Part shown: positions 1-64,000 of the stretch, piece after piece
How positions within the stretch are numbered: the stretch's first letter is position 1
How the letters are laid out: every line of letters begins with the position of its first letter
NCBI GenBank assembly: GCA_030145195.1
Contig: JAQYVY010000010.1
Span: 1 to 64,000 of the forward strand
Length of the DNA stretch: 64,000 bases
Direction: 5' to 3'
Source of the DNA: Desulfuromonadales bacterium
GTDB lineage: Bacteria > Desulfobacterota > Desulfuromonadia > Desulfuromonadales > BM103
The notes under the pieces: generated by a model
What the model was told of the DNA's origin: nothing
The model's input: the letters and a program-made list of their open reading frames with translations, nothing else
The model's database searches: none
Translations under genes and position numbers: made by a program

Positions 1-694
1 CTGGAGCTTGATCTTCATGTACCTCTGGACCGGGGCCCACCACCTGCTTTGGACACCGGTCCCCGACTGGGTTCAGACCCTGGCCATGGGCTTTTCAGTC
101 ATGCTGATCGCGCCATCATGGGGAAGCGTCTTCAACGGCTACCTGTCGATGAACGGTCAGTGGCACCAAATGCGAGAAAACTACCTGGTTAAATTTCTGA
201 TTATCGGCATTACTTTTTACGGGCTTCAGACATTGCAGGGTCCGATGCAGGCAATCCGAACCTTTTCAGCCTTCATCCATTACACCGACTGGGTTCCGGC
301 CCACATCCATATGGGGACCATGGGCTGGGTATCGATGATCTGCTTTGCCAGTATCTACTATCTCATTCCGCACATCTACGACCGAGAGCTGTATAGTATC
401 CCCTTAGCCAACCTGCACTTCTGGCTGATTCTGGTTGGCCAGTTGATCTGGTCGATCTCCCTCTGGGTCGCCGGGGTACTGCAGGCCGGGATGTGGAACG
501 CCATGAATAGCGATGGCAGCCTGACCTACACCTTTATGGAGACCATGGTCGAGATGTACCCCTACTGGTGGGCACGAGCCGGCGGTGGTCTGATCTATAT
601 GGTGGGCCTCATCATCTTTATCTACAACCTGTACATGTCAGTCAGCAAAGGCAGTCCAGCCACGCAGACGACTGCGACAGAAGGGAGGGCCTGA
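1..694 (+). CDS. ccoN: cbb3-type cytochrome c oxidase subunit I, C-terminal part (5' truncated by window)
   Basis: The reading frame is open from base 2 and stops at 692-694, so only the last 230 residues of the catalytic heme-copper subunit are present. The segment is strongly hydrophobic, with several membrane helices. The stretch WVPAHIHMGTMGW matches the conserved His-containing helix of CcoN (family pattern GHVHSGALGW). CcoN carries heme b, heme b3 and CuB and reduces O2 in the inner membrane. The next gene, ccoO, starts 2 bases after the stop, as expected in a cco operon. The true start and the promoter lie outside the window. Confidence 0.93.
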   Translation, partial: WSLIFMYLWTGAHHLLWTPVPDWVQTLAMGFSVMLIAPSWGSVFNGYLSMNGQWHQMRENYLVKFLIIGITFYGLQTLQGPMQAIRTFSAFIHYTDWVPAHIHMGTMGWVSMICFASIYYLIPHIYDRELYSIPLANLHFWLILVGQLIWSISLWVAGVLQAGMWNAMNSDGSLTYTFMETMVEMYPYWWARAGGGLIYMVGLIIFIYNLYMSVSKGSPATQTTATEGRA

Positions 695-696
695 GC

Positions 697-1572
697 ATGT
701 GGGAAAAGAAACCCATCCTTCTTCTCGTTCTGGCCACAGGCGCTATTCTGGTCGGCACCATTGTCACCATGGTTTTGCCCTTTGCCTGGGTCAACACAGA
801 GGCCGACCGGATCGAAGTTGTCACTCCCTATTCGGCTTTGCAGCAGGAAGGGCGTGATATTTACATCCGTGACGGCTGCAACAACTGCCATACCCAGACC
901 GTACGGCCCCTGGTCTCGGACGTGCTGCGTTATGGCGAATACTCCAAGTCAGGCGAGTTCGTTTACGATCGTCCCTTCCTTTGGGGCTCGAAACGGACCG
1001 GTCCGGACCTGGCTCGCCTCGGCGGCAAGTATCCTGATTCCTGGCACTACAAACATATGGATTCACCTCGCTCCATGGTACCGAAAACCAACATGCCCGA
1101 TTACGGCTGGTTTTCCAATAATCCACTCGACCCTCAGATGATCCAGCGCAAGATGGAGACCCTGGGGTTTCCCTTCACGGCAAAAGAGATCAAAGCCCTT
1201 GAAGGAAAAAATGAAATGGACGCCATGGTTGCCTATCTACAGAAGCTCGGCTCGGACATTCCCTGGCGCGAGGGTACAGAAGCCACAATTGTTGGTGAGT
1301 TAAAAAATCCGTACACCGATTCCAGCCAAGCAACGATCTCTGCATGGGCCTCGCTCTACACCGAGAACTGTGCCGCCTGCCATGGACCACAGATGAAGGG
1401 CGAAATCGGCCCGGAGCTGATTGGTGAAGACTATGACGCTGAAATTCTGTTCACGATCATCTACACCGGCATTGCCGATGGTGGCATGCCAAGCTTCTCC
1501 AGCCTCGGTATGGACAAAGTCTGGAAGTTGGTCAACTATGTCAGGAACTACCAGGCTGACGGGACACAATAA
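697..1572 (+). CDS. ccoO: cbb3 oxidase subunit II with an extra C-terminal cytochrome c domain
   Basis: The ATG at 697 lies just after the ccoN stop and behind a purine-rich site (AAGGGAGG). The product is 291 residues. Residues 6-32 form the membrane anchor. The usual CcoO heme site is CNNCH at 61-65, followed by a typical CcoO region (FLWGSKRTGPDLARLG, then TNMPDYGWF with a likely axial Met). CcoO normally ends near 200-240 residues with one heme. Here a second cytochrome c domain follows, with CAACH at 225-229 and a GGMPSF ligand region near 265. CcoO carries electrons to CcoN. The extra domain is paired with a CcoP that has lost one heme (see findings). A longer upstream start at 568 would overlap ccoN and is unlikely. 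Confidence 0.92.
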   Translation: MWEKKPILLLVLATGAILVGTIVTMVLPFAWVNTEADRIEVVTPYSALQQEGRDIYIRDGCNNCHTQTVRPLVSDVLRYGEYSKSGEFVYDRPFLWGSKRTGPDLARLGGKYPDSWHYKHMDSPRSMVPKTNMPDYGWFSNNPLDPQMIQRKMETLGFPFTAKEIKALEGKNEMDAMVAYLQKLGSDIPWREGTEATIVGELKNPYTDSSQATISAWASLYTENCAACHGPQMKGEIGPELIGEDYDAEILFTIIYTGIADGGMPSFSSLGMDKVWKLVNYVRNYQADGTQ

Positions 1573-1575
1573 GCT

Positions 1576-1716
1576 ATGGATCTCGCTTCTTTCTTCTACC
1601 TTGGCGTCACGATTTTCCTCTTTGTGATCTTTGCCCTGATCGTAATCCGCACCTACAGCAAAAAGCGGAAAAGTGAAGGGGAAATAGCCAAGTACCGAAT
1701 GCTTGATGACGATTAA
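1576..1716 (+). CDS. ccoQ: small CcoQ/FixQ-like membrane protein
   Basis: This 46-residue ORF starts at the ATG 3 bases after the ccoO stop. It has one membrane helix (residues about 6-24, FFYLGVTIFLFVIFALIVI) followed by a basic stretch (YSKKRK) and an acidic end (KYRMLDDD). Its position between ccoO and ccoP, its size and its single helix fit CcoQ, the small subunit that stabilises cbb3 oxidase. The tail resembles the end of CcoS more than usual CcoQ proteins, so a CcoS-like origin is possible. The call rests mostly on position and topology. Confidence 0.72.
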   Translation: MDLASFFYLGVTIFLFVIFALIVIRTYSKKRKSEGEIAKYRMLDDD

Positions 1717-1780
1717 TTTTTTTATCCGGGCCTCCGGATAAACCCGATAGAGTTTTTATCTTTGCCCAAAGGATATTCAC

Positions 1781-2281
1781 ATGAGCACAACTGGCCCCCA
1801 CCACGAAGAACACGCAGACGGCATCGTCGAAGACCGTGAAAAAGCCCCCCCCGTCTACTTCACGGTTCTCTTTTACAGCCTGATCATCTGGGGTATCGCC
1901 TTCATGGCATTCTACCTGCTTTCAGGCTGGAGCTCCGATGCTGAATTCCAAGACAAAATGGCCGCACACAAAGGTGAGCCTCCGGCTCAACAGCAGGCGG
2001 TCACGCCGCCCGCACCTGTGGCCCCTGTCCCTGCTCCGGCAACAGAGTCCAAAGAGACCAACGGACAGGAACTCTTTGCCAAGAATTGTGCCGGCTGTCA
2101 TGGCGCTGACGGCAAGGGGGCTTTCGGTCCAGACCTCTCGGGCGATTACCAATACGGCAAAACAGCAGAAGCCATACAGGAGAGCATCACTGCCGGACGA
2201 CCGGGCAACATGCCCGCTTTCGGGCAAAAGCTTTCTGCTGTGGAGATTGAAACCCTGACAGAGTTCATTTTAAGTCTTTAG
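1781..2281 (+). CDS. ccoP: cbb3 oxidase subunit III, short monoheme form
   Basis: The product is 166 residues. A cytosolic acidic start is followed by a helix at about 26-48 (YFTVLFYSLIIWGIAFMAFY), a Pro/Ala-rich linker (70-92) and a single cytochrome c domain. That domain has CAGCH at 103-107 and the Met ligand region GNMPAFG near 146. Standard CcoP has about 300 residues and two heme domains. This one has the N-terminal anchor but only one heme. The start at 1781 sits after an AAAGGA site. CcoP is the electron entry subunit, receiving electrons from soluble c-type cytochromes. The other heme domain seems to be attached to CcoO here. Confidence 0.9.
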   Translation: MSTTGPHHEEHADGIVEDREKAPPVYFTVLFYSLIIWGIAFMAFYLLSGWSSDAEFQDKMAAHKGEPPAQQQAVTPPAPVAPVPAPATESKETNGQELFAKNCAGCHGADGKGAFGPDLSGDYQYGKTAEAIQESITAGRPGNMPAFGQKLSAVEIETLTEFILSL

Positions 2282-2297
2282 TCTTGAAAAGCGCTTA

Positions 2298-2457
2298 GGG
2301 ACCGACCCCACATGGGGGCGGTCCCATGGTTTTGCGGCGCTAACCAACACAGTTTCAAAACCGTAAATCCAGGGACAGCCCCTGATGCCCCTGGGGATAG
2401 TCCCGATTTACTCCATACGATAAACAACCTTAAGCGAGTGCCATTCGGGACAGTCCC
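2298..2457. repeat. Cluster of GGGAC...GTCCC palindromic units between ccoP and ccoG
   Basis: Three palindromes lie in this gap. GGGACCG(2298-2304)/CGGTCCC(2319-2325) has complementary CCCC/GGGG inside and a short T-run after it, so it may also terminate ccoNOQP transcripts. GGGACAGCCCC (from 2372) pairs with GGGGATAGTCCC (ending 2404). GGGACAGTCCC at 2447-2457 is a compact palindrome just before the ccoG start. The shared GGGAC/GTCCC core suggests copies of one REP-like family. An upstream in-frame ATG at 2312 lies inside these repeats and was not taken as the ccoG start. Confidence 0.6.
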
Positions 2458-2461
2458 AACC

Positions 2462-3727
2462 ATGGCTGAAACATCCTGCCCAGCTAAAAAACAAACTCTG
2501 CTCTCCCCCTGGCGCCGCCGCAGTCAATGGAGCGCAACGCTGCTGTTGTTACTGACTCCCTGGTTTCGTATTGACGGCAATAGCTTGCTGCGCATTGACA
2601 TCCCAGCCCTCACTTTGCACTTTTTTGGACAGCTTTTGCGCATCGAAGAGCTTTACCTGGTGCTTATTTTCAGCCTCATCTTGACCATGGGTTTTCTCTT
2701 AATGACTATGGTGCTGGGCCGAATCTGGTGCGGTTGGCTATGCCCGCAAACGACCTTGACAGATTTAGCGGAATGGATGGCAACACGCCTGGGATTACGT
2801 GGTTTAAAACACTCCCGCAAAAAGTTGCTCGGGCAAAAGCTTGCATTGCAGCTCAGCTTCCTGCTTCTGGCGTTGCTGGTTTCAGCCAACCTGCTTTGGT
2901 ATTTCATTACACCACAGCTCTTTTTTGCCCAGCTGTTTTCGGGACAATTGCATTTTTCCGCGTGGATCTTTTTACTGGTCTTTACCGCAGTGATCTACTC
3001 TGACCTGGCCCTGGTTCGTCGCCTGTTGTGCCGTGATTTCTGTCCCTATGGCCGCTTCCAGACAAGTCTTTCCGACCAAACGACCTTGACTCTACATTTA
3101 CCTGAGTCAGAACGTGAGCGTTGCATCGAATGTAATTCTTGTGTCCGGGTCTGTCCCATGGAGATCGACATTCGCCAAGGCTACCAGATTGAATGCATCA
3201 ACTGTGGCCGTTGCCTTGATGCCTGCCGTCAAGTGATGTCTAACCGCAATCAACCCGGTTTGATCGGTTACTCTTTTGGCACAACAGGTCACGGGGCCAA
3301 GGCCCTTTTAAACCCGCGGACGTTACTGTTGAGCCTGGCAACGCTGGTGCTGCTGATAATTTTGATGTTTGCCATTTATTATCGTCCAGCCGCATCTCTG
3401 AAGGTTTCCGTCTCACATACCGCGGCAAGTCGGATCCTTAACGACGGCAACCAGGCCACATTTTTCAACGCCTGGATTAATAATCGAAGCCGCGAGCAAG
3501 CAACCTACAGACTTAAAGCCCGGCAGACTGGCACAAACATCCGCTTGACATTGAAAGGCCAAACTGACCAAATTGAACTCGAAGCAGGAGAGAATTCCCG
3601 CGTTGATTTTGTTCTGGTGACGCCTGCACCTGAAAACCAGCTAGGGGTAGAATTCATCCTGATGGACCGAAACGGTGTCGAACTAGCAATTGCCGAGGCA
3701 TACATCAAAGAGTTACAGGGATATTAA
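2462..3727 (+). CDS. ccoG: cbb3 oxidase accessory ferredoxin-type membrane protein CcoG (RdxA/FixG)
   Basis: The product is 421 residues from the ATG at 2462 (MAETSCPAKK). It has several membrane helices, the N-terminal RIWCGWLCPQ motif (residues 87-96) typical of FixG/NapH-like proteins, and a double cluster site. That site has CIECNSCVRVCP from residue 221 and CINCGRCLDAC about 25 residues later, so it should bind two [4Fe-4S] clusters. A C-terminal Ig-like domain follows residue about 300. CcoG is a copper/redox factor for cbb3 oxidase assembly. Its stop is followed at once by ccoH. Confidence 0.95.
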   Translation: MAETSCPAKKQTLLSPWRRRSQWSATLLLLLTPWFRIDGNSLLRIDIPALTLHFFGQLLRIEELYLVLIFSLILTMGFLLMTMVLGRIWCGWLCPQTTLTDLAEWMATRLGLRGLKHSRKKLLGQKLALQLSFLLLALLVSANLLWYFITPQLFFAQLFSGQLHFSAWIFLLVFTAVIYSDLALVRRLLCRDFCPYGRFQTSLSDQTTLTLHLPESERERCIECNSCVRVCPMEIDIRQGYQIECINCGRCLDACRQVMSNRNQPGLIGYSFGTTGHGAKALLNPRTLLLSLATLVLLIILMFAIYYRPAASLKVSVSHTAASRILNDGNQATFFNAWINNRSREQATYRLKARQTGTNIRLTLKGQTDQIELEAGENSRVDFVLVTPAPENQLGVEFILMDRNGVELAIAEAYIKELQGY

Positions 3728-3730
3728 GTG

Positions 3731-4183
3731 ATGGCTTCAAAGAATAATTTCTACCCACTTCTGGTTCTGCTGCTACTCGGCAGTTTCCTCTGCTTTTCGG
3801 TGTGGGCGGCTGTGCGGGCGATCGACTCCGGACCACAAGTTACCGACACTGACTACTACAACCAAGGGTTGAGATACAGCTCCACCCTTTTGGAAAAAAA
3901 GGCCGCAACGGTACTGGGTTGGGAGGTTTCAACACAACTGGTAGAGCGCACTCTGGAATTTCACCTGAGCGACAAACAGGGCCGTCCAGTGATTGCCGCG
4001 AAAGGAACTCTTTTTTTGTATCTGCCAGAGACAACATCGCGAACTCGCCTTGCATTGCAAGAGCTCGGCTCGGGAATTTACACATTAAACCTGACTGCGG
4101 GCATGACCGGCGGAATGAGCGCCCAGCTCGAGTTCGAACGTGACGGTGCCCGTCTGAACCGTCAATTACTCCTGAACCTTTAG
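3731..4183 (+). CDS. ccoH: FixH/CcoH family cbb3 assembly protein
   Basis: This is a 150-residue protein with one N-terminal helix (PLLVLLLLGSFLCFSVWAAV, about 7-26), the FixH-typical sequence VTDTDYYNQGLRY after it, and a beta-rich periplasmic part. GTG at 3728 directly precedes the ATG at 3731. ATG is preferred, but both are possible. It sits between ccoG and ccoI, the usual ccoGHIS order. CcoH holds the subunits together during cbb3 assembly. Confidence 0.87.
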   Translation: MASKNNFYPLLVLLLLGSFLCFSVWAAVRAIDSGPQVTDTDYYNQGLRYSSTLLEKKAATVLGWEVSTQLVERTLEFHLSDKQGRPVIAAKGTLFLYLPETTSRTRLALQELGSGIYTLNLTAGMTGGMSAQLEFERDGARLNRQLLLNL

Positions 4184-4188
4184 GGCTT

Positions 4189-6633
4189 ATGAGCCTCCAT
4201 GACACCTGCGTCCATTGCAAGCTGCCGATTCCTCCGGCTGATCTGGTCATCGACGAGATTGACGGCAAGGAATTGCACTTCTGTTGCCGCGGTTGTCAAG
4301 GGGTCTACCGAATCATAACCGGTGCCGGACTGGGCAACTTCTACAAACGTCGTGACTGGACTGAACAAGGGATGCCAGCAGGCGTTTTTGAAGCAGAATT
4401 CGATGACAAGGTCCTCGCCAGCCACGTCACCACCCACAATGAGACCACGTCAGAGATATCCCTGGTGGTTGAGGGCATTCGTTGTGCTTCCTGCATCTGG
4501 CTGCTGGAAAAGCTGCTGAGCAAAGAACCGGGCGTTGAGGCCATGCAGGTCAACTACGCCACCCACCGGGCTCAGGTCAGATTCAACCCGCAAGAAACTT
4601 CTCCCGCGCAAATATTTGCAGCCATAAGCCGTCTCGGCTACCAGCCCCACCCCTTCACTGCTGGAGCAGCACAACAGGCCGCAGCACGTGAGCAGCGTTC
4701 GCTGCTGATCCGCTTCGGCACTGCAGCCTTTCTTTCCTTGCAGTTAATGGGCTTTTCCTTCGCCCTATACGGTGGTTATTTTCACGGCATCGACCCAACT
4801 GTCCGGCAGATGATCCAATACTTTGCGGCAGCAGTCACAACCCCGGTGATTTTTTATTCCGGATGGCCGTTCTTGAGGGGGGCCTGGCGCAGCCTGAAAA
4901 ATCGGGCTCCGAGCATGGATCTGCTGATCGCCATGGGTGTGCTGACAGCTTATAGTTACAGCCTTTACGCGTTAATCACCGGCGGTGAAGTCTACTTTGA
5001 CACGGCCGCAATGATCATCACCCTGATCTTACTCGGACGGCTGTTTGAAGGTTCCGCGCGCCATCGGTCTATCTCAGGAATAGACAAGCTGCTTCAACTC
5101 GCCCCCGACACAGCCAACCTGATTATAGCAGAAGAAGTCCGCACCATTACCAGCGCCAGTTTGACTCCAGGGGATCTCATTCTGGTTCGGCCTGGTGAAC
5201 GCATTCCGGTTGATTGTCAGATTCGGGACGGTTTAGCAGAGCTGGACGAATCGACAATCACTGGTGAGCCACTGCCGGTGTTACGAATTCAGGGCGAAAG
5301 TGTCTCAGCTGGGACACTGAACCTTTCGGCCTCGATCAGACTCATCGTTGAGCGTGTTGCCACAGAATCCTTTATTGCCCGCATGGCACAGCTGGTTGAG
5401 GATGCACAAAATCGCAAAGCTCCGATCCAGTCGTTGGCCGACAGGATTGCCTCCATCTTTGTGCCTCTCGTCACCCTGATCGCCCTTGGAACCTGGGTTT
5501 TCTGGTTCTTCAACAACGCCTCCTCCGCAGAAGCATTGCTCAATGCTGTATCAGTCCTGATCGTGGCCTGCCCCTGCGCCCTCGGATTGGCCACACCAAC
5601 AGCGGTACTGGTCGCATCCGGGAATGCATCTACCCGGGGTATACTTTTTCGCGGCGGTGACATTCTTGAAATGGCAGGTCGGGTTGATTTGGTTGCTTTT
5701 GATAAAACCGGAACCCTGACCCTCGGCAAGCCGACCGTTGAACAGATTATCCCAGCACCCGGTCTGAGTGAAGACGAGATACTACGCCTTGCCAGTCGTG
5801 TTGAAAGCGGCTCAAGTCATCCGATTGCCCGCAGCATCAGGGCCAGAGCAAACCTGGCCGGAATCCATACTGGGGTCGATGAATCGGTTGAAACAGTTCC
5901 CGGCTGTGGGCTGAGAATGTTTGATTCAAAAGGTGAAGTTCTGGTCGGCAGCCGCAATTTTCTGTCAGAGAACGGCGTTGTGGTTCCACCTGTCTCAGCT
6001 GGGGCCCTGACTGAAGTCTATGTGAGTCTCAATGGCGTCTGGCAGGGGGTTTTTCTGATTCATGACCCACTACGCGATGAAGCAAACCAGGCCGTCACCA
6101 GACTGCAACACGCGGGTCTGCAAACGGTTCTGCTGACCGGTGACCGCCCTGAAGTCGCAAAACAAGTCAGCACTGTACTGGCAATCACCAACTACCATGC
6201 CAGTCTGAGCCCAGCGGATAAAGCCGCATGGATCGTTGCGCGGCAGCAATCGGGACAAAAAGTCATGATGGTTGGTGACGGCATCAATGATGCCCCGGCA
6301 CTTTCCTCGGCTGACGTCGGTTGTGCCATGGCTGGCGGGACTGACATCGCCCTCGAAACATCAGACCTAGTTCTCACCAAACCCAACCTCGATCGTCTCT
6401 GTGAAGCAATTTTTATCGCCCGCAAGACGTTACAGGTAGTCAAACAGAACCTTTTCTGGGCCTTTGCCTACAACTTTGTCACCATTCCACTGGCAGCAAG
6501 CGGCAAACTGGCACCGGTCTGGGCGGCGGTTGCGATGGCCAGCAGTTCTATACTGGTCGTCAGCAACTCACTGCGCCTTGGCAGACTGATTCGCCGTTCT
6601 TTTCCTGTTGCCAAACGACCGACGAACAATTAA
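4189..6633 (+). CDS. ccoI: Cu+-exporting P1B-type ATPase CcoI/FixI
   Basis: This 814-residue P-type ATPase starts at the ATG 5 bases after the ccoH stop. It begins with a Cys-rich metal-binding segment (CVHCKLP, then CCRGCQGVY), then an HMA domain with GIRCASCIW. The membrane metal site is CPC at 461-463, the phosphorylated Asp is in DKTGTLT (D505), the HP motif is in SSHPIARS, and the hinge is GDGINDAPAL near 696-705. CcoI delivers copper across the inner membrane for the CuB site of cbb3 oxidase. Length and domain order are those of the family. Confidence 0.96.
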   Translation: MSLHDTCVHCKLPIPPADLVIDEIDGKELHFCCRGCQGVYRIITGAGLGNFYKRRDWTEQGMPAGVFEAEFDDKVLASHVTTHNETTSEISLVVEGIRCASCIWLLEKLLSKEPGVEAMQVNYATHRAQVRFNPQETSPAQIFAAISRLGYQPHPFTAGAAQQAAAREQRSLLIRFGTAAFLSLQLMGFSFALYGGYFHGIDPTVRQMIQYFAAAVTTPVIFYSGWPFLRGAWRSLKNRAPSMDLLIAMGVLTAYSYSLYALITGGEVYFDTAAMIITLILLGRLFEGSARHRSISGIDKLLQLAPDTANLIIAEEVRTITSASLTPGDLILVRPGERIPVDCQIRDGLAELDESTITGEPLPVLRIQGESVSAGTLNLSASIRLIVERVATESFIARMAQLVEDAQNRKAPIQSLADRIASIFVPLVTLIALGTWVFWFFNNASSAEALLNAVSVLIVACPCALGLATPTAVLVASGNASTRGILFRGGDILEMAGRVDLVAFDKTGTLTLGKPTVEQIIPAPGLSEDEILRLASRVESGSSHPIARSIRARANLAGIHTGVDESVETVPGCGLRMFDSKGEVLVGSRNFLSENGVVVPPVSAGALTEVYVSLNGVWQGVFLIHDPLRDEANQAVTRLQHAGLQTVLLTGDRPEVAKQVSTVLAITNYHASLSPADKAAWIVARQQSGQKVMMVGDGINDAPALSSADVGCAMAGGTDIALETSDLVLTKPNLDRLCEAIFIARKTLQVVKQNLFWAFAYNFVTIPLAASGKLAPVWAAVAMASSSILVVSNSLRLGRLIRRSFPVAKRPTNN

Positions 6634-6642
6634 AGTTCATAA

Positions 6643-6834
6643 ATGTTTAAATCAATTGTCATTTTGATCGTACTTTCACTCTGTATCGGCACCGGTGCCT
6701 GGCTGTTTTTCATCTGGACAGTCAAGCGTGGTGATTTCGACGATGTTGAAGGACCAAAATACCGCATGCTGGATGAGGATGATCTCCCTGAAGAACAAAA
6801 ACATCAGCTCAAAGGAAAGACTCATGAAAAATGA
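6643..6834 (+). CDS. ccoS: cbb3-type oxidase assembly protein CcoS
   Basis: This is a 63-residue protein with an N-terminal helix (about 4-25) followed by WTVKRGDFDDVEGPKYRMLDEDD, which matches the CcoS signature (a GQFDDLD-like segment then an acidic end). CcoS is required for cofactor insertion into cbb3 oxidase. It directly follows ccoI, as usual. The next gene starts inside its last codons. Confidence 0.9.
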   Translation: MFKSIVILIVLSLCIGTGAWLFFIWTVKRGDFDDVEGPKYRMLDEDDLPEEQKHQLKGKTHEK

Positions 6835-7243
6835 TAACCTGCGACTTTTTTTCACGACCCTGCTTTGTTGTGCCCTGGTCCTCGTCTTTACAGGAGCCTT
6901 TGCGGCCGAGACTCGGATGGAAAAAGCCGCAAGCGATGGTAGCAAAGCCATCATCAGCTTCGCCGACAGCCCCTTGAAGACCATGACAGAAACCCCTTTC
7001 ACCATTGAAGTAAAGGGGCCGACCGGCATTACTATCAGCGATGCCGCCTTGCACCTCAGCCTCGACATGCCAGCGATGCCAATGCCGCCGAATCATCCCA
7101 AAGCAAAGTGGCAAGACAACGCTTATCGCGGCACTGCAATCTTCACCATGGGTGGTGCCTGGGATCTTTTGCTCAACGTTCAGCGCCCCGGCTACGATCC
7201 GCAGCAGTTTATCTTTAACATTGAACAAGTGATGATGAAGTGA
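6824..7243 (+). CDS. YtkA/FixH-like periplasmic protein of the cco operon
   Basis: The start chosen is the ATG at 6824 (MKNDNLRLFF), which gives a clear signal peptide (residues about 7-27, ending FAAE) and overlaps ccoS by 11 bases. The 139-residue product has a YtkA-like beta fold with LSLDMPAMPMPPNHPKA followed by YRGTAIFTMGGAWDLLL. The Met/His-rich MPAMPMPPNHP segment could bind copper, though this is inferred. Its place in the operon suggests a periplasmic copper or oxidase assembly role. Confidence 0.75.
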   Translation: MKNDNLRLFFTTLLCCALVLVFTGAFAAETRMEKAASDGSKAIISFADSPLKTMTETPFTIEVKGPTGITISDAALHLSLDMPAMPMPPNHPKAKWQDNAYRGTAIFTMGGAWDLLLNVQRPGYDPQQFIFNIEQVMMK

Positions 7244-7923
7244 TCGTTGACCCGCTCGTTTCGATGGCGTTCATGACCGGCTTGCTCGGAGCCGGTCACT
7301 GCATCGGGATGTGCGGAGGGCTGGTTGGCGCTCTCTCTCTTTCCGAAGCCGGACAGCGAGGGGGCTGGCTCTTTCACTTCCTCTACAATGTCGGAAGAGT
7401 AACGACCTATACCTTCATCGGTGCAATCGTCGGCTGGCTCGGTTCAGCTTTGACTTACACCGACCGCTTCAAGATGGTGACTCGCTCACTGTTGCTGGGG
7501 TCAGACCTGTTCGTCATTCTGATTGGATTAGGCACAGCGGGTCTGTTTACCTGGTTTAACATCTCCCGACTCGACTTTGCTGGCCCGATGCAAGCGATGA
7601 CAGTTCTGGTGAAAGGCCTGCGCCGCCTGCCTCCAGCCTTGGCGGCATTACCCTTAGGGCTTCTTTTCGGTTTCATTCCATGCGGCTATCTCTATGCCGT
7701 TGCGATCACCGCAGCACAGAGTGCCGACCCATTCAAGGGCGGACTGATGCTCTTTGTTTTCGGCCTCGGCACAGCACCCTCTTTATTCCTGTTCGGTGGC
7801 GCAGCCCACTGGCTAAGCGGCAAGGCTCGCACCTGGCTCCTGCGAATTGCTGGCATTATTGTCGCCGGTATGGGATTAATTAATCTGATTCGACATCTGC
7901 GTTTAATGGGCTGGATTTTATAG
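7240..7923 (+). CDS. TauE/SafE-like (UreH-type) membrane protein of the cco operon
   Basis: Translation starts at the GTG at 7240, which overlaps the preceding stop (GTGA). The 227-residue polytopic protein (about six helices) has a duplicated core with Gly/Cys motifs: GAGHCIGMCGGL near residue 14 and GFIPCGYLY near residue 145. These are typical of the sulfite exporter TauE/SafE-like proteins found beside cco genes and related to heavy metal transport. A copper-related role is inferred from context. It is the last gene of the cco block; a 200-base gap follows. Confidence 0.8.
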   Translation: MIVDPLVSMAFMTGLLGAGHCIGMCGGLVGALSLSEAGQRGGWLFHFLYNVGRVTTYTFIGAIVGWLGSALTYTDRFKMVTRSLLLGSDLFVILIGLGTAGLFTWFNISRLDFAGPMQAMTVLVKGLRRLPPALAALPLGLLFGFIPCGYLYAVAITAAQSADPFKGGLMLFVFGLGTAPSLFLFGGAAHWLSGKARTWLLRIAGIIVAGMGLINLIRHLRLMGWIL

Positions 7924-8125
7924 CTCACACGTCCTGGTTCCATCATCTCCTCCCATAATTTGTCTAACTTGCCCAGGTTAAGCATCATGACCTTTTTGCT
8001 CTGTCGTACTTACAGATTCAAGGATTAATGTTAAAGTATAGGAGTCAATTGAAGGATGTTCGACTATCGGCTGGGGCATAAAAAACCGCGGTTACCGGTA
8101 GCATCGATAATAGGGAGTAAGACTC

Positions 8126-8674
8126 ATGGCACCGACCACGGAAAACCAGGCAAAAGCAACCTTCGCCGGAGGCTGTTTCTGGTGTATGGAACCCCCATTC
8201 AGCAAACTTGACGGAGTCCTCTCCACCACCTCTGGTTATACCGGTGGTCACCAGAAGAATCCAACCTATGAAGAGGTTTCGGCCGGAGTCACTGGACACA
8301 CCGAAGCACTACAAGTGGTTTATGACCCGGACAAAATCAGCTACGTAAAACTTCTCGACATCTTCTGGCGCAATATCAATCCGGTCGATCCTGACGGACA
8401 GTTTGTTGATCGCGGCTCTCAATATCGACCAGCGATCTTCTATCACAACGCAGAGCAGAAACGACTAGCGGGAGAATCCAGAGATAAGCTCACTGATTCA
8501 GGACGATTCCAGGCCCCGATCACCACAGCAATCGTTGCTTTCGAATCTTTTTATCCCGCCGAGGAACATCATCAGGGCTACTATCAAAAAAACGCGCTGC
8601 GTTACAAAGCCTATCGCTACAACTCGGGAAGGGATGAGTTTCTCAAGAAAAAATGGGGCAGCGAAAAACCATGA
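8126..8674 (+). CDS. msrA: Peptide-methionine (S)-S-oxide reductase
   Basis: This 182-residue protein carries the MsrA active site GCFWCMEPPF near residues 14-23, with the catalytic Cys first, and the family sequences GYTGGHQKNPTYEEV and GHTEALQVVYDP. It reduces methionine-S-sulfoxide in proteins with thioredoxin. The ATG at 8126 follows a GGGAG site. No signal peptide is seen, so it should be cytosolic. The next gene overlaps its stop (ATGA). Confidence 0.96.
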   Translation: MAPTTENQAKATFAGGCFWCMEPPFSKLDGVLSTTSGYTGGHQKNPTYEEVSAGVTGHTEALQVVYDPDKISYVKLLDIFWRNINPVDPDGQFVDRGSQYRPAIFYHNAEQKRLAGESRDKLTDSGRFQAPITTAIVAFESFYPAEEHHQGYYQKNALRYKAYRYNSGRDEFLKKKWGSEKP

Positions 8675-9432
8675 TAAAAGCAAACCTGCTTGACCACCCA
8701 CTCATCAGCCAACGCTATTTCTTCCCCCGGCATGACACTATTTTGCAGCCATTTATCGTTGACTGTGGAGACGCGCAACTGGCGTGTAGCTACCATGAGG
8801 TTTCCCCTCAAGCCAAAACAGTCGTGCATTTTCACGGCAACGGCGAGGTGGTTGCCGATTATCTTAAAGGCTTTCCTGAGTTGATCGGCCGCATGGGCTG
8901 CAACTGTTTCCTGGCCGAATTTCGAGGTTACGGTGGATCTACCGGGCGGCCACAGCTGGGCAAAATGCTTTCCGATGTTCAATCAACCATTGAGGCGCTT
9001 AAACAATCCCAAGACAAACTGATTTTATTTGGCCGCTCGGTCGGCTCTCTCTTTGCCGTCAAGGCCGCCGAGCTCTTTCCAGACGTCGCTGGCCTGATCC
9101 TGGAAAGTGCTATCGCCGACCCCTTGGAGAGACTCCTGTTGAGAGTGACTCCTGACGAATTGGCAACAACCCCGGAGCTTCTGGCTACGGCTGTCACAGA
9201 AGCCATGAATATTCGGCAAACGATGGCACACTTTTCCAAACCAACTCTGATTATGCACACCCGCCACGACGGCCTTATTGATGCCAGTCATGCCGAGCGC
9301 CTTGCCAACTGGTGTGGTGGCCCGGTCCAGCTAGAAATTTTCCCCCAAGGGAATCACAACGACATCATGTTTGTGAACGGACCAATCTACTTTGCGCTGG
9401 TCCATGAATTTCTCAACGCTCTCAGTGATTGA
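8671..9432 (+). CDS. Alpha/beta hydrolase
   Basis: This 253-residue protein starts at the ATG overlapping the msrA stop. The fold markers are HFHGNGE (oxyanion region), a FRGYGGSTG loop, the nucleophile elbow GRSVGS, a late Asp in HTRHDGLID and the catalytic His in GNHNDIM. It resembles the BEM46/YqkD-like serine hydrolases. No signal peptide is seen. Substrate unknown. Coupling to msrA suggests co-expression under stress, which is inference. Confidence 0.82.
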   Translation: MIKANLLDHPLISQRYFFPRHDTILQPFIVDCGDAQLACSYHEVSPQAKTVVHFHGNGEVVADYLKGFPELIGRMGCNCFLAEFRGYGGSTGRPQLGKMLSDVQSTIEALKQSQDKLILFGRSVGSLFAVKAAELFPDVAGLILESAIADPLERLLLRVTPDELATTPELLATAVTEAMNIRQTMAHFSKPTLIMHTRHDGLIDASHAERLANWCGGPVQLEIFPQGNHNDIMFVNGPIYFALVHEFLNALSD

Positions 9433-9434
9433 TT

Positions 9435-9827
9435 ATGGGATATCGGATTACAGCCGACCTGATTCTGGTTTTACATCTGCTGTTTGTTCTCTTTGTGCTC
9501 TTTGGCGGACTGCTCTGTCTGCATCAAATTCGTTGGCTATGGGTGCACCTTCCGGCAATGCTCTGGGGGGTCTGGGTGGAATGGGCCGGATGGGTCTGTC
9601 CGTTGACACCGCTGGAAAATCATGTCCGGGAATTGGCCTCTGGAGATGGTTATCGCGAAAGTTTCGTCGAGCATTATCTGATTCCGGTCATGTACCCGGA
9701 GCAATTGAGCGCTTGGGTGCAAGTTGTTTTGGGGATAATAGTGCTTATTATCAATGCTGTGATCTATCTTAAGGTGTTCAGGAAACAACGGAAGTCCTGG
9801 CAGAGGGTTGACGAATATCATTCTTGA
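9435..9827 (+). CDS. DUF2784 family membrane protein
   Basis: This is a 130-residue protein with about four helices. The core LVLHLLFVLFVLFGG, then WVEWAGWVCPLTPLEN and SFVEHYLIPVMYP, match the DUF2784 pattern. The chosen ATG at 9435 begins MGYRITADLI. It lies 2 bases after the hydrolase stop, so it is probably the third gene of the msrA transcript. Function unknown. Confidence 0.82.
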   Translation: MGYRITADLILVLHLLFVLFVLFGGLLCLHQIRWLWVHLPAMLWGVWVEWAGWVCPLTPLENHVRELASGDGYRESFVEHYLIPVMYPEQLSAWVQVVLGIIVLIINAVIYLKVFRKQRKSWQRVDEYHS

Positions 9828-9861
9828 GTTAACTTTAAATAACACTTAAGGAGAATAACTT

Positions 9862-10041
9862 ATGACAGAAAATGATTGTCTCAACCCCGAAGAGCATTGT
9901 GACCTGCATATGTGTCAACTGAAGGCAACCAAGCTGAGTGCGGAGGTCGATAAACTTTACGAAGACCCTAAATTCGTCTGTACCAACTGCGGCGTCAAGG
10001 TCAATAAAAAGGAAAACCTCTGCTGTCCAAAACCGCTCTGA
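9862..10041 (+). CDS. Cys-rich small protein, possible zinc ribbon
   Basis: This 59-residue ORF sits behind a good ribosome binding site (AAGGAG, 9 bases before the ATG). It has Cys/His residues in EEHCDLHMC, a CTNCG knuckle, and a CC pair near the end, giving up to six cysteines that could form a zinc ribbon. A hairpin terminator follows directly, which supports expression. Small proteins of this type with no known function occur in Geobacter relatives. No function can be assigned. Confidence 0.75.
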   Translation: MTENDCLNPEEHCDLHMCQLKATKLSAEVDKLYEDPKFVCTNCGVKVNKKENLCCPKPL

Positions 10042-10060
10042 ACAACAACCAGGAAAGGTT

Positions 10061-10104
10061 ACCGGGCGCACCGTTGACAAATTGATGATGCGCCCGGTGT
10101 TTTA
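10061..10104 (+). terminator. Rho-independent terminator after the small Cys-rich gene
   Basis: Perfect 10-bp stem ACCGGGCGCA (10061-10070) and TGCGCCCGGT (10089-10098), followed by GTTTTA. It lies 20 bases past the stop at 10041. Confidence 0.8.
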
Positions 10105-10245
10105 TCTACCGAGGCGACAAAAGAGAGCAATGTGACTGAGGAGAAACTCAAACAGAAGGGGCACCAGAAGAAGGACTGGTCGTTGGTTGGTTATGTCTAA
10201 AGCCGGAAATCCATTTGACCACACAAGCGCAAGCAGCCAAACTGG

Positions 10246-11160
10246 CTATTTTGGTTGCGGCAGAAAGGCGCTCTTATCCTGATCCCAATAGTAACGACCC
10301 GCATCCCACAGGCCCTCCAGATCATCCCAATCAATGTGGACACCAGACATATCCTCAATGGTAAAGGACGCTTGCAACATCTCGGCATCGTCAATAGTAC
10401 CATTACCATCAGCGTCCGCCCAATGGAATGGAGCAACAGAAACTTTACTCTCGCCCTGAACCGGAACCGAAGACTGATTGCCTTCGGTTCCAGAGACAAT
10501 TTCACCGACAAAGGTCGTTTCGACATTGACCTTGGCGTCGTGATCGACCTGAAGCAGGTAAACAACCCGATCACGATTATCAGCAGCCTTAATAATCCAC
10601 CGCGCTACGCCGTTGATATTGTCAAGACTTGAGGCGGGCGGAAAAGCCTGCACGATTTTCCAGCCTTTGGGGAAATACTCCTTAAGAATGACCCCACCAC
10701 CTTTGGTCCGGTGAGTCAAAGTGATCTGTACTGGAATGGTACTACCCGGACTGGCAAAATTCTGCAGGGTCCTCAGCGCTGTTACTGCAACAGGTGGAAG
10801 TGGTTTCTTGGACATAAACGAAAACGATATCGACAAGACCACCAAACACAGCACCAGCAATCCGCCCCAGAGTGCTAGTTTCTTCTGGCGAGCGGGCGGA
10901 ACCGCTTCCTCAGCTTCCGATGCGGGCTGCTGGAGAATATCCTCCAAAGAAACTTCTAGAGCATCAGCCAGTTTCAGCGCATTTTCCCGCCGCATAGTCG
11001 GATATCGATTATTCTCCCAACGAGAAATAGTATCAGTCGTAACCCCGACAACCTTGCTGATATATAGCTGTGTCAACTGCTGATCTTCACGGATACGCTT
11101 TACCTGCTTGGCATCCAGACATACGGTTGATGATGTCGACGTATAGTTTTTTGTGTTCAT
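10246..11160 (-). CDS. Membrane-tethered HTH regulator with periplasmic EF-hand-like loop
   Basis: The product is 304 residues from the ATG at 11160 (MNTKNY), chosen over a longer frame that would run into the shared promoter region. An Xre-type HTH covers about 15-65 (LYISKVVGVTTDTISRWENNRYP). One membrane helix lies near 92-114 (LWGGLLVLCLVVLSISFSF). The periplasmic part has a domain from about 125 on and a canonical 12-residue EF-hand loop, DADGNGTIDDAE, near residue 252. It diverges from a cytochrome c7 gene, so it may sense a periplasmic signal and control that gene. This is inferred. The overall plan resembles RodZ, but the context and the EF-hand loop do not. Confidence 0.85.
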   Translation of the reverse strand: MNTKNYTSTSSTVCLDAKQVKRIREDQQLTQLYISKVVGVTTDTISRWENNRYPTMRRENALKLADALEVSLEDILQQPASEAEEAVPPARQKKLALWGGLLVLCLVVLSISFSFMSKKPLPPVAVTALRTLQNFASPGSTIPVQITLTHRTKGGGVILKEYFPKGWKIVQAFPPASSLDNINGVARWIIKAADNRDRVVYLLQVDHDAKVNVETTFVGEIVSGTEGNQSSVPVQGESKVSVAPFHWADADGNGTIDDAEMLQASFTIEDMSGVHIDWDDLEGLWDAGRYYWDQDKSAFLPQPK

Positions 11161-11269
11161 GCGCGAAAGTTTAACAAGGCTCGTCTCAGGATGCAAACAG
11201 GAAAATTACCCATGTCTACCAACCAGATTTTTCAACAGATAACAATATGTAATTACTAGGATTTAAAGC

Positions 11270-11303
11270 GACATCTACAGACATTTAATGCGATGTCTAA
11301 TGT
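11270..11303. promoter_or_regulatory. Candidate operator between HTH regulator and cytochrome c7
   Basis: Nested inverted repeats: GACATC (11270-11275) with GATGTC (11292-11297), and AGACAT (11279-11284) with ATGTCT (11293-11298), plus a further ATGT at 11300-11303. They lie in the divergent gap upstream of a possible -10 (TATAAA, 11323-11328) for the cytochrome gene. An HTH binding site is the simplest reading. Confidence 0.5.
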
Positions 11304-11391
11304 AACCGAAGGAGAGCATAGGTATAAATACAACAACAGTTAAGGGCAAGGTTGCCCGATATCAACATTTAACCCTATAAAGGAGAAAACA

Positions 11392-11664
11392 ATGAAGAAA
11401 CTGGTAATCATCATGATGCTGCTGGCATTTGTCGGTGTCAACGTTGCAATTGCTGCTGACAGCGTGACCTACGAGAACAAAAAAGGCACCGTAACTTTTG
11501 ACCACAAAACCCACGGTGAAACTCTCGGCGATTGCGCCAAGTGCCACGAAGGTGAGCCGGCAAAAATTGAAGTAGATAAAAAATCTGCCCATGGCGACAC
11601 CTGCAAAAGCTGTCACAAGGAAATGAATGGCCCGACCAAGTGTAACGACTGCCACAAGAAGTAA
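11392..11664 (+). CDS. Periplasmic triheme cytochrome c7 (PpcA family)
   Basis: This is a 90-residue precursor with a signal peptide (about 1-21, ending AIAA). The mature protein is about 70 residues with three heme sites, CAKCH, CKSCH and CNDCH, and separate His residues (FDHKTHGE) for the second axial ligands. Length, heme count and the VTFDHKTH pattern are those of PpcA-type cytochromes c7, which carry electrons through the periplasm to outer-membrane reductases. The site AAAGGAG lies 7 bases before the ATG. A strong terminator follows. Confidence 0.95.
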   Translation: MKKLVIIMMLLAFVGVNVAIAADSVTYENKKGTVTFDHKTHGETLGDCAKCHEGEPAKIEVDKKSAHGDTCKSCHKEMNGPTKCNDCHKK

Positions 11665-11684
11665 TGACACCATATTTCAGTGCA

Positions 11685-11722
11685 AAAAAAAAGGCGTCGG
11701 CTTCCCGACGCCTTTTTTTTTG
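11685..11722. terminator. Bidirectional-type terminator after cytochrome c7
   Basis: A 9-bp stem AGGCGTCGG (11692-11700) / CCGACGCCT (11705-11713) with loop CTTC, flanked by an A-run before and a T-run after. Confidence 0.92.
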
Positions 11723-11779
11723 AACCCGTTTTCACTCAACTTTCATAGATAATTTTCTCACAATTATCTCAAATTTTAG

Positions 11780-11808
11780 TTGTCACAAACCTGCGGTTTT
11801 GCTATAGT
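11780..11808 (+). promoter_or_regulatory. Sigma-70 promoter for the small RNA
   Basis: TTGTCA (11780-11785) and TATAGT (11803-11808) with an exact 17-base spacer. Start expected near 11815. No ORF follows; a structured region and terminator do. Confidence 0.7.
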
Positions 11809-11814
11809 GATTCA

Positions 11815-11889
11815 ACTCTTCGATTGCCTGCAAGCCGAAGAGACTATGGACCCCGCGTATCCCCCCCCTCCTTACGCGGGGTCTTTTTT
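11815..11889 (+). ncRNA. Candidate small RNA with anti-Shine-Dalgarno loop
   Basis: About 75 nt lie between the promoter and a T-run. Hairpin 1 pairs CTCTTCG (11816-11822) with CGAAGAG (11836-11842), with an inner TTG/CAA pairing. Hairpin 2 is the terminator, ACCCCGCGTA (11850-11859) with TACGCGGGGT (11873-11882), followed by six T. Its 13-nt loop is UCCCCCCCCUCCU, which contains the CCUCCU of the 16S rRNA 3' end. It is isolated from the cytochrome gene by a terminator and is convergent with the pyrophosphatase gene. I do not recognise the family. Confidence 0.65.
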
Positions 11890-11890
11890 A
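11850..11890 (+). terminator. Terminator of the candidate small RNA
   Basis: A 10-bp perfect GC-rich stem with a C-rich loop and a T-run at 11884-11889 on the plus strand. The minus strand has no T-run, so it does not serve the convergent pyrophosphatase gene. Confidence 0.85.
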
Positions 11891-11930
11891 TCTAATCAAC
11901 AGCAAAACCCTACCAGCACCCCAAAGTGGT

Positions 11931-13583
11931 TTAAAAGCCCTTAAATGCCCGCAACAAGTGAGGCATAAGTTGCTTCTTGCGTGACATAACACCTTTCAAT
12001 TCGAACAGTCCCGATTCAACCTGAGGATAACCGATGGTTGCCATCAACCCCTTGTCACCACAGACCATCATCAGACTATTCTGTTGCACAATATCGGTCA
12101 CCAACAACCCGGCTAAGGCAAGTCCGCGTCCGGCGACAAACTTCTCAAGTCCAACACGGAGCTCCTCCCGCCGTTCATTGAATTCCTGAAAAGTCACCAC
12201 CTCAATTTGACTGACACCGAAGCGAGTCTCCTCAACGGCATACTCCTTAAAATCAGACATCAAAAGAGCCTGGATCGTCGGATATTCCGCTAGTACACTC
12301 CCAGCCAGAAACATCTTCTGACCGAATTCAAGAGGATCGATTCCGGCACATGCGCCGAGCCAAGGTGCAAGCTCATGATCAACAGCAGTTGTCGTCGGCG
12401 ACTTAAACAGCACGGTGTCAGACAAAAGCCCGGACAGCAAGAGACCCGCAATTTTTGGCTCCGGGGTTATATTCGCCTGACGATAGAGAGTAGCGACCAA
12501 CGAACAAGTACTGCCAACCGGCTGATTAATAAAACGAATCGGCGCATCCGTATGAAAGTTGCCCAGTCTGTGGTGATCTATAACTTCGAGAATATCCACC
12601 TGGTCGGCGCCAGGAACCGACTGTGATAGTTCATTATGATCGACCAGAATCAATTTGAGCGATGAAGACCGCAGCAGGTTCGACTTTGTTGCAACCCCGC
12701 AGACCTGACCATCTTCAATAACCAATGCCCCCGGAGCGCGGCTACGCATCAGCACGACTCGAAGTTCATCGAGTCGATCATCCGGGTGAGCCCTTGGGAC
12801 ATCCGCCTCTGCCAGGTGGCGCACCGGAGTTGACATCCTTGCTAACAAGGCGCTGGTGGCTGTATCAAAAGGGCTTTGCAGAATCGACACACCATTATCG
12901 CGCGCCATAGCGACCAAATCGCCGTCAATCGACAGACCGCCCGTCACGATCAAGAGACGAACACCCATAGTGATGGCATCCTGATGAATTTCCCGGCGGT
13001 CTCCGGTTAAGACAATAGTTCGCTTGGGATCAACTCCGGCTAGATGCTTCTGGAATCCGGCACGGGACATGGCTCCGACGAAAAGTTCCAGCTCTTCGGT
13101 GCGTTCTGGATCATCAAGACAGACAGCCTCGGCTTGCAAACAATCCTGAACTGATGCGGGAGAAGTCAGAACCTGTCGAATCTGACGCCCTTCTCGCGGC
13201 AAAAAAATATGTTCAGGAAGACGCTTGAGAATCAATGCCCCCAGCGGCTGGCCGTCATCTTCGACAACTGGCAACATGCGAATATCATGTCGACGCATCA
13301 ACTCCAAAGCACGCATCAGGGGTGCATCCGCAACGATAACCGCCGGTTGACCTGAAAGGGTGTCACGTACTCGGGGATAAACATCGGTGAGCAGAACCGG
13401 CGGTTCCTGGCTAAGCGCTTCAAGCACAAACTCCGTCTGTCGGTTCAGATGCCCGGAACGCGCCGGGAAAACGTTGCTCCGCCCTTGTTTTCGACAAAGT
13501 TCAGCATAGGCTATAGCACTACAGATCGAATCGGTGTCTGGGTTACGATGACCAATCACAAAGATTTTTTCCGTATGGCTCAT
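11931..13583 (-). CDS. Putative manganese-dependent inorganic pyrophosphatase with CBS and DRTGG domains
   Basis: This 550-residue DHH-family enzyme has the N-terminal signature GHRNPDTDSICSAIAYA (residues about 11-27) and the metal-binding VIDHHRLGNF near 345. Between the two halves of the catalytic domain lie CBS-type sequences (LMRRHDIRMLPVVEDDGQP) and a DRTGG-like domain. This is the regulated form of family II pyrophosphatase, in which CBS domains bind adenine nucleotides. It hydrolyses pyrophosphate in the cytosol. It overlaps the next gene upstream by 4 bases, so it is the last gene of a three-gene minus-strand unit. Confidence 0.9.
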   Translation of the reverse strand: MSHTEKIFVIGHRNPDTDSICSAIAYAELCRKQGRSNVFPARSGHLNRQTEFVLEALSQEPPVLLTDVYPRVRDTLSGQPAVIVADAPLMRALELMRRHDIRMLPVVEDDGQPLGALILKRLPEHIFLPREGRQIRQVLTSPASVQDCLQAEAVCLDDPERTEELELFVGAMSRAGFQKHLAGVDPKRTIVLTGDRREIHQDAITMGVRLLIVTGGLSIDGDLVAMARDNGVSILQSPFDTATSALLARMSTPVRHLAEADVPRAHPDDRLDELRVVLMRSRAPGALVIEDGQVCGVATKSNLLRSSSLKLILVDHNELSQSVPGADQVDILEVIDHHRLGNFHTDAPIRFINQPVGSTCSLVATLYRQANITPEPKIAGLLLSGLLSDTVLFKSPTTTAVDHELAPWLGACAGIDPLEFGQKMFLAGSVLAEYPTIQALLMSDFKEYAVEETRFGVSQIEVVTFQEFNERREELRVGLEKFVAGRGLALAGLLVTDIVQQNSLMMVCGDKGLMATIGYPQVESGLFELKGVMSRKKQLMPHLLRAFKGF

Positions 13584-14398
13584 TTTGCTTCCTCGTACAG
13601 ATAACCTCGCACATCACCCAAACCGATAATATCCTCAACGATACCACGCTCCGGAATCCCGTCATCATTGACCCAGAAAAACAAGCTGCCACCGCCAGTC
13701 TCAAAGACTTCGGGATCAACTTTGGCCTGAAACAACAACCCGGAAGAAGGAAAATACTTCTGTTTTTTCTGCGCCTCAAGCGTCAGTATATCGACCAATA
13801 TTTCTGAAACTCCCTCGCTGGTAAAGGTGGGAATTTGCAGTTGCGTACCGCGCATCAACGGACCGTAAACACCAGTACGCAGATTATAAAATGCGGTCAA
13901 AATATCGACCGGTTCAACCTCGTCGACAAGATCAAAAACTTTTCCAGGACGATAAACGCCATCACGCGACTTTTCCTGAGAAACCCTACCCTGTACGAAA
14001 TCGAAACGATAACGCTTGCCACGATCCTTCCATTTGCCACCCTTGCGTTTAAGTATCCGCGAAACATATTCAACGCTGCGCAGGGCACCCTCCGGGGTCA
14101 GTTCCATAAGAGAAGAATATTCTTGAGTGCGATCACCGGTCAGCCATGCGGCCACGCCCAAAGTCCGACCGATCAGTTCCGCCCGGAAAACATTTGGTTG
14201 ATCCGTTGCTAAAAGCCGTAATTCGCCGGCAGCCAGCCTTTTAAAAAAAAGAAAATCTATAGCATAGAGATACTCTTCATCGACCAGATCATGAATAGTT
14301 GGTTGTTTCTGAGGGCTGGACTGAGGCTCGGCATAGGACAGCGTAAAGGGGAATAGCGTAAAGAGAACTAAGAGGGAAAGAGCTATTCGAATCATCAT
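13580..14398 (-). CDS. DUF3108 domain protein, exported
   Basis: This is a 272-residue protein with a signal peptide (about 1-23, ending LSYAE). The body has the DUF3108 pattern: LYAIDFLFFKRLAAGELRL near the start, YRFDFVQGRV, then DILTAFYNLR. These proteins are periplasmic or cell-surface beta proteins of unknown role. It overlaps both neighbours by 4 bases, so translation is probably coupled. Confidence 0.8.
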   Translation of the reverse strand: MMIRIALSLLVLFTLFPFTLSYAEPQSSPQKQPTIHDLVDEEYLYAIDFLFFKRLAAGELRLLATDQPNVFRAELIGRTLGVAAWLTGDRTQEYSSLMELTPEGALRSVEYVSRILKRKGGKWKDRGKRYRFDFVQGRVSQEKSRDGVYRPGKVFDLVDEVEPVDILTAFYNLRTGVYGPLMRGTQLQIPTFTSEGVSEILVDILTLEAQKKQKYFPSSGLLFQAKVDPEVFETGGGSLFFWVNDDGIPERGIVEDIIGLGDVRGYLYEEAK

Positions 14399-15351
14399 AC
14401 AAAAAGACTCAGGACGAAAAGCAAGTAAGCTGTCAAGAGCAGGAGTCCTCGCTTCCGGCCAAGTTGGAGTCGTGGCTTCAGGAAAGCCAACAAGCCGACC
14501 AGCAACAGACAGAAACCAAGCATCACGGGAAAATGGATAGAGAGTACCTGCGATTCGATTGCAATCGGTTGTATCATCGGACAGATACCGAGCACGAACA
14601 GCACATTAAAGATATTGCTGCCAATGACGTTACCAACACTGATATCCATCTCACCTTTCCAAGCACTCATCACCGAAGCAGCCAACTCTGGCAAGCTGGT
14701 TCCCAGAGCAACAACAGACAAACCGATCACCAGTTCGGGAACGCCAAACAAGGTGGCAATCATAACCGCCCCGCGCACCATCAGTTCGGCTCCAACACCA
14801 AGCCCGACCATCCCGACCAGCACCAACACGACATTGCGCCGACGATTTGCCGAGGCAGCCTCAATCGCACTTTGGATCTCGCCACCTTCAGCCACAGCTG
14901 GCAACCTTGCCGTCATGATGCAATAAAGGAGAAAAAACAGCAGGCTAACGAAAAGCCCCAGACCATTACCAAAAGCGAGTTCACCATCCAATGCCAGCAG
15001 GTAAACGCCGATGGAGGCGCCCACCATGATCGGAACTTCCCGCACCAGCGTGGTGCGGGAAACAACGACGGGAGCGATCAGAGCAGCGACCCCCAAAATC
15101 AGGCCGATGTTGGCGATATTTGAACCAACAATATTGCCCGCCGCCAAAGAGGAAGACCCTCGCACCGCCGCCAGCAAAGAAACCATCAGTTCCGGCATAC
15201 TGGTGGCAAAAGCCACAACAGTCAAACCGACCACGAGAGGCCGGATTCCAAAGGAAAGCGCCAGCCGGGAACTACCCGTCACCAGGTATTCCGCACCATA
15301 ATAAAGCAGAAGCAAACCTGCCAGAACCAGAATCACACCAAGAAACATCAA
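14395..15351 (-). CDS. Calcium/sodium antiporter, CaCA family (YrbG-like)
   Basis: This is a 318-residue polytopic protein with the two inverted alpha repeats of CaCA exchangers: GNIVGSNIANIGLILG in the first half and GNVIGSNIFNVLFVLG in the second, each preceded by an ATSMPEL or GTSLPEL motif. About ten helices are expected. It exchanges Ca2+ against Na+ in the inner membrane. It is the first gene of the unit that ends with the pyrophosphatase. Confidence 0.93.
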   Translation of the reverse strand: MMFLGVILVLAGLLLLYYGAEYLVTGSSRLALSFGIRPLVVGLTVVAFATSMPELMVSLLAAVRGSSSLAAGNIVGSNIANIGLILGVAALIAPVVVSRTTLVREVPIMVGASIGVYLLALDGELAFGNGLGLFVSLLFFLLYCIMTARLPAVAEGGEIQSAIEAASANRRRNVVLVLVGMVGLGVGAELMVRGAVMIATLFGVPELVIGLSVVALGTSLPELAASVMSAWKGEMDISVGNVIGSNIFNVLFVLGICPMIQPIAIESQVLSIHFPVMLGFCLLLVGLLAFLKPRLQLGRKRGLLLLTAYLLFVLSLFV

Positions 15352-15570
15352 ATCATCCTAACTGTTTTCCATCCAGAGTTACCTAAATGGCCAGAAACAT
15401 ACATCAACAGTAATGAGGTTACAACCAGACTAAACAAAAGCTACCATATCATATACTTACGATAGCCAAGAACTGTCATTATGTGCAATGACAAGCTTGT
15501 TGGCAGGCTATTGGAAAGTAGTGTAATACCTGCAACCACTGGTGTCGAGAAGTTGAATCTCTTTTCTCAT
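15352..15570. other. Non-coding gap between the antiporter and arsR-type gene
   Basis: AT-rich divergent gap with no convincing ORF. It should hold the antiporter promoter on the minus strand, which I could not pin down. The regulator's promoter and operator are listed separately at 15571-15627. Confidence 0.5.
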
Positions 15571-15598
15571 GTAAAGCATTGATCATAACATGATTTAC
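15571..15598. promoter_or_regulatory. Candidate autoregulatory operator upstream of the ArsR-family gene
   Basis: Nested dyad: GTAAA (15571-15575) with TTTAC (15594-15598), and ATCAT (15582-15586) with ATGAT (15590-15594). It sits directly upstream of the -35 box. ArsR proteins bind such AT-rich dyads. Confidence 0.45.
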
Positions 15599-15627
15599 TT
15601 GACTTTATCAGCACGTAAAACTAATAT
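15599..15627 (+). promoter_or_regulatory. Promoter of the ArsR-family gene
   Basis: TTGACT (15599-15604), 17-base spacer, TAATAT (15622-15627). A purine-rich site (AGGAG) lies before the ATG at 15662. Confidence 0.65.
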
Positions 15628-15661
15628 CCATATATTCAATTTTATCCAGTAGGAGTCAATA

Positions 15662-15961
15662 ATGACCGACGTCGAATTCGATAAAACAATCAGCTTTGAC
15701 AGAGAAGCAGAAATTCTGAAAGTTCTTGGGCATCCAGTCCGCCTGAAAATCGTTGCCGGACTCATGTCCCAATCATGCAACGTCAAAAAAATCTGGGAAT
15801 GCCTTGAGCTACCCCAGGCAACCGTTTCTCAACATCTCGCACTGCTTAAAAACAAGGGAATCATTCAAGGCAAACGTGATGGGGTTGAAGTTTTCTACCA
15901 GGTTACTTCGGACCAAGCTCGCAATGTTGTCCTTTCCCTGATGGATTGTAAAATCTGCTGA
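15662..15961 (+). CDS. ArsR/SmtB-family winged-helix regulator
   Basis: This is a 99-residue protein. The family sequence KVLGHPVRLKIVAGL (about 20-34) is followed by the recognition helix LPQATVSQHLALLKNKGII (about 57-75) and a beta wing (KRDGVEVFYQV). Cys residues occur at CNVKKIWECL (39-48) and at the very end (CKIC). Their spacing could form a thiol or metal site but does not match the classical ELCVCDL motif. It stands alone, so its target may be itself or the divergent antiporter gene. Confidence 0.88.
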   Translation: MTDVEFDKTISFDREAEILKVLGHPVRLKIVAGLMSQSCNVKKIWECLELPQATVSQHLALLKNKGIIQGKRDGVEVFYQVTSDQARNVVLSLMDCKIC

Positions 15962-15980
15962 TAAGCTGTCATATCAAAGT

Positions 15981-16024
15981 ACAACCAAGGGGACCTGAAC
16001 AATCGTTCGGGTCCCCTTGGTTGT
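15981..16024. terminator. Shared bidirectional terminator between arsR-type gene and bioC
   Basis: A perfect 15-bp stem ACAACCAAGGGGACC (15981-15995) / GGTCCCCTTGGTTGT (16010-16024), extended inward by GAAC/GTTC. It lies between convergent genes. Confidence 0.8.
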
Positions 16025-16037
16025 ATTTGGATCTTCC

Positions 16038-16847
16038 CTACACCTTTCGCGCCAAGGCAATGAGCACTTCATAGCTGGCCGGAATCCCCTGATCACAGCG
16101 GTAGTCTTCTTCATAAAGCGCGATCATTCGTTGCATGACCCGCCGTGAAGCCAAGCCGCGCGGCCGATTCACCGAAGCATTGCCTGCCCCAATCTGTTTA
16201 AGCTGCCGCAGCAGATCCGGGACATCAACATGATATTCAACTTCCATACAGGCACTGACATCATCCGTCACCAGCGATGCCGTAGCTAAAGCCGAAGCGA
16301 CCTCATCGCACGACGGAAAGCTCTGTACATGTGACGCCCGGCTCTGTGAACTCTCGGCGACAGCCCGACGATGACAACGACGCAACTCGCAAAGAGTCTG
16401 TTCACCAAAGAGCGCCAGCGCAAAGGTTCCACCAGGCTGCAACGCTCGCGCGACTTCCGCAAAAGCCGTCGGCAGACAGTCGACCCACTGATAAACGGAA
16501 CTGGAAACAATCGTGGAAAAAGCTCCATCGGCAAAGGGCAGAAAACGGGCATCACCGTCACAGGCGTGCACCGTTGGCAAGCGCTGATGGGCGGCCTGAG
16601 TCATACCGTGAGCGATATCCATAACAACCATGGGATCGGGGCAAAGTTGACCGACAGCTGCAGCCAGGGCACCAGTACCGCTACCAACGTCCAATATCAG
16701 GCCGGAGCCTGTTCCGGAAGCGGATATACGTGCGCACAAGTGTTTAACGACCCGCTTCTGTACTGCGGAGTAGAGATCATAATCCCCGGCATGGGCCGAA
16801 AAATTGCCGCGCATCTTTTTGCCATCGATCGCTTTTACCGGCATCAT
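16038..16847 (-). CDS. bioC: Malonyl-ACP O-methyltransferase BioC
   Basis: The product is 269 residues from the ATG at 16847, which shares one base with the bioH stop and lies 8 bases after GGAG. The SAM site is LILDVGSGTGALA (near 53-65). The start FSAHAGDYDLYSAVQKRV matches BioC proteins. It methylates malonyl-ACP so that the fatty acid enzymes can build the pimeloyl chain for biotin. It is the last gene of bioW-bioF-bioH-bioC. Confidence 0.9.
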   Translation of the reverse strand: MMPVKAIDGKKMRGNFSAHAGDYDLYSAVQKRVVKHLCARISASGTGSGLILDVGSGTGALAAAVGQLCPDPMVVMDIAHGMTQAAHQRLPTVHACDGDARFLPFADGAFSTIVSSSVYQWVDCLPTAFAEVARALQPGGTFALALFGEQTLCELRRCHRRAVAESSQSRASHVQSFPSCDEVASALATASLVTDDVSACMEVEYHVDVPDLLRQLKQIGAGNASVNRPRGLASRRVMQRMIALYEEDYRCDQGIPASYEVLIALARKV

Positions 16848-17653
16848 CAACAAAACTCCCTGATAAGACTGGCAACCTCTTCCGGTCGACTGAGGAAAGT
16901 GGCATGACCGACGCCATCGAGCTCAACAATTGACCCGGACGCCAGCGTCTCAGCCAGCTGATGTCCGGCAGCGATCGGGGTAATCTGATCGAGAGCACCG
17001 TGAATCACCAGGGTCGGTTGCGAAATATCGGTCAGGACACCACGTTGATCCTGTTCACCAAGCAGCAACAGCAAGGCCTGGGCCGCGGTTTGATCTGGCA
17101 GAGAGCTTTGTCGCACCGCAAAATTTCGAATAACCCGCAGGCGCTCCTTTGAGAGATCTTCACCGGCAAAGGCCAGTGTAAAAAAGTCACTCAAGGTTGC
17201 CTCAAAATGTCTGCCCAGATTCCTGGCCATGGCTTTGACTTGAGCCGTTGGCAAGCCCAAAAGCCAGTCATCGCTCATAGTGAAACAAGGCGTTGTCCCG
17301 ATCAAGACCATGCGTTCTAACTTGACGGCAGGTTTCCGGGCGAGCTCCATAGCCAGCATGCCTCCGAGCGACCAGCCGACCAGACAGACCGGTTGGTCCT
17401 CAACGGCAGTAATCCATTCAGCCAGATCAGCAGCAATGGCCGACAACGAATACTCTTGCGCAGGGGATGACAGCCCATGGCCAGGAAGATCAGGTATCAG
17501 CAAGCGAAAATCTTGCTGGAGTTGCTCGGCCAGTTCGCTGAACACGGCAGCCGACATGGACCAACCGTGCAGTAAAACCAAAGGATGACCCTGCCCAACC
17601 TCATACCAGGAGAGCTTGCGATCATCAGAAAAGCGGAACTCGTGTCTGATCAT
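16847..17653 (-). CDS. bioH: Pimeloyl-ACP methyl ester esterase, BioH-like
   Basis: This 268-residue alpha/beta hydrolase has LLHGWSMSAAVF (oxyanion region), the nucleophile elbow GWSLGGMLA near 94-102, and late Asp (HGALDQITP) and His (GVGHATFL) residues. The WSLGG elbow and its place between bioF and bioC support BioH, which frees pimeloyl-ACP from its methyl ester. It overlaps the bioF stop (ATGA). Confidence 0.87.
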   Translation of the reverse strand: MIRHEFRFSDDRKLSWYEVGQGHPLVLLHGWSMSAAVFSELAEQLQQDFRLLIPDLPGHGLSSPAQEYSLSAIAADLAEWITAVEDQPVCLVGWSLGGMLAMELARKPAVKLERMVLIGTTPCFTMSDDWLLGLPTAQVKAMARNLGRHFEATLSDFFTLAFAGEDLSKERLRVIRNFAVRQSSLPDQTAAQALLLLLGEQDQRGVLTDISQPTLVIHGALDQITPIAAGHQLAETLASGSIVELDGVGHATFLSRPEEVASLIREFC

Positions 17654-18825
17654 CCGGCATGTTCTCCAACGGACGTCAGGATTTGCTTTGCCGCCTGTGC
17701 AAGATCAACCGGTTCATGGGTGGCCATAACTGTCGCCCGCAACCGACACAGCCCCTGCGGCACTGTCGGCGGACGGATTCCCTGCAAAAAGACGCCGTCC
17801 TCAAGAAGTTGTCGGGTAATTGTCATGGTTACCTCAGGCTCTCGGGTCAAGACCGGGACAATCTGGGTGGTACTTCCGAGTAGATCCAGTCCACCATCTG
17901 TCAACAACCCGGCCAGCAGAGCACGATTTCGCTCCAGCTTCTGCCGTAAATCCCGACCTTCAGCACTCTCAACCAAATCCAGAGCCGCCATCGCCGCAGC
18001 TGGCACCCCTGGCGGCAGACTGGTAGAAAAGATAAAAGCGCGGCTACGATTAATCAGGATGTCAATTGCCACGCGAGGTGCCGCGAGATAAGCGCCAGCA
18101 CCCCCCAACGCCTTGCCGAGCGTCCCCATGTGCAGATCAATCCGGTCGAGACAATCAAGATGCTCGCCGGTCCCTCGACCGGTCGCACCCAACACACCAG
18201 TCCCATGGGCATCATCAACCATCAGCAACGCATCATAGCGTTCCTTCAGGTCACAAAGTTCTCTTAAGGGGGCCATGTCACCGTCCATACTGAAGACCCC
18301 ATCAGTCACGATCAGCCAGCGACCTTTTCGCTGCGGGCGTTCTTTCTCCAACAACTCTTCCAACGCGGCCAGATCGCAATGCGGATAAATCAGGGTACGC
18401 GCCTGAGCGAGGCGGCAACCATCAATAATCGAAGCGTGATTCAGTTGATCAGAAAAGATCACGTCATCTGGACCAAACAGCCCCTGGAGAATCCCGTTGT
18501 TGGCAGCATAACCGCTATTAAACAACAAAGCACCGGTTGTGCCTTTGAACGCTGCGAGCCGTTCTTCAAGAGCAGCATGGGTTGGCAAGGTCCCGGAGAT
18601 CAGGCGACTGGCTCCTGACCCGGCACCAAATTGACGGGTTGCCGAGACCATGGCCTCAACCAGACTGCGGTGCCCGGCGATACCGAGGTAATTATTTGAA
18701 CAAAGCAACAGAACCTCGCGACCATCGACGTGGACCTTCGGCCCCTGTCCATCCTCAACCACGCGCAAAGAACGCAGCATCCCCTGACGGGACAAGAGCT
18801 CTAATTCTTTCTGCCAATTATGCAT
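17650..18825 (-). CDS. bioF: 8-amino-7-oxononanoate synthase
   Basis: The product is 391 residues from the ATG at 18825 (MHNWQKELE). The longer frame starts inside bioW and was rejected. This PLP enzyme has CSNNYLGIAGH, GSGASRLISGT, DDAHGTGVLG and the PLP lysine region MGTLGKALGGAGAYL. It condenses a pimeloyl thioester with alanine, the first step of biotin ring assembly. It overlaps bioW by 8 bases and bioH by 4. Confidence 0.96.
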   Translation of the reverse strand: MHNWQKELELLSRQGMLRSLRVVEDGQGPKVHVDGREVLLLCSNNYLGIAGHRSLVEAMVSATRQFGAGSGASRLISGTLPTHAALEERLAAFKGTTGALLFNSGYAANNGILQGLFGPDDVIFSDQLNHASIIDGCRLAQARTLIYPHCDLAALEELLEKERPQRKGRWLIVTDGVFSMDGDMAPLRELCDLKERYDALLMVDDAHGTGVLGATGRGTGEHLDCLDRIDLHMGTLGKALGGAGAYLAAPRVAIDILINRSRAFIFSTSLPPGVPAAAMAALDLVESAEGRDLRQKLERNRALLAGLLTDGGLDLLGSTTQIVPVLTREPEVTMTITRQLLEDGVFLQGIRPPTVPQGLCRLRATVMATHEPVDLAQAAKQILTSVGEHAG

Positions 18826-19624
18826 TATCTGACTCCAACTTTTGCGGCGGAGAGATCGGACCAAGAGCATCAAACAAAACCGGCTGACGTTCCAGATAAT
18901 CAATCAGTTCCGGTAGCGACACTGCGGGAGCAACAAAGAACACTCTGCCGCCGGAGGGATCACCGCTCGGTTTGAGATTGGTAATCCGCTGATAGCCATA
19001 CTTCGGATCAGAAACATAGCCGGTTGAGTAGGTTGGATCATCCGACCAACAGAGTTCCGCGACTACGCCCGGCGCAGAGAGAACTTTACCAGCCAGAACC
19101 AGCGCCTCGCGTACGCGATGATGCTTAAGGCCTGCTATCGTCAATTTGTCGACAATAATCTGACGCTGCGGCGGCGCCAGATCCATGCGACTGACCCTGA
19201 TGCCGCGACCGGCATCAGGTTCCAGTCGGTTGCCAGAGACCGCATCCATAATGATGGCACCACGCATAACCGTTCCACCTGGGCCAGGTCCAGAAGCCAG
19301 AAGGTGGATGGCCGCTGCCGCAACCACAGGAGCAACTCCAGCCCGACACAGCAGACTGCTAGCCGCCCGACGTCCGGTCTGCCAGTCGGCCGTCAGCAGG
19401 GTCGTCACTGCGGGCAACCTTTCGTAATGAACCGTTGCAGGATCGAGTCGCTCTGCGCTACAATGCACCTCGTGAGCGTCCCCATCGGAGTAATTCATGG
19501 CCCGAGCCATCAGAGTCGCCGTGGTTGCCTCAATTTCGTCGCCACCAACAATCCGCTCTGCTCCAGAGTGATGTCGGCCGTTACGAGAGGCGCGCATTCG
19601 CAAAGAAAAAAGGTCTATTTTCAT
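18818..19624 (-). CDS. bioW: 6-carboxyhexanoate-CoA ligase (pimeloyl-CoA synthetase)
   Basis: This is a 268-residue protein. The N-terminal LFSLRMRASRNGRHHSGAERIV (split here: LFSLRMRAS, then HHSGAERIV) is the BioW signature. Later come GRGIRVSRMD and YGYQRITNLKP. BioW activates free pimelate with ATP and CoA. It is the first gene of the operon and lies behind a BirA-like operator. Its presence with bioC and bioH is unusual (see findings). Confidence 0.93.
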   Translation of the reverse strand: MKIDLFSLRMRASRNGRHHSGAERIVGGDEIEATTATLMARAMNYSDGDAHEVHCSAERLDPATVHYERLPAVTTLLTADWQTGRRAASSLLCRAGVAPVVAAAAIHLLASGPGPGGTVMRGAIIMDAVSGNRLEPDAGRGIRVSRMDLAPPQRQIIVDKLTIAGLKHHRVREALVLAGKVLSAPGVVAELCWSDDPTYSTGYVSDPKYGYQRITNLKPSGDPSGGRVFFVAPAVSLPELIDYLERQPVLFDALGPISPPQKLESDNA

Positions 19625-19653
19625 GGGTCAAGAAACTACCATTGGATCGGCCT

Positions 19654-19686
19654 ATTGTCAACCAGCAGAAACGCACGGTTGACAAT
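19654..19686 (-). promoter_or_regulatory. BirA-like biotin operator and promoter of bioWFHC
   Basis: Perfect inverted repeat ATTGTCAACC (19654-19663) and GGTTGACAAT (19677-19686) with a 13-base spacer. The known enterobacterial BirA operator is TTGTAAACC/GGTTTACAA with a slightly longer spacer, so each arm differs at one base. On the minus strand TTGACA in the downstream arm serves as a -35 box, followed after 17 bases by a weak -10 (TAGTTT). BirA bound with biotinyl-AMP would block transcription. Confidence 0.72.
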
Positions 19687-19694
19687 CCATTTCG

Positions 19695-19727
19695 CAAGCC
19701 CGAATCAGAAAATATCGGGCTTTTTAA
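19695..19727 (+). terminator. Plus-strand hairpin and T-run upstream of ccsB
   Basis: AGCCCGA (from 19697) pairs with TCGGGCT (ending about 19721), followed by TTTT. It points toward ccsB although no plus-strand gene precedes it. It may be an attenuator of ccsB or the end of a short RNA. Confidence 0.5.
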
Positions 19728-19763
19728 CCACCAACTCAACGATTAAAGACCCCTATAGCACTT

Positions 19764-20555
19764 ATGTCGAAACCATTACTTCTGCTGCTCTTTGCCCTCT
19801 ACCTGACAGCAACCATCGGCTATCTGGCCCACCTTATTTGTCGTCGAACACTCTTCGCCAAAATCGCCTTGGGTTTAATTTTCAGTGGTGTCCTGTTGCA
19901 GACCGGGCTGCTGGCTCAGCGCTGGTGGGTAGCGGGTTACATGCCGGTCACAAACCTGTTTGCCACCCTCTTCTTTTTCAGTTGGGCGCTGGCCCTGATC
20001 TACCTCTATTTCGAATTGCGCTATCGAATTCGAGCGACCGGCCTCTTCGTCATGCTGCTCAACCTGGTACTACTCGGCGGTGCAGTGCCACGAGACAGCA
20101 CCATTTCAGCATTGATCCCTAGTCTGGACACACCACTTTTTAGCTTGCACATCCTCTTCTCTTTTACCGGTTACGCTTTTTTCGCCATGGCCTTTTCAAT
20201 CGGTGCCCTCTACCTAGTACAGACGCGTCTGCAGACAGAAATGCTGCCCGACCTCTCAACTTTGCGCCGCATCAACGAAGAAGCGATCTTCCTCGGCTTT
20301 GGGCTGTTTACCCTTTGCATGGTCGCTGGTAGCCTCTGGGCTCATATCGCCTGGGGACACTGGTTCAGCTGGAACATCAAAAGCGTCTGGTCGATCCTCG
20401 TGTGGATTTTCTATGCCGGCATGTGTCATGCCAAATTTATCCGTCGCTGGCAAGGCAGTGTCTATGCCTGGCTCTCCATTGTCGGCTTCGGTATTGTCCT
20501 CTTTACCTATCTCGGCATCGGCCTGCTGCTCGAAAGCAATCATCCCCTGGAGTAA
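19764..20555 (+). CDS. ccsB: Cytochrome c assembly protein, CcsB/CcsA (HemX-like) family
   Basis: This is a 263-residue protein with about eight helices. The periplasmic heme-handling region reads WGHWFSWNIKSVWSILVW near 192-209. It aligns with the WWD motif of CcsA/ResC (WGxxWxWDPKE), but the DPKE part is NIKS. Neighbouring resB supports a system II cytochrome c maturation role (heme export and attachment in the periplasm). The family also includes HemX proteins with no attachment role, which the altered motif leaves possible. Confidence 0.8.
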   Translation: MSKPLLLLLFALYLTATIGYLAHLICRRTLFAKIALGLIFSGVLLQTGLLAQRWWVAGYMPVTNLFATLFFFSWALALIYLYFELRYRIRATGLFVMLLNLVLLGGAVPRDSTISALIPSLDTPLFSLHILFSFTGYAFFAMAFSIGALYLVQTRLQTEMLPDLSTLRRINEEAIFLGFGLFTLCMVAGSLWAHIAWGHWFSWNIKSVWSILVWIFYAGMCHAKFIRRWQGSVYAWLSIVGFGIVLFTYLGIGLLLESNHPLE

Positions 20556-20558
20556 TAC

Positions 20559-21635
20559 GTGGAGACGTCACCCCAAACAGCCAAAACAGTTTTGCTGCGA
20601 CTCTGGGAATTCCTCTGTTCCTTGAAGGTAGCGATCGTCCTGGCTTCGGCAGCAGCCTTGCTGATTATGGGCGGTTCGCTGGTCATGCACTACAATCCAA
20701 GAATCTTTGGCGGCATGGAACAGGAAATCATGAGCGAATGGCTACCAGGAGCCTGGAGCCAGGCGCCGCAACTGGTCTTCTGGGTTCCACTCAGCGGCCT
20801 ATGCGTGATCCTCTTTGCCATCAACACGCTCTGCTGTCTGATCGACTGGCTCGGTAAAATCAGCACTCGCTGGCGCAAAACGGGCGAATACCTGATTCAT
20901 ACCGGCTTCATACTACTGACCATCGCTTACCTTTGGGGCAACCTTGCAGGCTTCCGCTCCGGGCCGCACAGCATCTTTCCCGGCACCGAGATCAAGATTC
21001 CCCATATGCCGGAATATACCCTGAGGCTTGAGAGCTTCACCCCGCAGCTCAATCCTCAAGGCCGACCTCTCGACATGGTCAACCAGGTGTCTCTTCGGCA
21101 GAATGGTAAAACCGTCAGACAAGCGGAGGTCAGAATCAATCACCCGCTGATTCATGACGGCCTGATTATTTTACCAACCTCTTTTGGGCAAGCGCTGCAA
21201 GGCTTTCGCTTCCACCTGCCTGAGCAAGGCATGATCAACCTCGCCAAAGGAAGTCGACTGACCCTGGCGAACGGACAGATACTCAGGATCCGACAGTTGC
21301 TGCCCGACGCCCGCCGCTCGGGACGAGGTCAGGTCCAGCAGGTCGGTGACCGACTCGGTAATCCGGCGATGCAAATCGTCGTCCAGAAAACGGACAACAG
21401 CACTTGGCAAGGTTGGTATTTTCTGCGCGAAGGCTTGCCAACCGAGCTGAGCGAAGCAGGCATTCTCCTGCGGCCGATCGAGCCGATCTTCAAAACGTAC
21501 AGTCTCCTGACCATCAACCGAGACCCTGGGGACAAACTCGCTCTGGTTGGAAGCCTCTGTCTCTCCATCGGTGTAATCCTGGCGTTCTTTTCGTTCTACC
21601 GAAAAAGAGCGCGGGGCGATAGACCAGACGTTTAA
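20559..21635 (+). CDS. resB: ResB/Ccs1-like cytochrome c maturation protein
   Basis: This 358-residue protein starts at the GTG at 20559, 3 bases after the ccsB stop. N-terminal helices (SLKVAIVLASAAALLIMGGSL; VPLSGLCVILFAINTLCCLIDW) carry the ResB pattern, followed by a large beta-rich periplasmic domain and a C-terminal helix (LVGSLCLSIGVILAFFSFY). ResB works with CcsB to deliver and attach heme to apocytochromes. It is shorter than classical ResB (450 or more), as in the short forms found in Geobacter relatives. Confidence 0.82.
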   Translation: METSPQTAKTVLLRLWEFLCSLKVAIVLASAAALLIMGGSLVMHYNPRIFGGMEQEIMSEWLPGAWSQAPQLVFWVPLSGLCVILFAINTLCCLIDWLGKISTRWRKTGEYLIHTGFILLTIAYLWGNLAGFRSGPHSIFPGTEIKIPHMPEYTLRLESFTPQLNPQGRPLDMVNQVSLRQNGKTVRQAEVRINHPLIHDGLIILPTSFGQALQGFRFHLPEQGMINLAKGSRLTLANGQILRIRQLLPDARRSGRGQVQQVGDRLGNPAMQIVVQKTDNSTWQGWYFLREGLPTELSEAGILLRPIEPIFKTYSLLTINRDPGDKLALVGSLCLSIGVILAFFSFYRKRARGDRPDV

Positions 21636-21712
21636 TTCTCGTTACGGCTTGGCTGCAATGGCAGCATCCGATACTATTGTCTTAACTTAATTAATAAATC
21701 CAGGGGCATACC

Positions 21713-22702
21713 ATGACGATAATGAAGAGCCATACCATTCTGATTGTCGATGACGTTGCCAAGCGCCGCCTGCACCTGAAATCGATGCTGTTGGAGCGGG
21801 AAGAGACAGTACTGGAAGTTGAGACCGCGGAAGCTGCCCTGGAAGTGATGCGGCAAAAGGTTCCAAGCCTGGTGATTACCGAGACAGAGCTTCCCACCCG
21901 TAGCGGTCTCTATTTGCTACAGGAGATCAAGCAGAATTACCCCGAAACTGAGGTCATCCTGACCACCCATAACGCCTCTTCTTTCAGCCTGCTACAGGCC
22001 TTGCGTCATGGCGCTTTCGACTTTATCGTCCGTCCGATTGACACCTCCGAGATCCTCTTCAACATCGTCGACAAAGCCTTTTCCCAGCTCGATCTCCGCC
22101 AGCAGAACCAGCGACTGATGGCAGAGCTGGAACATCGCAATCAGGCAATGGTCCAAACCTTGGCAATGATGACCTCACTCAGTGAAGCCATCGAGAAGAT
22201 CAACTCGGCGATCGAAGTCAGTGACCTGCTGAGTCGTCTGCTCGATGCAGCATTGGGGACCTTGAATGCAAAACGTGGTCTGCTGGCCCTGATCCGCAGC
22301 AACGGTCGCAACCACTTTGGCATCAAAATGAGTCGTGGCATCCCAGCTGACTTTGCTCAACAGCATCACGAAAATCTTCCAGAAGGATTACTTCTCGACA
22401 TTTCCCGTAGCGGCAGTCCGGTCATCGTCGCTGACGCCCTCCCCGCCTACATGACAGACCGGGTGACAACCAATGAACAAACCATCTTTGCCGACCCCGG
22501 CCTCTTGGCCGTGCCGCTGTATCACCGCGACCGCGCCATCGGCGTTATGATGCTGTTTGGACATGCTGAAGAGGCACCTTTCACCGACCCCAACCTGCAG
22601 TTCCTGGTACAACTGGCACATCACGCCGCAATTGCCCTTGAGAAAGCGGGCATCATTCATCAATTGAAGCGTAAGAGTAAGACGGCTGAGGAAAAAAGTT
22701 GA
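21713..22702 (+). CDS. Receiver-like domain plus GAF domain protein
   Basis: This is a 329-residue protein. A CheY-like domain covers 8-120 and starts with ILIVDDVAKRR. The segment PSLVITETELPTRSG aligns with the phosphorylation site, but the accepting Asp is Glu, and the conserved Lys near 106 is Arg (IVRPID). A coiled stretch (125-165) leads to a GAF domain (about 170-315). No output domain is visible. It may act as a non-phosphorylated scaffold. ATG at 21713 is preferred because of the upstream AGGGG; 21722 is possible. Confidence 0.83.
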   Translation: MTIMKSHTILIVDDVAKRRLHLKSMLLEREETVLEVETAEAALEVMRQKVPSLVITETELPTRSGLYLLQEIKQNYPETEVILTTHNASSFSLLQALRHGAFDFIVRPIDTSEILFNIVDKAFSQLDLRQQNQRLMAELEHRNQAMVQTLAMMTSLSEAIEKINSAIEVSDLLSRLLDAALGTLNAKRGLLALIRSNGRNHFGIKMSRGIPADFAQQHHENLPEGLLLDISRSGSPVIVADALPAYMTDRVTTNEQTIFADPGLLAVPLYHRDRAIGVMMLFGHAEEAPFTDPNLQFLVQLAHHAAIALEKAGIIHQLKRKSKTAEEKS

Positions 22703-22902
22703 AGGGGGAAGAAAGGTTTCCAATGCAAGCATTAACGACCTAAAGACATTCAAGAATTAATTGCGAGAGCATTATTTAGAATATGTGTTTGTAAGCACTC
22801 ACGGGCAAGGTAAGGATTGAGATTGACCTTTAATCCGTGCTGACAATGGTGACTTTTAAGAATGGCCCATTGAACAATATCAGGCCCTTCACATAAATAT
22901 TG

Positions 22903-23574
22903 TCAACTGTGAATGATTTTATTGTCAAGTTCAACCAGGCTATTTACCGTAATCGTAGGTTCTATACCCCAAGGATCAAAGACAGCATCAGTAGAGCGTC
23001 GAACCCACGCCGATTTCATCCCTGCGGAAATCGCACCGATCACATCAAAAGGATTACTCGAAATCAACCACGCACAGCCCCCAGTCGACTTTGATTGCCT
23101 GAGAAAATGACTATATACACCTGGATTAGGTTTGAATGATTTGACATCGTCACAACTCACGACATCGAGAAACAGATCTCGTATCCTAGCGTTGTTCAAC
23201 AACATTTCCAGGGCATCTGCTGCGCCATTTGAAAAGGCATAGAGACGAAAGCCAGCTTCCTTCAAACGGGTCAAGCCCTCTTTAACGTCATCAAAAGCAG
23301 GAAGGACACGATAGAGACTCATCAATTCCTTCTTCTGTTCATCACTCAGATTGGTTCCATAATAAGAACAGGTATAATCTAGGGCCTGACTTGTACAGAC
23401 GGCAAAGGTTTCGTAGTGTTGCATCAGGCCTTTGCGAAACGAATACTCCAATTGCTTGTCTCGCCAGGTGTTTGAAAAAGTTTTGGCTTTATCTCCGACC
23501 AGCTCTTCCAGTGCTGTCAAAACACCCTGTGTGTTAATCAGGGTGCCATATACGTCAAAACCGAGTGTTGTCAT
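22903..23574 (-). CDS. HAD-superfamily hydrolase, haloacid dehalogenase type II
   Basis: This 223-residue HAD has motif I FDVYGTLI (nucleophile Asp), motif II FSNGAAD, the lysine in SFKPNPGVY, and the acidic motif region SSNPFDVIGA. The SSNPFD sequence and helical cap are characteristic of L-2-haloacid dehalogenases (type II). A site AGGAGA lies 5 bases before the ATG. In this organism the physiological substrate may be another phosphorylated or halogenated acid. Confidence 0.88.
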   Translation of the reverse strand: MTTLGFDVYGTLINTQGVLTALEELVGDKAKTFSNTWRDKQLEYSFRKGLMQHYETFAVCTSQALDYTCSYYGTNLSDEQKKELMSLYRVLPAFDDVKEGLTRLKEAGFRLYAFSNGAADALEMLLNNARIRDLFLDVVSCDDVKSFKPNPGVYSHFLRQSKSTGGCAWLISSNPFDVIGAISAGMKSAWVRRSTDAVFDPWGIEPTITVNSLVELDNKIIHS

Positions 23575-23587
23575 AACCTTCTCCTGT

Positions 23588-23866
23588 TTATCTACCCTTG
23601 TGTCTGATCATTACACCATCATTCACTGAACAGGTCGAACTGAATTCTGTCTCTGCGCCGGTGGCCTGCAATACAGCCTTTACAGTACGGTCGGTATTGC
23701 TGTTATTTATTGGGCTTCCTGAAACGCAAATTTCATTCATCTTAATTTCTTCTTCAACGTTTAATGAATTATATTCGTCTTCCGCAGAAAGAACAGCGCT
23801 GGGTACTATAAATTCCGTATTTTTTTGATTGTTGATTTTAACCGCAAGATGAATTTCACAGCACAT
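23588..23866 (-). CDS. Doubtful small ORF upstream of the dehalogenase
   Basis: A 92-codon frame ends 13 bases before the dehalogenase start. Its first ATG falls right after the T-run of a terminator, with no room for a ribosome binding site. A shorter 50-residue form beginning MNEICVSG has a weak site. Composition is protein-like but I recognise no family. Confidence 0.3.
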   Translation of the reverse strand: MCCEIHLAVKINNQKNTEFIVPSAVLSAEDEYNSLNVEEEIKMNEICVSGSPINNSNTDRTVKAVLQATGAETEFSSTCSVNDGVMIRHKGR

Positions 23867-23870
23867 TATA

Positions 23871-23905
23871 GAGAAAAAGCGGCCACCTGAAATCAGGTGA
23901 CCGCT
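23871..23905 (-). terminator. Terminator of the xseA-dxs transcript region
   Basis: AGCGGCCACCTGA (23878-23890) pairs with TCAGGTGACCGCT (23893-23905) apart from one mismatch. On the minus strand it is followed by TTTTTCTC, so it ends transcription from dxs. Confidence 0.75.
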
Positions 23906-23953
23906 AACACTAACGAGAGCTATGGAATCAAACCAAACAACTCACTAAGCAAT

Positions 23954-24102
23954 GATGCTCTCGCAAAAAATCATGGGATTGCTAAGTAAAAATTTCGTCC
24001 GACAAGGCCTGGTGTTTTTTCAGGGTCGAAGGCATACATATGGTATGTCGAGGTCCTGAAAAAACGCAGTAACGCCGTAGGGCGGACTTTTGCGACGCCA
24101 TC
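23954..24102. repeat. 149-bp palindromic (MITE-like) element at the end of dxs
   Basis: The ends are inverted repeats: GATGNNNTCGCAAAA (23954-23968) and TTTTGCGANNNCATC (24088-24102). Inside, GTCCG (23998-24002) pairs with CGGAC (24083-24087), GTTTTTTCAGG (24014-24024) with CCTGAAAAAAC (24055-24065), and CATAC with GTATG at the centre (24033-24047). The whole could fold into one long hairpin. The right end includes two bases of the dxs stop codon. Confidence 0.75.
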
Positions 24103-25993
24103 AAGCAATGCGTTGTTTATCGTTGATCATCTCCCGCACAGAAGCAACAATCCCGGCCACATCCAGGCCATAACGTTCATGCAGCTCCGCCTGGCTGCCC
24201 TGTTCAATAAACTTATCGGGCAAGCCAATGCGACAGACCGGCACCAACACACCCTGTTCACACAGCATTTCCAAAACCGCAGAGCCGAAACCACCTTGTA
24301 GGGCATTTTCTTCAACAGTCACGACAAAACCAGTTCGCACCGCCTCTGAAACCAGCAGCTCTTCATCCAGTGGTTTCAAAAACACCGGATCAACCACAGC
24401 GAGATCAAACCCTTCTGTCGCCAACTGCTCGGCAGCGAGCATGGCAGTAGCAACCAAGGTGCCGACAGCAAAGATAACGCCGTCCTTGCCATCACGTATT
24501 TTCTCGCCTCGACCGATAGCAACCGCTTTCGGCGCTACCAGTTCCACACCAAGGCCAGCACCGCGTGGATAACGATAAGCAAAGGGTCCGTCGTAATCGA
24601 GAGCTGTGGCCATTGCGTGACGCAACTGGTTTTCATCACGTGGCACCATAAAAATGAGATTAGGGATATGTCGTAAATAAGAAAAGTCAAAAACCCCATG
24701 ATGGGTGGGGCCATCGGCACCAACCAGGCCACTGCGATCGAGGGCAAAAGTCACCGGCAGATGCTGTAAACAGACATCGTGGAGGATATTATCATAAGCC
24801 CGCTGCAAGAAGGTGGAGTAGATAGCGATCACCGGCTTCAGCCCCCGGATCGCCATCCCGGCGGCAAAGGTCACAGCATGCTGCTCGGCAATACCGACAT
24901 CGATAAAGCGCTCGGGGAAACGTTCTTCAAACGCTTTCAGGCCGGTGCCTTCAAGCATGGCCGCAGTAATCGCAATAACCCGTTCATCACGCTCCGCAAG
25001 TTCCACCAGGGTCTGCCCGAAAATACCGGTATAGCTCGGCGGACCGGCCTTGCCTTTCTCAATCTCTCCCGTTTCCGGATTGAAAGGACCGACCCCGTGA
25101 AAGAGATGAGACTTCTCTTCGGCGGGCAAAAACCCCTTGCCTTTTTTGGTCAACACATGCACCAAAACCGGCCCGTCCATATTGGAGATATTCTCCAAAG
25201 TCGGGATCAGTTCATCAAGTTTGTGCCCATCCAGGGGACCAACATAATCAAAATCAAAAGCCTCAAAAAGCATTCCTGGGGTCAAAAAACCCTTAACTGC
25301 CTCTTCGGCCTTCTTTGCCAGGCGGCGCAGATCCTTGCCAATCTTCGGCACACTGTCGAGGAAATTCTCAGTCTCACGTTTCATCCGAACAAAGAAATCA
25401 GAGGTCATCTGACGACTGAAGAAGGACGAGAGCGCACCGACATTCGGCGAGATTGACATCTCGTTGTCGTTGAGAATAACGATCAGATCACGTTTGAGAT
25501 GGCCCGCCTGGTTCAGCGCTTCAAAGGCCATCCCAGCCGTCAGGGAACCATCACCGATCACGGCAACAATTTTTTCCTTGCCGCCCATGGCGTCACGGGC
25601 GGTTGCCATACCGAGAGCGGCCGAGATCGAGGTGCTGGAGTGACCGACGCCAAAAGCATCGTGAGGGCTCTCCGCAGGCTTGGGAAAACCGCTAATACCA
25701 TCGAGTTGCCGCAAGGTATGAAATTGTTCATAACGACCGGTCAACAGTTTATGGGCATAGGCCTGATGACCCACATCCCAGACGATTTTGTCGGTTGGCG
25801 AACTAAAAACTCGATGCAGAGCAATTGTCAGCTCAACAACCCCAAGAGAACTCGCCAGATGTCCGCCGTTTTTCGCCACCGTTGAAACGATGACATCACG
25901 AAGTTCCGCCGCCAGTTGCGGGAGGTCTTCTTCAGGGAGCGCCTTAAGAGCGGCAATAGGATTTTTTTGCTGCAATATACTTCGCATCTTCAT
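24101..25993 (-). CDS. dxs: 1-deoxy-D-xylulose-5-phosphate synthase
   Basis: The product is 630 residues from the ATG at 25993 (MKMRSILQQ), 8 bases after the ispA stop. ATG at 25987 is also possible. This thiamin diphosphate enzyme has [25 protein letters not shown], the cofactor segment [19 protein letters not shown], and the transketolase-type [15 protein letters not shown]. It joins pyruvate and glyceraldehyde-3-phosphate, the first step of the MEP isoprenoid pathway. Its stop lies in a palindromic element. Confidence 0.97.
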
Positions 25994-26000
25994 CTTTATC

Positions 26001-26891
26001 TCAGGAGGTACGATTAACAATATAGCGAGCCAATGCCCGCAGAGGCTCTGCCGGATCGCCCAGCGGCGTTAAAGCCTCAATCGCTAGATCACGTAGTTCA
26101 GCGGCCCGGTTGCGGGCTTCAGCCAGACCAAGCAGCGCCGGGTAAGTTGCTTTTCCGCGGGCCTGATCGCTGCCAACATCCTTGCCCAGTTCATCCTGAT
26201 CACCAACGACGTCCAGAATATCATCTGCGATCTGAAAAGCCAAACCGGCAGCCTCACCAAAACGGCTTAATGCCGCATATTGGTCTTCATTTCCGCCACC
26301 AAGCAGAGCACCGACCTGAACCGAAGCCAGAATCAGAGCCCCGGTCTTATGGGTGTGAATGTACTCCAGCGTCGGAAAATCAATCTCCTGACCTTCAGAC
26401 TCCATGTCCACCACTTGTCCACCAACCATCCCATTTGACCCGGCGTACCGAGCGATAATTTCTATCACACGCAACGCCACAGCCGGTGGAATTTCGCGGT
26501 TTGCCTCGGGATCAGCCAGTAACCGGAACGCCTCGGTCAGAAGAGCGTCACCGGCCAGAATGGCCTGAGCTTCGCCGTAAACTTTATGATTGGTCGGCTG
26601 GCCACGACGATAATCATCGTCATCCATAGCGGGAAGGTCGTCATGCACCAGCGAATAAGTATGAAGCATCTCCATGGCACAGGCGGCATGAAGTAGCCGA
26701 CTCACAGTGCCACCCACCGCTTCACCGGCGGCAATCATCAAAACCGGCCGCAGGCGCTTTCCGCCAGCAAAAACCGAGTAACGCATGGCTTGATGAAGAC
26801 TCTGCGGCAACTGGTTTTCTGCCGGAAGATAACGCTCCAAAGCGATATCAACCTGGGCGGCGCGATTAATAATGTATTCCTCAAACTGCAT
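26001..26891 (-). CDS. ispA: Farnesyl/geranylgeranyl diphosphate synthase
   Basis: This 296-residue prenyltransferase has the first Asp-rich motif [14 protein letters not shown] (near 87) and the second DDILDV (near 223), with GGKRLRP at the start for pyrophosphate binding. It condenses IPP with allylic diphosphates. It is placed between xseB and dxs, the usual arrangement. The exact chain length cannot be read with certainty, though the short spacing before the first motif fits FPP synthase. Confidence 0.94.
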
Positions 26892-26905
26892 GGCGATTAC
26901 TTTTC

Positions 26906-27139
26906 TCAGGTTTCGTCAGGCGACAGCGCTTCTGTGTGCAGACGACCATCAGCACTTTTGAGCAAACGTTCAACCTTTGCCTCGACCCGGGTCAACTGCT
27001 TGCGGCACTGGTTGGCACTTTGCACCCCCGTCTCAAAACAATCCAGCGCCTGGTCCAGAGGCAACTGCCCCTCCTCCAGCCGCGAGACTGCATCTTCTAA
27101 GGTTTTAAGCGTCTGCTCGAATGTCGTTTGTTTAGCCAT
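26906..27139 (-). CDS. xseB: Exodeoxyribonuclease VII small subunit
   Basis: The product is 77 residues from the ATG at 27139 (MAKQTTFEQ). It has the typical TLEDAVSRLEEGQLPLDQALDCFETGV and LTRVEAKVERLL. It forms exonuclease VII with XseA, encoded 1 kb upstream on the same strand. An M23 peptidase gene separates the two subunits. Confidence 0.93.
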   Translation of the reverse strand: MAKQTTFEQTLKTLEDAVSRLEEGQLPLDQALDCFETGVQSANQCRKQLTRVEAKVERLLKSADGRLHTEALSPDET

Positions 27140-27258
27140 TTTAGATCCTTTCACAACCCCGGCAAACCGAATTTTCCGACAATTCCTGTTTCACCGTTTC
27201 TATGGTGTAAGACACCATGCACAGGCCACTGTGTCAAGAGTGTTTATTCAGAAGCCCT

Positions 27259-28113
27259 TCATGTTCGAGAGACGCTCAGAGCTTGTATCAAAGCCATGGG
27301 ATCAACCCGTTCACCAAGCAACTTGACCGTCAGGTGAAGATGCGCGCCAGTCGACCGGCCGGTACTCCCAACCTTGCCAACCTCTTGACCTGGCAAAAGT
27401 TCGTCACCAACGTCGGCCGTCACCCGGGAAAGATGTGCATAAAGCGAAAAAAGACCCTCGCCATGATCAACCACCACGGTCCGTCCGGTGTAGAAGAAGT
27501 CGCCGACCAGAATCACGCGGCCGTTGCTGATCGACTTGATCGAGGTTCCCAGTGGACTACGAAAATCGGTGCCACTGTGCGGGGACTTCGGTTTGCCGTT
27601 AAGGAGCCGCCGTTTACCGAAGATACTCGCAATCGGATCATCGACCGGGCGCTGAAAACCAGTCCAGAGCCGCAAACTATGACCGGCGAAGGCATCTTTC
27701 AAAAGGGCGCTTTCGCGTGCAATCCGCTCCAGTAAGGGTTTGCCTTGAGGAGTCACCATCCGTTCCGGCAAAGTCAGTCGTTCCAATGGCCGTTCGAGCC
27801 TGATCACCTGCAATGAGAGCTGTGGTGAGTGGGTTTCGCCTTGATGATCAACCAGGACAGCAGACAAAGGATACTCACCCGGTTCCACATTCAGGCCTAC
27901 TGGCAAAAGAGCGATAGCGCCATCGACATCAGCATAAAGTGCAATCACCCTGTCCCGAAAACGGACCGCCCCGGAAACCAGCGGCTGACCCGTCCAACGG
28001 ACCACGGCGACTTCGCCATTATGGACCTGTGCCGCCTGAAGGGTCAGCTCCCCTCCCCAGACAACTGAGGGGCCAACCAAAGACATGAACAATACAAACC
28101 ACACTCGCATCAT
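27259..28113 (-). CDS. Exported M23 (LytM) metallopeptidase
   Basis: This is a 284-residue protein with a signal peptide (about 1-19). A beta-rich N-terminal part (20-140) is followed by the M23 domain. Zinc ligands are visible in SGTDFRSPLG (the usual H is S-G-T-D, with the preceding His in KSPHSG), the final HLHL, and YAHLSRV. It cuts peptidoglycan cross-links. It starts within the xseA stop region, so it is probably co-translated. 28110 is an equally possible start. Confidence 0.87.
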   Translation of the reverse strand: MMRVWFVLFMSLVGPSVVWGGELTLQAAQVHNGEVAVVRWTGQPLVSGAVRFRDRVIALYADVDGAIALLPVGLNVEPGEYPLSAVLVDHQGETHSPQLSLQVIRLERPLERLTLPERMVTPQGKPLLERIARESALLKDAFAGHSLRLWTGFQRPVDDPIASIFGKRRLLNGKPKSPHSGTDFRSPLGTSIKSISNGRVILVGDFFYTGRTVVVDHGEGLFSLYAHLSRVTADVGDELLPGQEVGKVGSTGRSTGAHLHLTVKLLGERVDPMALIQALSVSRT

Positions 28114-29309
28114 GAATCGACTTGCTCCACCCGCGTCCGCACCTGGTCACGGGCAAAACGCAACCATAACGAATCCCCCGCTTTGAGCTGTTCGGCCTCG
28201 GCCAACAGCTTGCCCTCCTGATCGAGGCTGGCAATAACGTAACCTCGATCCAGCTGCTGCAATGGCGAAAGGGCTTCCAGTCGGCCAGCCGCCAGACCGA
28301 GCTGGTCGCCATATTGCCGTAGCAGGCCTTTGATCGCAAGAGTCAAGCGCCGCTCCTGAGTGGAAATTTCTTCCGGGTAGGTATAGAAATCGCGAACCGT
28401 CCGTTTGAGGCGATTATCCAGACCACGCAAGCGTTCGCTAAAGAGAGAAAGCTCCCGCGACATGCGGGCCTGCAGACGCATAATCAGATGATCAAGATGC
28501 GCTTCCAGTTCCAAGCGACTCTTGGCCACCAGTTCGGCAGCGGCACTCGGCGTCGGTGCGCGCAGATCAGCGACAAAATCAGCAATTGTGAAATCGACTT
28601 CGTGGCCGACAGCAGAAATCACCGGCAGTTTCGAAGCAACAATCGCCCGCGCTACGAGCTCTTCGTTAAAAGCCCACAGGTCTTCCAACGAACCGCCGCC
28701 CCGACCGACAATCAACACATCCAGGTCACCATATCGATTCAGATCCGCAATCGCTGCGGCAATCTCCTCGGCAGCGCCATCACCCTGCACCTTGACCGCA
28801 CGCAGCAACACGCGCACATCAGGAGCGCGGCGCTGAAGGACATTAAGGATGTCGTGAATCGCCGCCCCGGTCGCAGAGGTCACGACCCCGACAGCCATCG
28901 GGAACGACGGCAGAGTTCGCTTGCGCTCAGCGGCGAACAATCCCTCAGCAGACAAGCGCAGTTTAAGAGCCTCAAAGGCTGCCTGCAGGTCACCCTGCCC
29001 GCTTTGGACCAGCGTGTCGGCCACAAATTGCATTTCACCACGAGCCGGATAGATGGTCACGGTACCACTGCATACCACCTGCATGCCGTTACCAGGCGGA
29101 CTATCCAGCAACCGATTCCGGTTGCGAAACATAACCGCCCGCAGCTGTGCACCGGCATCCTTGAGTGTGAAGTACCAATGGCCTGAAGCGGGTGCCGCAA
29201 AATTGGAGATTTCGCCCTCTAGGGTTACGGCGACAAAGTTCGTTTCCACAACCTCCCGAAGCAGTTCAACCAGACCGGAGACCGAGAGCTTACATGCTGT
29301 TTGCTGCAT
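28110..29309 (-). CDS. xseA: Exodeoxyribonuclease VII large subunit
   Basis: This 399-residue protein has an N-terminal OB fold (about 1-100, with VTLEGEISNFAAPASGHWYFTLKD in family position), then GVVTSATGAAIHDIL, DVLIVGRGGGSLEDLWAFNE, and DLRAPTPSAAAELV, all hallmarks of XseA, then a coiled coil. It degrades single-stranded DNA from both ends. It is first in a unit running to dxs and diverges from the ParA-like gene. Confidence 0.96.
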   Translation of the reverse strand: MQQTACKLSVSGLVELLREVVETNFVAVTLEGEISNFAAPASGHWYFTLKDAGAQLRAVMFRNRNRLLDSPPGNGMQVVCSGTVTIYPARGEMQFVADTLVQSGQGDLQAAFEALKLRLSAEGLFAAERKRTLPSFPMAVGVVTSATGAAIHDILNVLQRRAPDVRVLLRAVKVQGDGAAEEIAAAIADLNRYGDLDVLIVGRGGGSLEDLWAFNEELVARAIVASKLPVISAVGHEVDFTIADFVADLRAPTPSAAAELVAKSRLELEAHLDHLIMRLQARMSRELSLFSERLRGLDNRLKRTVRDFYTYPEEISTQERRLTLAIKGLLRQYGDQLGLAAGRLEALSPLQQLDRGYVIASLDQEGKLLAEAEQLKAGDSLWLRFARDQVRTRVEQVDS

Positions 29310-29342
29310 TTAAGAGAACACCCTATATCTTGTGGTTTCCAT

Positions 29343-29371
29343 TTGACTTTTACCGAATTTAACCCTATATA
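29343..29371 (+). promoter_or_regulatory. Promoter of the ParA-like gene
   Basis: TTGACT (29343-29348), 17-base spacer, TATATA (29366-29371). The ATG at 29402 lies 30 bases downstream. Confidence 0.6.
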
Positions 29372-29401
29372 TTGAAACAATCTAGCCCATGGGGAAATGT
29401 T

Positions 29402-30802
29402 ATGTCAGTACCATACGTTGTTACTATTTCAAGTGAGAAGGGGGGCGTCGGTAAGACCACCCTGGCCACCAATCTGGCCATCTACCTGAAGGCCCAGCAC
29501 GAGGATCTTCCGGTCACCCTCTTAAGCTTCGATAATCACTTTTCTGTAGATCAGATGTTCCGCATCAACAAGCAAAGGTCGCAAGGAGATGTCACGGGCC
29601 TGTTCACCGGTGCCGAGGCAGACGATCTGGTAGAAACCGGGCAATATGGCGTCCAATTCATCTCCTCAAGTAGCCAGTTGCACGTCCTGCGGCGTGAGCT
29701 TGAAGACCCGTCCCTGCTGGCATGTTCATTGGCGAACTCGCAGCTTGGCGGCATCCTGATTATCGACACGCGTCCAGATCTTGACATTTACACTCAGAAC
29801 GCTCTTTTTGCCGCCGACCGGGTCATCGTCCCGGTCAAAGATGCGCCGTCCCTGGAAAACTGTCGCCATCTCTATGATTTCTTCGATAGCCACGGACTCT
29901 CCCGTCGCGCTTTGCGCATTCTGCCCTGCCTGGTAGACGCCCGCATCCATTACGATGGCCCGTTCCGAGACACCTACCAACTGCTAAAGGCTTATGCCAT
30001 CAACCGTGGCTATCGCTGTCTGGAAGGGTATATTGCCAAGAGCCCCAAGGTCGAATCGCTTAACACCAACCCCGAAGGGAGAATATACCCTATTCTTACC
30101 CACGGCCGCCACACTGAAGTCCATGTGCAAATGTCCCACGTTGCGCGTCAGGTTTATTTGCACACACTGGAAACACAACCGCTACGACTCGACGAAGCTC
30201 GGTTGCAGACCAATCGTGATCAGGAAAGGCACCAAAGCGCCTTTGAAGCAAGGATACAGGAATTAAAACAGAACTGTCTGGTCTGTGATCGGCCACTGGT
30301 CAAGGCAGACGGGATTGAGCCTGCCGGGTATTTCGCCCAGAGCTCCGACCATAAAATCACCGGATTTGTGGAAGAAGACTGTTTTACCAGCCTGATTTTC
30401 CGTTACTTCTACGGCGCAAAACGGACGATAGAAGCGCATGACCCGATCCAGGATTTGTTTCGCGAATCCGCGCAGCGCTCCTACTTCCTGTTGCAGCGGG
30501 CACCGAACACCCGCAACTTTTACCAGCAGAAGCTCTCGTTTTATCGTTTTGACGACAAGGGTCTGGAGGTCTCACACAAAACCATTGAACTCCAGGAATT
30601 TGAGAAACGTTTGTTAAACAAAGAGCGGTCCGACCTCTTCCCATTACTGGAACGAACTCTCTTTGATGAGCAAGGACGACTTGGCGACTCTTTCCTGCTT
30701 TTTCGCAAAGTCAGCTCGGACCTACCCGAAGAGATCCTTTACGACCAGAACTACGAGCATTTTTCTGCGATCATGGCCAAAATCACCAGTCAACTGCCCT
30801 GA
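29402..30802 (+). CDS. ParA/MinD-like ATPase with an unassigned C-terminal half
   Basis: The product is 466 residues from the ATG at 29402 (MSVPYVVTIS). The deviant Walker A is SEKGGVGKTTLATN at 10-23. Walker B-like residues are ILIIDTRPDLD near 117-127, and the ParA-type contact region is VIVPVKDAPSLENC. From about residue 275 on, a 190-residue region with CLVCDRPL, many aromatic residues (FRYFYGAKRT, SYFLLQRAP) and acidic stretches matches no domain I know. It is monocistronic with its own promoter. No parB or partition site is near, so a chromosome partition role is doubtful; a positioning ATPase is possible. Confidence 0.82.
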   Translation: MSVPYVVTISSEKGGVGKTTLATNLAIYLKAQHEDLPVTLLSFDNHFSVDQMFRINKQRSQGDVTGLFTGAEADDLVETGQYGVQFISSSSQLHVLRRELEDPSLLACSLANSQLGGILIIDTRPDLDIYTQNALFAADRVIVPVKDAPSLENCRHLYDFFDSHGLSRRALRILPCLVDARIHYDGPFRDTYQLLKAYAINRGYRCLEGYIAKSPKVESLNTNPEGRIYPILTHGRHTEVHVQMSHVARQVYLHTLETQPLRLDEARLQTNRDQERHQSAFEARIQELKQNCLVCDRPLVKADGIEPAGYFAQSSDHKITGFVEEDCFTSLIFRYFYGAKRTIEAHDPIQDLFRESAQRSYFLLQRAPNTRNFYQQKLSFYRFDDKGLEVSHKTIELQEFEKRLLNKERSDLFPLLERTLFDEQGRLGDSFLLFRKVSSDLPEEILYDQNYEHFSAIMAKITSQLP

Positions 30803-30822
30803 TTAAACCCAAAAGCCCGCAG

Positions 30823-31995
30823 TTACTCACGAACCTGACTGAAGGCCATTCTCTTCAAGAGCACCGAAACAGGTACAACCTCCACTCCCCTCGCCGCCAA
30901 GCCAGGCAGTTCACGCCGCAACGCCTCAAAGGTTTGCGGGTAAGGATGACAAATCCCAATCGCCATTCCTTGTTGATGGGCCTTCTTCACAAGCAATTCG
31001 ATCTGACGGGAAATCGCCTCTATCTCGGCCACATTATCGAGGAAGACGTCACGTGACAAGGTCGGCACCCCATTGCGCTGAGCAACCTCTGTGACCCGAC
31101 TGTTCCCGGTCGTCAAGCTGTCGATAAAGAACAGTCCTTTTTCCCGGGAACGTTCCATGACAGCACCCAACGCCCTGGCATCTTCAGTAAAGCGCGACCC
31201 CATATGGTTGTTGATTCCGACAACGTGGGGGATAAGGTCCAGAAATGCGTCGAACCGGCGTTTAATTTCCGTATCGCTATAGCGAACAAACAGAGCTGCT
31301 TTGCCCGGATTGACGTCCGGATAACCCTGCGGCTCCATCGGCACATGCAGCATGACTTCCCGACCACCCGCATATCCCATCTCCGCAACAGCGACAGCCT
31401 GAGCTTCATCAGGCAGGACAGAAAAAGTCACTGGCTGAGTCAATGCAAGCAGAACTTGGGCCTGATAGGTCCCCCGACCAAGATCATCCATTATAATAGC
31501 GACTTGTGGCCCTGCTGGCGGCGGTGGTTCTTGGCTGAGGAAATAAATAGTCGCCTTTTCCTGACCTGCCTGTTTCACCGTCATCAATGCATTCTCCACC
31601 GAAACGGTCACGGTGTAGGCGTCAGAGAGCTTTAGCAATCGCATCGCCAGGTCATCGATCAAAGCAGAGGGCGGCAGTCCACCCTTGACGGTGTAGTGTA
31701 CAGACGTTGCTTTGGGCTCACGTTGCACCTCACGCGAGTCAAGCTTGAGCATCGCCAGGAAGGCTTCGACTTCAACAAGCATCGATTCGGTATGATCAAC
31801 CGGGGGAGCAACCACCGGTGGCGCGACCACGGGAGGTAATTGAACGAGAGCAGGTTGTTCTTCCTGGCGAGCGATCAGCACCAGGCAGACAACGACAAGA
31901 GCCGCCAGAGACATCAGGCAGAGTCGATATTTATACTTTTGAAAAAAACCAGGGCGCCGCTTGTGTGAGCGGCGCCGCTTTTTCTGTTTCGCCAT
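30823..31995 (-). CDS. Divergent polysaccharide deacetylase family protein
   Basis: This is a 390-residue protein with a very basic start (KQKKRRRSHKRRPG), one helix (29-43), a Pro/Val-rich linker and the YibQ/DUF610-type catalytic fold. Motifs are VAIIMDDLGRG (catalytic Asp region), LHVPMEPQGYP, GINNHMGSRFT (metal His) and ICHPYPQT. It is anchored at the inner membrane and acts outside, possibly on peptidoglycan-linked glycans. It is the last gene of the ftsE-ftsX-envC-ctpA group, in the order often found near cell-separation genes. Confidence 0.88.
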   Translation of the reverse strand: MAKQKKRRRSHKRRPGFFQKYKYRLCLMSLAALVVVCLVLIARQEEQPALVQLPPVVAPPVVAPPVDHTESMLVEVEAFLAMLKLDSREVQREPKATSVHYTVKGGLPPSALIDDLAMRLLKLSDAYTVTVSVENALMTVKQAGQEKATIYFLSQEPPPPAGPQVAIIMDDLGRGTYQAQVLLALTQPVTFSVLPDEAQAVAVAEMGYAGGREVMLHVPMEPQGYPDVNPGKAALFVRYSDTEIKRRFDAFLDLIPHVVGINNHMGSRFTEDARALGAVMERSREKGLFFIDSLTTGNSRVTEVAQRNGVPTLSRDVFLDNVAEIEAISRQIELLVKKAHQQGMAIGICHPYPQTFEALRRELPGLAARGVEVVPVSVLLKRMAFSQVRE

Positions 31996-32038
31996 AAAGT
32001 TGTAGGAGGGCCGACCCCTCTAAATGTTTTAAGCCGGG

Positions 32039-33349
32039 TTAGGCGGCTTGAGTAGAGTCTATGCCTTGAAAAATCATCCAGCCCTTGAGCAAATCAAGAG
32101 CGCGCATCAGTTGGAAATCGCTGCTGGTCTCCTCATCAAGGTGAACCGGAGCATCGGCCGGAGGCTCTGACTCTTTACCCTCCGTGCCAAAATGATTCTT
32201 CAAATCCTTTTCACGGAAATGGTTGCGTTCATCAACCGCTCGGACTTCTGAAGGCAATACCTCGATATCGGGAACAATACCCTTAGCCTGAATAGAAGTT
32301 CCATTCGGGGTGTAATACTTCGCCGTGGTCAGACGCAGGCCCGATTCGTCCGTTAAGGGAATGATTGTCTGAACCGACCCCTTGCCAAAGCTCCTGGTGC
32401 CCATAACCACGGCACGACCATGATCCTGAAGGGCACCAGCAACGATCTCGGAAGCACTGGCGCTACCGCCATTGATCAAGACAACGATCGGATAATTCGG
32501 CTCAGTACCACCTTGACTGGCAGAAAATTCCATCTGAGCATCATCTTCACGTCCCTGGGTATAGACAATCAAGCCGCTATCAATAAAGAGATCCGTGACA
32601 TCAACGGCCTGGTCGAGCAGCCCGCCAGGATTGTTGCGCAAATCCAGAACCAAACCTTTTAGAGCGCCATCATTTTCACGCCGCAAAGCTTCCAGAGCCT
32701 TGCCCAGATCATCGGCGGAATGTTCTTGAAACTGGGTCAGACGGGCATAACCAAAACCCTCTTCAAGAATTCTCGACTTGACACTTTTCACCTTGATGAT
32801 TTCACGCTCTAGAATGAATGGCTGTGGCTTATCAAAAGCGTCACGCATAATTGTGATCGTGACCTCGCTGCCAGGCTCACCGCGCATCAGACGCACCGCC
32901 TCCATAATCTCCATGTCTTTGGTGTACTCATCTTCAATCTTGAGGATAAAATCACCCGACTGAAGACCAGCTCTGGAGGCGGGAGTATCCTCAATCGGCG
33001 CAACAATCGTCAAAACATCATCGCGCAACGAAATTTCGATCCCCAGACCGCCGAACTCGCCACGGGTATCGACCTTCATTTCTTTATAAATCTCCGGCGA
33101 CATAAAGCCTGAATGCGGGTCAAGTGAAGCCAGCATGCCGTCGATAGCGCCATAAATCAGATCTTTAGTCGGAACTTCTTCGACATAACTACGACGTATG
33201 ATCGTCAACACATCGGTGAAGAGCTGCAGCTCCTCGTAGTCTGATGCCGCCCCGGCAACAGGGACCTGAATGCGGCCGAAAGAAATCACGCTGAACATCA
33301 GGATAACGATCAGGGCCATCAGAATCGCTGACGACTTACGTTTAGACAT
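32039..33349 (-). CDS. ctpA: C-terminal processing peptidase, family S41
   Basis: The product is 436 residues from the ATG at 33349 (MSKRKSS), preferred to 33367 because the signal anchor then follows. A PDZ domain covers about 95-170 (GGLGIEISLRDD). The S41 core has LDLRNNPGGLLDQAV, the nucleophile Ser in NGGSASASEIVAGAL, and the Lys in GTRSFGKGSVQTI. It trims periplasmic proteins from their C-terminus. It lies directly downstream of envC. Confidence 0.93.
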   Translation of the reverse strand: MSKRKSSAILMALIVILMFSVISFGRIQVPVAGAASDYEELQLFTDVLTIIRRSYVEEVPTKDLIYGAIDGMLASLDPHSGFMSPEIYKEMKVDTRGEFGGLGIEISLRDDVLTIVAPIEDTPASRAGLQSGDFILKIEDEYTKDMEIMEAVRLMRGEPGSEVTITIMRDAFDKPQPFILEREIIKVKSVKSRILEEGFGYARLTQFQEHSADDLGKALEALRRENDGALKGLVLDLRNNPGGLLDQAVDVTDLFIDSGLIVYTQGREDDAQMEFSASQGGTEPNYPIVVLINGGSASASEIVAGALQDHGRAVVMGTRSFGKGSVQTIIPLTDESGLRLTTAKYYTPNGTSIQAKGIVPDIEVLPSEVRAVDERNHFREKDLKNHFGTEGKESEPPADAPVHLDEETSSDFQLMRALDLLKGWMIFQGIDSTQAA

Positions 33350-33367
33350 ATGAACCTCCAGAGGCAT

Positions 33368-34540
33368 TCAACGCGGCTTCAGCCAGGGTTTTGGATCAAG
33401 GGGCTTGCCACCGTGCCGAATCTCGAAATAGATGGAATCCCGGTTTTCAGAACCGGAGTAGGCAATGGTCTCACCGCTCGCGACCATATCACCGACCTGT
33501 TTGGTAAATTGATTCATGTGGGCATAAAGGGAATAGTCTTTTCCACCATGGTCGACAATGAGCAACTTACCATAACCACGGAGACTGTTCGCATAAAGGA
33601 CTTTACCTGGCGCAACAACCTTAACCGAGGTACCGACGGCCGCTTCAATCTCAATCCCGTGACTCTCGATCAGAGTTCCCAAATCCCCATGACGACTCTT
33701 GCCGAAAGTGACCATGATTTTGCCAGAGACCGGCCACGGCAGACGACCTTTTTCAGCAGAAAGCCCCACTAGAGTTTCAGTATAGGTTTGCGTCTGTTCC
33801 GTTTCAAGTTTTTTGACCAAAGTATTAAGCCGCAAAGCTTTGGCTCTCAACTGCTGCAGCATTCCCTCCATGAGGGTTTCGTCGCGATGCAGCGCAGCCA
33901 TGAGGTTCTTTTTGCTTTTTTGGGCCGTTTTCAACGTCTCCTGCTCCCGGAGACGACGCTTGACCAGCGACGACTGTTTTTTTTGCAGCTGTTCAATTTC
34001 GACTACGGCAGCCTCATGCTCAACCGCCTGCTGACGATACTGGGTGAGCAGTTCGCGGTCGTGACGAACCATCCGCGTCAGGAAAGCATACTTCTCGGCA
34101 ATTTCGCGGGGTGTTTCCGCCTCAGAAAGCAACGCCCTGATCAGGCCGACTTCACCGGACTTATAAAGCACAACCAGTCGCTGACTCACCTGGGCTTCGG
34201 TCTGCTGCTGCTGCTGTTCAAGCTCGTGCAGTGCCTGACGTTGCTTTTTCAACTGATCTGACAATTTTGACATTTGCCGGCTACTGGTACGGGTCAGCTT
34301 TTCGATTCGCCGCGTCTCGGAATCAAGACGGGCTAACTCATCGGCCAAGGCTCCCGACGCAACGCGTTTGCTGCGTAAGCCCTTGAGCGTCTCGTCGATC
34401 TGACTTTGAATTTCAGTCAGTCGATCACGGCTCTGATCAAGTTCCTCACCAGAAGCACCAACGGCAAGAGTCGCCATCAACAAGCAACCAAGCAAAAACC
34501 GACAGAGCATATGCGCAAGCTTGCTCGGCCGGGACTTCAT
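33368..34540 (-). CDS. envC: EnvC-like murein hydrolase activator (coiled coil plus M23 domain)
   Basis: This is a 390-residue protein. A signal sequence (about 12-29) is followed by long coiled coils (34-240) and a C-terminal LytM domain. That domain reads SHGIEIEAAVGTSVKVVAPG and YAHMNQFTKQVGD, and has IRHGGKPLDPKPWL at the end. EnvC proteins recruit amidases through FtsEX and often lack zinc ligands; here the first His-x3-Asp ligand is not intact (HGIEI), which supports an activator. It overlaps the ftsX stop (ATGA). Confidence 0.9.
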   Translation of the reverse strand: MKSRPSKLAHMLCRFLLGCLLMATLAVGASGEELDQSRDRLTEIQSQIDETLKGLRSKRVASGALADELARLDSETRRIEKLTRTSSRQMSKLSDQLKKQRQALHELEQQQQQTEAQVSQRLVVLYKSGEVGLIRALLSEAETPREIAEKYAFLTRMVRHDRELLTQYRQQAVEHEAAVVEIEQLQKKQSSLVKRRLREQETLKTAQKSKKNLMAALHRDETLMEGMLQQLRAKALRLNTLVKKLETEQTQTYTETLVGLSAEKGRLPWPVSGKIMVTFGKSRHGDLGTLIESHGIEIEAAVGTSVKVVAPGKVLYANSLRGYGKLLIVDHGGKDYSLYAHMNQFTKQVGDMVASGETIAYSGSENRDSIYFEIRHGGKPLDPKPWLKPR

Positions 34541-35445
34541 GCCGACCCATAACGCACGAACTTGCGTAATGCGAACAGGCTGCCAAGTAAACCAATAAGA
34601 CCGCCACAGGCAATTAAAAACAGCTGCCAGGTTGAAGGCAGGAAATGAATAGTATCGATACCGGTAATCAGCAACAGGCTGCCGAGACTTTCTTGAAGGA
34701 TGAGTTCAAAGACCAGGAAACTCAGCCCCAAGGCTGTCAGCCCTCCAATAACCCCCTGCAGGGTCCCTTCAATCAGATAAGGCAGTTTGATGAAAAGAGA
34801 GGTGCCGCCGACCATCGCCATGGCTTCGAGTTCATCCTGGCGGGCATAGAGCGTCAGTTTGATAGTATTAGAGACAATCACCAGCGCCGCAAAGACCAGA
34901 AAGCCACCAAGCGCTGACCCGGAAATCCTGAGTAACAGCAGAAAAGCCTCCAGCTTTTCAAGCCAACCCTGGCCATACTGCAAATCATCGAAGCGGCTAT
35001 CCCGACGTAAGCGTTCAACCAAACCGGTTACGGTCACCTCACTCAGATGATCCTCTGCGAGAGAAATCTCCAAAGAAGCGGGCAGGACTTCCACCCCCAA
35101 GCCCTCGACCAAGTCTGCGTCGTCGCCCAACCGTTTGCGAAACCGTTCGAAGGCCTGCGCGCGGGAGACGAAAGTAACGCTACCCACCTCAGGGTAAGCC
35201 TCTATTTCTTTAACCCAGCGTTTAAGCTTGGCCTCTTCAGGGACCTCATCGAGGTAAGCGACGATTGCCAGGTTTTCACCCCAGGATGCCGTCAATTGCT
35301 GAACATTCAACACCGCAATGGCAAAAAAAGCCAGCAACGCCAGAGCGACAGCAACGGTACCAACAGCCGCCAGACTCAAGACCGGGCTTTGCCGCATATT
35401 GCGAAATGCGCGTTTGAAAAAATATCCGATTCGCAAGGCTGTCAA
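34537..35445 (-). CDS. ftsX: Cell division ABC transporter permease FtsX
   Basis: This is a 302-residue membrane protein. The first helix is at 19-45, a periplasmic domain at about 48-165, and three C-terminal helices follow (FLVFAALVIVSNTIKLTLYARQDELEAM is the FtsX signature). The start is a TTG at 35445 with GGAG 4 bases before it; an in-frame stop lies just upstream, so no ATG is available before residue 17. With FtsE it transmits ATP hydrolysis to EnvC in the periplasm during division. Confidence 0.92.
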   Translation of the reverse strand: MTALRIGYFFKRAFRNMRQSPVLSLAAVGTVAVALALLAFFAIAVLNVQQLTASWGENLAIVAYLDEVPEEAKLKRWVKEIEAYPEVGSVTFVSRAQAFERFRKRLGDDADLVEGLGVEVLPASLEISLAEDHLSEVTVTGLVERLRRDSRFDDLQYGQGWLEKLEAFLLLLRISGSALGGFLVFAALVIVSNTIKLTLYARQDELEAMAMVGGTSLFIKLPYLIEGTLQGVIGGLTALGLSFLVFELILQESLGSLLLITGIDTIHFLPSTWQLFLIACGGLIGLLGSLFALRKFVRYGSA

Positions 35446-35493
35446 TACTCCGGGTTACGTCATGGTTTAGGTGGTGGCGATCAAAACAAGGGT

Positions 35494-35613
35494 TAGCCAC
35501 GAAGGCACAAAGTCACGGAGACGATCTAAATATTCTCAAACCAACCTCAGGAAAGTGTGTGGTCTGTCATGCTGAAAAAACCTTCGCTTGGCGTCTTTAT
35601 GTACTCGTGGCTA
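35494..35613. repeat. 120-bp imperfect palindrome between ftsE and ftsX
   Basis: TAGCCACGA (35494-35502) and TCGTGGCTA (35605-35613) bracket the segment; AGACG (35519-35523) pairs with CGTCT (35592-35596) inside. The sequence CACGAAGGCACAAAG is of a type that recurs in many bacterial genomes. ftsE and ftsX usually overlap or abut, so this looks like an insertion. Confidence 0.6.
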
Positions 35614-35646
35614 GCAGAAAATGTTCTTTTGATGGTCGGTCTATTT

Positions 35647-36339
35647 TCACATGGAATCTGCGAAACCATCCACCAAAGGTAAATCATCGGTCGCAATTTG
35701 CCCGGCTTCAAGAGTAATCACCCGCCGTGGAAACTGATGAATCAGGCCACGATCGTGAGTCGCCATCAAAATTGTCGTGCCGCGGGCATTCGCACCTTTG
35801 AACAGCTCCATAATATCGAGTGTCACTTCTGGATCAAGATTTCCGGTCGGCTCATCTGCCAGCAAGACCAGCGGATCGACAACCAAGGCACGAGCCACAG
35901 CAACACGTTGCTGTTCACCGCCGGAAAGTTGTAGCGGATAATGATTAAGTCTGTGCTCCAGGCCGACATTCTTGAGTGTCTGATAAACTTTCTTGCTGAT
36001 TTCAAACCGCTTACGGCCCTGCACCTCCAACGGGAAAGAAACATTCTCGTAAACCGTCCGGCGAGTCAAGAGCTTGAAATCCTGGAAGACAATCCCCAGG
36101 TTGCGGCGCAGCAAGGGAATACGTGAGGAACCGAAACGGGTGATATTACGACCATTGACCAGGATCTGACCACGCGTCGGGCGCTCGGCACAATAAAGCA
36201 ATTTGAGCAAGGTTGACTTGCCAGCGCCAGAAGGACCGGTCAGATAAACAAACTCTCCCTTGGCGACCTTGAGGTTGATATCGCTGAGAGCATTCAGGTC
36301 ACGCTGGTATGCTTTTGAGACGTTAAAGAACTGAACCAT
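35647..36339 (-). CDS. ftsE: Cell division ATP-binding protein FtsE
   Basis: This 230-residue ABC ATPase has Walker A GPSGAGKSTLLK (35-46), the Q-loop region VFQDFKLL, the signature LSGGEQQRVAVARAL, Walker B VLLADEPTGNLD and the switch His in MATHDRGL. FtsE-specific features include the short length and FQDFKLLTRRTVYENV. It is separated from ftsX by 201 bases (see the repeat). Confidence 0.96.
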   Translation of the reverse strand: MVQFFNVSKAYQRDLNALSDINLKVAKGEFVYLTGPSGAGKSTLLKLLYCAERPTRGQILVNGRNITRFGSSRIPLLRRNLGIVFQDFKLLTRRTVYENVSFPLEVQGRKRFEISKKVYQTLKNVGLEHRLNHYPLQLSGGEQQRVAVARALVVDPLVLLADEPTGNLDPEVTLDIMELFKGANARGTTILMATHDRGLIHQFPRRVITLEAGQIATDDLPLVDGFADSM

Positions 36340-36428
36340 TATGAGTTTTTACCAGGACCTTGTTGACGAACAAATTAGCGTTACAGATCAAATAGAGGCG
36401 ACAACTTTTCAAAGCAATTATTAATGCC

Positions 36429-36498
36429 GAGACGCTGAGGCACGCTGGACAACAATGATATCAGAGTTATCAACTTTGCTTTGCGCCCGCTGCGTCTC
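36429..36498. repeat. Inverted repeat between the pseudopilin genes and ftsE
   Basis: GAGACGC (36429-36435) and GCGTCTC (36492-36498) with related GAGGCACGC and CGCGTC beside them. It lies in the 200-base gap at the end of the secretion operon, otherwise without features. It may be another dispersed repeat or a weak terminator. Confidence 0.45.
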
Positions 36499-36540
36499 CG
36501 CGTCAAAACTTAGGTTTGCGCATAGAGCCGAAAGAGCTTG

Positions 36541-36951
36541 TTACCAATCTCGATACGGAGTTCCATTCAGGCCCATCAGATCACTGCCGCTGTGAACATC
36601 TTCCAGTCCACCTTCAGCCATTTCCCCTTCAAGGGTCGGCGTCGGTGCGGTCTCTTCCCAGGTATCAACGGCTTGGGTAAATGGATCACGCGGGATATCA
36701 CGCAAATATTTGCCATCAACCAACGCGTCTAAAGAGTCTGGATAGCGGATATTGTCGGCAAAATAGGCATCGATCGCCCGACGCATCTGGTAAAGGTCTT
36801 CCATCAGGACCGCTTCACGGGCTTTGATCAGATTGCGCTGGTAACTCGGCACCGCGATACTGGCAAGAATACCGATGATACTCATGACAATTAACAGTTC
36901 GATCAGGGTGAACCCCCGCTGTTTTGCCAATTTTTTATTACGAACCATCAT
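36541..36951 (-). CDS. Type II secretion pseudopilin (OxpG/PulG-like), second of two
   Basis: The product is 136 residues from the ATG at 36951 (MMVRNKK). Prepilin cleavage is at RG/FTLIELLIVMSIIGILASIA with Glu at position 5 of the mature form. A GspG-type body ends with YLRDIPRDPF, then a LNGTPYRDW tail. The pair of pseudopilins closes the secretion operon. In Geobacter sulfurreducens a similar pseudopilin, OxpG, is needed for secretion that supports Fe/Mn oxide reduction. Confidence 0.9.
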   Translation of the reverse strand: MMVRNKKLAKQRGFTLIELLIVMSIIGILASIAVPSYQRNLIKAREAVLMEDLYQMRRAIDAYFADNIRYPDSLDALVDGKYLRDIPRDPFTQAVDTWEETAPTPTLEGEMAEGGLEDVHSGSDLMGLNGTPYRDW

Positions 36952-36956
36952 TTGAT

Positions 36957-37454
36957 TCACCAAGTGTTGTAGAGCGTTCCATCCAAGGCCGTCTTCGTGC
37001 TCTGAGAGTAAACGTCATAAATGTCGTCACCGCTGTAAAAGGTCGTGTCTGGGTCATCCTTGTATGAACGCATCCCCCAACCTTCATCATACTCATCGAA
37101 AGGATCCCGCGGGATACGCCGCAGATATTTGCGCTTATAGGGATAAAGCCCTTTCCAGTCATCTCCTTCAACCAGTATCTCTAGTTCCTCCGGGTACCCG
37201 GTCTCATCAATGGCTGTGATGATCTTCTTTTCTTCAACGGCTTTGTCAAAATCCGCCTTGTAAGCGTCTATAGCCGTACGAATATCACGCAAAGAACGAC
37301 GGAGTTCAATTTCCTTTCCGCGTCTGGCCGCCACTTCGGACATTGGCACTATTGCCGAGGCAAGCACCGCGAGAATGGCCATAGCCAGGACCATCTCCAA
37401 CAGCGTCAGGCCACGCTGGCCACTGCGGCCCAATATGCGCTGCGAAAGATTCAA
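36957..37454 (-). CDS. Type II secretion pseudopilin (PulG-like), first of two
   Basis: This is a 165-residue protein. The cleavage site is RG/LTLLEMVLAMAILAVLASAIVP with Glu at mature position 5. The later KYLRRIPRDPFDEYDEGW matches the calcium-binding loop region of GspG-type major pseudopilins. It starts within the last codon region of the secretin gene (4-base overlap). It probably forms the piston-like filament. Confidence 0.9.
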   Translation of the reverse strand: MNLSQRILGRSGQRGLTLLEMVLAMAILAVLASAIVPMSEVAARRGKEIELRRSLRDIRTAIDAYKADFDKAVEEKKIITAIDETGYPEELEILVEGDDWKGLYPYKRKYLRRIPRDPFDEYDEGWGMRSYKDDPDTTFYSGDDIYDVYSQSTKTALDGTLYNTW

Positions 37455-40372
37455 CGGACTTCTATCGTAGCCGCCCCAGGCGTAACCTGAAGGCGGGTCC
37501 CTTCGGGACTGCGGAAATTGACCCGATTGATTTCGATTTTAGTTTCTCCGGCTGATTTCGGCTTGAAATTCAAATTGAACAAGACTCCCGACCCCGAGGC
37601 GCCGGTGCCGCCAGTGCCCTGTTTATAGCCAACAATCACCTGCCCGGTGGTCCGATTCGGGCTACTGGAAAAAACGGTCGTCTGACCATCCTGTTTGAGA
37701 AAAGACCCTTCATTGATACTGACAAGTTCCAGCATCGCCGGATCGTAGTTGACAAAGAGCGGAGCACTGTACAATTTTTCGACGTCCCGAACCTCTACCG
37801 CAAAGGTGAATTCCTTACCGGTGTCCGCCCATTCCAGACCTGAGAACACCAGCGAAGGCGTCTTTTCCTTGGGCATTTCCAGAACCATCGGGGCACCGAC
37901 TTCTACAAGGTCCGTAAGTTCCTCCGTGGTGACAGTTTCTGCTTCGGCAATGGCCTGAACGTCAGGTGGCACGGCCTCTTCTGCAACGGCAGTGTCTTCG
38001 ACAACAGCAGTGTCTTCGACAACAGCAGTGTCTTCGACAACAGCAGCCTCTTCGACAACAGCAGCCTCTTCGACAACAGCAGTCTCTTCGACAACAGCAG
38101 CCTCTTCGACAACAGCAGTCTCTTCGACAACAGCAGTCTCTTCGACAACAGCAGCCTCTTCGACAACAGCAGTCTCTTCGACAACAGCAGTCTCTTCGAC
38201 AACAGCAGGCTCTTCTGCAACGGCAGGCTCTTCGGCAACGGCAGGCTCTTCGGCAACGGCAGGCTCTTCGGCAACGGCAGGCTCTTCCGCAACGGCAGGC
38301 TCTTCTGCAACAACAGTCTCTTCGACAACGGCCAGCACATCAGGAGGAATCAAGTTTTCTGTAACCGCCTCAGGGGTCTGCTCTGGCGGCACCTCTTCGG
38401 GCAAAGCCTCCATCGGCACAGACATATCAACCGGCTGCATGGCGCTGCTCGCCAAAACTTTCTCAGGGATATCAAGTTCAGGCACTGCTGTTTCTGGCGG
38501 AGCGACTACCACCTTCTTCACCGCTGGCGCAGCCAGCGGTTTGGTGGCTTCAACTTCGCTCATAAAGGGTTTGGCAAAAGCACCGAAGTTTGGGCCGTTC
38601 TTGAGGTTATCTTCACCACCGGACCAGATGGTTGCGACATCCGCTTCCGGAACATCGACCTGTTTGATAATATAAGGTGTGATCGAAAGCAGGATTTCAC
38701 GTTTTAAATCCTTGTCATCGTAATTGGTAAACAGCCTTCCCAGTAACGGGATGGAACCAAGGAAGGGAAATGTTTTACGACTTGAGGTGTCCTGCTGTTC
38801 AAAGAGACCGCCAATAATAGTCTGAACGCCATCTTTCAGGGTCAACACCGTCTCGGCATTGGTGGTTGAAATCGTCAGAACCTTTGTTCCGCGATCAGTC
38901 GTCGATTCGTCAATCTTCTGGCTAACCTCCAGCTTCAGCTTGGTCTCGACGGAATTATCCAACTGAATATTCGGTTCAACATCGAGTTTCACCCCGACAT
39001 CCACATACTGAACACTATCGGAGTAGTTGTCACCATTTTGCGTCACCGTAATAACTGGCTCACGAGTGCCGATATGAACTTTCGCTTTTTCCTTGTTTCT
39101 CACCCTGATTTTAGGGCTGGCCAAAATTTCCGAATCAGAAAGAGTCTTGACAAAATCGAAAGTCGCTGAAGGCAGGGTATAGAAGGTTTGTAAGTTATTC
39201 ATGCTCTGAACCAAGCCCTCAGTCACCGTTCCGAGTCCAGCACTGACAATATTAGTTCCGTCCTTGGACAAACCAGCACTGGTGGAGTAATTACTCAACT
39301 TCGGGCCAAAGTTGAAATCATCGCCACTGCTAACTGCGACCAGTTCCAGATCGAAAATGACCTCGGAGTTTCCCCGATCAGCCGCCGCAAGAATCTGCTC
39401 GGCCAGACGGATAACTTCCGGAGTGTCTCTCACCACAAGAGCATTACGCTCTTCATGAACGTAAACCTTGCGCAGTTGCAGCATAGTTCGTAGCAAGTTG
39501 ACCGCTTTTTTGGCATCGATATGCGACAGGTAGAAGGTCTGAATCAGCTGATCGTCATACTGTTTATCTTTCTCGCGCGTCTGCGGATAGATAATGATTG
39601 TTCGGCTGTTAAGCACCTTCTTGTCCAAACCGTTCATTTGCATGATCAGTTCCATAGCCTGGGCAAAGTTGGCCTTTTCCAAAAACACCGTGATCGACTG
39701 ATCGCGGATATCTTCATCAAAGATGAAGTTGATGCCGCTCAACTTGGAGAGGATATCAAACACTTCCTTGATGTTGGCATCCTTGAAACTCAGGGTGATC
39801 GGTTCCTCTGAGGCAATATCGAGATCAATGCCGTCCATGGCGACAATATGTGACTCTTTGGCAAGGAGTTCTTTGAGCGCAAGCGCTCGGGCATTCCCAG
39901 CGTCGAGTTTAAGCGCCTTATCAATAGCCTTCCGCGCTAAAGTTACCTCCCGCTTCTGGTAGAAAGTTGCGCCATCCTCGGCAAACTGTTGCGCTTCGAG
40001 CAACTTTTGCAACTCATTGGCTTCCTGTTTCGCAACTTCTATACTCGGATCAAAACCACGCGCTAGGCGGTATTCAGCCAGAGCCTCGATATATTTCCCC
40101 TGGTTGGTCAAGAAACGCGCCTTCTTGACATGACTGGCAGAGGCTCGAGTCCGGGACGAAATCAGTTCAAGTTTGTATTTCTTGCTGGTCGGTTCGAGTT
40201 CAGATGCTGCAAAATATTTTTCAACGGCATGATCGTGGTTTTCTTCTGCAGAGAGCAACTCGGCCTGTTCGTAAGCCTTGCGAGCCTCGTATGAGGCACA
40301 ACCACTCAACCAGAGCAGTGCCAATAACAGAGTCAACCATCCCCAAAAATGGACCTTACTGATTCGAGCCAT
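37451..40372 (-). CDS. gspD: Secretin lipoprotein (GspD/PulQ-like) with repeat linker and C-terminal cohesin domain
   Basis: This is a 973-residue protein. The lipobox LSGC ends at residue 25. TPR-like helices follow (about 28-175). Secretin N-domains begin with ITLSFKDANIKEVFDILSKLSGINFIFD. The secretin core includes VQTIIGGLFEQQDTSS and PLLGRLFTNYDD. A Glu/Val/Ala/Thr hexapeptide linker (about 680-800) precedes a cohesin-type domain (about 835-973). It forms the outer membrane pore of the secretion system. The cohesin domain is on the mature protein's C-terminus and may bind partner proteins at the pore. Confidence 0.93.
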   Translation of the reverse strand: MARISKVHFWGWLTLLLALLWLSGCASYEARKAYEQAELLSAEENHDHAVEKYFAASELEPTSKKYKLELISSRTRASASHVKKARFLTNQGKYIEALAEYRLARGFDPSIEVAKQEANELQKLLEAQQFAEDGATFYQKREVTLARKAIDKALKLDAGNARALALKELLAKESHIVAMDGIDLDIASEEPITLSFKDANIKEVFDILSKLSGINFIFDEDIRDQSITVFLEKANFAQAMELIMQMNGLDKKVLNSRTIIIYPQTREKDKQYDDQLIQTFYLSHIDAKKAVNLLRTMLQLRKVYVHEERNALVVRDTPEVIRLAEQILAAADRGNSEVIFDLELVAVSSGDDFNFGPKLSNYSTSAGLSKDGTNIVSAGLGTVTEGLVQSMNNLQTFYTLPSATFDFVKTLSDSEILASPKIRVRNKEKAKVHIGTREPVITVTQNGDNYSDSVQYVDVGVKLDVEPNIQLDNSVETKLKLEVSQKIDESTTDRGTKVLTISTTNAETVLTLKDGVQTIIGGLFEQQDTSSRKTFPFLGSIPLLGRLFTNYDDKDLKREILLSITPYIIKQVDVPEADVATIWSGGEDNLKNGPNFGAFAKPFMSEVEATKPLAAPAVKKVVVAPPETAVPELDIPEKVLASSAMQPVDMSVPMEALPEEVPPEQTPEAVTENLIPPDVLAVVEETVVAEEPAVAEEPAVAEEPAVAEEPAVAEEPAVAEEPAVVEETAVVEETAVVEEAAVVEETAVVEETAVVEEAAVVEETAVVEEAAVVEEAAVVEDTAVVEDTAVVEDTAVAEEAVPPDVQAIAEAETVTTEELTDLVEVGAPMVLEMPKEKTPSLVFSGLEWADTGKEFTFAVEVRDVEKLYSAPLFVNYDPAMLELVSINEGSFLKQDGQTTVFSSSPNRTTGQVIVGYKQGTGGTGASGSGVLFNLNFKPKSAGETKIEINRVNFRSPEGTRLQVTPGAATIEVR
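37976..38331. repeat. 18-bp coding tandem repeat inside the secretin gene
   Basis: About 20 copies of an 18-bp unit (plus-strand form TCTTCGACAACAGCAGTC and variants) encode EETAVV, EEAAVV, EDTAVV or EEPAVA hexapeptides. The unit length is a multiple of three, so copy changes keep the frame. Three sub-types are grouped in blocks, a sign of recent local expansion. Confidence 0.93.
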
Positions 40373-41192
40373 CGACGTCTCCCTTTAAATCATCCCCGGT
40401 CTCGGGAGAATCAAGTTCCTGATCCTCTGCGGGGTTATCTTCTTCATTCGTTTCATTGGCCTTCACTTCAAGCTCCTGAGGCGGAACCGGCCTGATCATT
40501 CTACGGGTCGGCACAAAGGTCCGAGGCCGACGGGTGTTCGGTGTTGCCGGTGAGACCTGTGACTGAACCGGTTTGGCCTGTGACTGTACTGGGGCACTGA
40601 TCGTCGCGCTAAGTTTTTGCTGCTCAATCAAAGGAATCTCGACCAGCGCATCCTGACCTGCCTGACGAACCTTCAGCAGATTACCATCAATTTCGGCAAC
40701 CTCAAATTCGTTCTCGGCACCAAAACTTTCGCCACGCTTGACGATGTAGAGTTCTCCGCCACTAGAGAGAAAGACCGTCTTTTCTCCAGATTTCTCCAAA
40801 AACCCCAGGAAAGTAAATTGCCCCAGCGCGCGCTGCATGACCTCGATAGGCGTCGGTGGTAGTAGAACCACAGGTGCAACTAGCTCAGGTTCCGGCAACA
40901 CTGGCGGTGGTGCTATAGTCACCGGAGGTGGTGGCAGACGGCGCTGTTTAAAGCGAAAGATATCACGTTCGGCACCAGGAAAAGGTTCTGGCTCAGAATT
41001 CAACAAATCAAGGTGCACCCGACCTTCGCCACTCTCGGCAACGGGTTGTTTCGTCACCTTAACCTTACTGGCAGCTTTAACAACAGCCCGCGGAGGTGCC
41101 TTCTGTTGCCGTGGAGTCGCATAAAAGGCATACAGCAGACAAAGCGCCAGAATCCCCAGTAGGGCCGCAAGAATCAATCGTTTACGGTTCAT
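40356..41192 (-). CDS. Inner membrane secretion component, PilP/GspC-like
   Basis: This is a 278-residue protein with a single N-terminal helix (5-24), Pro-rich linkers (PPPPVTIAPPPVLPEPE) and a small beta domain (about 125-195, LGQFTFLGFLEKSGEKTVFLSSGGELYIVKRGE), followed by a charged disordered tail. Position between PilO-like and secretin genes and this layout match PilP/GspC proteins, which link the inner membrane platform to the secretin. Sequence similarity is modest. Confidence 0.72.
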   Translation of the reverse strand: MNRKRLILAALLGILALCLLYAFYATPRQQKAPPRAVVKAASKVKVTKQPVAESGEGRVHLDLLNSEPEPFPGAERDIFRFKQRRLPPPPVTIAPPPVLPEPELVAPVVLLPPTPIEVMQRALGQFTFLGFLEKSGEKTVFLSSGGELYIVKRGESFGAENEFEVAEIDGNLLKVRQAGQDALVEIPLIEQQKLSATISAPVQSQAKPVQSQVSPATPNTRRPRTFVPTRRMIRPVPPQELEVKANETNEEDNPAEDQELDSPETGDDLKGDVDGSNQ

Positions 41193-41761
41193 GATGCGAC
41201 CCGTTCCGGACGGAAATAGGTTGCCAGCTGCAAGCGCAGACTGACGCTACCTTGATCCGCGCTCTGCAGGGAAATTGTGCTGATTGTTATCAGACGCGTT
41301 GACTGCTCCAGGGAATGAATGAATCTCTTGATCTGGGCATAATCTCCGGCCAGGTTAAAACTCAGGCCAAAGCGTAACAGGTCGACCTCTTTGACTCGCT
41401 CCGAATTATAACTGATTTGGGTCAAGGCCAACCCGGCCCGACTGGAAAGAAGCACCAACTCCTCAATCAGAGCGGTAAAATCCTGATACTCAGGAATCGC
41501 CTCCTGGAACCCGGCCAGGTCCTTCTGGGCCAGAACAAAGAGATGTTCTGGTGTTTTGGAAATGCCTTCCTGATTACGCAGAATCTGTCTGACTTCACTT
41601 TGCCGACGAATAAACAGATTCTCCTGTTCGACGACCTGAGGCACAAGCAACTGTTCCAAGGCACCATAGAGCATCAGATTCAACACGACCAGCACACCCA
41701 AAACAATCAACGTGCCGCGGTGTGCTTTCCAGAATTGTCCCAACAGTACTTTCGACAGCAT
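41189..41761 (-). CDS. PilO/GspM-like secretion protein
   Basis: This is a 190-residue protein. One helix near the start (18-38) is followed by a coiled coil and a ferredoxin-like domain with the family sequence DFTALIEELVLLSSRAGLALTQI and GDYAQIKRFIHSLEQSTRLI. These patterns are typical of PilO. It probably pairs with the PilN-like protein in the inner membrane platform. Its start overlaps the PilN-like stop by one base. Confidence 0.85.
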   Translation of the reverse strand: MLSKVLLGQFWKAHRGTLIVLGVLVVLNLMLYGALEQLLVPQVVEQENLFIRRQSEVRQILRNQEGISKTPEHLFVLAQKDLAGFQEAIPEYQDFTALIEELVLLSSRAGLALTQISYNSERVKEVDLLRFGLSFNLAGDYAQIKRFIHSLEQSTRLITISTISLQSADQGSVSLRLQLATYFRPERVAS

Positions 41762-42318
41762 CAGAAGGCCTCCCTGATTTCGAGGGAGAAACTGACCGAG
41801 CTTTGGCTTGGGCCGCTGGGTTGTTTGGTTTCTGTTTCGTTGTGTCGACTCAGATATGCCTGGCTAAAATCCTCTGAGACCAGAAGATTATCCAGAAAAG
41901 CGGTCATGGCCGGAACATCGCGGGCAACAGCAGTCAACTGCAAAGAACGACCCTGAAAATTCGGTTGCACGTTAAGAACACTGACATCATTTGGCAAAAG
42001 TTCTTCTAAACGGGTCAGCAGTGCGGTCCAGTGAAATTGGTCGGCAGCGATGATATCGTTGGTTGCGGCAACTTCCACCATCGTCTCGGCGTAACTTTTC
42101 GTACTATAATCCTCGGGGATGCCCTTGATGCCAGACAACTGCGCATTTAATTCGAGAAACCGACTCTCGAGCAGACTCAATTCACGATAATTCTGATAAC
42201 CGTAATAACTATTGATCGCCAGCAACAACAGTAAAAAGCCGCACGCAACGAGCAGCCAGAGGCGAATGTCCTTCCGGTTCAGATAAGGTTTACTGGCGAG
42301 ATTAAGTCGGATTTCCAT
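41761..42318 (-). CDS. PilN-like secretion protein
   Basis: This is a 185-residue protein. The N-terminal MEIRLNLASKPYLNRK is the PilN motif that docks into PilM (consensus INLLP/NLA). A helix (21-41) and a periplasmic ferredoxin-like domain (WTALLTRLEELLPNDVSVLNV) follow. It lies between the pilM- and pilO-like genes. Together these three proteins form the platform connecting the cytoplasmic ATPase to the periplasm. Confidence 0.87.
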   Translation of the reverse strand: MEIRLNLASKPYLNRKDIRLWLLVACGFLLLLLAINSYYGYQNYRELSLLESRFLELNAQLSGIKGIPEDYSTKSYAETMVEVAATNDIIAADQFHWTALLTRLEELLPNDVSVLNVQPNFQGRSLQLTAVARDVPAMTAFLDNLLVSEDFSQAYLSRHNETETKQPSGPSQSSVSFSLEIREAF

Positions 42319-42325
42319 ATTCTCT

Positions 42326-43234
42326 TCACATCATGCGTTCTGCCGCACCAAGGGCGGCAATGACAGATCCGACAGGCTCAAGCCCACCGGTTTTCCCTTC
42401 CCCACTGAACCTTCGCAACGACGGATCCAGACATTTGACTTCACGCTCAAAAGCGGCGACAAGCAATTTATCGACATCGTCAACTAAACCCGGATCAACA
42501 TGCGCAAAGATAGCACAGCGCTTCATCGCCGGGAAAGTCCCGTAAGCGTCAACCAGGGTTCGATTGATCTCACGAAAAGCACTTTGCGGATCAGGTTTAA
42601 TCTCTCTGACCCGTTGATAACAGAGGTTGCCGTCGAGAACATATTGGATGCTCAACAGGCCATTTTCCAAGCCGACCAGAATAAACTCATCGCCTAAATT
42701 AAGGCGGGGTCGATAATAGTTATAAAGATTCAGCGAGTGGAAGTCGACTTGCAAAGCATGGCGATCAGCTTCATTAACCAGATCTTCATACTGTTCAAGA
42801 ACCGACCGGGCAATCGCCGCAACGATACAGCGTTGGTGTCCATCCTCTTTCTTTTCTATCACCTGGTAATCAAGATGAACCTCGGCCGGTGCTACGGGCA
42901 GATTGGCCTTGAGTCGCCACTTCAGAATTTCGATGCCTTCAGCTTTCGACTTGAAGGGTGCATCCACTTCGGTAAGGTAAATTTTCCCGGCGCGATCCGG
43001 CAAACTCAGAGCGATCCGCTCCTCCGACCCGGCCAAAGCATCAACCCCGCGCCGCAAGCCCTCAACAAAACGCCTGGCGTCTCGAATATTCGGTTTCTGG
43101 CTGGAGAGTTCAATAACGCCTTCCAGGCTCTCGAAACGCAGCCCAACCAAACGATTGCTTGGCCGATTATGTTGCAGCGCCGCCAGATAGAGACCCGCAG
43201 GCTGAATGTCGACTCCGATAAAAATCCGGCTCAT
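42326..43234 (-). CDS. PilM-like (GspL cytoplasmic) actin-fold protein
   Basis: This is a 302-residue protein with the actin-like fold start FIGVDIQPAGLYLAAL and the middle segment EGIEILKWRLKANLPVAPAEVHLDYQVIE, which is typical of PilM. A phosphate-binding pattern is visible but degenerate. It has no membrane helix and should sit on the cytosolic face. It overlaps gspE by 4 bases and is followed by the pilN-like gene after 7 bases. Confidence 0.87.
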   Translation of the reverse strand: MSRIFIGVDIQPAGLYLAALQHNRPSNRLVGLRFESLEGVIELSSQKPNIRDARRFVEGLRRGVDALAGSEERIALSLPDRAGKIYLTEVDAPFKSKAEGIEILKWRLKANLPVAPAEVHLDYQVIEKKEDGHQRCIVAAIARSVLEQYEDLVNEADRHALQVDFHSLNLYNYYRPRLNLGDEFILVGLENGLLSIQYVLDGNLCYQRVREIKPDPQSAFREINRTLVDAYGTFPAMKRCAIFAHVDPGLVDDVDKLLVAAFEREVKCLDPSLRRFSGEGKTGGLEPVGSVIAALGAAERMM

Positions 43235-44964
43235 GGTGTGTTCCCTACGGGGTCAGCGAAGGTCACCCGATTAATTTCTTCCAGAGTGGTGACCCCAAGC
43301 AACAATTTTTCTACAGCAGCGTCACGCAAGAAGGCGGTTCCAGCCTTCCGAGCTGCCTCTTTCAAGCGACTCACCGAAGCTTTGTTAATGATCAGATCGC
43401 GCAGATTATCATCAAGGTCAAGCAGTTCAAGAATCGCCGTCCGGCCATGGTAGCCCTGACCGTTGCATTCTTTACAACCTGCGCCCCGGTAAAAAGTGTG
43501 ATCTTTAAGCTTGTCGTAGTCGAGGCCAGACGCGGCAAAGGCCTCTCGGTCATAGGTCACTTCCTGCTTGCAGTGGACACAAATCTTACGCACCAGCCGC
43601 TGGGCGGCAACACAGTTCAGGCAGGACACGAAGTTGTAGGCGTCAATCCCCATGTGCAGAAAGCGGCCCAACACGTCGAACACATTATTGGCGTGCACCG
43701 TGGTAAACACCAGGTGTCCGGTCAAGGCTGACTGGACTGCAATCTGGGCCGTTTCGGGGTCACGGATTTCACCGACCATGATCTTGTCTGGGTCGTGCCG
43801 CAGAATCGAACGCAGACCACGGGCAAAGGTCAAGCCCTTCTTTTCGTTAACCGGTATTTGCACCACGCCTTTGAGCTGATACTCCACCGGATCCTCAATG
43901 GTGATAATTTTTTCTTGCTCGTTGTAGATCTCGGTCAAGGCGGCATACAGGGTCGTGGTTTTACCGCTACCGGTCGGGCCGGTCACCAGCACCATGCCAT
44001 AAGGCTCACGGATCATGCGCCGAAAGCGGATCAGTTCATGACCCTCGATACCAAGCACATCAAGCGTCAGACCATGCAGATCTTTGGCGATGCTCTCCTT
44101 ATCGAGAATTCGGATAACCGCATCTTCGCCAAAAATGCTCGGCATGATCGAAACCCGGAAATCGATTGACCTCTCACCCATGCGGACTTTGAATCGGCCA
44201 TCCTGGGGGATACGTCGTTCAGAGATATCCAGTTCACTCATAACCTTGATCCGAGAAATAATCGGACCTTGGAAGCGACCGTCTAGAGGCTCTGTCGCCC
44301 GGAACAACACGCCATCAACCCGATACTTGATCTGCACTCCATCGGCACTGCTCTCGATATGAATATCGCTCGCACGTTTTTTCAAGGCATCGAACAAGGT
44401 CGAATCGATCAGACGAATAATCGGGCTACTGTCATCGGTCAACTTCTCGATAGACAGAACTTCCTCACCTTTGTCCGTTTCCTTGACCAAGTGCAGTTTG
44501 AAATCTTCCGAGACTTCTTGCAGAACCTGCTTTGAACCATGGCCATGCTCCAGCAAGGCGGTGATCGTCTTACCGGAAGCAACCTGGCAGATCAAGGGCA
44601 TATCGAGGAGCATTTCCAGTTCGTCAAGCTCGGCGACACGGGTCGGATCAGCAATCGCAATCGTTAAACCATCATCAGTACGCTGTAGCGGGATAAATGC
44701 AAAACGAATCGGCAGATCGGCCGGCAGGGATGCAGCAAGTTCCAGATCGGGAACCAACTGACTCAAATCAACATAATCAAGGCCAAACTGTTGAGCCAAA
44801 GCCTGGGCAACCCGATCGTCGGTGAACAGACCTTCAGCAATGGCAGTCTCGCCAAAACGTCGTCCCGACTGGCGTTGTTGCTCCAGCACCAGGCGCACCT
44901 CGGCCGGGGCGATGATGCCCATCTCGACCAGAATTTCACCAATTTTACGATGCTCAAACGACAT
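43231..44964 (-). CDS. gspE: Type II secretion / type IV pilus assembly ATPase
   Basis: This is a 577-residue protein. The N-terminal MshEN domains (about 1-150) lead to the ATPase core with Walker [16 protein letters not shown], the Asp box ITIEDPVEY, Walker B ILRHDPDKIMVGEIRDPETA and a four-Cys zinc site (ICVHC, then CKECNGQGYHGR). It powers pseudopilus growth. It is the second gene of the operon, 15 bases after gspF. Confidence 0.95.
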   Translation of the reverse strand: MSFEHRKIGEILVEMGIIAPAEVRLVLEQQRQSGRRFGETAIAEGLFTDDRVAQALAQQFGLDYVDLSQLVPDLELAASLPADLPIRFAFIPLQRTDDGLTIAIADPTRVAELDELEMLLDMPLICQVASGKTITALLEHGHGSKQVLQEVSEDFKLHLVKETDKGEEVLSIEKLTDDSSPIIRLIDSTLFDALKKRASDIHIESSADGVQIKYRVDGVLFRATEPLDGRFQGPIISRIKVMSELDISERRIPQDGRFKVRMGERSIDFRVSIMPSIFGEDAVIRILDKESIAKDLHGLTLDVLGIEGHELIRFRRMIREPYGMVLVTGPTGSGKTTTLYAALTEIYNEQEKIITIEDPVEYQLKGVVQIPVNEKKGLTFARGLRSILRHDPDKIMVGEIRDPETAQIAVQSALTGHLVFTTVHANNVFDVLGRFLHMGIDAYNFVSCLNCVAAQRLVRKICVHCKQEVTYDREAFAASGLDYDKLKDHTFYRGAGCKECNGQGYHGRTAILELLDLDDNLRDLIINKASVSRLKEAARKAGTAFLRDAAVEKLLLGVTTLEEINRVTFADPVGNTP

Positions 44965-44979
44965 GAATCTCGCTCCGCG

Positions 44980-46182
44980 TTAACCGACAGTTCCGGATAA
45001 TTGAAAAATCGGGATATACATGGCGACAACGATGCCGCCGATGAGCAACCCCATGGTCAGCATCATCAACGGTTCAACGATTGTCGTCAAACGATCAAGT
45101 CGACGTTCGACTTCGCTCTCATAATATTCAGAAACATCGGTCAACATATCAACCAGCGAACCGCTGGTTTCTCCAACGCCGATCATACGCAGGGCAATCA
45201 CCGGGAAATTACCAGTCTGTTCCAACGCTTCAGAAATCTTAGTTCCTTCCTGTATGCGAACAATCGCACCCGAAAGTCGTTTTTCAAGGAGTCGGTTATT
45301 CAACGTTCCGCGCGCCATCTGCAGAGACAGCACAATCGGAATTCCGCTGGCCAGAGTTGTGGCAAAGGTGCGGCAGAAAGTCGAAAGGGCATATTCACTT
45401 AACATTTCACCGAAAAAAGGCAGCTGCAACTTGATCCGATCCAAGAAGAAAGCGCCACGCTCGGTCCGGGCAAAAAATCGGAACGCAAAGGTACCCAAAA
45501 TCAGCAGTGGCAACCAAATCGGCAGGCCATTGACCATGCCATTGGCAACAGCAATAACCAGCCGAGTCAACAGCGGCAGTTGCACACTGGCATCGGCATA
45601 GACTTGGGTAAAACTCGGAATCACATAGAGCATCAGAAAACCGACGACAATGGCAACCGCAACCGCCAGTATTATCGGATAAAAAGTCGCGCTACGAACC
45701 TTGGCTTTAATCGCCTCGACGCGCTTCTGGTAATCTATATAGCGGCCCAAAGTAATCGGCAGGTCGCCCGATTGTTCTCCGGCGCGTAGTGATGCAACAT
45801 ACAACTGGGGGAAAAGTTTCGGAAAGCGTCCGAAAGAATCGGAGAGCGAGTTTCCCCCTTTAATATCAGTGCGGACATCCTGAAGCGTGTTCAACAGACT
45901 CCCGGCTTCCATACGATCGACCAACGTGTCAAGGACCTGAAGGATGGGCAAGCCGGAACGAAGTAAAACCATCAACTCTTGATTCAAAGCCAGGAACCGA
46001 CGCCCACTCAGACTTCCGCCAGAGCTCTTGGAGAACCAACGCAAAGAAGCCTTTCGAATTTTGAAGACAAAGAAACCTTGCTCCTCAAGACTCTCCTGAA
46101 GTGCTTCACGGCTCTCCGCCTCGAATTCCTTTTCCAGCACCCTCCCATCGGAGGTGCCAATTTTACAGCGATAAGTCGACAT
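44980..46182 (-). CDS. gspF: Type II secretion inner membrane platform protein
   Basis: This 400-residue protein has the duplicated T2SSF domain: SLRAGEQSGDLPITLGRYIDYQKR in the first half and IGVGETSGSLVDMLTDVSEYYE in the second. Three membrane helices are visible, the last near the C-terminus (MLTMGLLIGGIVVAMYIPIF). It is the first gene of the secretion operon. Confidence 0.95.
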   Translation of the reverse strand: MSTYRCKIGTSDGRVLEKEFEAESREALQESLEEQGFFVFKIRKASLRWFSKSSGGSLSGRRFLALNQELMVLLRSGLPILQVLDTLVDRMEAGSLLNTLQDVRTDIKGGNSLSDSFGRFPKLFPQLYVASLRAGEQSGDLPITLGRYIDYQKRVEAIKAKVRSATFYPIILAVAVAIVVGFLMLYVIPSFTQVYADASVQLPLLTRLVIAVANGMVNGLPIWLPLLILGTFAFRFFARTERGAFFLDRIKLQLPFFGEMLSEYALSTFCRTFATTLASGIPIVLSLQMARGTLNNRLLEKRLSGAIVRIQEGTKISEALEQTGNFPVIALRMIGVGETSGSLVDMLTDVSEYYESEVERRLDRLTTIVEPLMMLTMGLLIGGIVVAMYIPIFQLSGTVG

Positions 46183-46258
46183 TAGCCTCGAAATTTAACA
46201 CATGACCCGACAAAAATGAATGAAAAACCCGCTTAAATTCTCCGACATTATAACAAAA

Positions 46259-46281
46259 CGACCGGTCTTAACGACCGGTCG
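46259..46281 (-). terminator. Terminator of the cytochrome operon
   Basis: CGACCGGTC (46259-46267) and GACCGGTCG (46273-46281) with a 5-base loop. On the minus strand it is followed by TTTTG and then by TATAAT (a possible -10 for gspF). It lies 57 bases after the last cytochrome stop. Confidence 0.72.
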
Positions 46282-46337
46282 CATGATAATTTGTTGGTTA
46301 ATTCCTGAAACACCTAAACTTCTGTCTGAGTATAGAG

Positions 46338-47480
46338 TTAATATTCTTTTTCAACATGCTCAACGCCATGACAGTTTAGAGAACAGGAACCCTGGCGTGC
46401 AGCAGTACCCTGAGCATCGTACTTTAAATCACCATTGATATTTTCAGAGACGATCCTCTCGTTAAATCGTATCAGATGCTGATATTCGCTACTGCCATGG
46501 GCATCGTGGCAGGTAAAACAGGAGGTACCGTTAAGCCCCATCATGCGCCCCTGAATATGTAGCGAATGATACGGAAAACTCTCGTCACTCAGAATACTGC
46601 TCCGGTTGTGGCATTCATAACAAAGAGCATAGGCGTGAGAACTCTCGGGGAACTCGTCGTCCATCTGATAGTTCAACACCAGCAGACCGGGATAGTTGGA
46701 ACCGTGTGGCCCCTTCGGGCTAGCGGGGTCATCACTACCGTGACAATCGCTGCAACTGATTCGTGAAATATCCTTCGGACGCTCTTTCACCGCAACATAA
46801 GGTTCCTTGAGACTGACCACATAAGTACTCCGCCCTTCCGCCTCAACCGGATGGAACGAAGGGTTGGTCGATTTGAACTCGGCATGCTTGTTGGTAGAAT
46901 CTCCAAGACGATTGGCACTTTCCGAATGGCAACGATAACAAAGTTCATATTCTTCAGAAATCTCGACTATGAAGTTGCCCTCACGGCGGCCTCTAAGGCC
47001 CTGGTAGGGTTTCTCCTTATCGGTCGCGTGTGGGTTATGGCAATCGACACATTCGGCATGACGGGCAGCGTTGACAACCGTTTCCGGGAGGTCCTCAAGT
47101 TGACGGTGCACACCCTTCACAGTTAAAACCGGGTGACTGTAGGGTTTGCGCAATTCAGCAGCAATATCGTCGAGCGAAAAATTTGCATTTTTTTTCAGGG
47201 AACCGGTTGCAACGGCCTGTTCACGGGTAGAAGCATCGCTATGGCAATCGAAACAGGCATTTTCTTCACCACTCAAGGAAATATTCATGCCCTTATGACA
47301 AGCTCGGCAGCCCTTTGGCATGACCGATCGATCTGCGTGGCTACCGACAAGCACACCGTCCTGCAGCGCATGAACATTTGTAGCGGGGGCCAAGACCAGC
47401 GCCGTAAAACATGTTAAAGAAACCAGCAGAAAAAATCGGCAGCCAGCAAGATGTGATTTTATTCTTTCACAACAAGACAT
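46338..47480 (-). CDS. Octaheme c-type cytochrome, exported
   Basis: The product is 380 residues from the ATG at 47480 (MSCCERIK). A signal region (about 14-36, ending NVHALQ) is followed by seven CXXCH sites: CRACH, CFDCH, CVDCH, CYRCH, CSDCH, CYECH and CFTCH. A last site, CSLNCH, has three residues between the cysteines. Doubled-CXXCH spacing (CHNPHA, CHDAHG) marks the doubled-CXXCH family. It is the last gene after the tetraheme cytochrome. It probably carries electrons outside the inner membrane; the precise location cannot be read from sequence. Confidence 0.9.
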   Translation of the reverse strand: MSCCERIKSHLAGCRFFLLVSLTCFTALVLAPATNVHALQDGVLVGSHADRSVMPKGCRACHKGMNISLSGEENACFDCHSDASTREQAVATGSLKKNANFSLDDIAAELRKPYSHPVLTVKGVHRQLEDLPETVVNAARHAECVDCHNPHATDKEKPYQGLRGRREGNFIVEISEEYELCYRCHSESANRLGDSTNKHAEFKSTNPSFHPVEAEGRSTYVVSLKEPYVAVKERPKDISRISCSDCHGSDDPASPKGPHGSNYPGLLVLNYQMDDEFPESSHAYALCYECHNRSSILSDESFPYHSLHIQGRMMGLNGTSCFTCHDAHGSSEYQHLIRFNERIVSENINGDLKYDAQGTAARQGSCSLNCHGVEHVEKEY

Positions 47481-47503
47481 GATTATCTTCTCAAACGATA
47501 TGA

Positions 47504-48322
47504 TCAAGGCACAATATTGTGCAGTGGCGGCGAACCGATATAAGAACCACCGATATGACATGCGTTACAGACATCATTATAGGCATCAATAAAGACATCA
47601 CTGGTTTGCCGCCAGAAAGGTGGCAAAGCCGCGTTATCCAATTGGGCATCATAGTGTGGATCGTGACAGGTCGTGCATTGCATCCGGCTCGAACCGTCCA
47701 GCGGGGTATCCACAAGGTCGGCGGGATCTGGCACTTGGTATGTATTGGACCGAAATGGATTAATGTCATTATCGACAATGGTCTGGGTATAAATGAATGA
47801 AATCGGGTGCGATGAGGTAAGATCAACCACCGAGGAGACCAAATCATTCCCGCCCAGCATTGCGATTGTCGTATTGTCGGCCAGATCACCGATCGCGGTA
47901 ATACCATCATGGCACGACATACAAAGCCGCGAGGAACCATTGGGATATGTCACCGAACCGTCGGCAGTATAACCGGTTCGATCGGAGGCGTCGGCATTGC
48001 CAATATCACCTTTAATCGCCAGCGGTTGCGCATAGAGTTCGAAACTGGAAGCATCTGGGGACGGACGATTCCAGAGTGGAGTATCCGCCTGTGAAGAATG
48101 CGGCGTATGACAGAACACGCAAATTTGTGTCGTCCCACCGAGAACCACAGAGGGATCAGCCGCTTTGGGTTGAGCGACATCATGGTTTGCATTGAAGGAC
48201 AGGTTATGTTTGTTCTTAACGCTTGAAAGCTTACCAAGCGGACCTTCGGCAGCAAAAACAACTCCAGAGCCCAAAAAGGCGAAAGCTACAAGCACCCAGG
48301 AAAAATTTAGAAGTCGATACAT
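47504..48322 (-). CDS. Tetraheme c-type cytochrome, OmcE-like
   Basis: The product is 272 residues from the ATG at 48322 (MYRLLNF); the longer frame starts in non-coding sequence. A signal peptide (ending FAAE near 25) is followed by four heme sites: CVFCHTPH, CMSCHDG, CTTCHDPH and CNACH. The order VFCHTPH, PLWNR, LCMSCHDGITA, HPISFIY, QCTTCHDPH is the pattern I associate with the OmcE family of filament-forming tetraheme cytochromes. Together with the PPIase and NHL genes this suggests an extracellular filament subunit. The family placement is from motif memory, not alignment. Confidence 0.88.
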   Translation of the reverse strand: MYRLLNFSWVLVAFAFLGSGVVFAAEGPLGKLSSVKNKHNLSFNANHDVAQPKAADPSVVLGGTTQICVFCHTPHSSQADTPLWNRPSPDASSFELYAQPLAIKGDIGNADASDRTGYTADGSVTYPNGSSRLCMSCHDGITAIGDLADNTTIAMLGGNDLVSSVVDLTSSHPISFIYTQTIVDNDINPFRSNTYQVPDPADLVDTPLDGSSRMQCTTCHDPHYDAQLDNAALPPFWRQTSDVFIDAYNDVCNACHIGGSYIGSPPLHNIVP

Positions 48323-48419
48323 GACAATTACCGTAAAATGATTCGAGAATTTAAACTCAACACCCAAAGAAAAATGCAAAGAACACACCAAGGGGGACAA
48401 GAAACTGCGGATCATCCAG

Positions 48420-49460
48420 TTATCGAGCAATCTGAAAAACCTGAACCCGGTGGTTATAGGAGTCTGCCACAAATAAACGCTCACCGCGGTCGACATAAAG
48501 ACCTGCCGGAAGGTTGAAATGACCTGGCTGATTGCCCGCTTTACCCAAATGAGTAAGCAGATTTCCAGTCATATCGAACACCTGAACATTGTCAAATGCC
48601 GCATCAGTGACAAAGATATGCCCCAGCGAATCAACAGCAACCCCCTTGGGTCGGGCAAAGTTTCCCGGAGCATCCCCAACCTGACCGATTATCCTTATCA
48701 AGGCACCGTCTCGAGACTGAATTTCCAGTTGAAAAGACGCTGCTGACAGAATCAGAAGCTCACCGGAAGGCCCCAAGGCCACATCAACCGGCCGATCAAA
48801 TTTTTCTCTGCCTTCAGCCTTACTGAAGATCCGTTTCAAGAAATTTCCAGCCGCATCAAAGACAACGACGCAACCACCAAGAACGTCAGCAACAAACAGA
48901 CGACCCTCGTCATCAATCGCCAAGCCCGCCGGTCGCTTGAAACCATCAGGAAGAGACAATTTAAAAAGCAGAGCAGTGCTCTCTCTATCAAGGACGAAGA
49001 TTTGACCAAGAGCAGCATCAGAAAGAAAAACCCGGCCTCGCTGGTTGTCTACCGCCACCCCTGCAGGCAAGACCAGCCGAACACCATCAAGTTCCTGAAC
49101 ATAATCAACCTTCTCTCGGGAGAGATCTACCTTGTAAAGCAAATGTGAACCACTATCAGCAACCCAGACCGCGCCAGCATCGTCGGCGGCAACGGCCAAG
49201 GGTGTCAACAACGGAATTTCGTTTTGCTCCTCACCCAGCAACCAGCGCCAGCTTTTCTGTTGTGTCGTGTTCTTTTTAAAATCCGCAGGGCCCGTAATCG
49301 ACCGCAAAAAACGAATCCTCTCAATCGCTGGTGGCGGCGGCCAAGCCAAATCCACAGCGGAATCCCGCCAGACAATATCCTTAGGGGCCACCCCACTACA
49401 ACCAAAGAAGACACTGACCAACAACACGGCAGACAGCAGCAAAGAAAGCTTCTTCAGCAT
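48420..49460 (-). CDS. NHL-repeat beta-propeller, exported
   Basis: The product is 346 residues from the ATG at 49460 (MLKKLSL). The signal peptide ends near VFFGCSG with a possible lipobox Cys. Six NHL-type blades follow, such as LPAGVAVDNQRGRVFLSDA, RPAGLAIDDEGRLFVADV and RPKGVAVDSLGHIFVTDA, ending NLPAGLYVDRGERLFVADSYNHRVQVF. It has no heme motif. NHL propellers accompany filament cytochrome genes in Geobacter relatives and may act in assembly or export. Confidence 0.9.
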   Translation of the reverse strand: MLKKLSLLLSAVLLVSVFFGCSGVAPKDIVWRDSAVDLAWPPPPAIERIRFLRSITGPADFKKNTTQQKSWRWLLGEEQNEIPLLTPLAVAADDAGAVWVADSGSHLLYKVDLSREKVDYVQELDGVRLVLPAGVAVDNQRGRVFLSDAALGQIFVLDRESTALLFKLSLPDGFKRPAGLAIDDEGRLFVADVLGGCVVVFDAAGNFLKRIFSKAEGREKFDRPVDVALGPSGELLILSAASFQLEIQSRDGALIRIIGQVGDAPGNFARPKGVAVDSLGHIFVTDAAFDNVQVFDMTGNLLTHLGKAGNQPGHFNLPAGLYVDRGERLFVADSYNHRVQVFQIAR

Positions 49461-49475
49461 AAAAACGACCACAAA

Positions 49476-50435
49476 CTAGTTGGCAACGTTCTGAAGGCGA
49501 TACTTATCACGGTTCTGTTGCATCCATTGTTCGTAGAGCTCGGCGCGTGCATCCTGCTTAAGTTTTTTATTGATCCCAATAGATGCTTCTTCATAAGTCA
49601 ATTGACGCGAGTCTTTGACGTCATCCATTTTGATAATATGATATCCATACATCGTTCGAACCAGACCTGAGATCTCACCGGCCTTCATCTCCTTCAGGGC
49701 CTCATCAAACTCCTTGACCGTCTGTCCGGCATGAAAGCTCCCCAAGCTTCCACCGACATACTTACTGCGATCATCAGACTCGTAATAGGCCAGATTGTAA
49801 AAGTCCTCCCCAGACGAAGCTCGTTTTAGAAGTGTTTCGGCACGTAGCTGAAGCTCCTCAAGCTCAGTTTTATTGGAAGCAGGATCAACGCGTACAAAAA
49901 TCTGGCTTGCCGTATACAGCTTAGGTTGATGGTAACTCTGCTGGTTTTCTTCATAATAAGCCTTCACAGTCGCCTCCGACACATCAACAAGATTATCGAC
50001 TGCCTCGGTTTCCGCCTGTTTTGCCAACAGGTTCAGATACATGTCTGCGCGATGACTATTTAATTGCTCAGCCGAAGCATTTTTAATCCCAGCACTGTTT
50101 TTGGCAAGAAAGGCTTGCCACTCCTGTTCAAGCAAATTCGGAGCAACCGCAATTTCTTCATCAACGGCATACTGAACCTTATAGGCTCTTTCAATCATCG
50201 CCTGCAACGCCTGTTGCCTGATTTCTTCGATTTTTTCCGGTTTGACGCCACCATGATAACTGACCTGCAAAGGAATCATCTTCTGCATCTCACGCTGTAC
50301 TTCCAAATCTGAAATATTGATATTTCCAACCTTGGCAACCACATCTTTACCAGCTTCAGCAAAAGAAAGCGTAGAACTACCAAGGAAAAAGGCAATCATG
50401 ACAAAAAAATAGAGCAGCATTCTCGGATAAACCAT
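49476..50435 (-). CDS. Periplasmic peptidyl-prolyl isomerase, PpiC/SurA-like
   Basis: The product is 319 residues from the ATG at 50435 (MVYPRML), behind AGGAGA. A signal peptide (ending LSFAEAG near 25) is followed by a SurA-like helical N-domain and a parvulin domain (about 180-275) with GGSLGSFHAGQTVKEFDEALKEMKAGEIS and TMYGYHIIKMDD. It is the first gene of the cytochrome operon, so its clients may be the two cytochromes. Confidence 0.92.
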   Translation of the reverse strand: MVYPRMLLYFFVMIAFFLGSSTLSFAEAGKDVVAKVGNINISDLEVQREMQKMIPLQVSYHGGVKPEKIEEIRQQALQAMIERAYKVQYAVDEEIAVAPNLLEQEWQAFLAKNSAGIKNASAEQLNSHRADMYLNLLAKQAETEAVDNLVDVSEATVKAYYEENQQSYHQPKLYTASQIFVRVDPASNKTELEELQLRAETLLKRASSGEDFYNLAYYESDDRSKYVGGSLGSFHAGQTVKEFDEALKEMKAGEISGLVRTMYGYHIIKMDDVKDSRQLTYEEASIGINKKLKQDARAELYEQWMQQNRDKYRLQNVAN

Positions 50436-50479
50436 TATAAATTCTCCTGACAAAGGGAAGTCTAATTAACAACTCTATT

Positions 50480-50509
50480 ATTATAGAGAAAGTACACTTA
50501 ACAAGTCAA
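50480..50509 (-). promoter_or_regulatory. Strong promoter of the PPIase-NHL-cytochrome operon
   Basis: On the minus strand TTGACT (complement of 50504-50509), 18-base spacer, and a consensus TATAAT (complement of 50480-50485). Confidence 0.78.
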
Positions 50510-50512
50510 TTG

Positions 50513-50554
50513 TCCAAAAAAGAAAGGCGACTCCTCTGCATCAAGGAATCGCCT
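50513..50554 (-). terminator. Terminator of the HU-tRNA transcript
   Basis: An 11-bp stem, AGGCGACTCCT (50525-50535) with AGGAATCGCCT (50544-50554), and on the minus strand a following TTCTTTTTT. It lies 11 bases past tRNA-Asp. Confidence 0.85.
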
Positions 50555-50564
50555 CTTCTTAACG

Positions 50565-50641
50565 TGGCGGGGCTGACGGGACTCGAACCCGCGACCTCCG
50601 GCGTGACAGGCCGATGTTGTAACCGACTCTACTACAGCCCC
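50565..50641 (-). tRNA. tRNA-Asp (GTC), copy 1
   Basis: 77 nt with encoded CCA. Acceptor GGGGCTG/CAGCCCC, anticodon loop CTGTCAC (GTC), T-loop TTCGAGT. In the D stem, bases 12 and 23 are both A. Identical to the copy at 50744-50820. Confidence 0.95.
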
Positions 50642-50659
50642 GCAAATCAAAACAAACTA

Positions 50660-50735
50660 TGGTGGGCGAAACAGGGCTCGAACCTGTGACCCTCGGCTTG
50701 TAAGGCCGATGCTCTCCCAGCTGAGCTATTCGCCC
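50660..50735 (-). tRNA. tRNA-Val (TAC)
   Basis: 76 nt with encoded CCA. Acceptor GGGCGAA/TTCGCCC, anticodon loop CTTACAA (TAC), T-loop TTCGAGC. It lies between two identical tRNA-Asp genes. Confidence 0.96.
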
Positions 50736-50743
50736 ATATTTAA

Positions 50744-50820
50744 TGGCGGGGCTGACGGGACTCGAACCCGCGACCTCCGGCGTGACAGGCCGATGTTGTA
50801 ACCGACTCTACTACAGCCCC
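50744..50820 (-). tRNA. tRNA-Asp (GTC), copy 2
   Basis: 77 nt, identical to the copy at 50565-50641, including the A-A opposition in the D stem. Acceptor GGGGCTG/CAGCCCC. Confidence 0.95.
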
Positions 50821-50830
50821 CGACTAGACA

Positions 50831-50880
50831 GAAAATAGGAAACGTTTCGAAGAGTGCATCTTCTGACATTTCCTATTTTC
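50831..50880. repeat. AT-rich hairpin between HU and tRNA-Asp
   Basis: Perfect 12-bp arms GAAAATAGGAAA (50831-50842) and TTTCCTATTTTC (50869-50880), with an inner GAAGA/TCTTC pairing. A second dyad TTGCAAG/CTTGCAA lies at 50901-50919. There is no clean T-run. They may be processing or pausing sites between the HU mRNA and the tRNAs. Confidence 0.55.
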
Positions 50881-50941
50881 AAACTACTTTCTTACGGCCA
50901 TTGCAAGGCAAGCTTGCAAGGCTTGTGACTCATTTAACAGC

Positions 50942-51214
50942 TTAGTTTACAGCGTCCTTCAAAGCTTTACCCGCTTTGAACTTAGGAACCTTAGCTGCTG
51001 GAATTTGGATTTTAGCACCCGTCTGCGGATTTTGACCCTGACGTGCAGCACGATCGCCCACGCTGAAAGTACCAAATCCAACCAAAGAGACTTTCTCTCC
51101 TGCTTTCAAGGCTTCGGAAATCGCATCGGTGAAAGCACCCAGGGATTTCTCTGCATCGGCCTTGCTCAGTCCCGCTTTCTCTGCAATTGCATTAACAAGA
51201 TCGGCTTTCGTCAC
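50942..51214 (-). CDS. hupB: HU family DNA-binding protein
   Basis: This is a 90-residue histone-like protein: [23 protein letters not shown], the arm region [28 protein letters not shown], and the end [15 protein letters not shown]. The start is a GTG at 51214 behind GGAGG. The ATG a few bases upstream is out of frame and stops at once. It binds and bends DNA as a dimer. Genes lon, clpX, clpP and tig lie upstream on the same strand. Confidence 0.95.
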
Positions 51215-51267
51215 AACATACCTCCACGTATAAAAAGAATGATTAAGCCCCGCTGAAAACGGAATTA

Positions 51268-51297
51268 CTTATACCAGAGGGCCCAAAATAGAGTCAA
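51268..51297 (-). promoter_or_regulatory. Promoter of the HU gene
   Basis: On the minus strand TTGACT (complement of 51292-51297), 18-base spacer, TATAAG (complement of 51268-51273). It lies between lon and hupB, so HU has its own promoter. Confidence 0.7.
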
Positions 51298-51318
51298 GAC
51301 AATATTTAGTCAAAACCC

Positions 51319-53736
51319 TCAGTGATGCACCGATTTATCTGGGTTTAACACAAAATCGGAACGATCGGAAACATCGACAACTGGAAAATTTCCTAAAATA
51401 GCTTCATCCAACACCTGATCCATGTGGGCGACAGGGATAATTTTTAATGCACGCCGAATGGTCATCGGCACTTCTTCGATATTCTTCTCATTTTCTTGGG
51501 GTATCAACACCCTACGAATGCCCGCCCGTTTGGACGCCAGAAGCTTCTCTTTAAGCCCGCCAATAGGCAGCACACGGCCGCGCAAGGTTATCTCACCGGT
51601 CATAGCCAGGTTCTGGTCGACACTAAGCCCTGTCAAGGCCGAAGCAAGCGCTGTGGCCATAGTAATTCCGGCTGATGGGCCATCTTTGGGGATCGCCCCT
51701 TCCGGGACATGAATATGAATATCGATTTTGCTGTAGAAGTCATCTTCCAGGCCGAGCTTGTCCCAACGAGAACGCACATAACTCAACGCTGCTTGAGCCG
51801 ATTCACGCATCACCTCACCGAGCTTTCCGGTAACCGTCAACTTGCCCTTCCCTGGGAGCACTGTCACTTCAACGGTCAAGAGTTCCCCACCAACCTCGGT
51901 CCAGGCCAAACCATTGACCAACCCGACGCAGTGTTCTTCTTCCTTGATCCCGTAACTGTAACGCTGCACCCCGAGAAATTTTTTAATCTGCAACACACCG
52001 ACTTGATATTTCTGCCCAGATTGTCCGGCCTTGACCACCTCACGTGCGATCTTACGAAAAACGTTGGCAATCTCTCTTTCCAGGTTGCGGACCCCTGCTT
52101 CCCGGGTATAGCGGCGAACAATCTCAAGCAGCGCGGCCTCAGAGAATTTGACCTGATCAACCTTAAGACCATGGGTCTCAATTTGTTTCGGCAGCAAATA
52201 ACGCTCTGCGATATGGACTTTTTCCTCTTCGGTGTAGCCCTCAATCCGGATGACCTCCATACGATCCCGCAAGGGACCGGGAACCGCCGAAAGGTTATTG
52301 GCTGTAGCAATGAACATAACCGATGAGAGATCGTAATCGACATCCAGAAAATGGTCACCGAAAGCATGGTTTTGCTCAGGGTCCAGAACTTCAAGCAGAG
52401 CCGAGGAAGGATCTCCACGAAAATCTGTGCTCATTTTATCAACTTCATCCAGAAGGAAAACTGGATTACGCATTCCGACCTTGCGCAGGCCCTGAATCAC
52501 CTTGCCGGGCATGGCACCAATATAAGTGCGTCGATGACCACGGATTTCAGCCTCATCACGCACGCCACCAAGCGACACACGAACGAACTTACGGCCCATG
52601 GCCCGCGCCACAGAACGACCCAGCGAGGTTTTACCGACGCCGGGAGGGCCGACCAGACAGAGTATGGGGCCTTTGATTTTTTTGACCAGCGCCTGAACCG
52701 CAAGGTATTCGAGGATCCGTTCCTTGACCTTCTCCAGACCGTAATGATCCTCGTCAAGGATCTTTTCCGCTTTGATCAGATCAATCTGATCTTTGGTTCC
52801 CTTGCGCCAGGGCAAAGCCACCAGCCAATCGATATAGTTGCGTACGACCGTAGCTTCAGCGGACATAGGCGACATCATCTTGAGCTTCCTCAATTCTGCC
52901 GATGCCTTCTCCACCGCCTCTTTGGACATACGCGACTTTTCAATTTTTTCTTCAAGCTCGCGCAATTCCTGCTTGAACTCGTCTTTTTCACCGAGTTCTT
53001 TCTGAATAGCACGCATCTGCTCATTCAGATAATACTCTTTCTGACTGCGCTCCATCTGGCTCTTGACGCGATTGCGAATCTTCTTCTCAATTTGCAGGAT
53101 TTCAACTTCGCGCTCCATCAGCGCCAGAAGCCGCTCCAGGCGCGGCAAGGCAGCTAACTCCTCAAGCATATCCTGTTTATCGGCAATCTGAACTGTCAGA
53201 TGAGCAACAATGGTGTCCGCAAACCGGCCAGGCTCCTCCACTGCTGCAATCGAAGTGACCATTTCCGGCGGAATTTTTTTACTCAGGTTCGCATAAGACT
53301 CAAAAGTACTACTGACGCTGCGCATCAAAGCTTCCTGCTCGGGCGAATCAGTCGCTTGATCGGGCAGTTCTTGCAACTGTGCAAAGATGCATTCGTCAGA
53401 ATACTCCAGATCAACCAGCCGCGCCCGCACCTTGCCCTCGACCAGGACCTTCACGGTTCCGTCGGGCAATTTCAGCATTTGCACAACTTCCCCCAGAGTT
53501 CCCAATTCAAACAGATCATCCGCCAGAGGATCATCGGTTTTAGGATCCCGTTGGGTCACCAGAAGAACCTGTTTGCCATGCTCCATCGCATATTCCAAGG
53601 CCTGAATAGACCTGGGTCTGCCAACAAAGAGAGGCGTAACCATATGCGGGAAGATCACAATATCCCGTAGCGGCAGAACGGGACAGGATCCAGTTAGCGG
53701 AACTTCCGGCATAATATTATCAGAGATTTCTGTCAT
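51319..53736 (-). CDS. lon: ATP-dependent protease La
   Basis: This is an 805-residue protein with an N-terminal substrate domain ([22 protein letters not shown]), an AAA+ module with Walker [16 protein letters not shown] and Walker [11 protein letters not shown], and a C-terminal serine-lysine protease domain with the catalytic Ser in [12 protein letters not shown] and the Lys in [13 protein letters not shown]. It degrades damaged and regulatory proteins in the cytosol. It lies after clpX, as in many Proteobacteria. Confidence 0.98.
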
Positions 53737-53777
53737 ATTTTAGTCTTATCCAGCGGCAAGCAAGTCCAACAGAGGCA

Positions 53778-55034
53778 TCAAGCAGACTCAGCAGACTCGG
53801 CACACTCGTAGATGATAATCGGCTGGATACCCTTGAAAATCACGTCTTCGTTAACAACAACTTCTTTGACGCGAGCCTGGGACGGGATATCGTACATAAC
53901 ATCAAGCATAGCATTTTCCAAGATGGATCTCAGTCCGCGAGCACCGGTTTTACGCTTAAGAGCTTCCTGGGCAATGGCAACCAGAGCGCCATCGGTAAAC
54001 TTCAGATTGACCTTTTCCATGTCGAACAGCTTCTGGTACTGCTTGATCAAAGCGTTCTTAGGCTCGCAGAGGATTCTAACCAAAGCCTCTTCGTCAAGTT
54101 CATCGAGAGTTGACACAATCGGCAGGCGACCAATAAATTCTGGAATCAGGCCATACTTCAACAGATCGCCAGGTTCAACCTGACACAGAATCTCACCTAT
54201 TGGGCAATCTTTCTTCTCTGTTGCTTGAGAGCCAAACCCCATGGTCTTGGCTCCAATCCGTTGATTAATAACCGTCTCAAGCCCGGAAAAAGCGCCACCG
54301 CAGATAAAGAGAATGTTGGTCGTATCAACCTTGAGAAACTCCTGCTGAGGGTGTTTGCGACCACCCTTGGGTGGGACACTGGCAGTCGTTCCCTCGATGA
54401 TCTTCAAGAGCGCCTGCTGCACACCTTCGCCTGAAACATCCCGGGTAATCGAAGGAGAGTCCGACTTGCGCGCAATCTTGTCGACCTCGTCAATATAGAT
54501 AATGCCCTTCTGGGCTTTTTCCAGATCGTAATCTGCTGATTGTAAAAGGTTGAGGATGATGTTCTCGACGTCTTCACCGACATAGCCAGCTTCCGTCAAG
54601 TTTGTGGCATCGGCTATGGCAAAGGGAACGTTCAAGACCCTGGCCAGAGTTTGAGCCAGCAGAGTTTTACCACTACCCGTCGGACCGAGCAGCAAGATAT
54701 TGCTCTTCTGAATCTCAACATCACCAGACTTCTCAGAAGCCTCGACACGTTTATAATGATTGTAGACGGCAACGGCCAAGATTTTTTTGGCACGGTCCTG
54801 GCCGATAACAAAATCATCCAGGACATCTTTGATCTCCACCGGTTTAGGTAGCAGACCACCACCCAAAGGCGTTTCCTCGAGCTGAGCCTCTTCAGCAATA
54901 ATATCCTTGCACAGCTCAATACACTCGTCACAGATATAGACTGCCGGACCAGCAATTAATTTCTTAACCTCTTCCTGAACCTTGCCACAAAACGAGCAAG
55001 TCAGTTGGTCACCGTGGCCATTTTTTTGAGTCAC
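53778..55034 (-). CDS. clpX: ClpXP unfoldase subunit
   Basis: This is a 418-residue protein. The start is a GTG at 55034 behind AAGGGG. The N-terminal zinc domain has CSFCGKVQ and CDECIELC. The AAA+ core has Walker [16 protein letters not shown], Walker [15 protein letters not shown] and the ClpP-contact loop region (IGF-type, near [10 protein letters not shown]). [13 protein letters not shown] is the sensor 2 region. It unfolds proteins and feeds them to ClpP. Confidence 0.98.
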
Positions 55035-55053
55035 TTTTCACCCCTTAAAAAAC

Positions 55054-55638
55054 TCAGTTGATCCTTGTAACTATGTCGTCAATGATACCATATTCTTTTG
55101 CCGATTCGCTACCCATGAAGAAATCGCGTTCGGTATCAGACGCCAATTGGTCGAGTTCCTTACCGGAATGTTTCGACATAATCTGGTTGAGCGTGTCCTT
55201 CAACCGAAGTATTTCCTGGGCATGAATACTGATATCAGTGGCCTGGCCCTGGAACCCCCCTAATGGCTGATGAATCATGATTCGCGCATGAGGTAAAGCA
55301 AAGCGCTTGCCAGCAGCACCGGCCGTCAGCAACAACGCACCCATACTCGCAGCCTGACCGACACAGATAGTCGACACCGGGGCCTTCAGATATTGCATCG
55401 TATCATAAATCGCCAGACCGGCCGTTACAACGCCACCCGGAGAGTTAATATAAAGGTGGATATCCTTTTCCGCGTCTTCCGACTCCAGAAAGAGCATCTG
55501 GGCAATAATCAGATTAGCAACATGGTCATCAATGCCACCGCCGAGAAAAATAATTCGATCTTTCAACAGTCGAGAGTAGATATCATAGGAGCGTTCACCG
55601 CGACCGGTCTGCTCCACAACCATCGGAATCAGGTTCAT
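55054..55638 (-). CDS. clpP: ATP-dependent Clp protease proteolytic subunit
   Basis: This is a 194-residue protein. The catalytic Ser is in [14 protein letters not shown], the His in [13 protein letters not shown], and Asp follows near 170. The N-terminal [29 protein letters not shown] is typical. It forms the double-ring chamber used by ClpX. It overlaps the tig stop by 4 bases. Confidence 0.98.
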
Positions 55639-56975
55639 ACTCCCTCCTCAGCGGTTTTCTTCTTGGGAGCCTTTTTCTTGATCTCTTTGGCGGGCAAAAC
55701 CTCTTTCACTTTAGCACCGGCCAGCAAGAAGCTGATAACCTTCTCCTCGCCAATTTGCGCCATCAGGCCACTGCGTGCTTCCGCTCCAGCATAATATTTC
55801 TTCACCGTATCAAGAGGAGCATTTGCCATAGTGGCAATCTCCTCGAGTTTAGCGTCAATCTCGTTCTCTTCAGCAACGATCTTTTCCTGGCGACCTATGG
55901 CCTCAAGGATCAAGTTTCCTTTGACCTGATCAATCGCCGTGACACGGTAATTCTCGCGGAAATTATCGGGTGTAATACCGAGCATTTCTGGAGACATCCC
56001 CTGTGACTTCATACGATTGAGAATGTTTTCGTACATATACTCCAACTGCTTGGAGATCATGGACTCAGGCAACTCAATCACATTACGCTCGATCAGAGTG
56101 CTGACCAGTTTTTCACGCAGATCATTCTCGACCCGACTGGTCTCCTGCGACTCATGGCTTTGCTTGAGTTGTTCTTTCAGCTCATCCAGAGTATCAGCAC
56201 CAAAGCCTTTGGCAAATTCATCATCAAGTTTCGGCGTAATTTTTTCTTTTATTTCTTTGAGAACAACTTTGAAAAGAACCGGTTTGCCGGCAAGTTCCGC
56301 TTGGCCGTAATCCTCAGGGAAAGAGACCTCAACGTTGCGGGCCTCATCTCGTTTCATACCAACAACCTGATCTTCGAAACCGGGGATAAAGGAACCGGAG
56401 CCGAGTTCAAGGAGATAATCATCACCCTGGCCGCCAGCAAAAGGATCGTCGCCGATAAAGCCTTCAAAGTCGATTACGACAGAATCACCCTCACGAGCCT
56501 TTTTGCGCTCGCTCACTTCGAGTTGCGCACGAGAGGTCTGCATCTCCTCCAGACGAGCGTCCAGAACCTTTGGATCGAAAACAAGCTTCTCTTTTTCCAA
56601 AGAAAGCTTGGTGTAATCAATAGCAGTCACTTCCGGCTTGATTTCAACCTCTGCTTCATAGGTGAACGCTTCACCTTGAACAATGCCACTGCTCTCGACG
56701 ATACTCGGTTCACCAACGGCAGGGATATCATTGTCCTGCAGCGCCTTGAAATAAGTATCATTGATCAGTCGGCCCAGAACTTCCTGCTCCATCTGCCCGC
56801 CATAATGTTGTTCAAGAACTTTTTGCGGGATTTTCCCAGCACGAAAGCCTTTAATCTTGGCAGTCTTGCCAATCTTCTGGAAGGCTTTACGAATCTCCTT
56901 GTCGACCCGTTCGGGGGCGACCTCGAAAATCAGTTTCTTTTTGATACTGCTGATATCTTCGACTTTGACATTCAT
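55635..56975 (-). CDS. tig: Trigger factor
   Basis: This is a 446-residue protein with the N-terminal ribosome-binding signature [16 protein letters not shown] (about 44-60), an FKBP-type isomerase domain (about 150-245) and a long helical C-domain. It holds nascent chains at the ribosome exit. The order tig-clpP-clpX-lon is conserved in Proteobacteria. Confidence 0.97.
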
Positions 56976-57068
56976 CTGTGCGCTCCTCTTTTTTAAAAAC
57001 GGTCCCGCATCAGGCGTAACGCAGAAGCCAGCAAGAACCTGAACAATTATTTATCGACAAAACAATTA

Positions 57069-57153
57069 TGGTGCGAGTGGGGAGACTCGAACTCCCACAC
57101 CTTACGGCACTAGATCCTAAATCTAGCGTGTCTGCCAATTCCACCACACTCGC
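57069..57153 (-). tRNA. tRNA-Leu (TAG)
   Basis: 85 nt with encoded CCA and a long variable arm. Acceptor GCGAGTG/CACTCGC, anticodon stem CTAGA/TCTAG with loop TTTAGGA (TAG). It lies upstream of tig. Confidence 0.95.
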
Positions 57154-57281
57154 ACATGAGCTTAAGCTTAACCCAAAGGCTATTATTGGATCAGAGTAAA
57201 ACAATTAAGGCCTGACTTTCCCAGAACACCCATGACAACAAAAAGGCGATCAACAAGGGGAAAAACAGGCCTATAATTTAA

Positions 57282-57358
57282 TGGGGTGAGTGACGGGGCT
57301 TGAACCCGCGACATCCGGAGCCACAATCCAGTGCTCTACCGACTGAGCTACACCCACC
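57282..57358 (-). tRNA. tRNA-His (GTG)
   Basis: 77 nt including the extra G at -1 typical of tRNA-His opposite C73. Acceptor GTGGGTG/CACTCAC, anticodon loop TTGTGGC (GTG), encoded CCA. Confidence 0.95.
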
Positions 57359-57434
57359 ATAAAAACATCTAAACATCAACTAAGGCCGTAAAGCGTTGTC
57401 AACGAGAAACTCCGCCCCCGAATGCCGCAAAAAG

Positions 57435-57511
57435 TGGCGCGCCAGGAAGGACTTGAACCCTCGACCCACGGCTTAGAAGGCCGTTGCTCTGTCCAGCTGA
57501 GCTACTGGCGC
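57435..57511 (-). tRNA. tRNA-Arg (TCT)
   Basis: 77 nt with encoded CCA. Acceptor GCGCCAG/CTGGCGC, anticodon loop CTTCTAA (TCT), T-loop TTCAAGT. Confidence 0.95.
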
Positions 57512-57517
57512 TTAAAG

Positions 57518-57594
<77 letters not shown>

Positions 57595-57699
57595 AAGCTG
57601 GATTTTTTAGCACGCGGGAAATAAGAATGCAAGACTAATCTCACACATTAATCAAGACAGGAGCAAGAAGCTGCAGAACAGCCATCGTCAACACAGCTC

Positions 57700-58494
57700 T
57701 CAGCTCTCTTCAAGGCGAAAACGAACCGGGATTCGCACACGGCTCTCAACCGGCACCCCGGCGCGACTGGCAGGAGTAAATTGCCAGCGCCTGACCGCCC
57801 TGCTTGCCGAACGATCCAGCACCTTGTAACCGCAAGACCGCTCAAGATGCAGGTCAACCACGCGCCCCATCGCCGAGACCTCCACTTGTAGCCAAACCAC
57901 TCCCTCCCAGTGTTTCCGCCGAGCCAGAAGGGGATATTCCGGGAGGGGATTGCTCCGGTAGTCAGGAGAGGCCTCAACCAGAGTCGCCGTCCCGCCAACG
58001 GGAAGCAGTTTAGATGATGAGCCGACCCCAGCGATCGCCACTGTTGCTTCGGGCGTGTAAGACGCAGACGTCAAGGAGGCTTCGGCATCAAGCGATTTCT
58101 CGGCAACGACTTCCTGCGGAACCATACAAACCATCTCCTCTGGAGGTGGTTCGATCCTTTCTTTTGTCGGCTTCAACATTGGTTCAGGTGGTTTCTCGAT
58201 AACCGCCTTTTTCACCAGCGTCGTTTTTCGGGCAGGAGTCGGGCGTGCAAGGGGTTTCGTTGCTATTTTGTTGTGGGCTGCAACTTTCGGCACCGGAACC
58301 ATCACGAGAGTCTCCGCCTTTATTGAAGGTTCTGACGAGGAAAGTCTGACCAAAGAGACTTCCACGGGAACATTGGCCGACACCGCAACAGTCGGGCCTT
58401 GCATCCAGGCAAACGAGACCACCCCAACATGCAACCCGAATGAAGCAAGGAGGCAGACCAGAAGTCTCGTATATGCGGGCAGACAGTCAAACAT
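57700..58494 (-). CDS. tonB: TonB-like energy transducer
   Basis: The product is 264 residues from the ATG at 58494 (MFDCLPAY). One helix near 10-30 anchors it in the inner membrane, a Pro/Lys/Glu-rich stretch spans the periplasm, and the TonB C-domain (about 185-262) has PEYPLLARRKHWEGVVWLQVEV and VLDRSASRAVRRWQFTPA. It couples the proton gradient to outer membrane receptors. It diverges from a receptor gene, an obvious partner. Confidence 0.9.
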   Translation of the reverse strand: MFDCLPAYTRLLVCLLASFGLHVGVVSFAWMQGPTVAVSANVPVEVSLVRLSSSEPSIKAETLVMVPVPKVAAHNKIATKPLARPTPARKTTLVKKAVIEKPPEPMLKPTKERIEPPPEEMVCMVPQEVVAEKSLDAEASLTSASYTPEATVAIAGVGSSSKLLPVGGTATLVEASPDYRSNPLPEYPLLARRKHWEGVVWLQVEVSAMGRVVDLHLERSCGYKVLDRSASRAVRRWQFTPASRAGVPVESRVRIPVRFRLEES

Positions 58495-58680
58495 CAAGAG
58501 ATCCCTGAAAATTCTTTTTTTCGAGCGAGGCCAAAGCCACAGCTGGCCCAAGATCCCCGTCAAACACGACAAGTTTTCTCAACAAACCAGCTTTTAAGTT
58601 GACAGTTTCCGGTATTTTTTTCAACAATGCAACGTTAGTTTTTTTCAATACTTGAAGCTTTGAGGAGTGAATAAATCATT

Positions 58681-61215
58681 ATGCGCTTAACCCTGCTGAC
58701 CATTATGGTCTTTTCATTCGTGATCCAGTTCTCCCTGATTCCAGTCCTGGCACAGGAAACCACCCCCATTCCAGACGCTGAACAACCCACAGGGGGAGCG
58801 TCCAACCAGATGACAACCCTCGAGACTGTAACGGTAATCGGTCAGGCGGAAGATATCCTCTCAGGAAAATCCGAGCTCTCTCAGGATGTCCTGCAAAGCC
58901 TTCCGAAAAAGAACAGCAGTCTGACGGACACCATCACCGTTCTGCCTCGTGTCCAGATTGGCGAAGGGCAGCGCACTTCAGAAAACGCCGGGGAAATTCT
59001 CCCTTCAAAAATCTCCATCTCTGGTGGCCGGGCCTATGAGAACAACTTTTCGGTGGATGGTGTCAATCAAGGCAGCCTGCTTGACCCTCTCACTGGAAAT
59101 AACATTGCAGAATCAGTAGACAAGGTCCCCAGCCATCCACATAGGAGTTTTGTTCACCAAAGTCTGATTGACAGCGTCACGGTTTATGACAGCAACATCC
59201 CTGCGCGATTTGGTCGTTTCGTCGGTGGTGTCGTTGATGCCAAAACAAGAATGCCCGCCAAGGAATTTGGTGGCAAGGTTAGTTTCCGCACAACTCAAGA
59301 CTCCTGGACACAGTTTCATATCGACAGCGAAAACCGTGATGACTTCTACAATTCCGCAGATCAAATGCTGCAACCGCGCTTTACCAAGTATGACGCTGGC
59401 TTCGAGATGGACATCCCTATCAATCCGGAAATGGGTCTGCTCGCTGCGTACAAAATTATTCGATCAGAATTGGAGATCAAAAATCTTGAGGAATGGAAAG
59501 ACCGCAACAAAACGCTGGAGAACTACTTCCTCAAATACGCATGGCAACCCAAAGCTCCCTTTTCTCTTAAGTTGACTGCCGCTTACACACCTTCAGAGGA
59601 AGAGTTTTTTATCGACGGCTCCAGAGATAGTGACATCGTCATTGAACGAGGTGGTTACTCATTCAATGCCACATTTACGGCAGACTTACCTATTGGCGTA
59701 TTCGAACTTTCCTCAGCGTACCTATTTAATGAAAATTTACGAGAGGCCCCACCGCACAGATATTTCTGGCCCAAAGACACACCCTCCAAAGACTGGGGTG
59801 AAATTTATAATGAGTCAACCAGCGCGGAAGGTGGCTATGGTGATCTGGAAACTGAGGAAGAGAGTTTGCAGCTTAGGCTTGATCTGATCTCAACTCCAGT
59901 CATGACAGGAGTCATTTCACACACGTTTAATCTCGGCTTTGAAATCAGTAACGACGGTGCAAACTACGAACGGCAACAGAAAACCTATGTCCACCCTGTA
60001 AGCTTTAGAATAGATAAAGAGAAATATGATGGTGCCGTTAAGGATGACTTTGTAATTTGTTCCCCTGATGATTCGGCTTGTATTGATGAAGAAGTCTATT
60101 TCCAAGTCAGGCGGGTTTACGAACCTGAAGATAAAAATGCGACTATCAAACAGTATGCCGCATACCTTGAAGACTCGTTAGAAATTGGACCGCTCAGCCT
60201 CCGACCTGGAGTGCGTATTTCTCATGATGACTTCATGGACAACACAAACACGGCCTATCGTGCTGCGGGTAGCTGGGATATTTTCAGAAACGGGCAAACA
60301 GTACTCATCGGAGGATATAATCGCTATTATGGTCAGACACTCTTAACATACAAGTTACGTGAAGCGAAGACTCCTTACTATGAAGAAAACCGTGACAAAA
60401 TGAGTACTAATGAGTTAAGTGACTGGGTTCCAAATGGCAATGTGCAAGCCCTTATAAAATATAAATACTCCGAACTTGACACGCCCTATTCTAATGAGTG
60501 GAATATCGGGGTCACGCAACAACTGTTCGGCGGCTCCTTTGAAATCAATTATCTGGAACGGAAGAACAAGGACCAATTTGCCAAGGAGCTGGTAGCCACC
60601 AAAACCGACGACGGAACCATAAGGTCTTGGGAGTTGAACAACAACGGCTCAAGTGAATATGACAGCGTCAAGGTCACTTGGGAACGACAGTGGCACAGCC
60701 ACTACCTGAACCTTAACTACACCTATAGTGATCAGGAAGCGAGCAACGAAGGGTACGATACAACCGACGACATAATCGATGAAGAGGATTTGGAAGAACA
60801 AGTCTGGTACGATGGCAGCGTCATGTTTGTGGACCATTTACCAAGAAGCGATTACTATCGCAATCATGCTTTTAACGCCATTTATGTCGGCAAACTACCC
60901 GGTGGTTTTACCTTTACCAATGTCGCCAACTACCTCGGTGGTTACGAGGCTGTTGAAAAAATCAAGTTGAGCGACGACGAAAAAACGGCCCGGGGGATCC
61001 CGGTGGATCTGGATGTTTACGAAAAGAACAAACAGCCTGATTACTGGATCTTCGACTGGCGACTGGACTGGGAAACCAGAATCCACCGCGAACAGTTACT
61101 GACGGTTACGCTGGAAATCGACAACATATTTGACCGGGCACCTCCAGTCGCTGGATCGGATGACACCTACGAATTGGGCCGACAGGTTTGGGTGGGGATG
61201 ACCTACAAATTCTAA
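58681..61215 (+). CDS. TonB-dependent outer membrane receptor
   Basis: This is an 844-residue protein with a signal peptide (ending VLAQE near 25), a TonB-box-like LETVTVIG, a plug domain (about 55-180) with ISISGGRAYENNFSVDGVNQG, and a large barrel ending in the aromatic VWVGMTYKF. Substrate not known: no iron-uptake or cobalamin partner genes or riboswitch are near. Divergence from tonB and adjacency to two propeller genes suggest a dedicated import unit. Confidence 0.92.
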   Translation: MRLTLLTIMVFSFVIQFSLIPVLAQETTPIPDAEQPTGGASNQMTTLETVTVIGQAEDILSGKSELSQDVLQSLPKKNSSLTDTITVLPRVQIGEGQRTSENAGEILPSKISISGGRAYENNFSVDGVNQGSLLDPLTGNNIAESVDKVPSHPHRSFVHQSLIDSVTVYDSNIPARFGRFVGGVVDAKTRMPAKEFGGKVSFRTTQDSWTQFHIDSENRDDFYNSADQMLQPRFTKYDAGFEMDIPINPEMGLLAAYKIIRSELEIKNLEEWKDRNKTLENYFLKYAWQPKAPFSLKLTAAYTPSEEEFFIDGSRDSDIVIERGGYSFNATFTADLPIGVFELSSAYLFNENLREAPPHRYFWPKDTPSKDWGEIYNESTSAEGGYGDLETEEESLQLRLDLISTPVMTGVISHTFNLGFEISNDGANYERQQKTYVHPVSFRIDKEKYDGAVKDDFVICSPDDSACIDEEVYFQVRRVYEPEDKNATIKQYAAYLEDSLEIGPLSLRPGVRISHDDFMDNTNTAYRAAGSWDIFRNGQTVLIGGYNRYYGQTLLTYKLREAKTPYYEENRDKMSTNELSDWVPNGNVQALIKYKYSELDTPYSNEWNIGVTQQLFGGSFEINYLERKNKDQFAKELVATKTDDGTIRSWELNNNGSSEYDSVKVTWERQWHSHYLNLNYTYSDQEASNEGYDTTDDIIDEEDLEEQVWYDGSVMFVDHLPRSDYYRNHAFNAIYVGKLPGGFTFTNVANYLGGYEAVEKIKLSDDEKTARGIPVDLDVYEKNKQPDYWIFDWRLDWETRIHREQLLTVTLEIDNIFDRAPPVAGSDDTYELGRQVWVGMTYKF

Positions 61216-61228
61216 CCAGTTGATTGAT

Positions 61229-63313
61229 TTACTCAACCGCAACCTTCGCACTCCCTTCATCATCATAAAGATATGCGAACTGCTGGCCCTTCGCCAAGGG
61301 AACCAGCAGCTTCGCCTGCGCCAATCCCGAATTTACCACGTGAAGGTTTCTCATTCGCTGCGGCACTGGCAGCTTCAGCGTACCCGCGGGATGGCTGCTA
61401 ACAATCATACTGTCACCGGCAACCACCAGCTGTTCAACCCGCAAAGGGGTCGGTAAACTACCTACAGCCAGACAGGCGGTGGGATCATCGACATCAATCA
61501 AATAAACCCCTTTGACACCATCGGCGACCAGCAAAAAGCCATCATACTCAGCCAGCCTTGTGGCATAGCCCGGAGTATCAATAATTTGTAGCAACAGCGG
61601 CTCTTCCGGGAGGCTCAAATCAACGACCTGAATCCCGCCCCCCCCCTGGCTCACAAAAGCGAACTTGCCGCGCACCAGGATATCATAACCAGAATGGCTC
61701 GGCTGAGAACGCTTCGGTGCAGAGAGCTCGGCAACCTGCCGCGGATGATCGAAAGCTTCAACATCAATCACATACAAGCCATTATCAACCGAGGAAACCA
61801 ACAGGTGCGTCGAATCAAACAATTCCAGACTTCTTAGCTGCCCTGGCAAGTGCATCTCAGCGGCGAGCTCCAGTGTTTCCGGACTACGACCATGCCAGAG
61901 ATAGAGCGCTTCTGGACCCAGCACATAAAGTCTGTCTTCACGCCAAACAGCGTCCTCGGCACCATTAATCATCGGCACAGAGCCAACCCTCATCGCTGAA
62001 TCCTCTCGGCCCATAGAAAACAGGCTCAAGCCCTCAGCATCAGGAATCGCAGTAAACTTATCAAAAGCAGCAACGGAATTAATGGGCACTTCAGGAAACG
62101 ATATCAGCTCTTTGTTCCGGTAACCCAAAAACTTTCCATTCCATGTCAGCAGTTTATACCTCTCTCTGGAAAGAGCCTTCTCCGAGTGATCGCTCTGAAC
62201 AATCTTATCAAGCGAAAAAGACTCAAAGCCCTCACGGCTAACAGCGAAAACCCGGTCTGAATGCACGGAGATTTGTTTGAGGGTTCTTGGAAGAGCAACA
62301 TGCCCCAACAACACAGGGTTCTCCGGGCGGCTGAGATCAACCAGGGCGAAGCCATTCGAAACCAGGCTGGCAACCAGCCACGGCCGACCGGGGACCCTTT
62401 TGAGCTCCAGGGGCGGGCCAGGAAGCTCAAATACCGCGAGCTCAGTTAACTCAGGCCACCGGGAAAGGCTGAACAGCCGGAGACTGCCATTGGCCAAAGC
62501 AACCGCAAGAGTATCGTCAATGATATCCGTTCCGCGAATATTCATGCCGAAGTCAACGACCCCCTCTTCAGTCAAGGAACTGTCATCAGCCACATCAAAG
62601 AGGTGAAGTCTGCCCTTAATGGTTCCGACCACAAGCTTGCCTTCTGACAGTGCCATACGCCAGGGCGATGCCATCGGTGCAAGCAGCTCAGGCTGTGGAT
62701 TATCTGCCGAAAAATCGTAGCGGACCACGCCCCGGGAAAGGTCGCTGTAATAGACAACATCACGGTCGAGTACCATATCTCCGATGGTTCCGGTACTCGC
62801 ATAATGTTCCTTCAGTTTCATTTCTCCAGAATCAGCAAGAGCAACTAAGGCCATTCCGTCATTATGGGCCATGCCAACCAGCGCTTGCCCACCACAAACC
62901 TGGATATGGCTGACCCGACCGGGCAGATCAATCGAGTTCAAAGGTTTGGGTCTTCCCTCGGAATCAAGCTTAAGACAGACGATCTTGTTGCCAAAGCAAG
63001 CAACATGAGCGCGACCTCCGACAACATCCAGACTATGGACTGGCATGTTTGGCAAATAATGCCAAAGCTGCGATTCTTCATTGACCATATTGTCGATCAG
63101 GAGTCCCTTGGCGTTGCGACGAAACCCGTCTCCACGAAAAGACACCATAGTGGTCTCATCCTCTTGCCTCTCAACGACGGCGTGCGTCAGGGTCAGAGCT
63201 GTCTCGTCGTCACCCTCTGCCAGTGCAATCAAAGCAACCAGAACAGCCAACACCAGAAGATAACCGATGATCAGCAGATGGAGACCAGAGATACTTCGTC
63301 TAATCTGCAACAT
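61229..63313 (-). CDS. Membrane-anchored beta-propeller protein with LVIVD-type repeats
   Basis: The product is 694 residues from the ATG at 63313, which overlaps the upstream gene by 14 bases and has AGGAAG before it. A longer frame (63442) has no such site. One N-terminal helix (SGLHLLIIGYLLVLAVLVALIAL) anchors a long series of propeller blades such as GLYVIDVEAFDHPRQVAELSAP, IQVVDLSLPEEPLLLQIIDTPG and VYLIDVDDPTACLAVGSLPTP. No catalytic or heme motif is seen. Convergent with the TonB-dependent receptor gene. Confidence 0.82.
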   Translation of the reverse strand: MLQIRRSISGLHLLIIGYLLVLAVLVALIALAEGDDETALTLTHAVVERQEDETTMVSFRGDGFRRNAKGLLIDNMVNEESQLWHYLPNMPVHSLDVVGGRAHVACFGNKIVCLKLDSEGRPKPLNSIDLPGRVSHIQVCGGQALVGMAHNDGMALVALADSGEMKLKEHYASTGTIGDMVLDRDVVYYSDLSRGVVRYDFSADNPQPELLAPMASPWRMALSEGKLVVGTIKGRLHLFDVADDSSLTEEGVVDFGMNIRGTDIIDDTLAVALANGSLRLFSLSRWPELTELAVFELPGPPLELKRVPGRPWLVASLVSNGFALVDLSRPENPVLLGHVALPRTLKQISVHSDRVFAVSREGFESFSLDKIVQSDHSEKALSRERYKLLTWNGKFLGYRNKELISFPEVPINSVAAFDKFTAIPDAEGLSLFSMGREDSAMRVGSVPMINGAEDAVWREDRLYVLGPEALYLWHGRSPETLELAAEMHLPGQLRSLELFDSTHLLVSSVDNGLYVIDVEAFDHPRQVAELSAPKRSQPSHSGYDILVRGKFAFVSQGGGGIQVVDLSLPEEPLLLQIIDTPGYATRLAEYDGFLLVADGVKGVYLIDVDDPTACLAVGSLPTPLRVEQLVVAGDSMIVSSHPAGTLKLPVPQRMRNLHVVNSGLAQAKLLVPLAKGQQFAYLYDDEGSAKVAVE

Positions 63314-64000
63314 AGCCACTTCCTGAGGTTTGTGCTTTTGAGACATAAGGCATGGACAAGCTACCGAGGACAGGTGTAACACCACCTTGGTTAAACAGGT
63401 TGAGCCGATAGGATCCTCCCGGCATCCACACAGGTAGAGCAAAACTTACCGTTCTACCGCTCCAGTTTTCCTCTGGCAAAACCAGCCGCGGGCCCGGCAG
63501 GCAGGCCCAGCCGTCTCCGGGCACCAATCCGGCCCAATAATTGGGCGATGCAACCACAAAACGCTCAACCCCTGAGAGTTCAATCGTTCCCACCTTCTGC
63601 AATGTCCCGGTGCCTCTAATATCAATCACAGCGACACCGCGTGCTGTCGAAACCAGACAAAAGCCTGCCGTAACCCCAAGAGCCCTGATCGGCTCCTCAA
63701 AATCCTGGTAACCGGTCAGTGCAAAACGGCCATCAGCTTCAACCTTACCGCTCAGCACCCCCGCATCGCCAGCGGCAGCAAAAATTCTGCCATCGCAAGT
63801 CGCCGCCAACTGTCGCAAATCAAGGTGCGCCATCAACTGTTTCGGTATCGACCAGGTCGGGCCGACACGCAGTTGATCGTTGTCTTCAAGCGGGAAACGC
63901 AACAGACCCGCTTTCCCGGCAGCAACAGACAAAACATCCTCTGCAACAACACCATCCCAGGTGGAGGCGACCTCAAGTTCAACCAAGCCTGAACGACGCA
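63300..64000 (-). CDS. Propeller-like protein, partial (start beyond window)
   Basis: The frame is open to the window edge (no stop upstream of 63986 in the visible bases), so the start lies outside. The visible 230 or so residues contain propeller-like strands (GRIFAAAGDAGVLSG, GVAVIDIRGTGTLQKVGTIELSG) and a C-terminal beta domain with WSGRTVSFALPVWMPGGSYRLNL. The TTG at 63986 is only the first possible start inside the window. It overlaps the next gene by 14 bases and is probably co-expressed with it. Confidence 0.7.
   Translation of the reverse strand, partial: RRSGLVELEVASTWDGVVAEDVLSVAAGKAGLLRFPLEDNDQLRVGPTWSIPKQLMAHLDLRQLAATCDGRIFAAAGDAGVLSGKVEADGRFALTGYQDFEEPIRALGVTAGFCLVSTARGVAVIDIRGTGTLQKVGTIELSGVERFVVASPNYWAGLVPGDGWACLPGPRLVLPEENWSGRTVSFALPVWMPGGSYRLNLFNQGGVTPVLGSLSMPYVSKAQTSGSGYVAD

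Follow-up and report, generated by a model that had tools for sequence, protein, structure and literature searches.

A predicted small RNA (sRNA) in the window, by which we mean the whole 64,000-nucleotide stretch of Desulfuromonadales DNA that was analysed, carries a C-rich loop on its terminator hairpin that is kept in relatives across the order while the stem beneath it drifts. The best explanation is that the RNA acts in trans and that this loop probably pairs with G-rich Shine-Dalgarno (SD) sequences. Judged by its sequence features, it forms a new family within a functional kind already known, the C-rich-loop sRNAs, and is separate from 6C/B11, sX13, alpha-r14 and LhrC.

Gene structure and local setting

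The first-pass annotation had pointed to a promoter (TTGTCA-17-TATAGT), a hairpin and a terminator standing in an ORF-free gap. All of these were present at 11780-11889, and no ORF of at least 60 aa was found between 11674 and 11930. The hexamers TTGTCA (11780-11785) and TATAGT (11803-11808) are separated by a 17-nt spacer, and a TG at 11800-11801 makes this an extended -10 promoter. An RNA length of ~75 nt fits a start near 11815. The features of the locus are as follows.

11755-11771, plus strand: upstream element TTCTCACAATTATCTCA with half-repeats of TTCTCA, conserved 5' to the promoter of the sRNA in the majority of family genomes
11780-11785, plus strand: -35 hexamer TTGTCA, its TTG conserved in the family
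11800-11808, plus strand: extended -10, TGCTATAGT, with TTTGnTATA conserved in the family
11815-11889, plus strand: predicted sRNA of ~75 nt, with a putative start and the U-tract as its end
11816-11842, plus strand: hairpin 1, CTCTTCG / CGAAGAG, 7 bp, with a conserved loop containing GCCTGCAA (folding, family alignment)
11849-11883, plus strand: terminator hairpin, stem GACCCCGCGTA / TACGCGGGGTC, 11 bp, plus one G-U pair at 11848-11884 (folding, order-wide covariation)
11860-11872, plus strand: C-rich (anti-SD-like) terminator loop TCCCCCCCCTCCT, N-C7-TCC being invariant in alignment A3
11884-11889, plus strand: U-tract of the intrinsic terminator (sequence)

RNA folding of hairpin 1, the terminator and its six U residues gave -32.7 kcal/mol (z = -6.4). 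The terminator loop, UCCCCCCCCUCCU, comprises 13 nt (11860-11872), and the hairpin was missed by a stock terminator scan, which covered loops of at most 8 nt only. It had been proposed that this loop holds the bases of the 16S rRNA anti-SD; CCUCCU is indeed included, but the conserved core is C7-UCC and not the exact CCUCCUU. The sequence CCCCCCCTCC occurred once in the window against 0.14 occurrences expected. Promoters of such quality were found four times in 3 kb against 3.3 expected, and the single match alone is not significant. As chance alone would yield one match of this kind, the decision was left to conservation.

The sRNA interval sits between a plus-strand gene and a minus-strand gene. 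The upstream neighbour encodes a triheme class III/c7-type cytochrome (11392-11664; PF02085 over the cut-off, PF14522 just under it), and the neighbour on the other strand encodes a family II pyrophosphatase-like protein with DHH, DHHA2, DRTGG and CBS domains (11931-13583). A terminator at ~11693-11721, before the sRNA promoter, belongs to the cytochrome gene, and the sRNA is therefore a separate unit, which together with the conserved promoter agrees with the free-standing small RNA proposed at first. Cytochromes are a map neighbour of the sRNA only and are no evidence of its function.

Conservation within the family

A BLAST search with 121 bases located the RNA in 21 of 22 family genomes at 81-98% identity, the genome without it being 59% complete. 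In the strand-corrected family alignment the RNA was much more conserved than its flanks, and hardly any variation was seen in the -10 box with the preceding TTTG, in the TTG of the -35 hexamer, in the two hairpins or in the hairpin 1 and C-rich loops. All 18 pairs were kept in every family sequence, and three terminator-stem pairs were altered on both sides. Hairpin 1 had 100% of its cells paired, with two pairs varying from A-U to G-U, and its covariation is confined to such A-U/G-U changes.

The element at 11755-11771 is probably a regulator or UP-type site. Across the 22 family genomes, nine of the 11 exact matches to TTCTCACAAWTTTCTCA lay at the sRNA promoter, the window's own copy differing by one base, and this near-exclusive placement suggests dedicated regulation in the family. 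In one genome (G009) the TTCTCACAAWTTTCTCA-type element was expanded to several 11-bp direct repeats.

Order-wide conservation of a fixed loop in a drifting stem

With a covariance model built on the full-length RNA (R1), matches were obtained in 104 of 136 genomes of the order Desulfuromonadales. Outside the family, the terminator stem was of different sequence (GACCCCGUGUAC, AAGCCCGGUGAC, AGACCCGAGCCU and others), always complementary, and it enclosed an 11-nt loop, N-C7-UCC, whose UCC runs straight into the stem. In alignment A3 (20 sequences), 98.8% of cells were paired, 10 of 12 terminator pairs had changed on both sides, and 57 double-changed cells were counted against 13.8 in shuffles, with the loop invariant. 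These sequences, which lie behind the terminator covariance model (R2), were collected by loop pattern, so that the loop invariance is inflated and partly due to selection. This bias was partly answered by a class-wide search with R2 and by a loop-blind search near ppaC. When R2 was run on 200 genomes of the class, every match at E ≤ 1e-4 fell within Desulfuromonadales. In the 6 kb beside ppaC of 20 other genomes, chosen regardless of loop, nine of 24 strong terminators had a C-rich CCUCC-type loop, and these nine came from eight genomes in six families.

As a third test of this bias, an exact pattern scan of one genome per species (84,980 species) gave 69 matches. Forty-nine had 11-12 stem pairs and a U-tract and were regarded as genuine; all shared the loop N-C7-TCC and were labelled Desulfuromonadales (or its genera or families), 'Geobacteraceae', 'Deltaproteobacteria' or, once, Syntrophaceae. 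The remaining 20 had at most nine pairs, no U-tract, and came mostly from unrelated phyla. A record labelled Syntrophaceae bacterium UBA2192 (L229, DCVI01000198.1) carried a family-type sRNA with promoter and hairpin 1, and is probably a mislabelled or contaminated bin. Viral contigs gave three matches, one of them a genuine hairpin. On a phage or prophage contig (L279, IMGVR_UViG_3300037245_003904, minus strand 10996-11024), a terminator with a 12-bp stem and an identical ACCCCCCCUCC loop adjoins a terminase-like gene; it is possibly a phage copy, a mimic or the terminator of the adjoining minus-strand gene.

A promoter match of at least 9/12 stood just upstream of 61% of 56 order-wide copies, compared with 9.5% of shuffles. 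Because the loop is fixed while the stem changes, the loop is taken to be the selected part, a binding site presented by the hairpin. A stable C-run/UCC hairpin loop is thus selected independently of its stem, and conserved sequence features mark an independent promoter and terminator. The first-pass annotation had staked its proposal in part on conservation of loop and stems in relatives, and this held in the family and, with a compensated stem and a kept loop, across the order. The invariant C7-UCC loop and covarying stem are likewise consistent with the C-rich/anti-SD-loop type that it had suggested.

Tandem partner, further copies and neighbourhood

In many families the first sRNA is followed, 100-150 nt further downstream, by a second one that has a hairpin 1 of its own and ends in the terminator GCCCCGUGA-UACCCCUCCU-UCACGGGGC. 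The terminator loop of this tandem partner is (U)(A/U)CCCCUCCU, as exemplified by L085 (1681-1754), L096 (~381-476) and L132 (350-431). The partner was also seen near ppaC in families in which the first sRNA was not found. A recurrent gene order was observed, namely an HTH gene, cytochrome c7, (HAD phosphatase), sRNA A, (sRNA B), (DUF255 thioredoxin-like) and pyrophosphatase, and since this neighbourhood recurs the sRNA locus is probably ancestral. The window contains sRNA A and lacks sRNA B.

Copies were also located in records of another family (Malonomonas/Geopsychrobacter) next to hypE and genes for a GAF-histidine kinase and a ferritin-like protein, these neighbours being named from sequence without a domain scan. 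The genome from which the window comes (G000) has three more C-rich-loop intrinsic terminators (CCCUCCCCCCCUCC, UAUCCCCCCUCC and AUCCCCUCC), which are likely paralogous or analogous sRNAs. The further C-rich terminators of this genome are placed as follows.

C20, 15488-15528, minus strand: C-rich terminator
C86, 21696-21737, plus strand: C-rich terminator
C49, 26493-26531, plus strand: C-rich terminator

Relation to known RNA families

In Rfam searches at gathering and permissive thresholds, no family reached threshold for the window RNA, the tandem partners or the further copies, in line with the first-pass view that the RNA belongs to no known family. The window RNA scored 19.7 bits against 6C RNA (RF01066; gathering 47) and 17.0 bits against anti-hemB (RF02837; gathering 49.5), to which tandem partners scored 26-32 bits (best 32.3). 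For the Betaproteobacteria toxic small RNA (RF02278; gathering 50), the window RNA was unlisted even at E ≤ 5 and a tandem partner scored 28.5 bits. A tandem partner gave 24.1 bits against alpha-r14/cuckoo (RF02344; gathering 58.8) and 23.6 bits against sX13 (RF02232; gathering 50).

Likeness to described RNAs is one of kind. The 6C/B11 RNAs of Actinobacteria are hairpin sRNAs whose C-run loops act on G-rich mRNA leaders and repress them (PMC10470900); however, they have two C-rich loops and belong to a different phylum, whereas here only the terminator loop is C-rich and the hairpin 1 loop is of the GCCUGCAA type. The Betaproteobacteria toxic small RNA is a double-hairpin RNA that has CU-rich unpaired regions and occurs several times per genome (PMC5688073, PMC4603805), but the CU-rich stretches of its Rfam consensus lie in the 5' region and within hairpin 1 instead of the terminator loop. 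Alpha-r14/cuckoo of Alphaproteobacteria shows the same pattern of evolution, an invariant anti-SD motif in loops whose stems are free to differ (PMC10746234), yet it consists of three hairpins each with CCUCCUCCC, in contrast to two hairpins and one C-rich loop here. In Xanthomonas sX13 and Helicobacter RepG/HPnc5490, C-rich loops (UCCCCCU) require G-rich motifs near start codons, and ~5% of Xanthomonas genes have G-rich motifs at the ribosome-binding site (PMC3771888); sX13 has three hairpins and, beyond the C-run, no sequence homology to the present RNA. LhrC of Listeria is multicopy, and a C-rich (UCCC) motif in its terminator loop helps to bind the SD region of the target (PMC4132741), although it carries three redundant motifs per RNA, is 111-114 nt long and belongs to Firmicutes. 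In the open-access literature, no trans-acting sRNA of Desulfuromonadales, no Desulfuromonas small RNA and no matching Desulfovibrio RNA was found described, which is not proof of novelty.

Alternative explanations

It is very unlikely that the RNA belongs to one of the anti-SD sRNA families already described (6C, Betaproteobacteria toxic sRNA, alpha-r14/cuckoo, anti-hemB or sX13) and is underscored by the Rfam models. The weak full-length matches listed above speak for such a membership, but all are below the gathering thresholds and stem from two GC-rich hairpins plus a U-tract; moreover, several of these families carry their C-rich or anti-SD motifs within hairpin 1 or spread over more than one loop, and in the class-wide and species-wide searches the RNA here is restricted to one order. 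A further reading takes the locus for no more than an efficient terminator, serving the cytochrome gene or separating the two facing genes, whose loop is a curiosity and which has no function as an RNA; this would account for the textbook terminator at the end and its placement between a plus-strand and a minus-strand gene. It is highly improbable, since a terminator of the cytochrome gene already stands ahead of the promoter, conservation extends to the promoter and hairpin 1, the loop stays constant on a variable stem, and copies occur in unrelated neighbourhoods, such as beside the histidine kinase and ferritin-like genes. That the locus encodes a short peptide (ATGGACCCCGCGTATCCC...) is hardly credible: the ATG before the terminator in the window and part of the family is replaced by TTG or missing in other genomes, in G002 the loss of a C alters the reading frame, the changes track base pairing rather than codons, and the region lacks an ORF of at least 60 aa. 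A minus-strand reading, with a G-rich loop and an SD-like sequence, was rejected, as it has no conserved ORF and an ATG in one genus only.

CsrB-type RNAs titrate CsrA, and the C-rich loop might similarly bind a protein or translation factor, the RNA being a titrating decoy whose several copies raise the dose. The very strict loop on a free stem, the multiple copies per genome and the tandem pairs would suit such a decoy, but it is considered unlikely. We know of no bacterial poly-C-loop-binding regulator of this type, and instead of resembling a GGA site of CsrA, the motif shows complementarity to the SD region. Furthermore, the loops vary between copies (C7UCC, CCCCUCCU, UCUCCUCCCUG) with SD complementarity kept in all.

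Proposed mechanism and candidate targets

The fixed loop, its SD complementarity, the presence of Hfq and the precedent of sX13, LhrC and B11/6C make loop-SD pairing the most likely mode of action. Transcription of the ~75-nt RNA would begin at a sigma-70-type promoter of its own and stop at the intrinsic terminator, with the large terminator loop as the putative active site. The single-stranded C7-UCC(UU) loop, complementary in sequence to (A)AGGAGGGG, would pair with G-rich SDs of that form in a limited set of mRNAs, block ribosome binding and thereby lower translation. Hfq, which is encoded in all 42 good-quality genomes examined, the present one included, would probably be held at the U-tract. 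Pairing of C-rich loops with G-rich ribosome-binding sites or leaders is experimentally supported for sX13 (PMC3771888), LhrC (PMC4132741) and B11/6C (PMC10470900). The computed pairing of the loop was -17.0 kcal/mol with AAGGAGGGG compared with -9.9 kcal/mol with AAGGAGGU, and G-rich extended SDs would therefore be favoured.

The first-pass annotation had envisaged a broad regulator, and the target counts do not support this breadth: the genome has 10 extended complementary start sites (AGGAGGGG-N2-9-ATG) against five for the reversed control. In the window, GGAGGG occurred within 22 nt before the first ATG in two of 51 ORFs of at least 150 aa, a rough count with uncurated starts. A restricted regulon is as likely as a broad one. 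A search for AGGAGGGG-ATG in six genomes recovered hflC in three and radC and others in two, and few candidate sites recurred between genera, which leaves hflC as the best and only recurrent candidate. Most family genomes and two other families have AAGGAGGGG at the hflC start, with AAGGAGGU, GGGAGG or GGGGG elsewhere; the site overlaps the last codons of hflK, and its conservation may therefore be coding. The hflC start site AAGGAGGGG is unusually G-rich (L307, G000:C48, hflK-hflC junction). A search with AAGGAGGGGG-ATG was discarded, as it gave mostly chance or in-CDS matches, with radC recurrent in one genus only.

Implications

Almost every genome of the family has the sRNA, and it is widespread across the Desulfuromonadales, an order of metal- and sulfur-respiring bacteria. 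It would add a further lineage to those with C-rich loops aimed at G-rich ribosome-binding sites, beside Actinobacteria, Alpha-, Beta- and Gammaproteobacteria, Firmicutes and Helicobacter, and it may offer a handle on post-transcriptional control, as well as a one-site hypothesis, in extracellular-electron-transfer bacteria. More far-reaching, and doubtful on present evidence, is an order-wide core riboregulator, in which the ancestral tandem sRNA pair and further copies, with terminator loops mimicking the 16S anti-SD, would together read a graded code of G-rich SDs (or titrate a translation factor). If true, this would constitute an order-wide control layer over translation initiation in electroactive bacteria.
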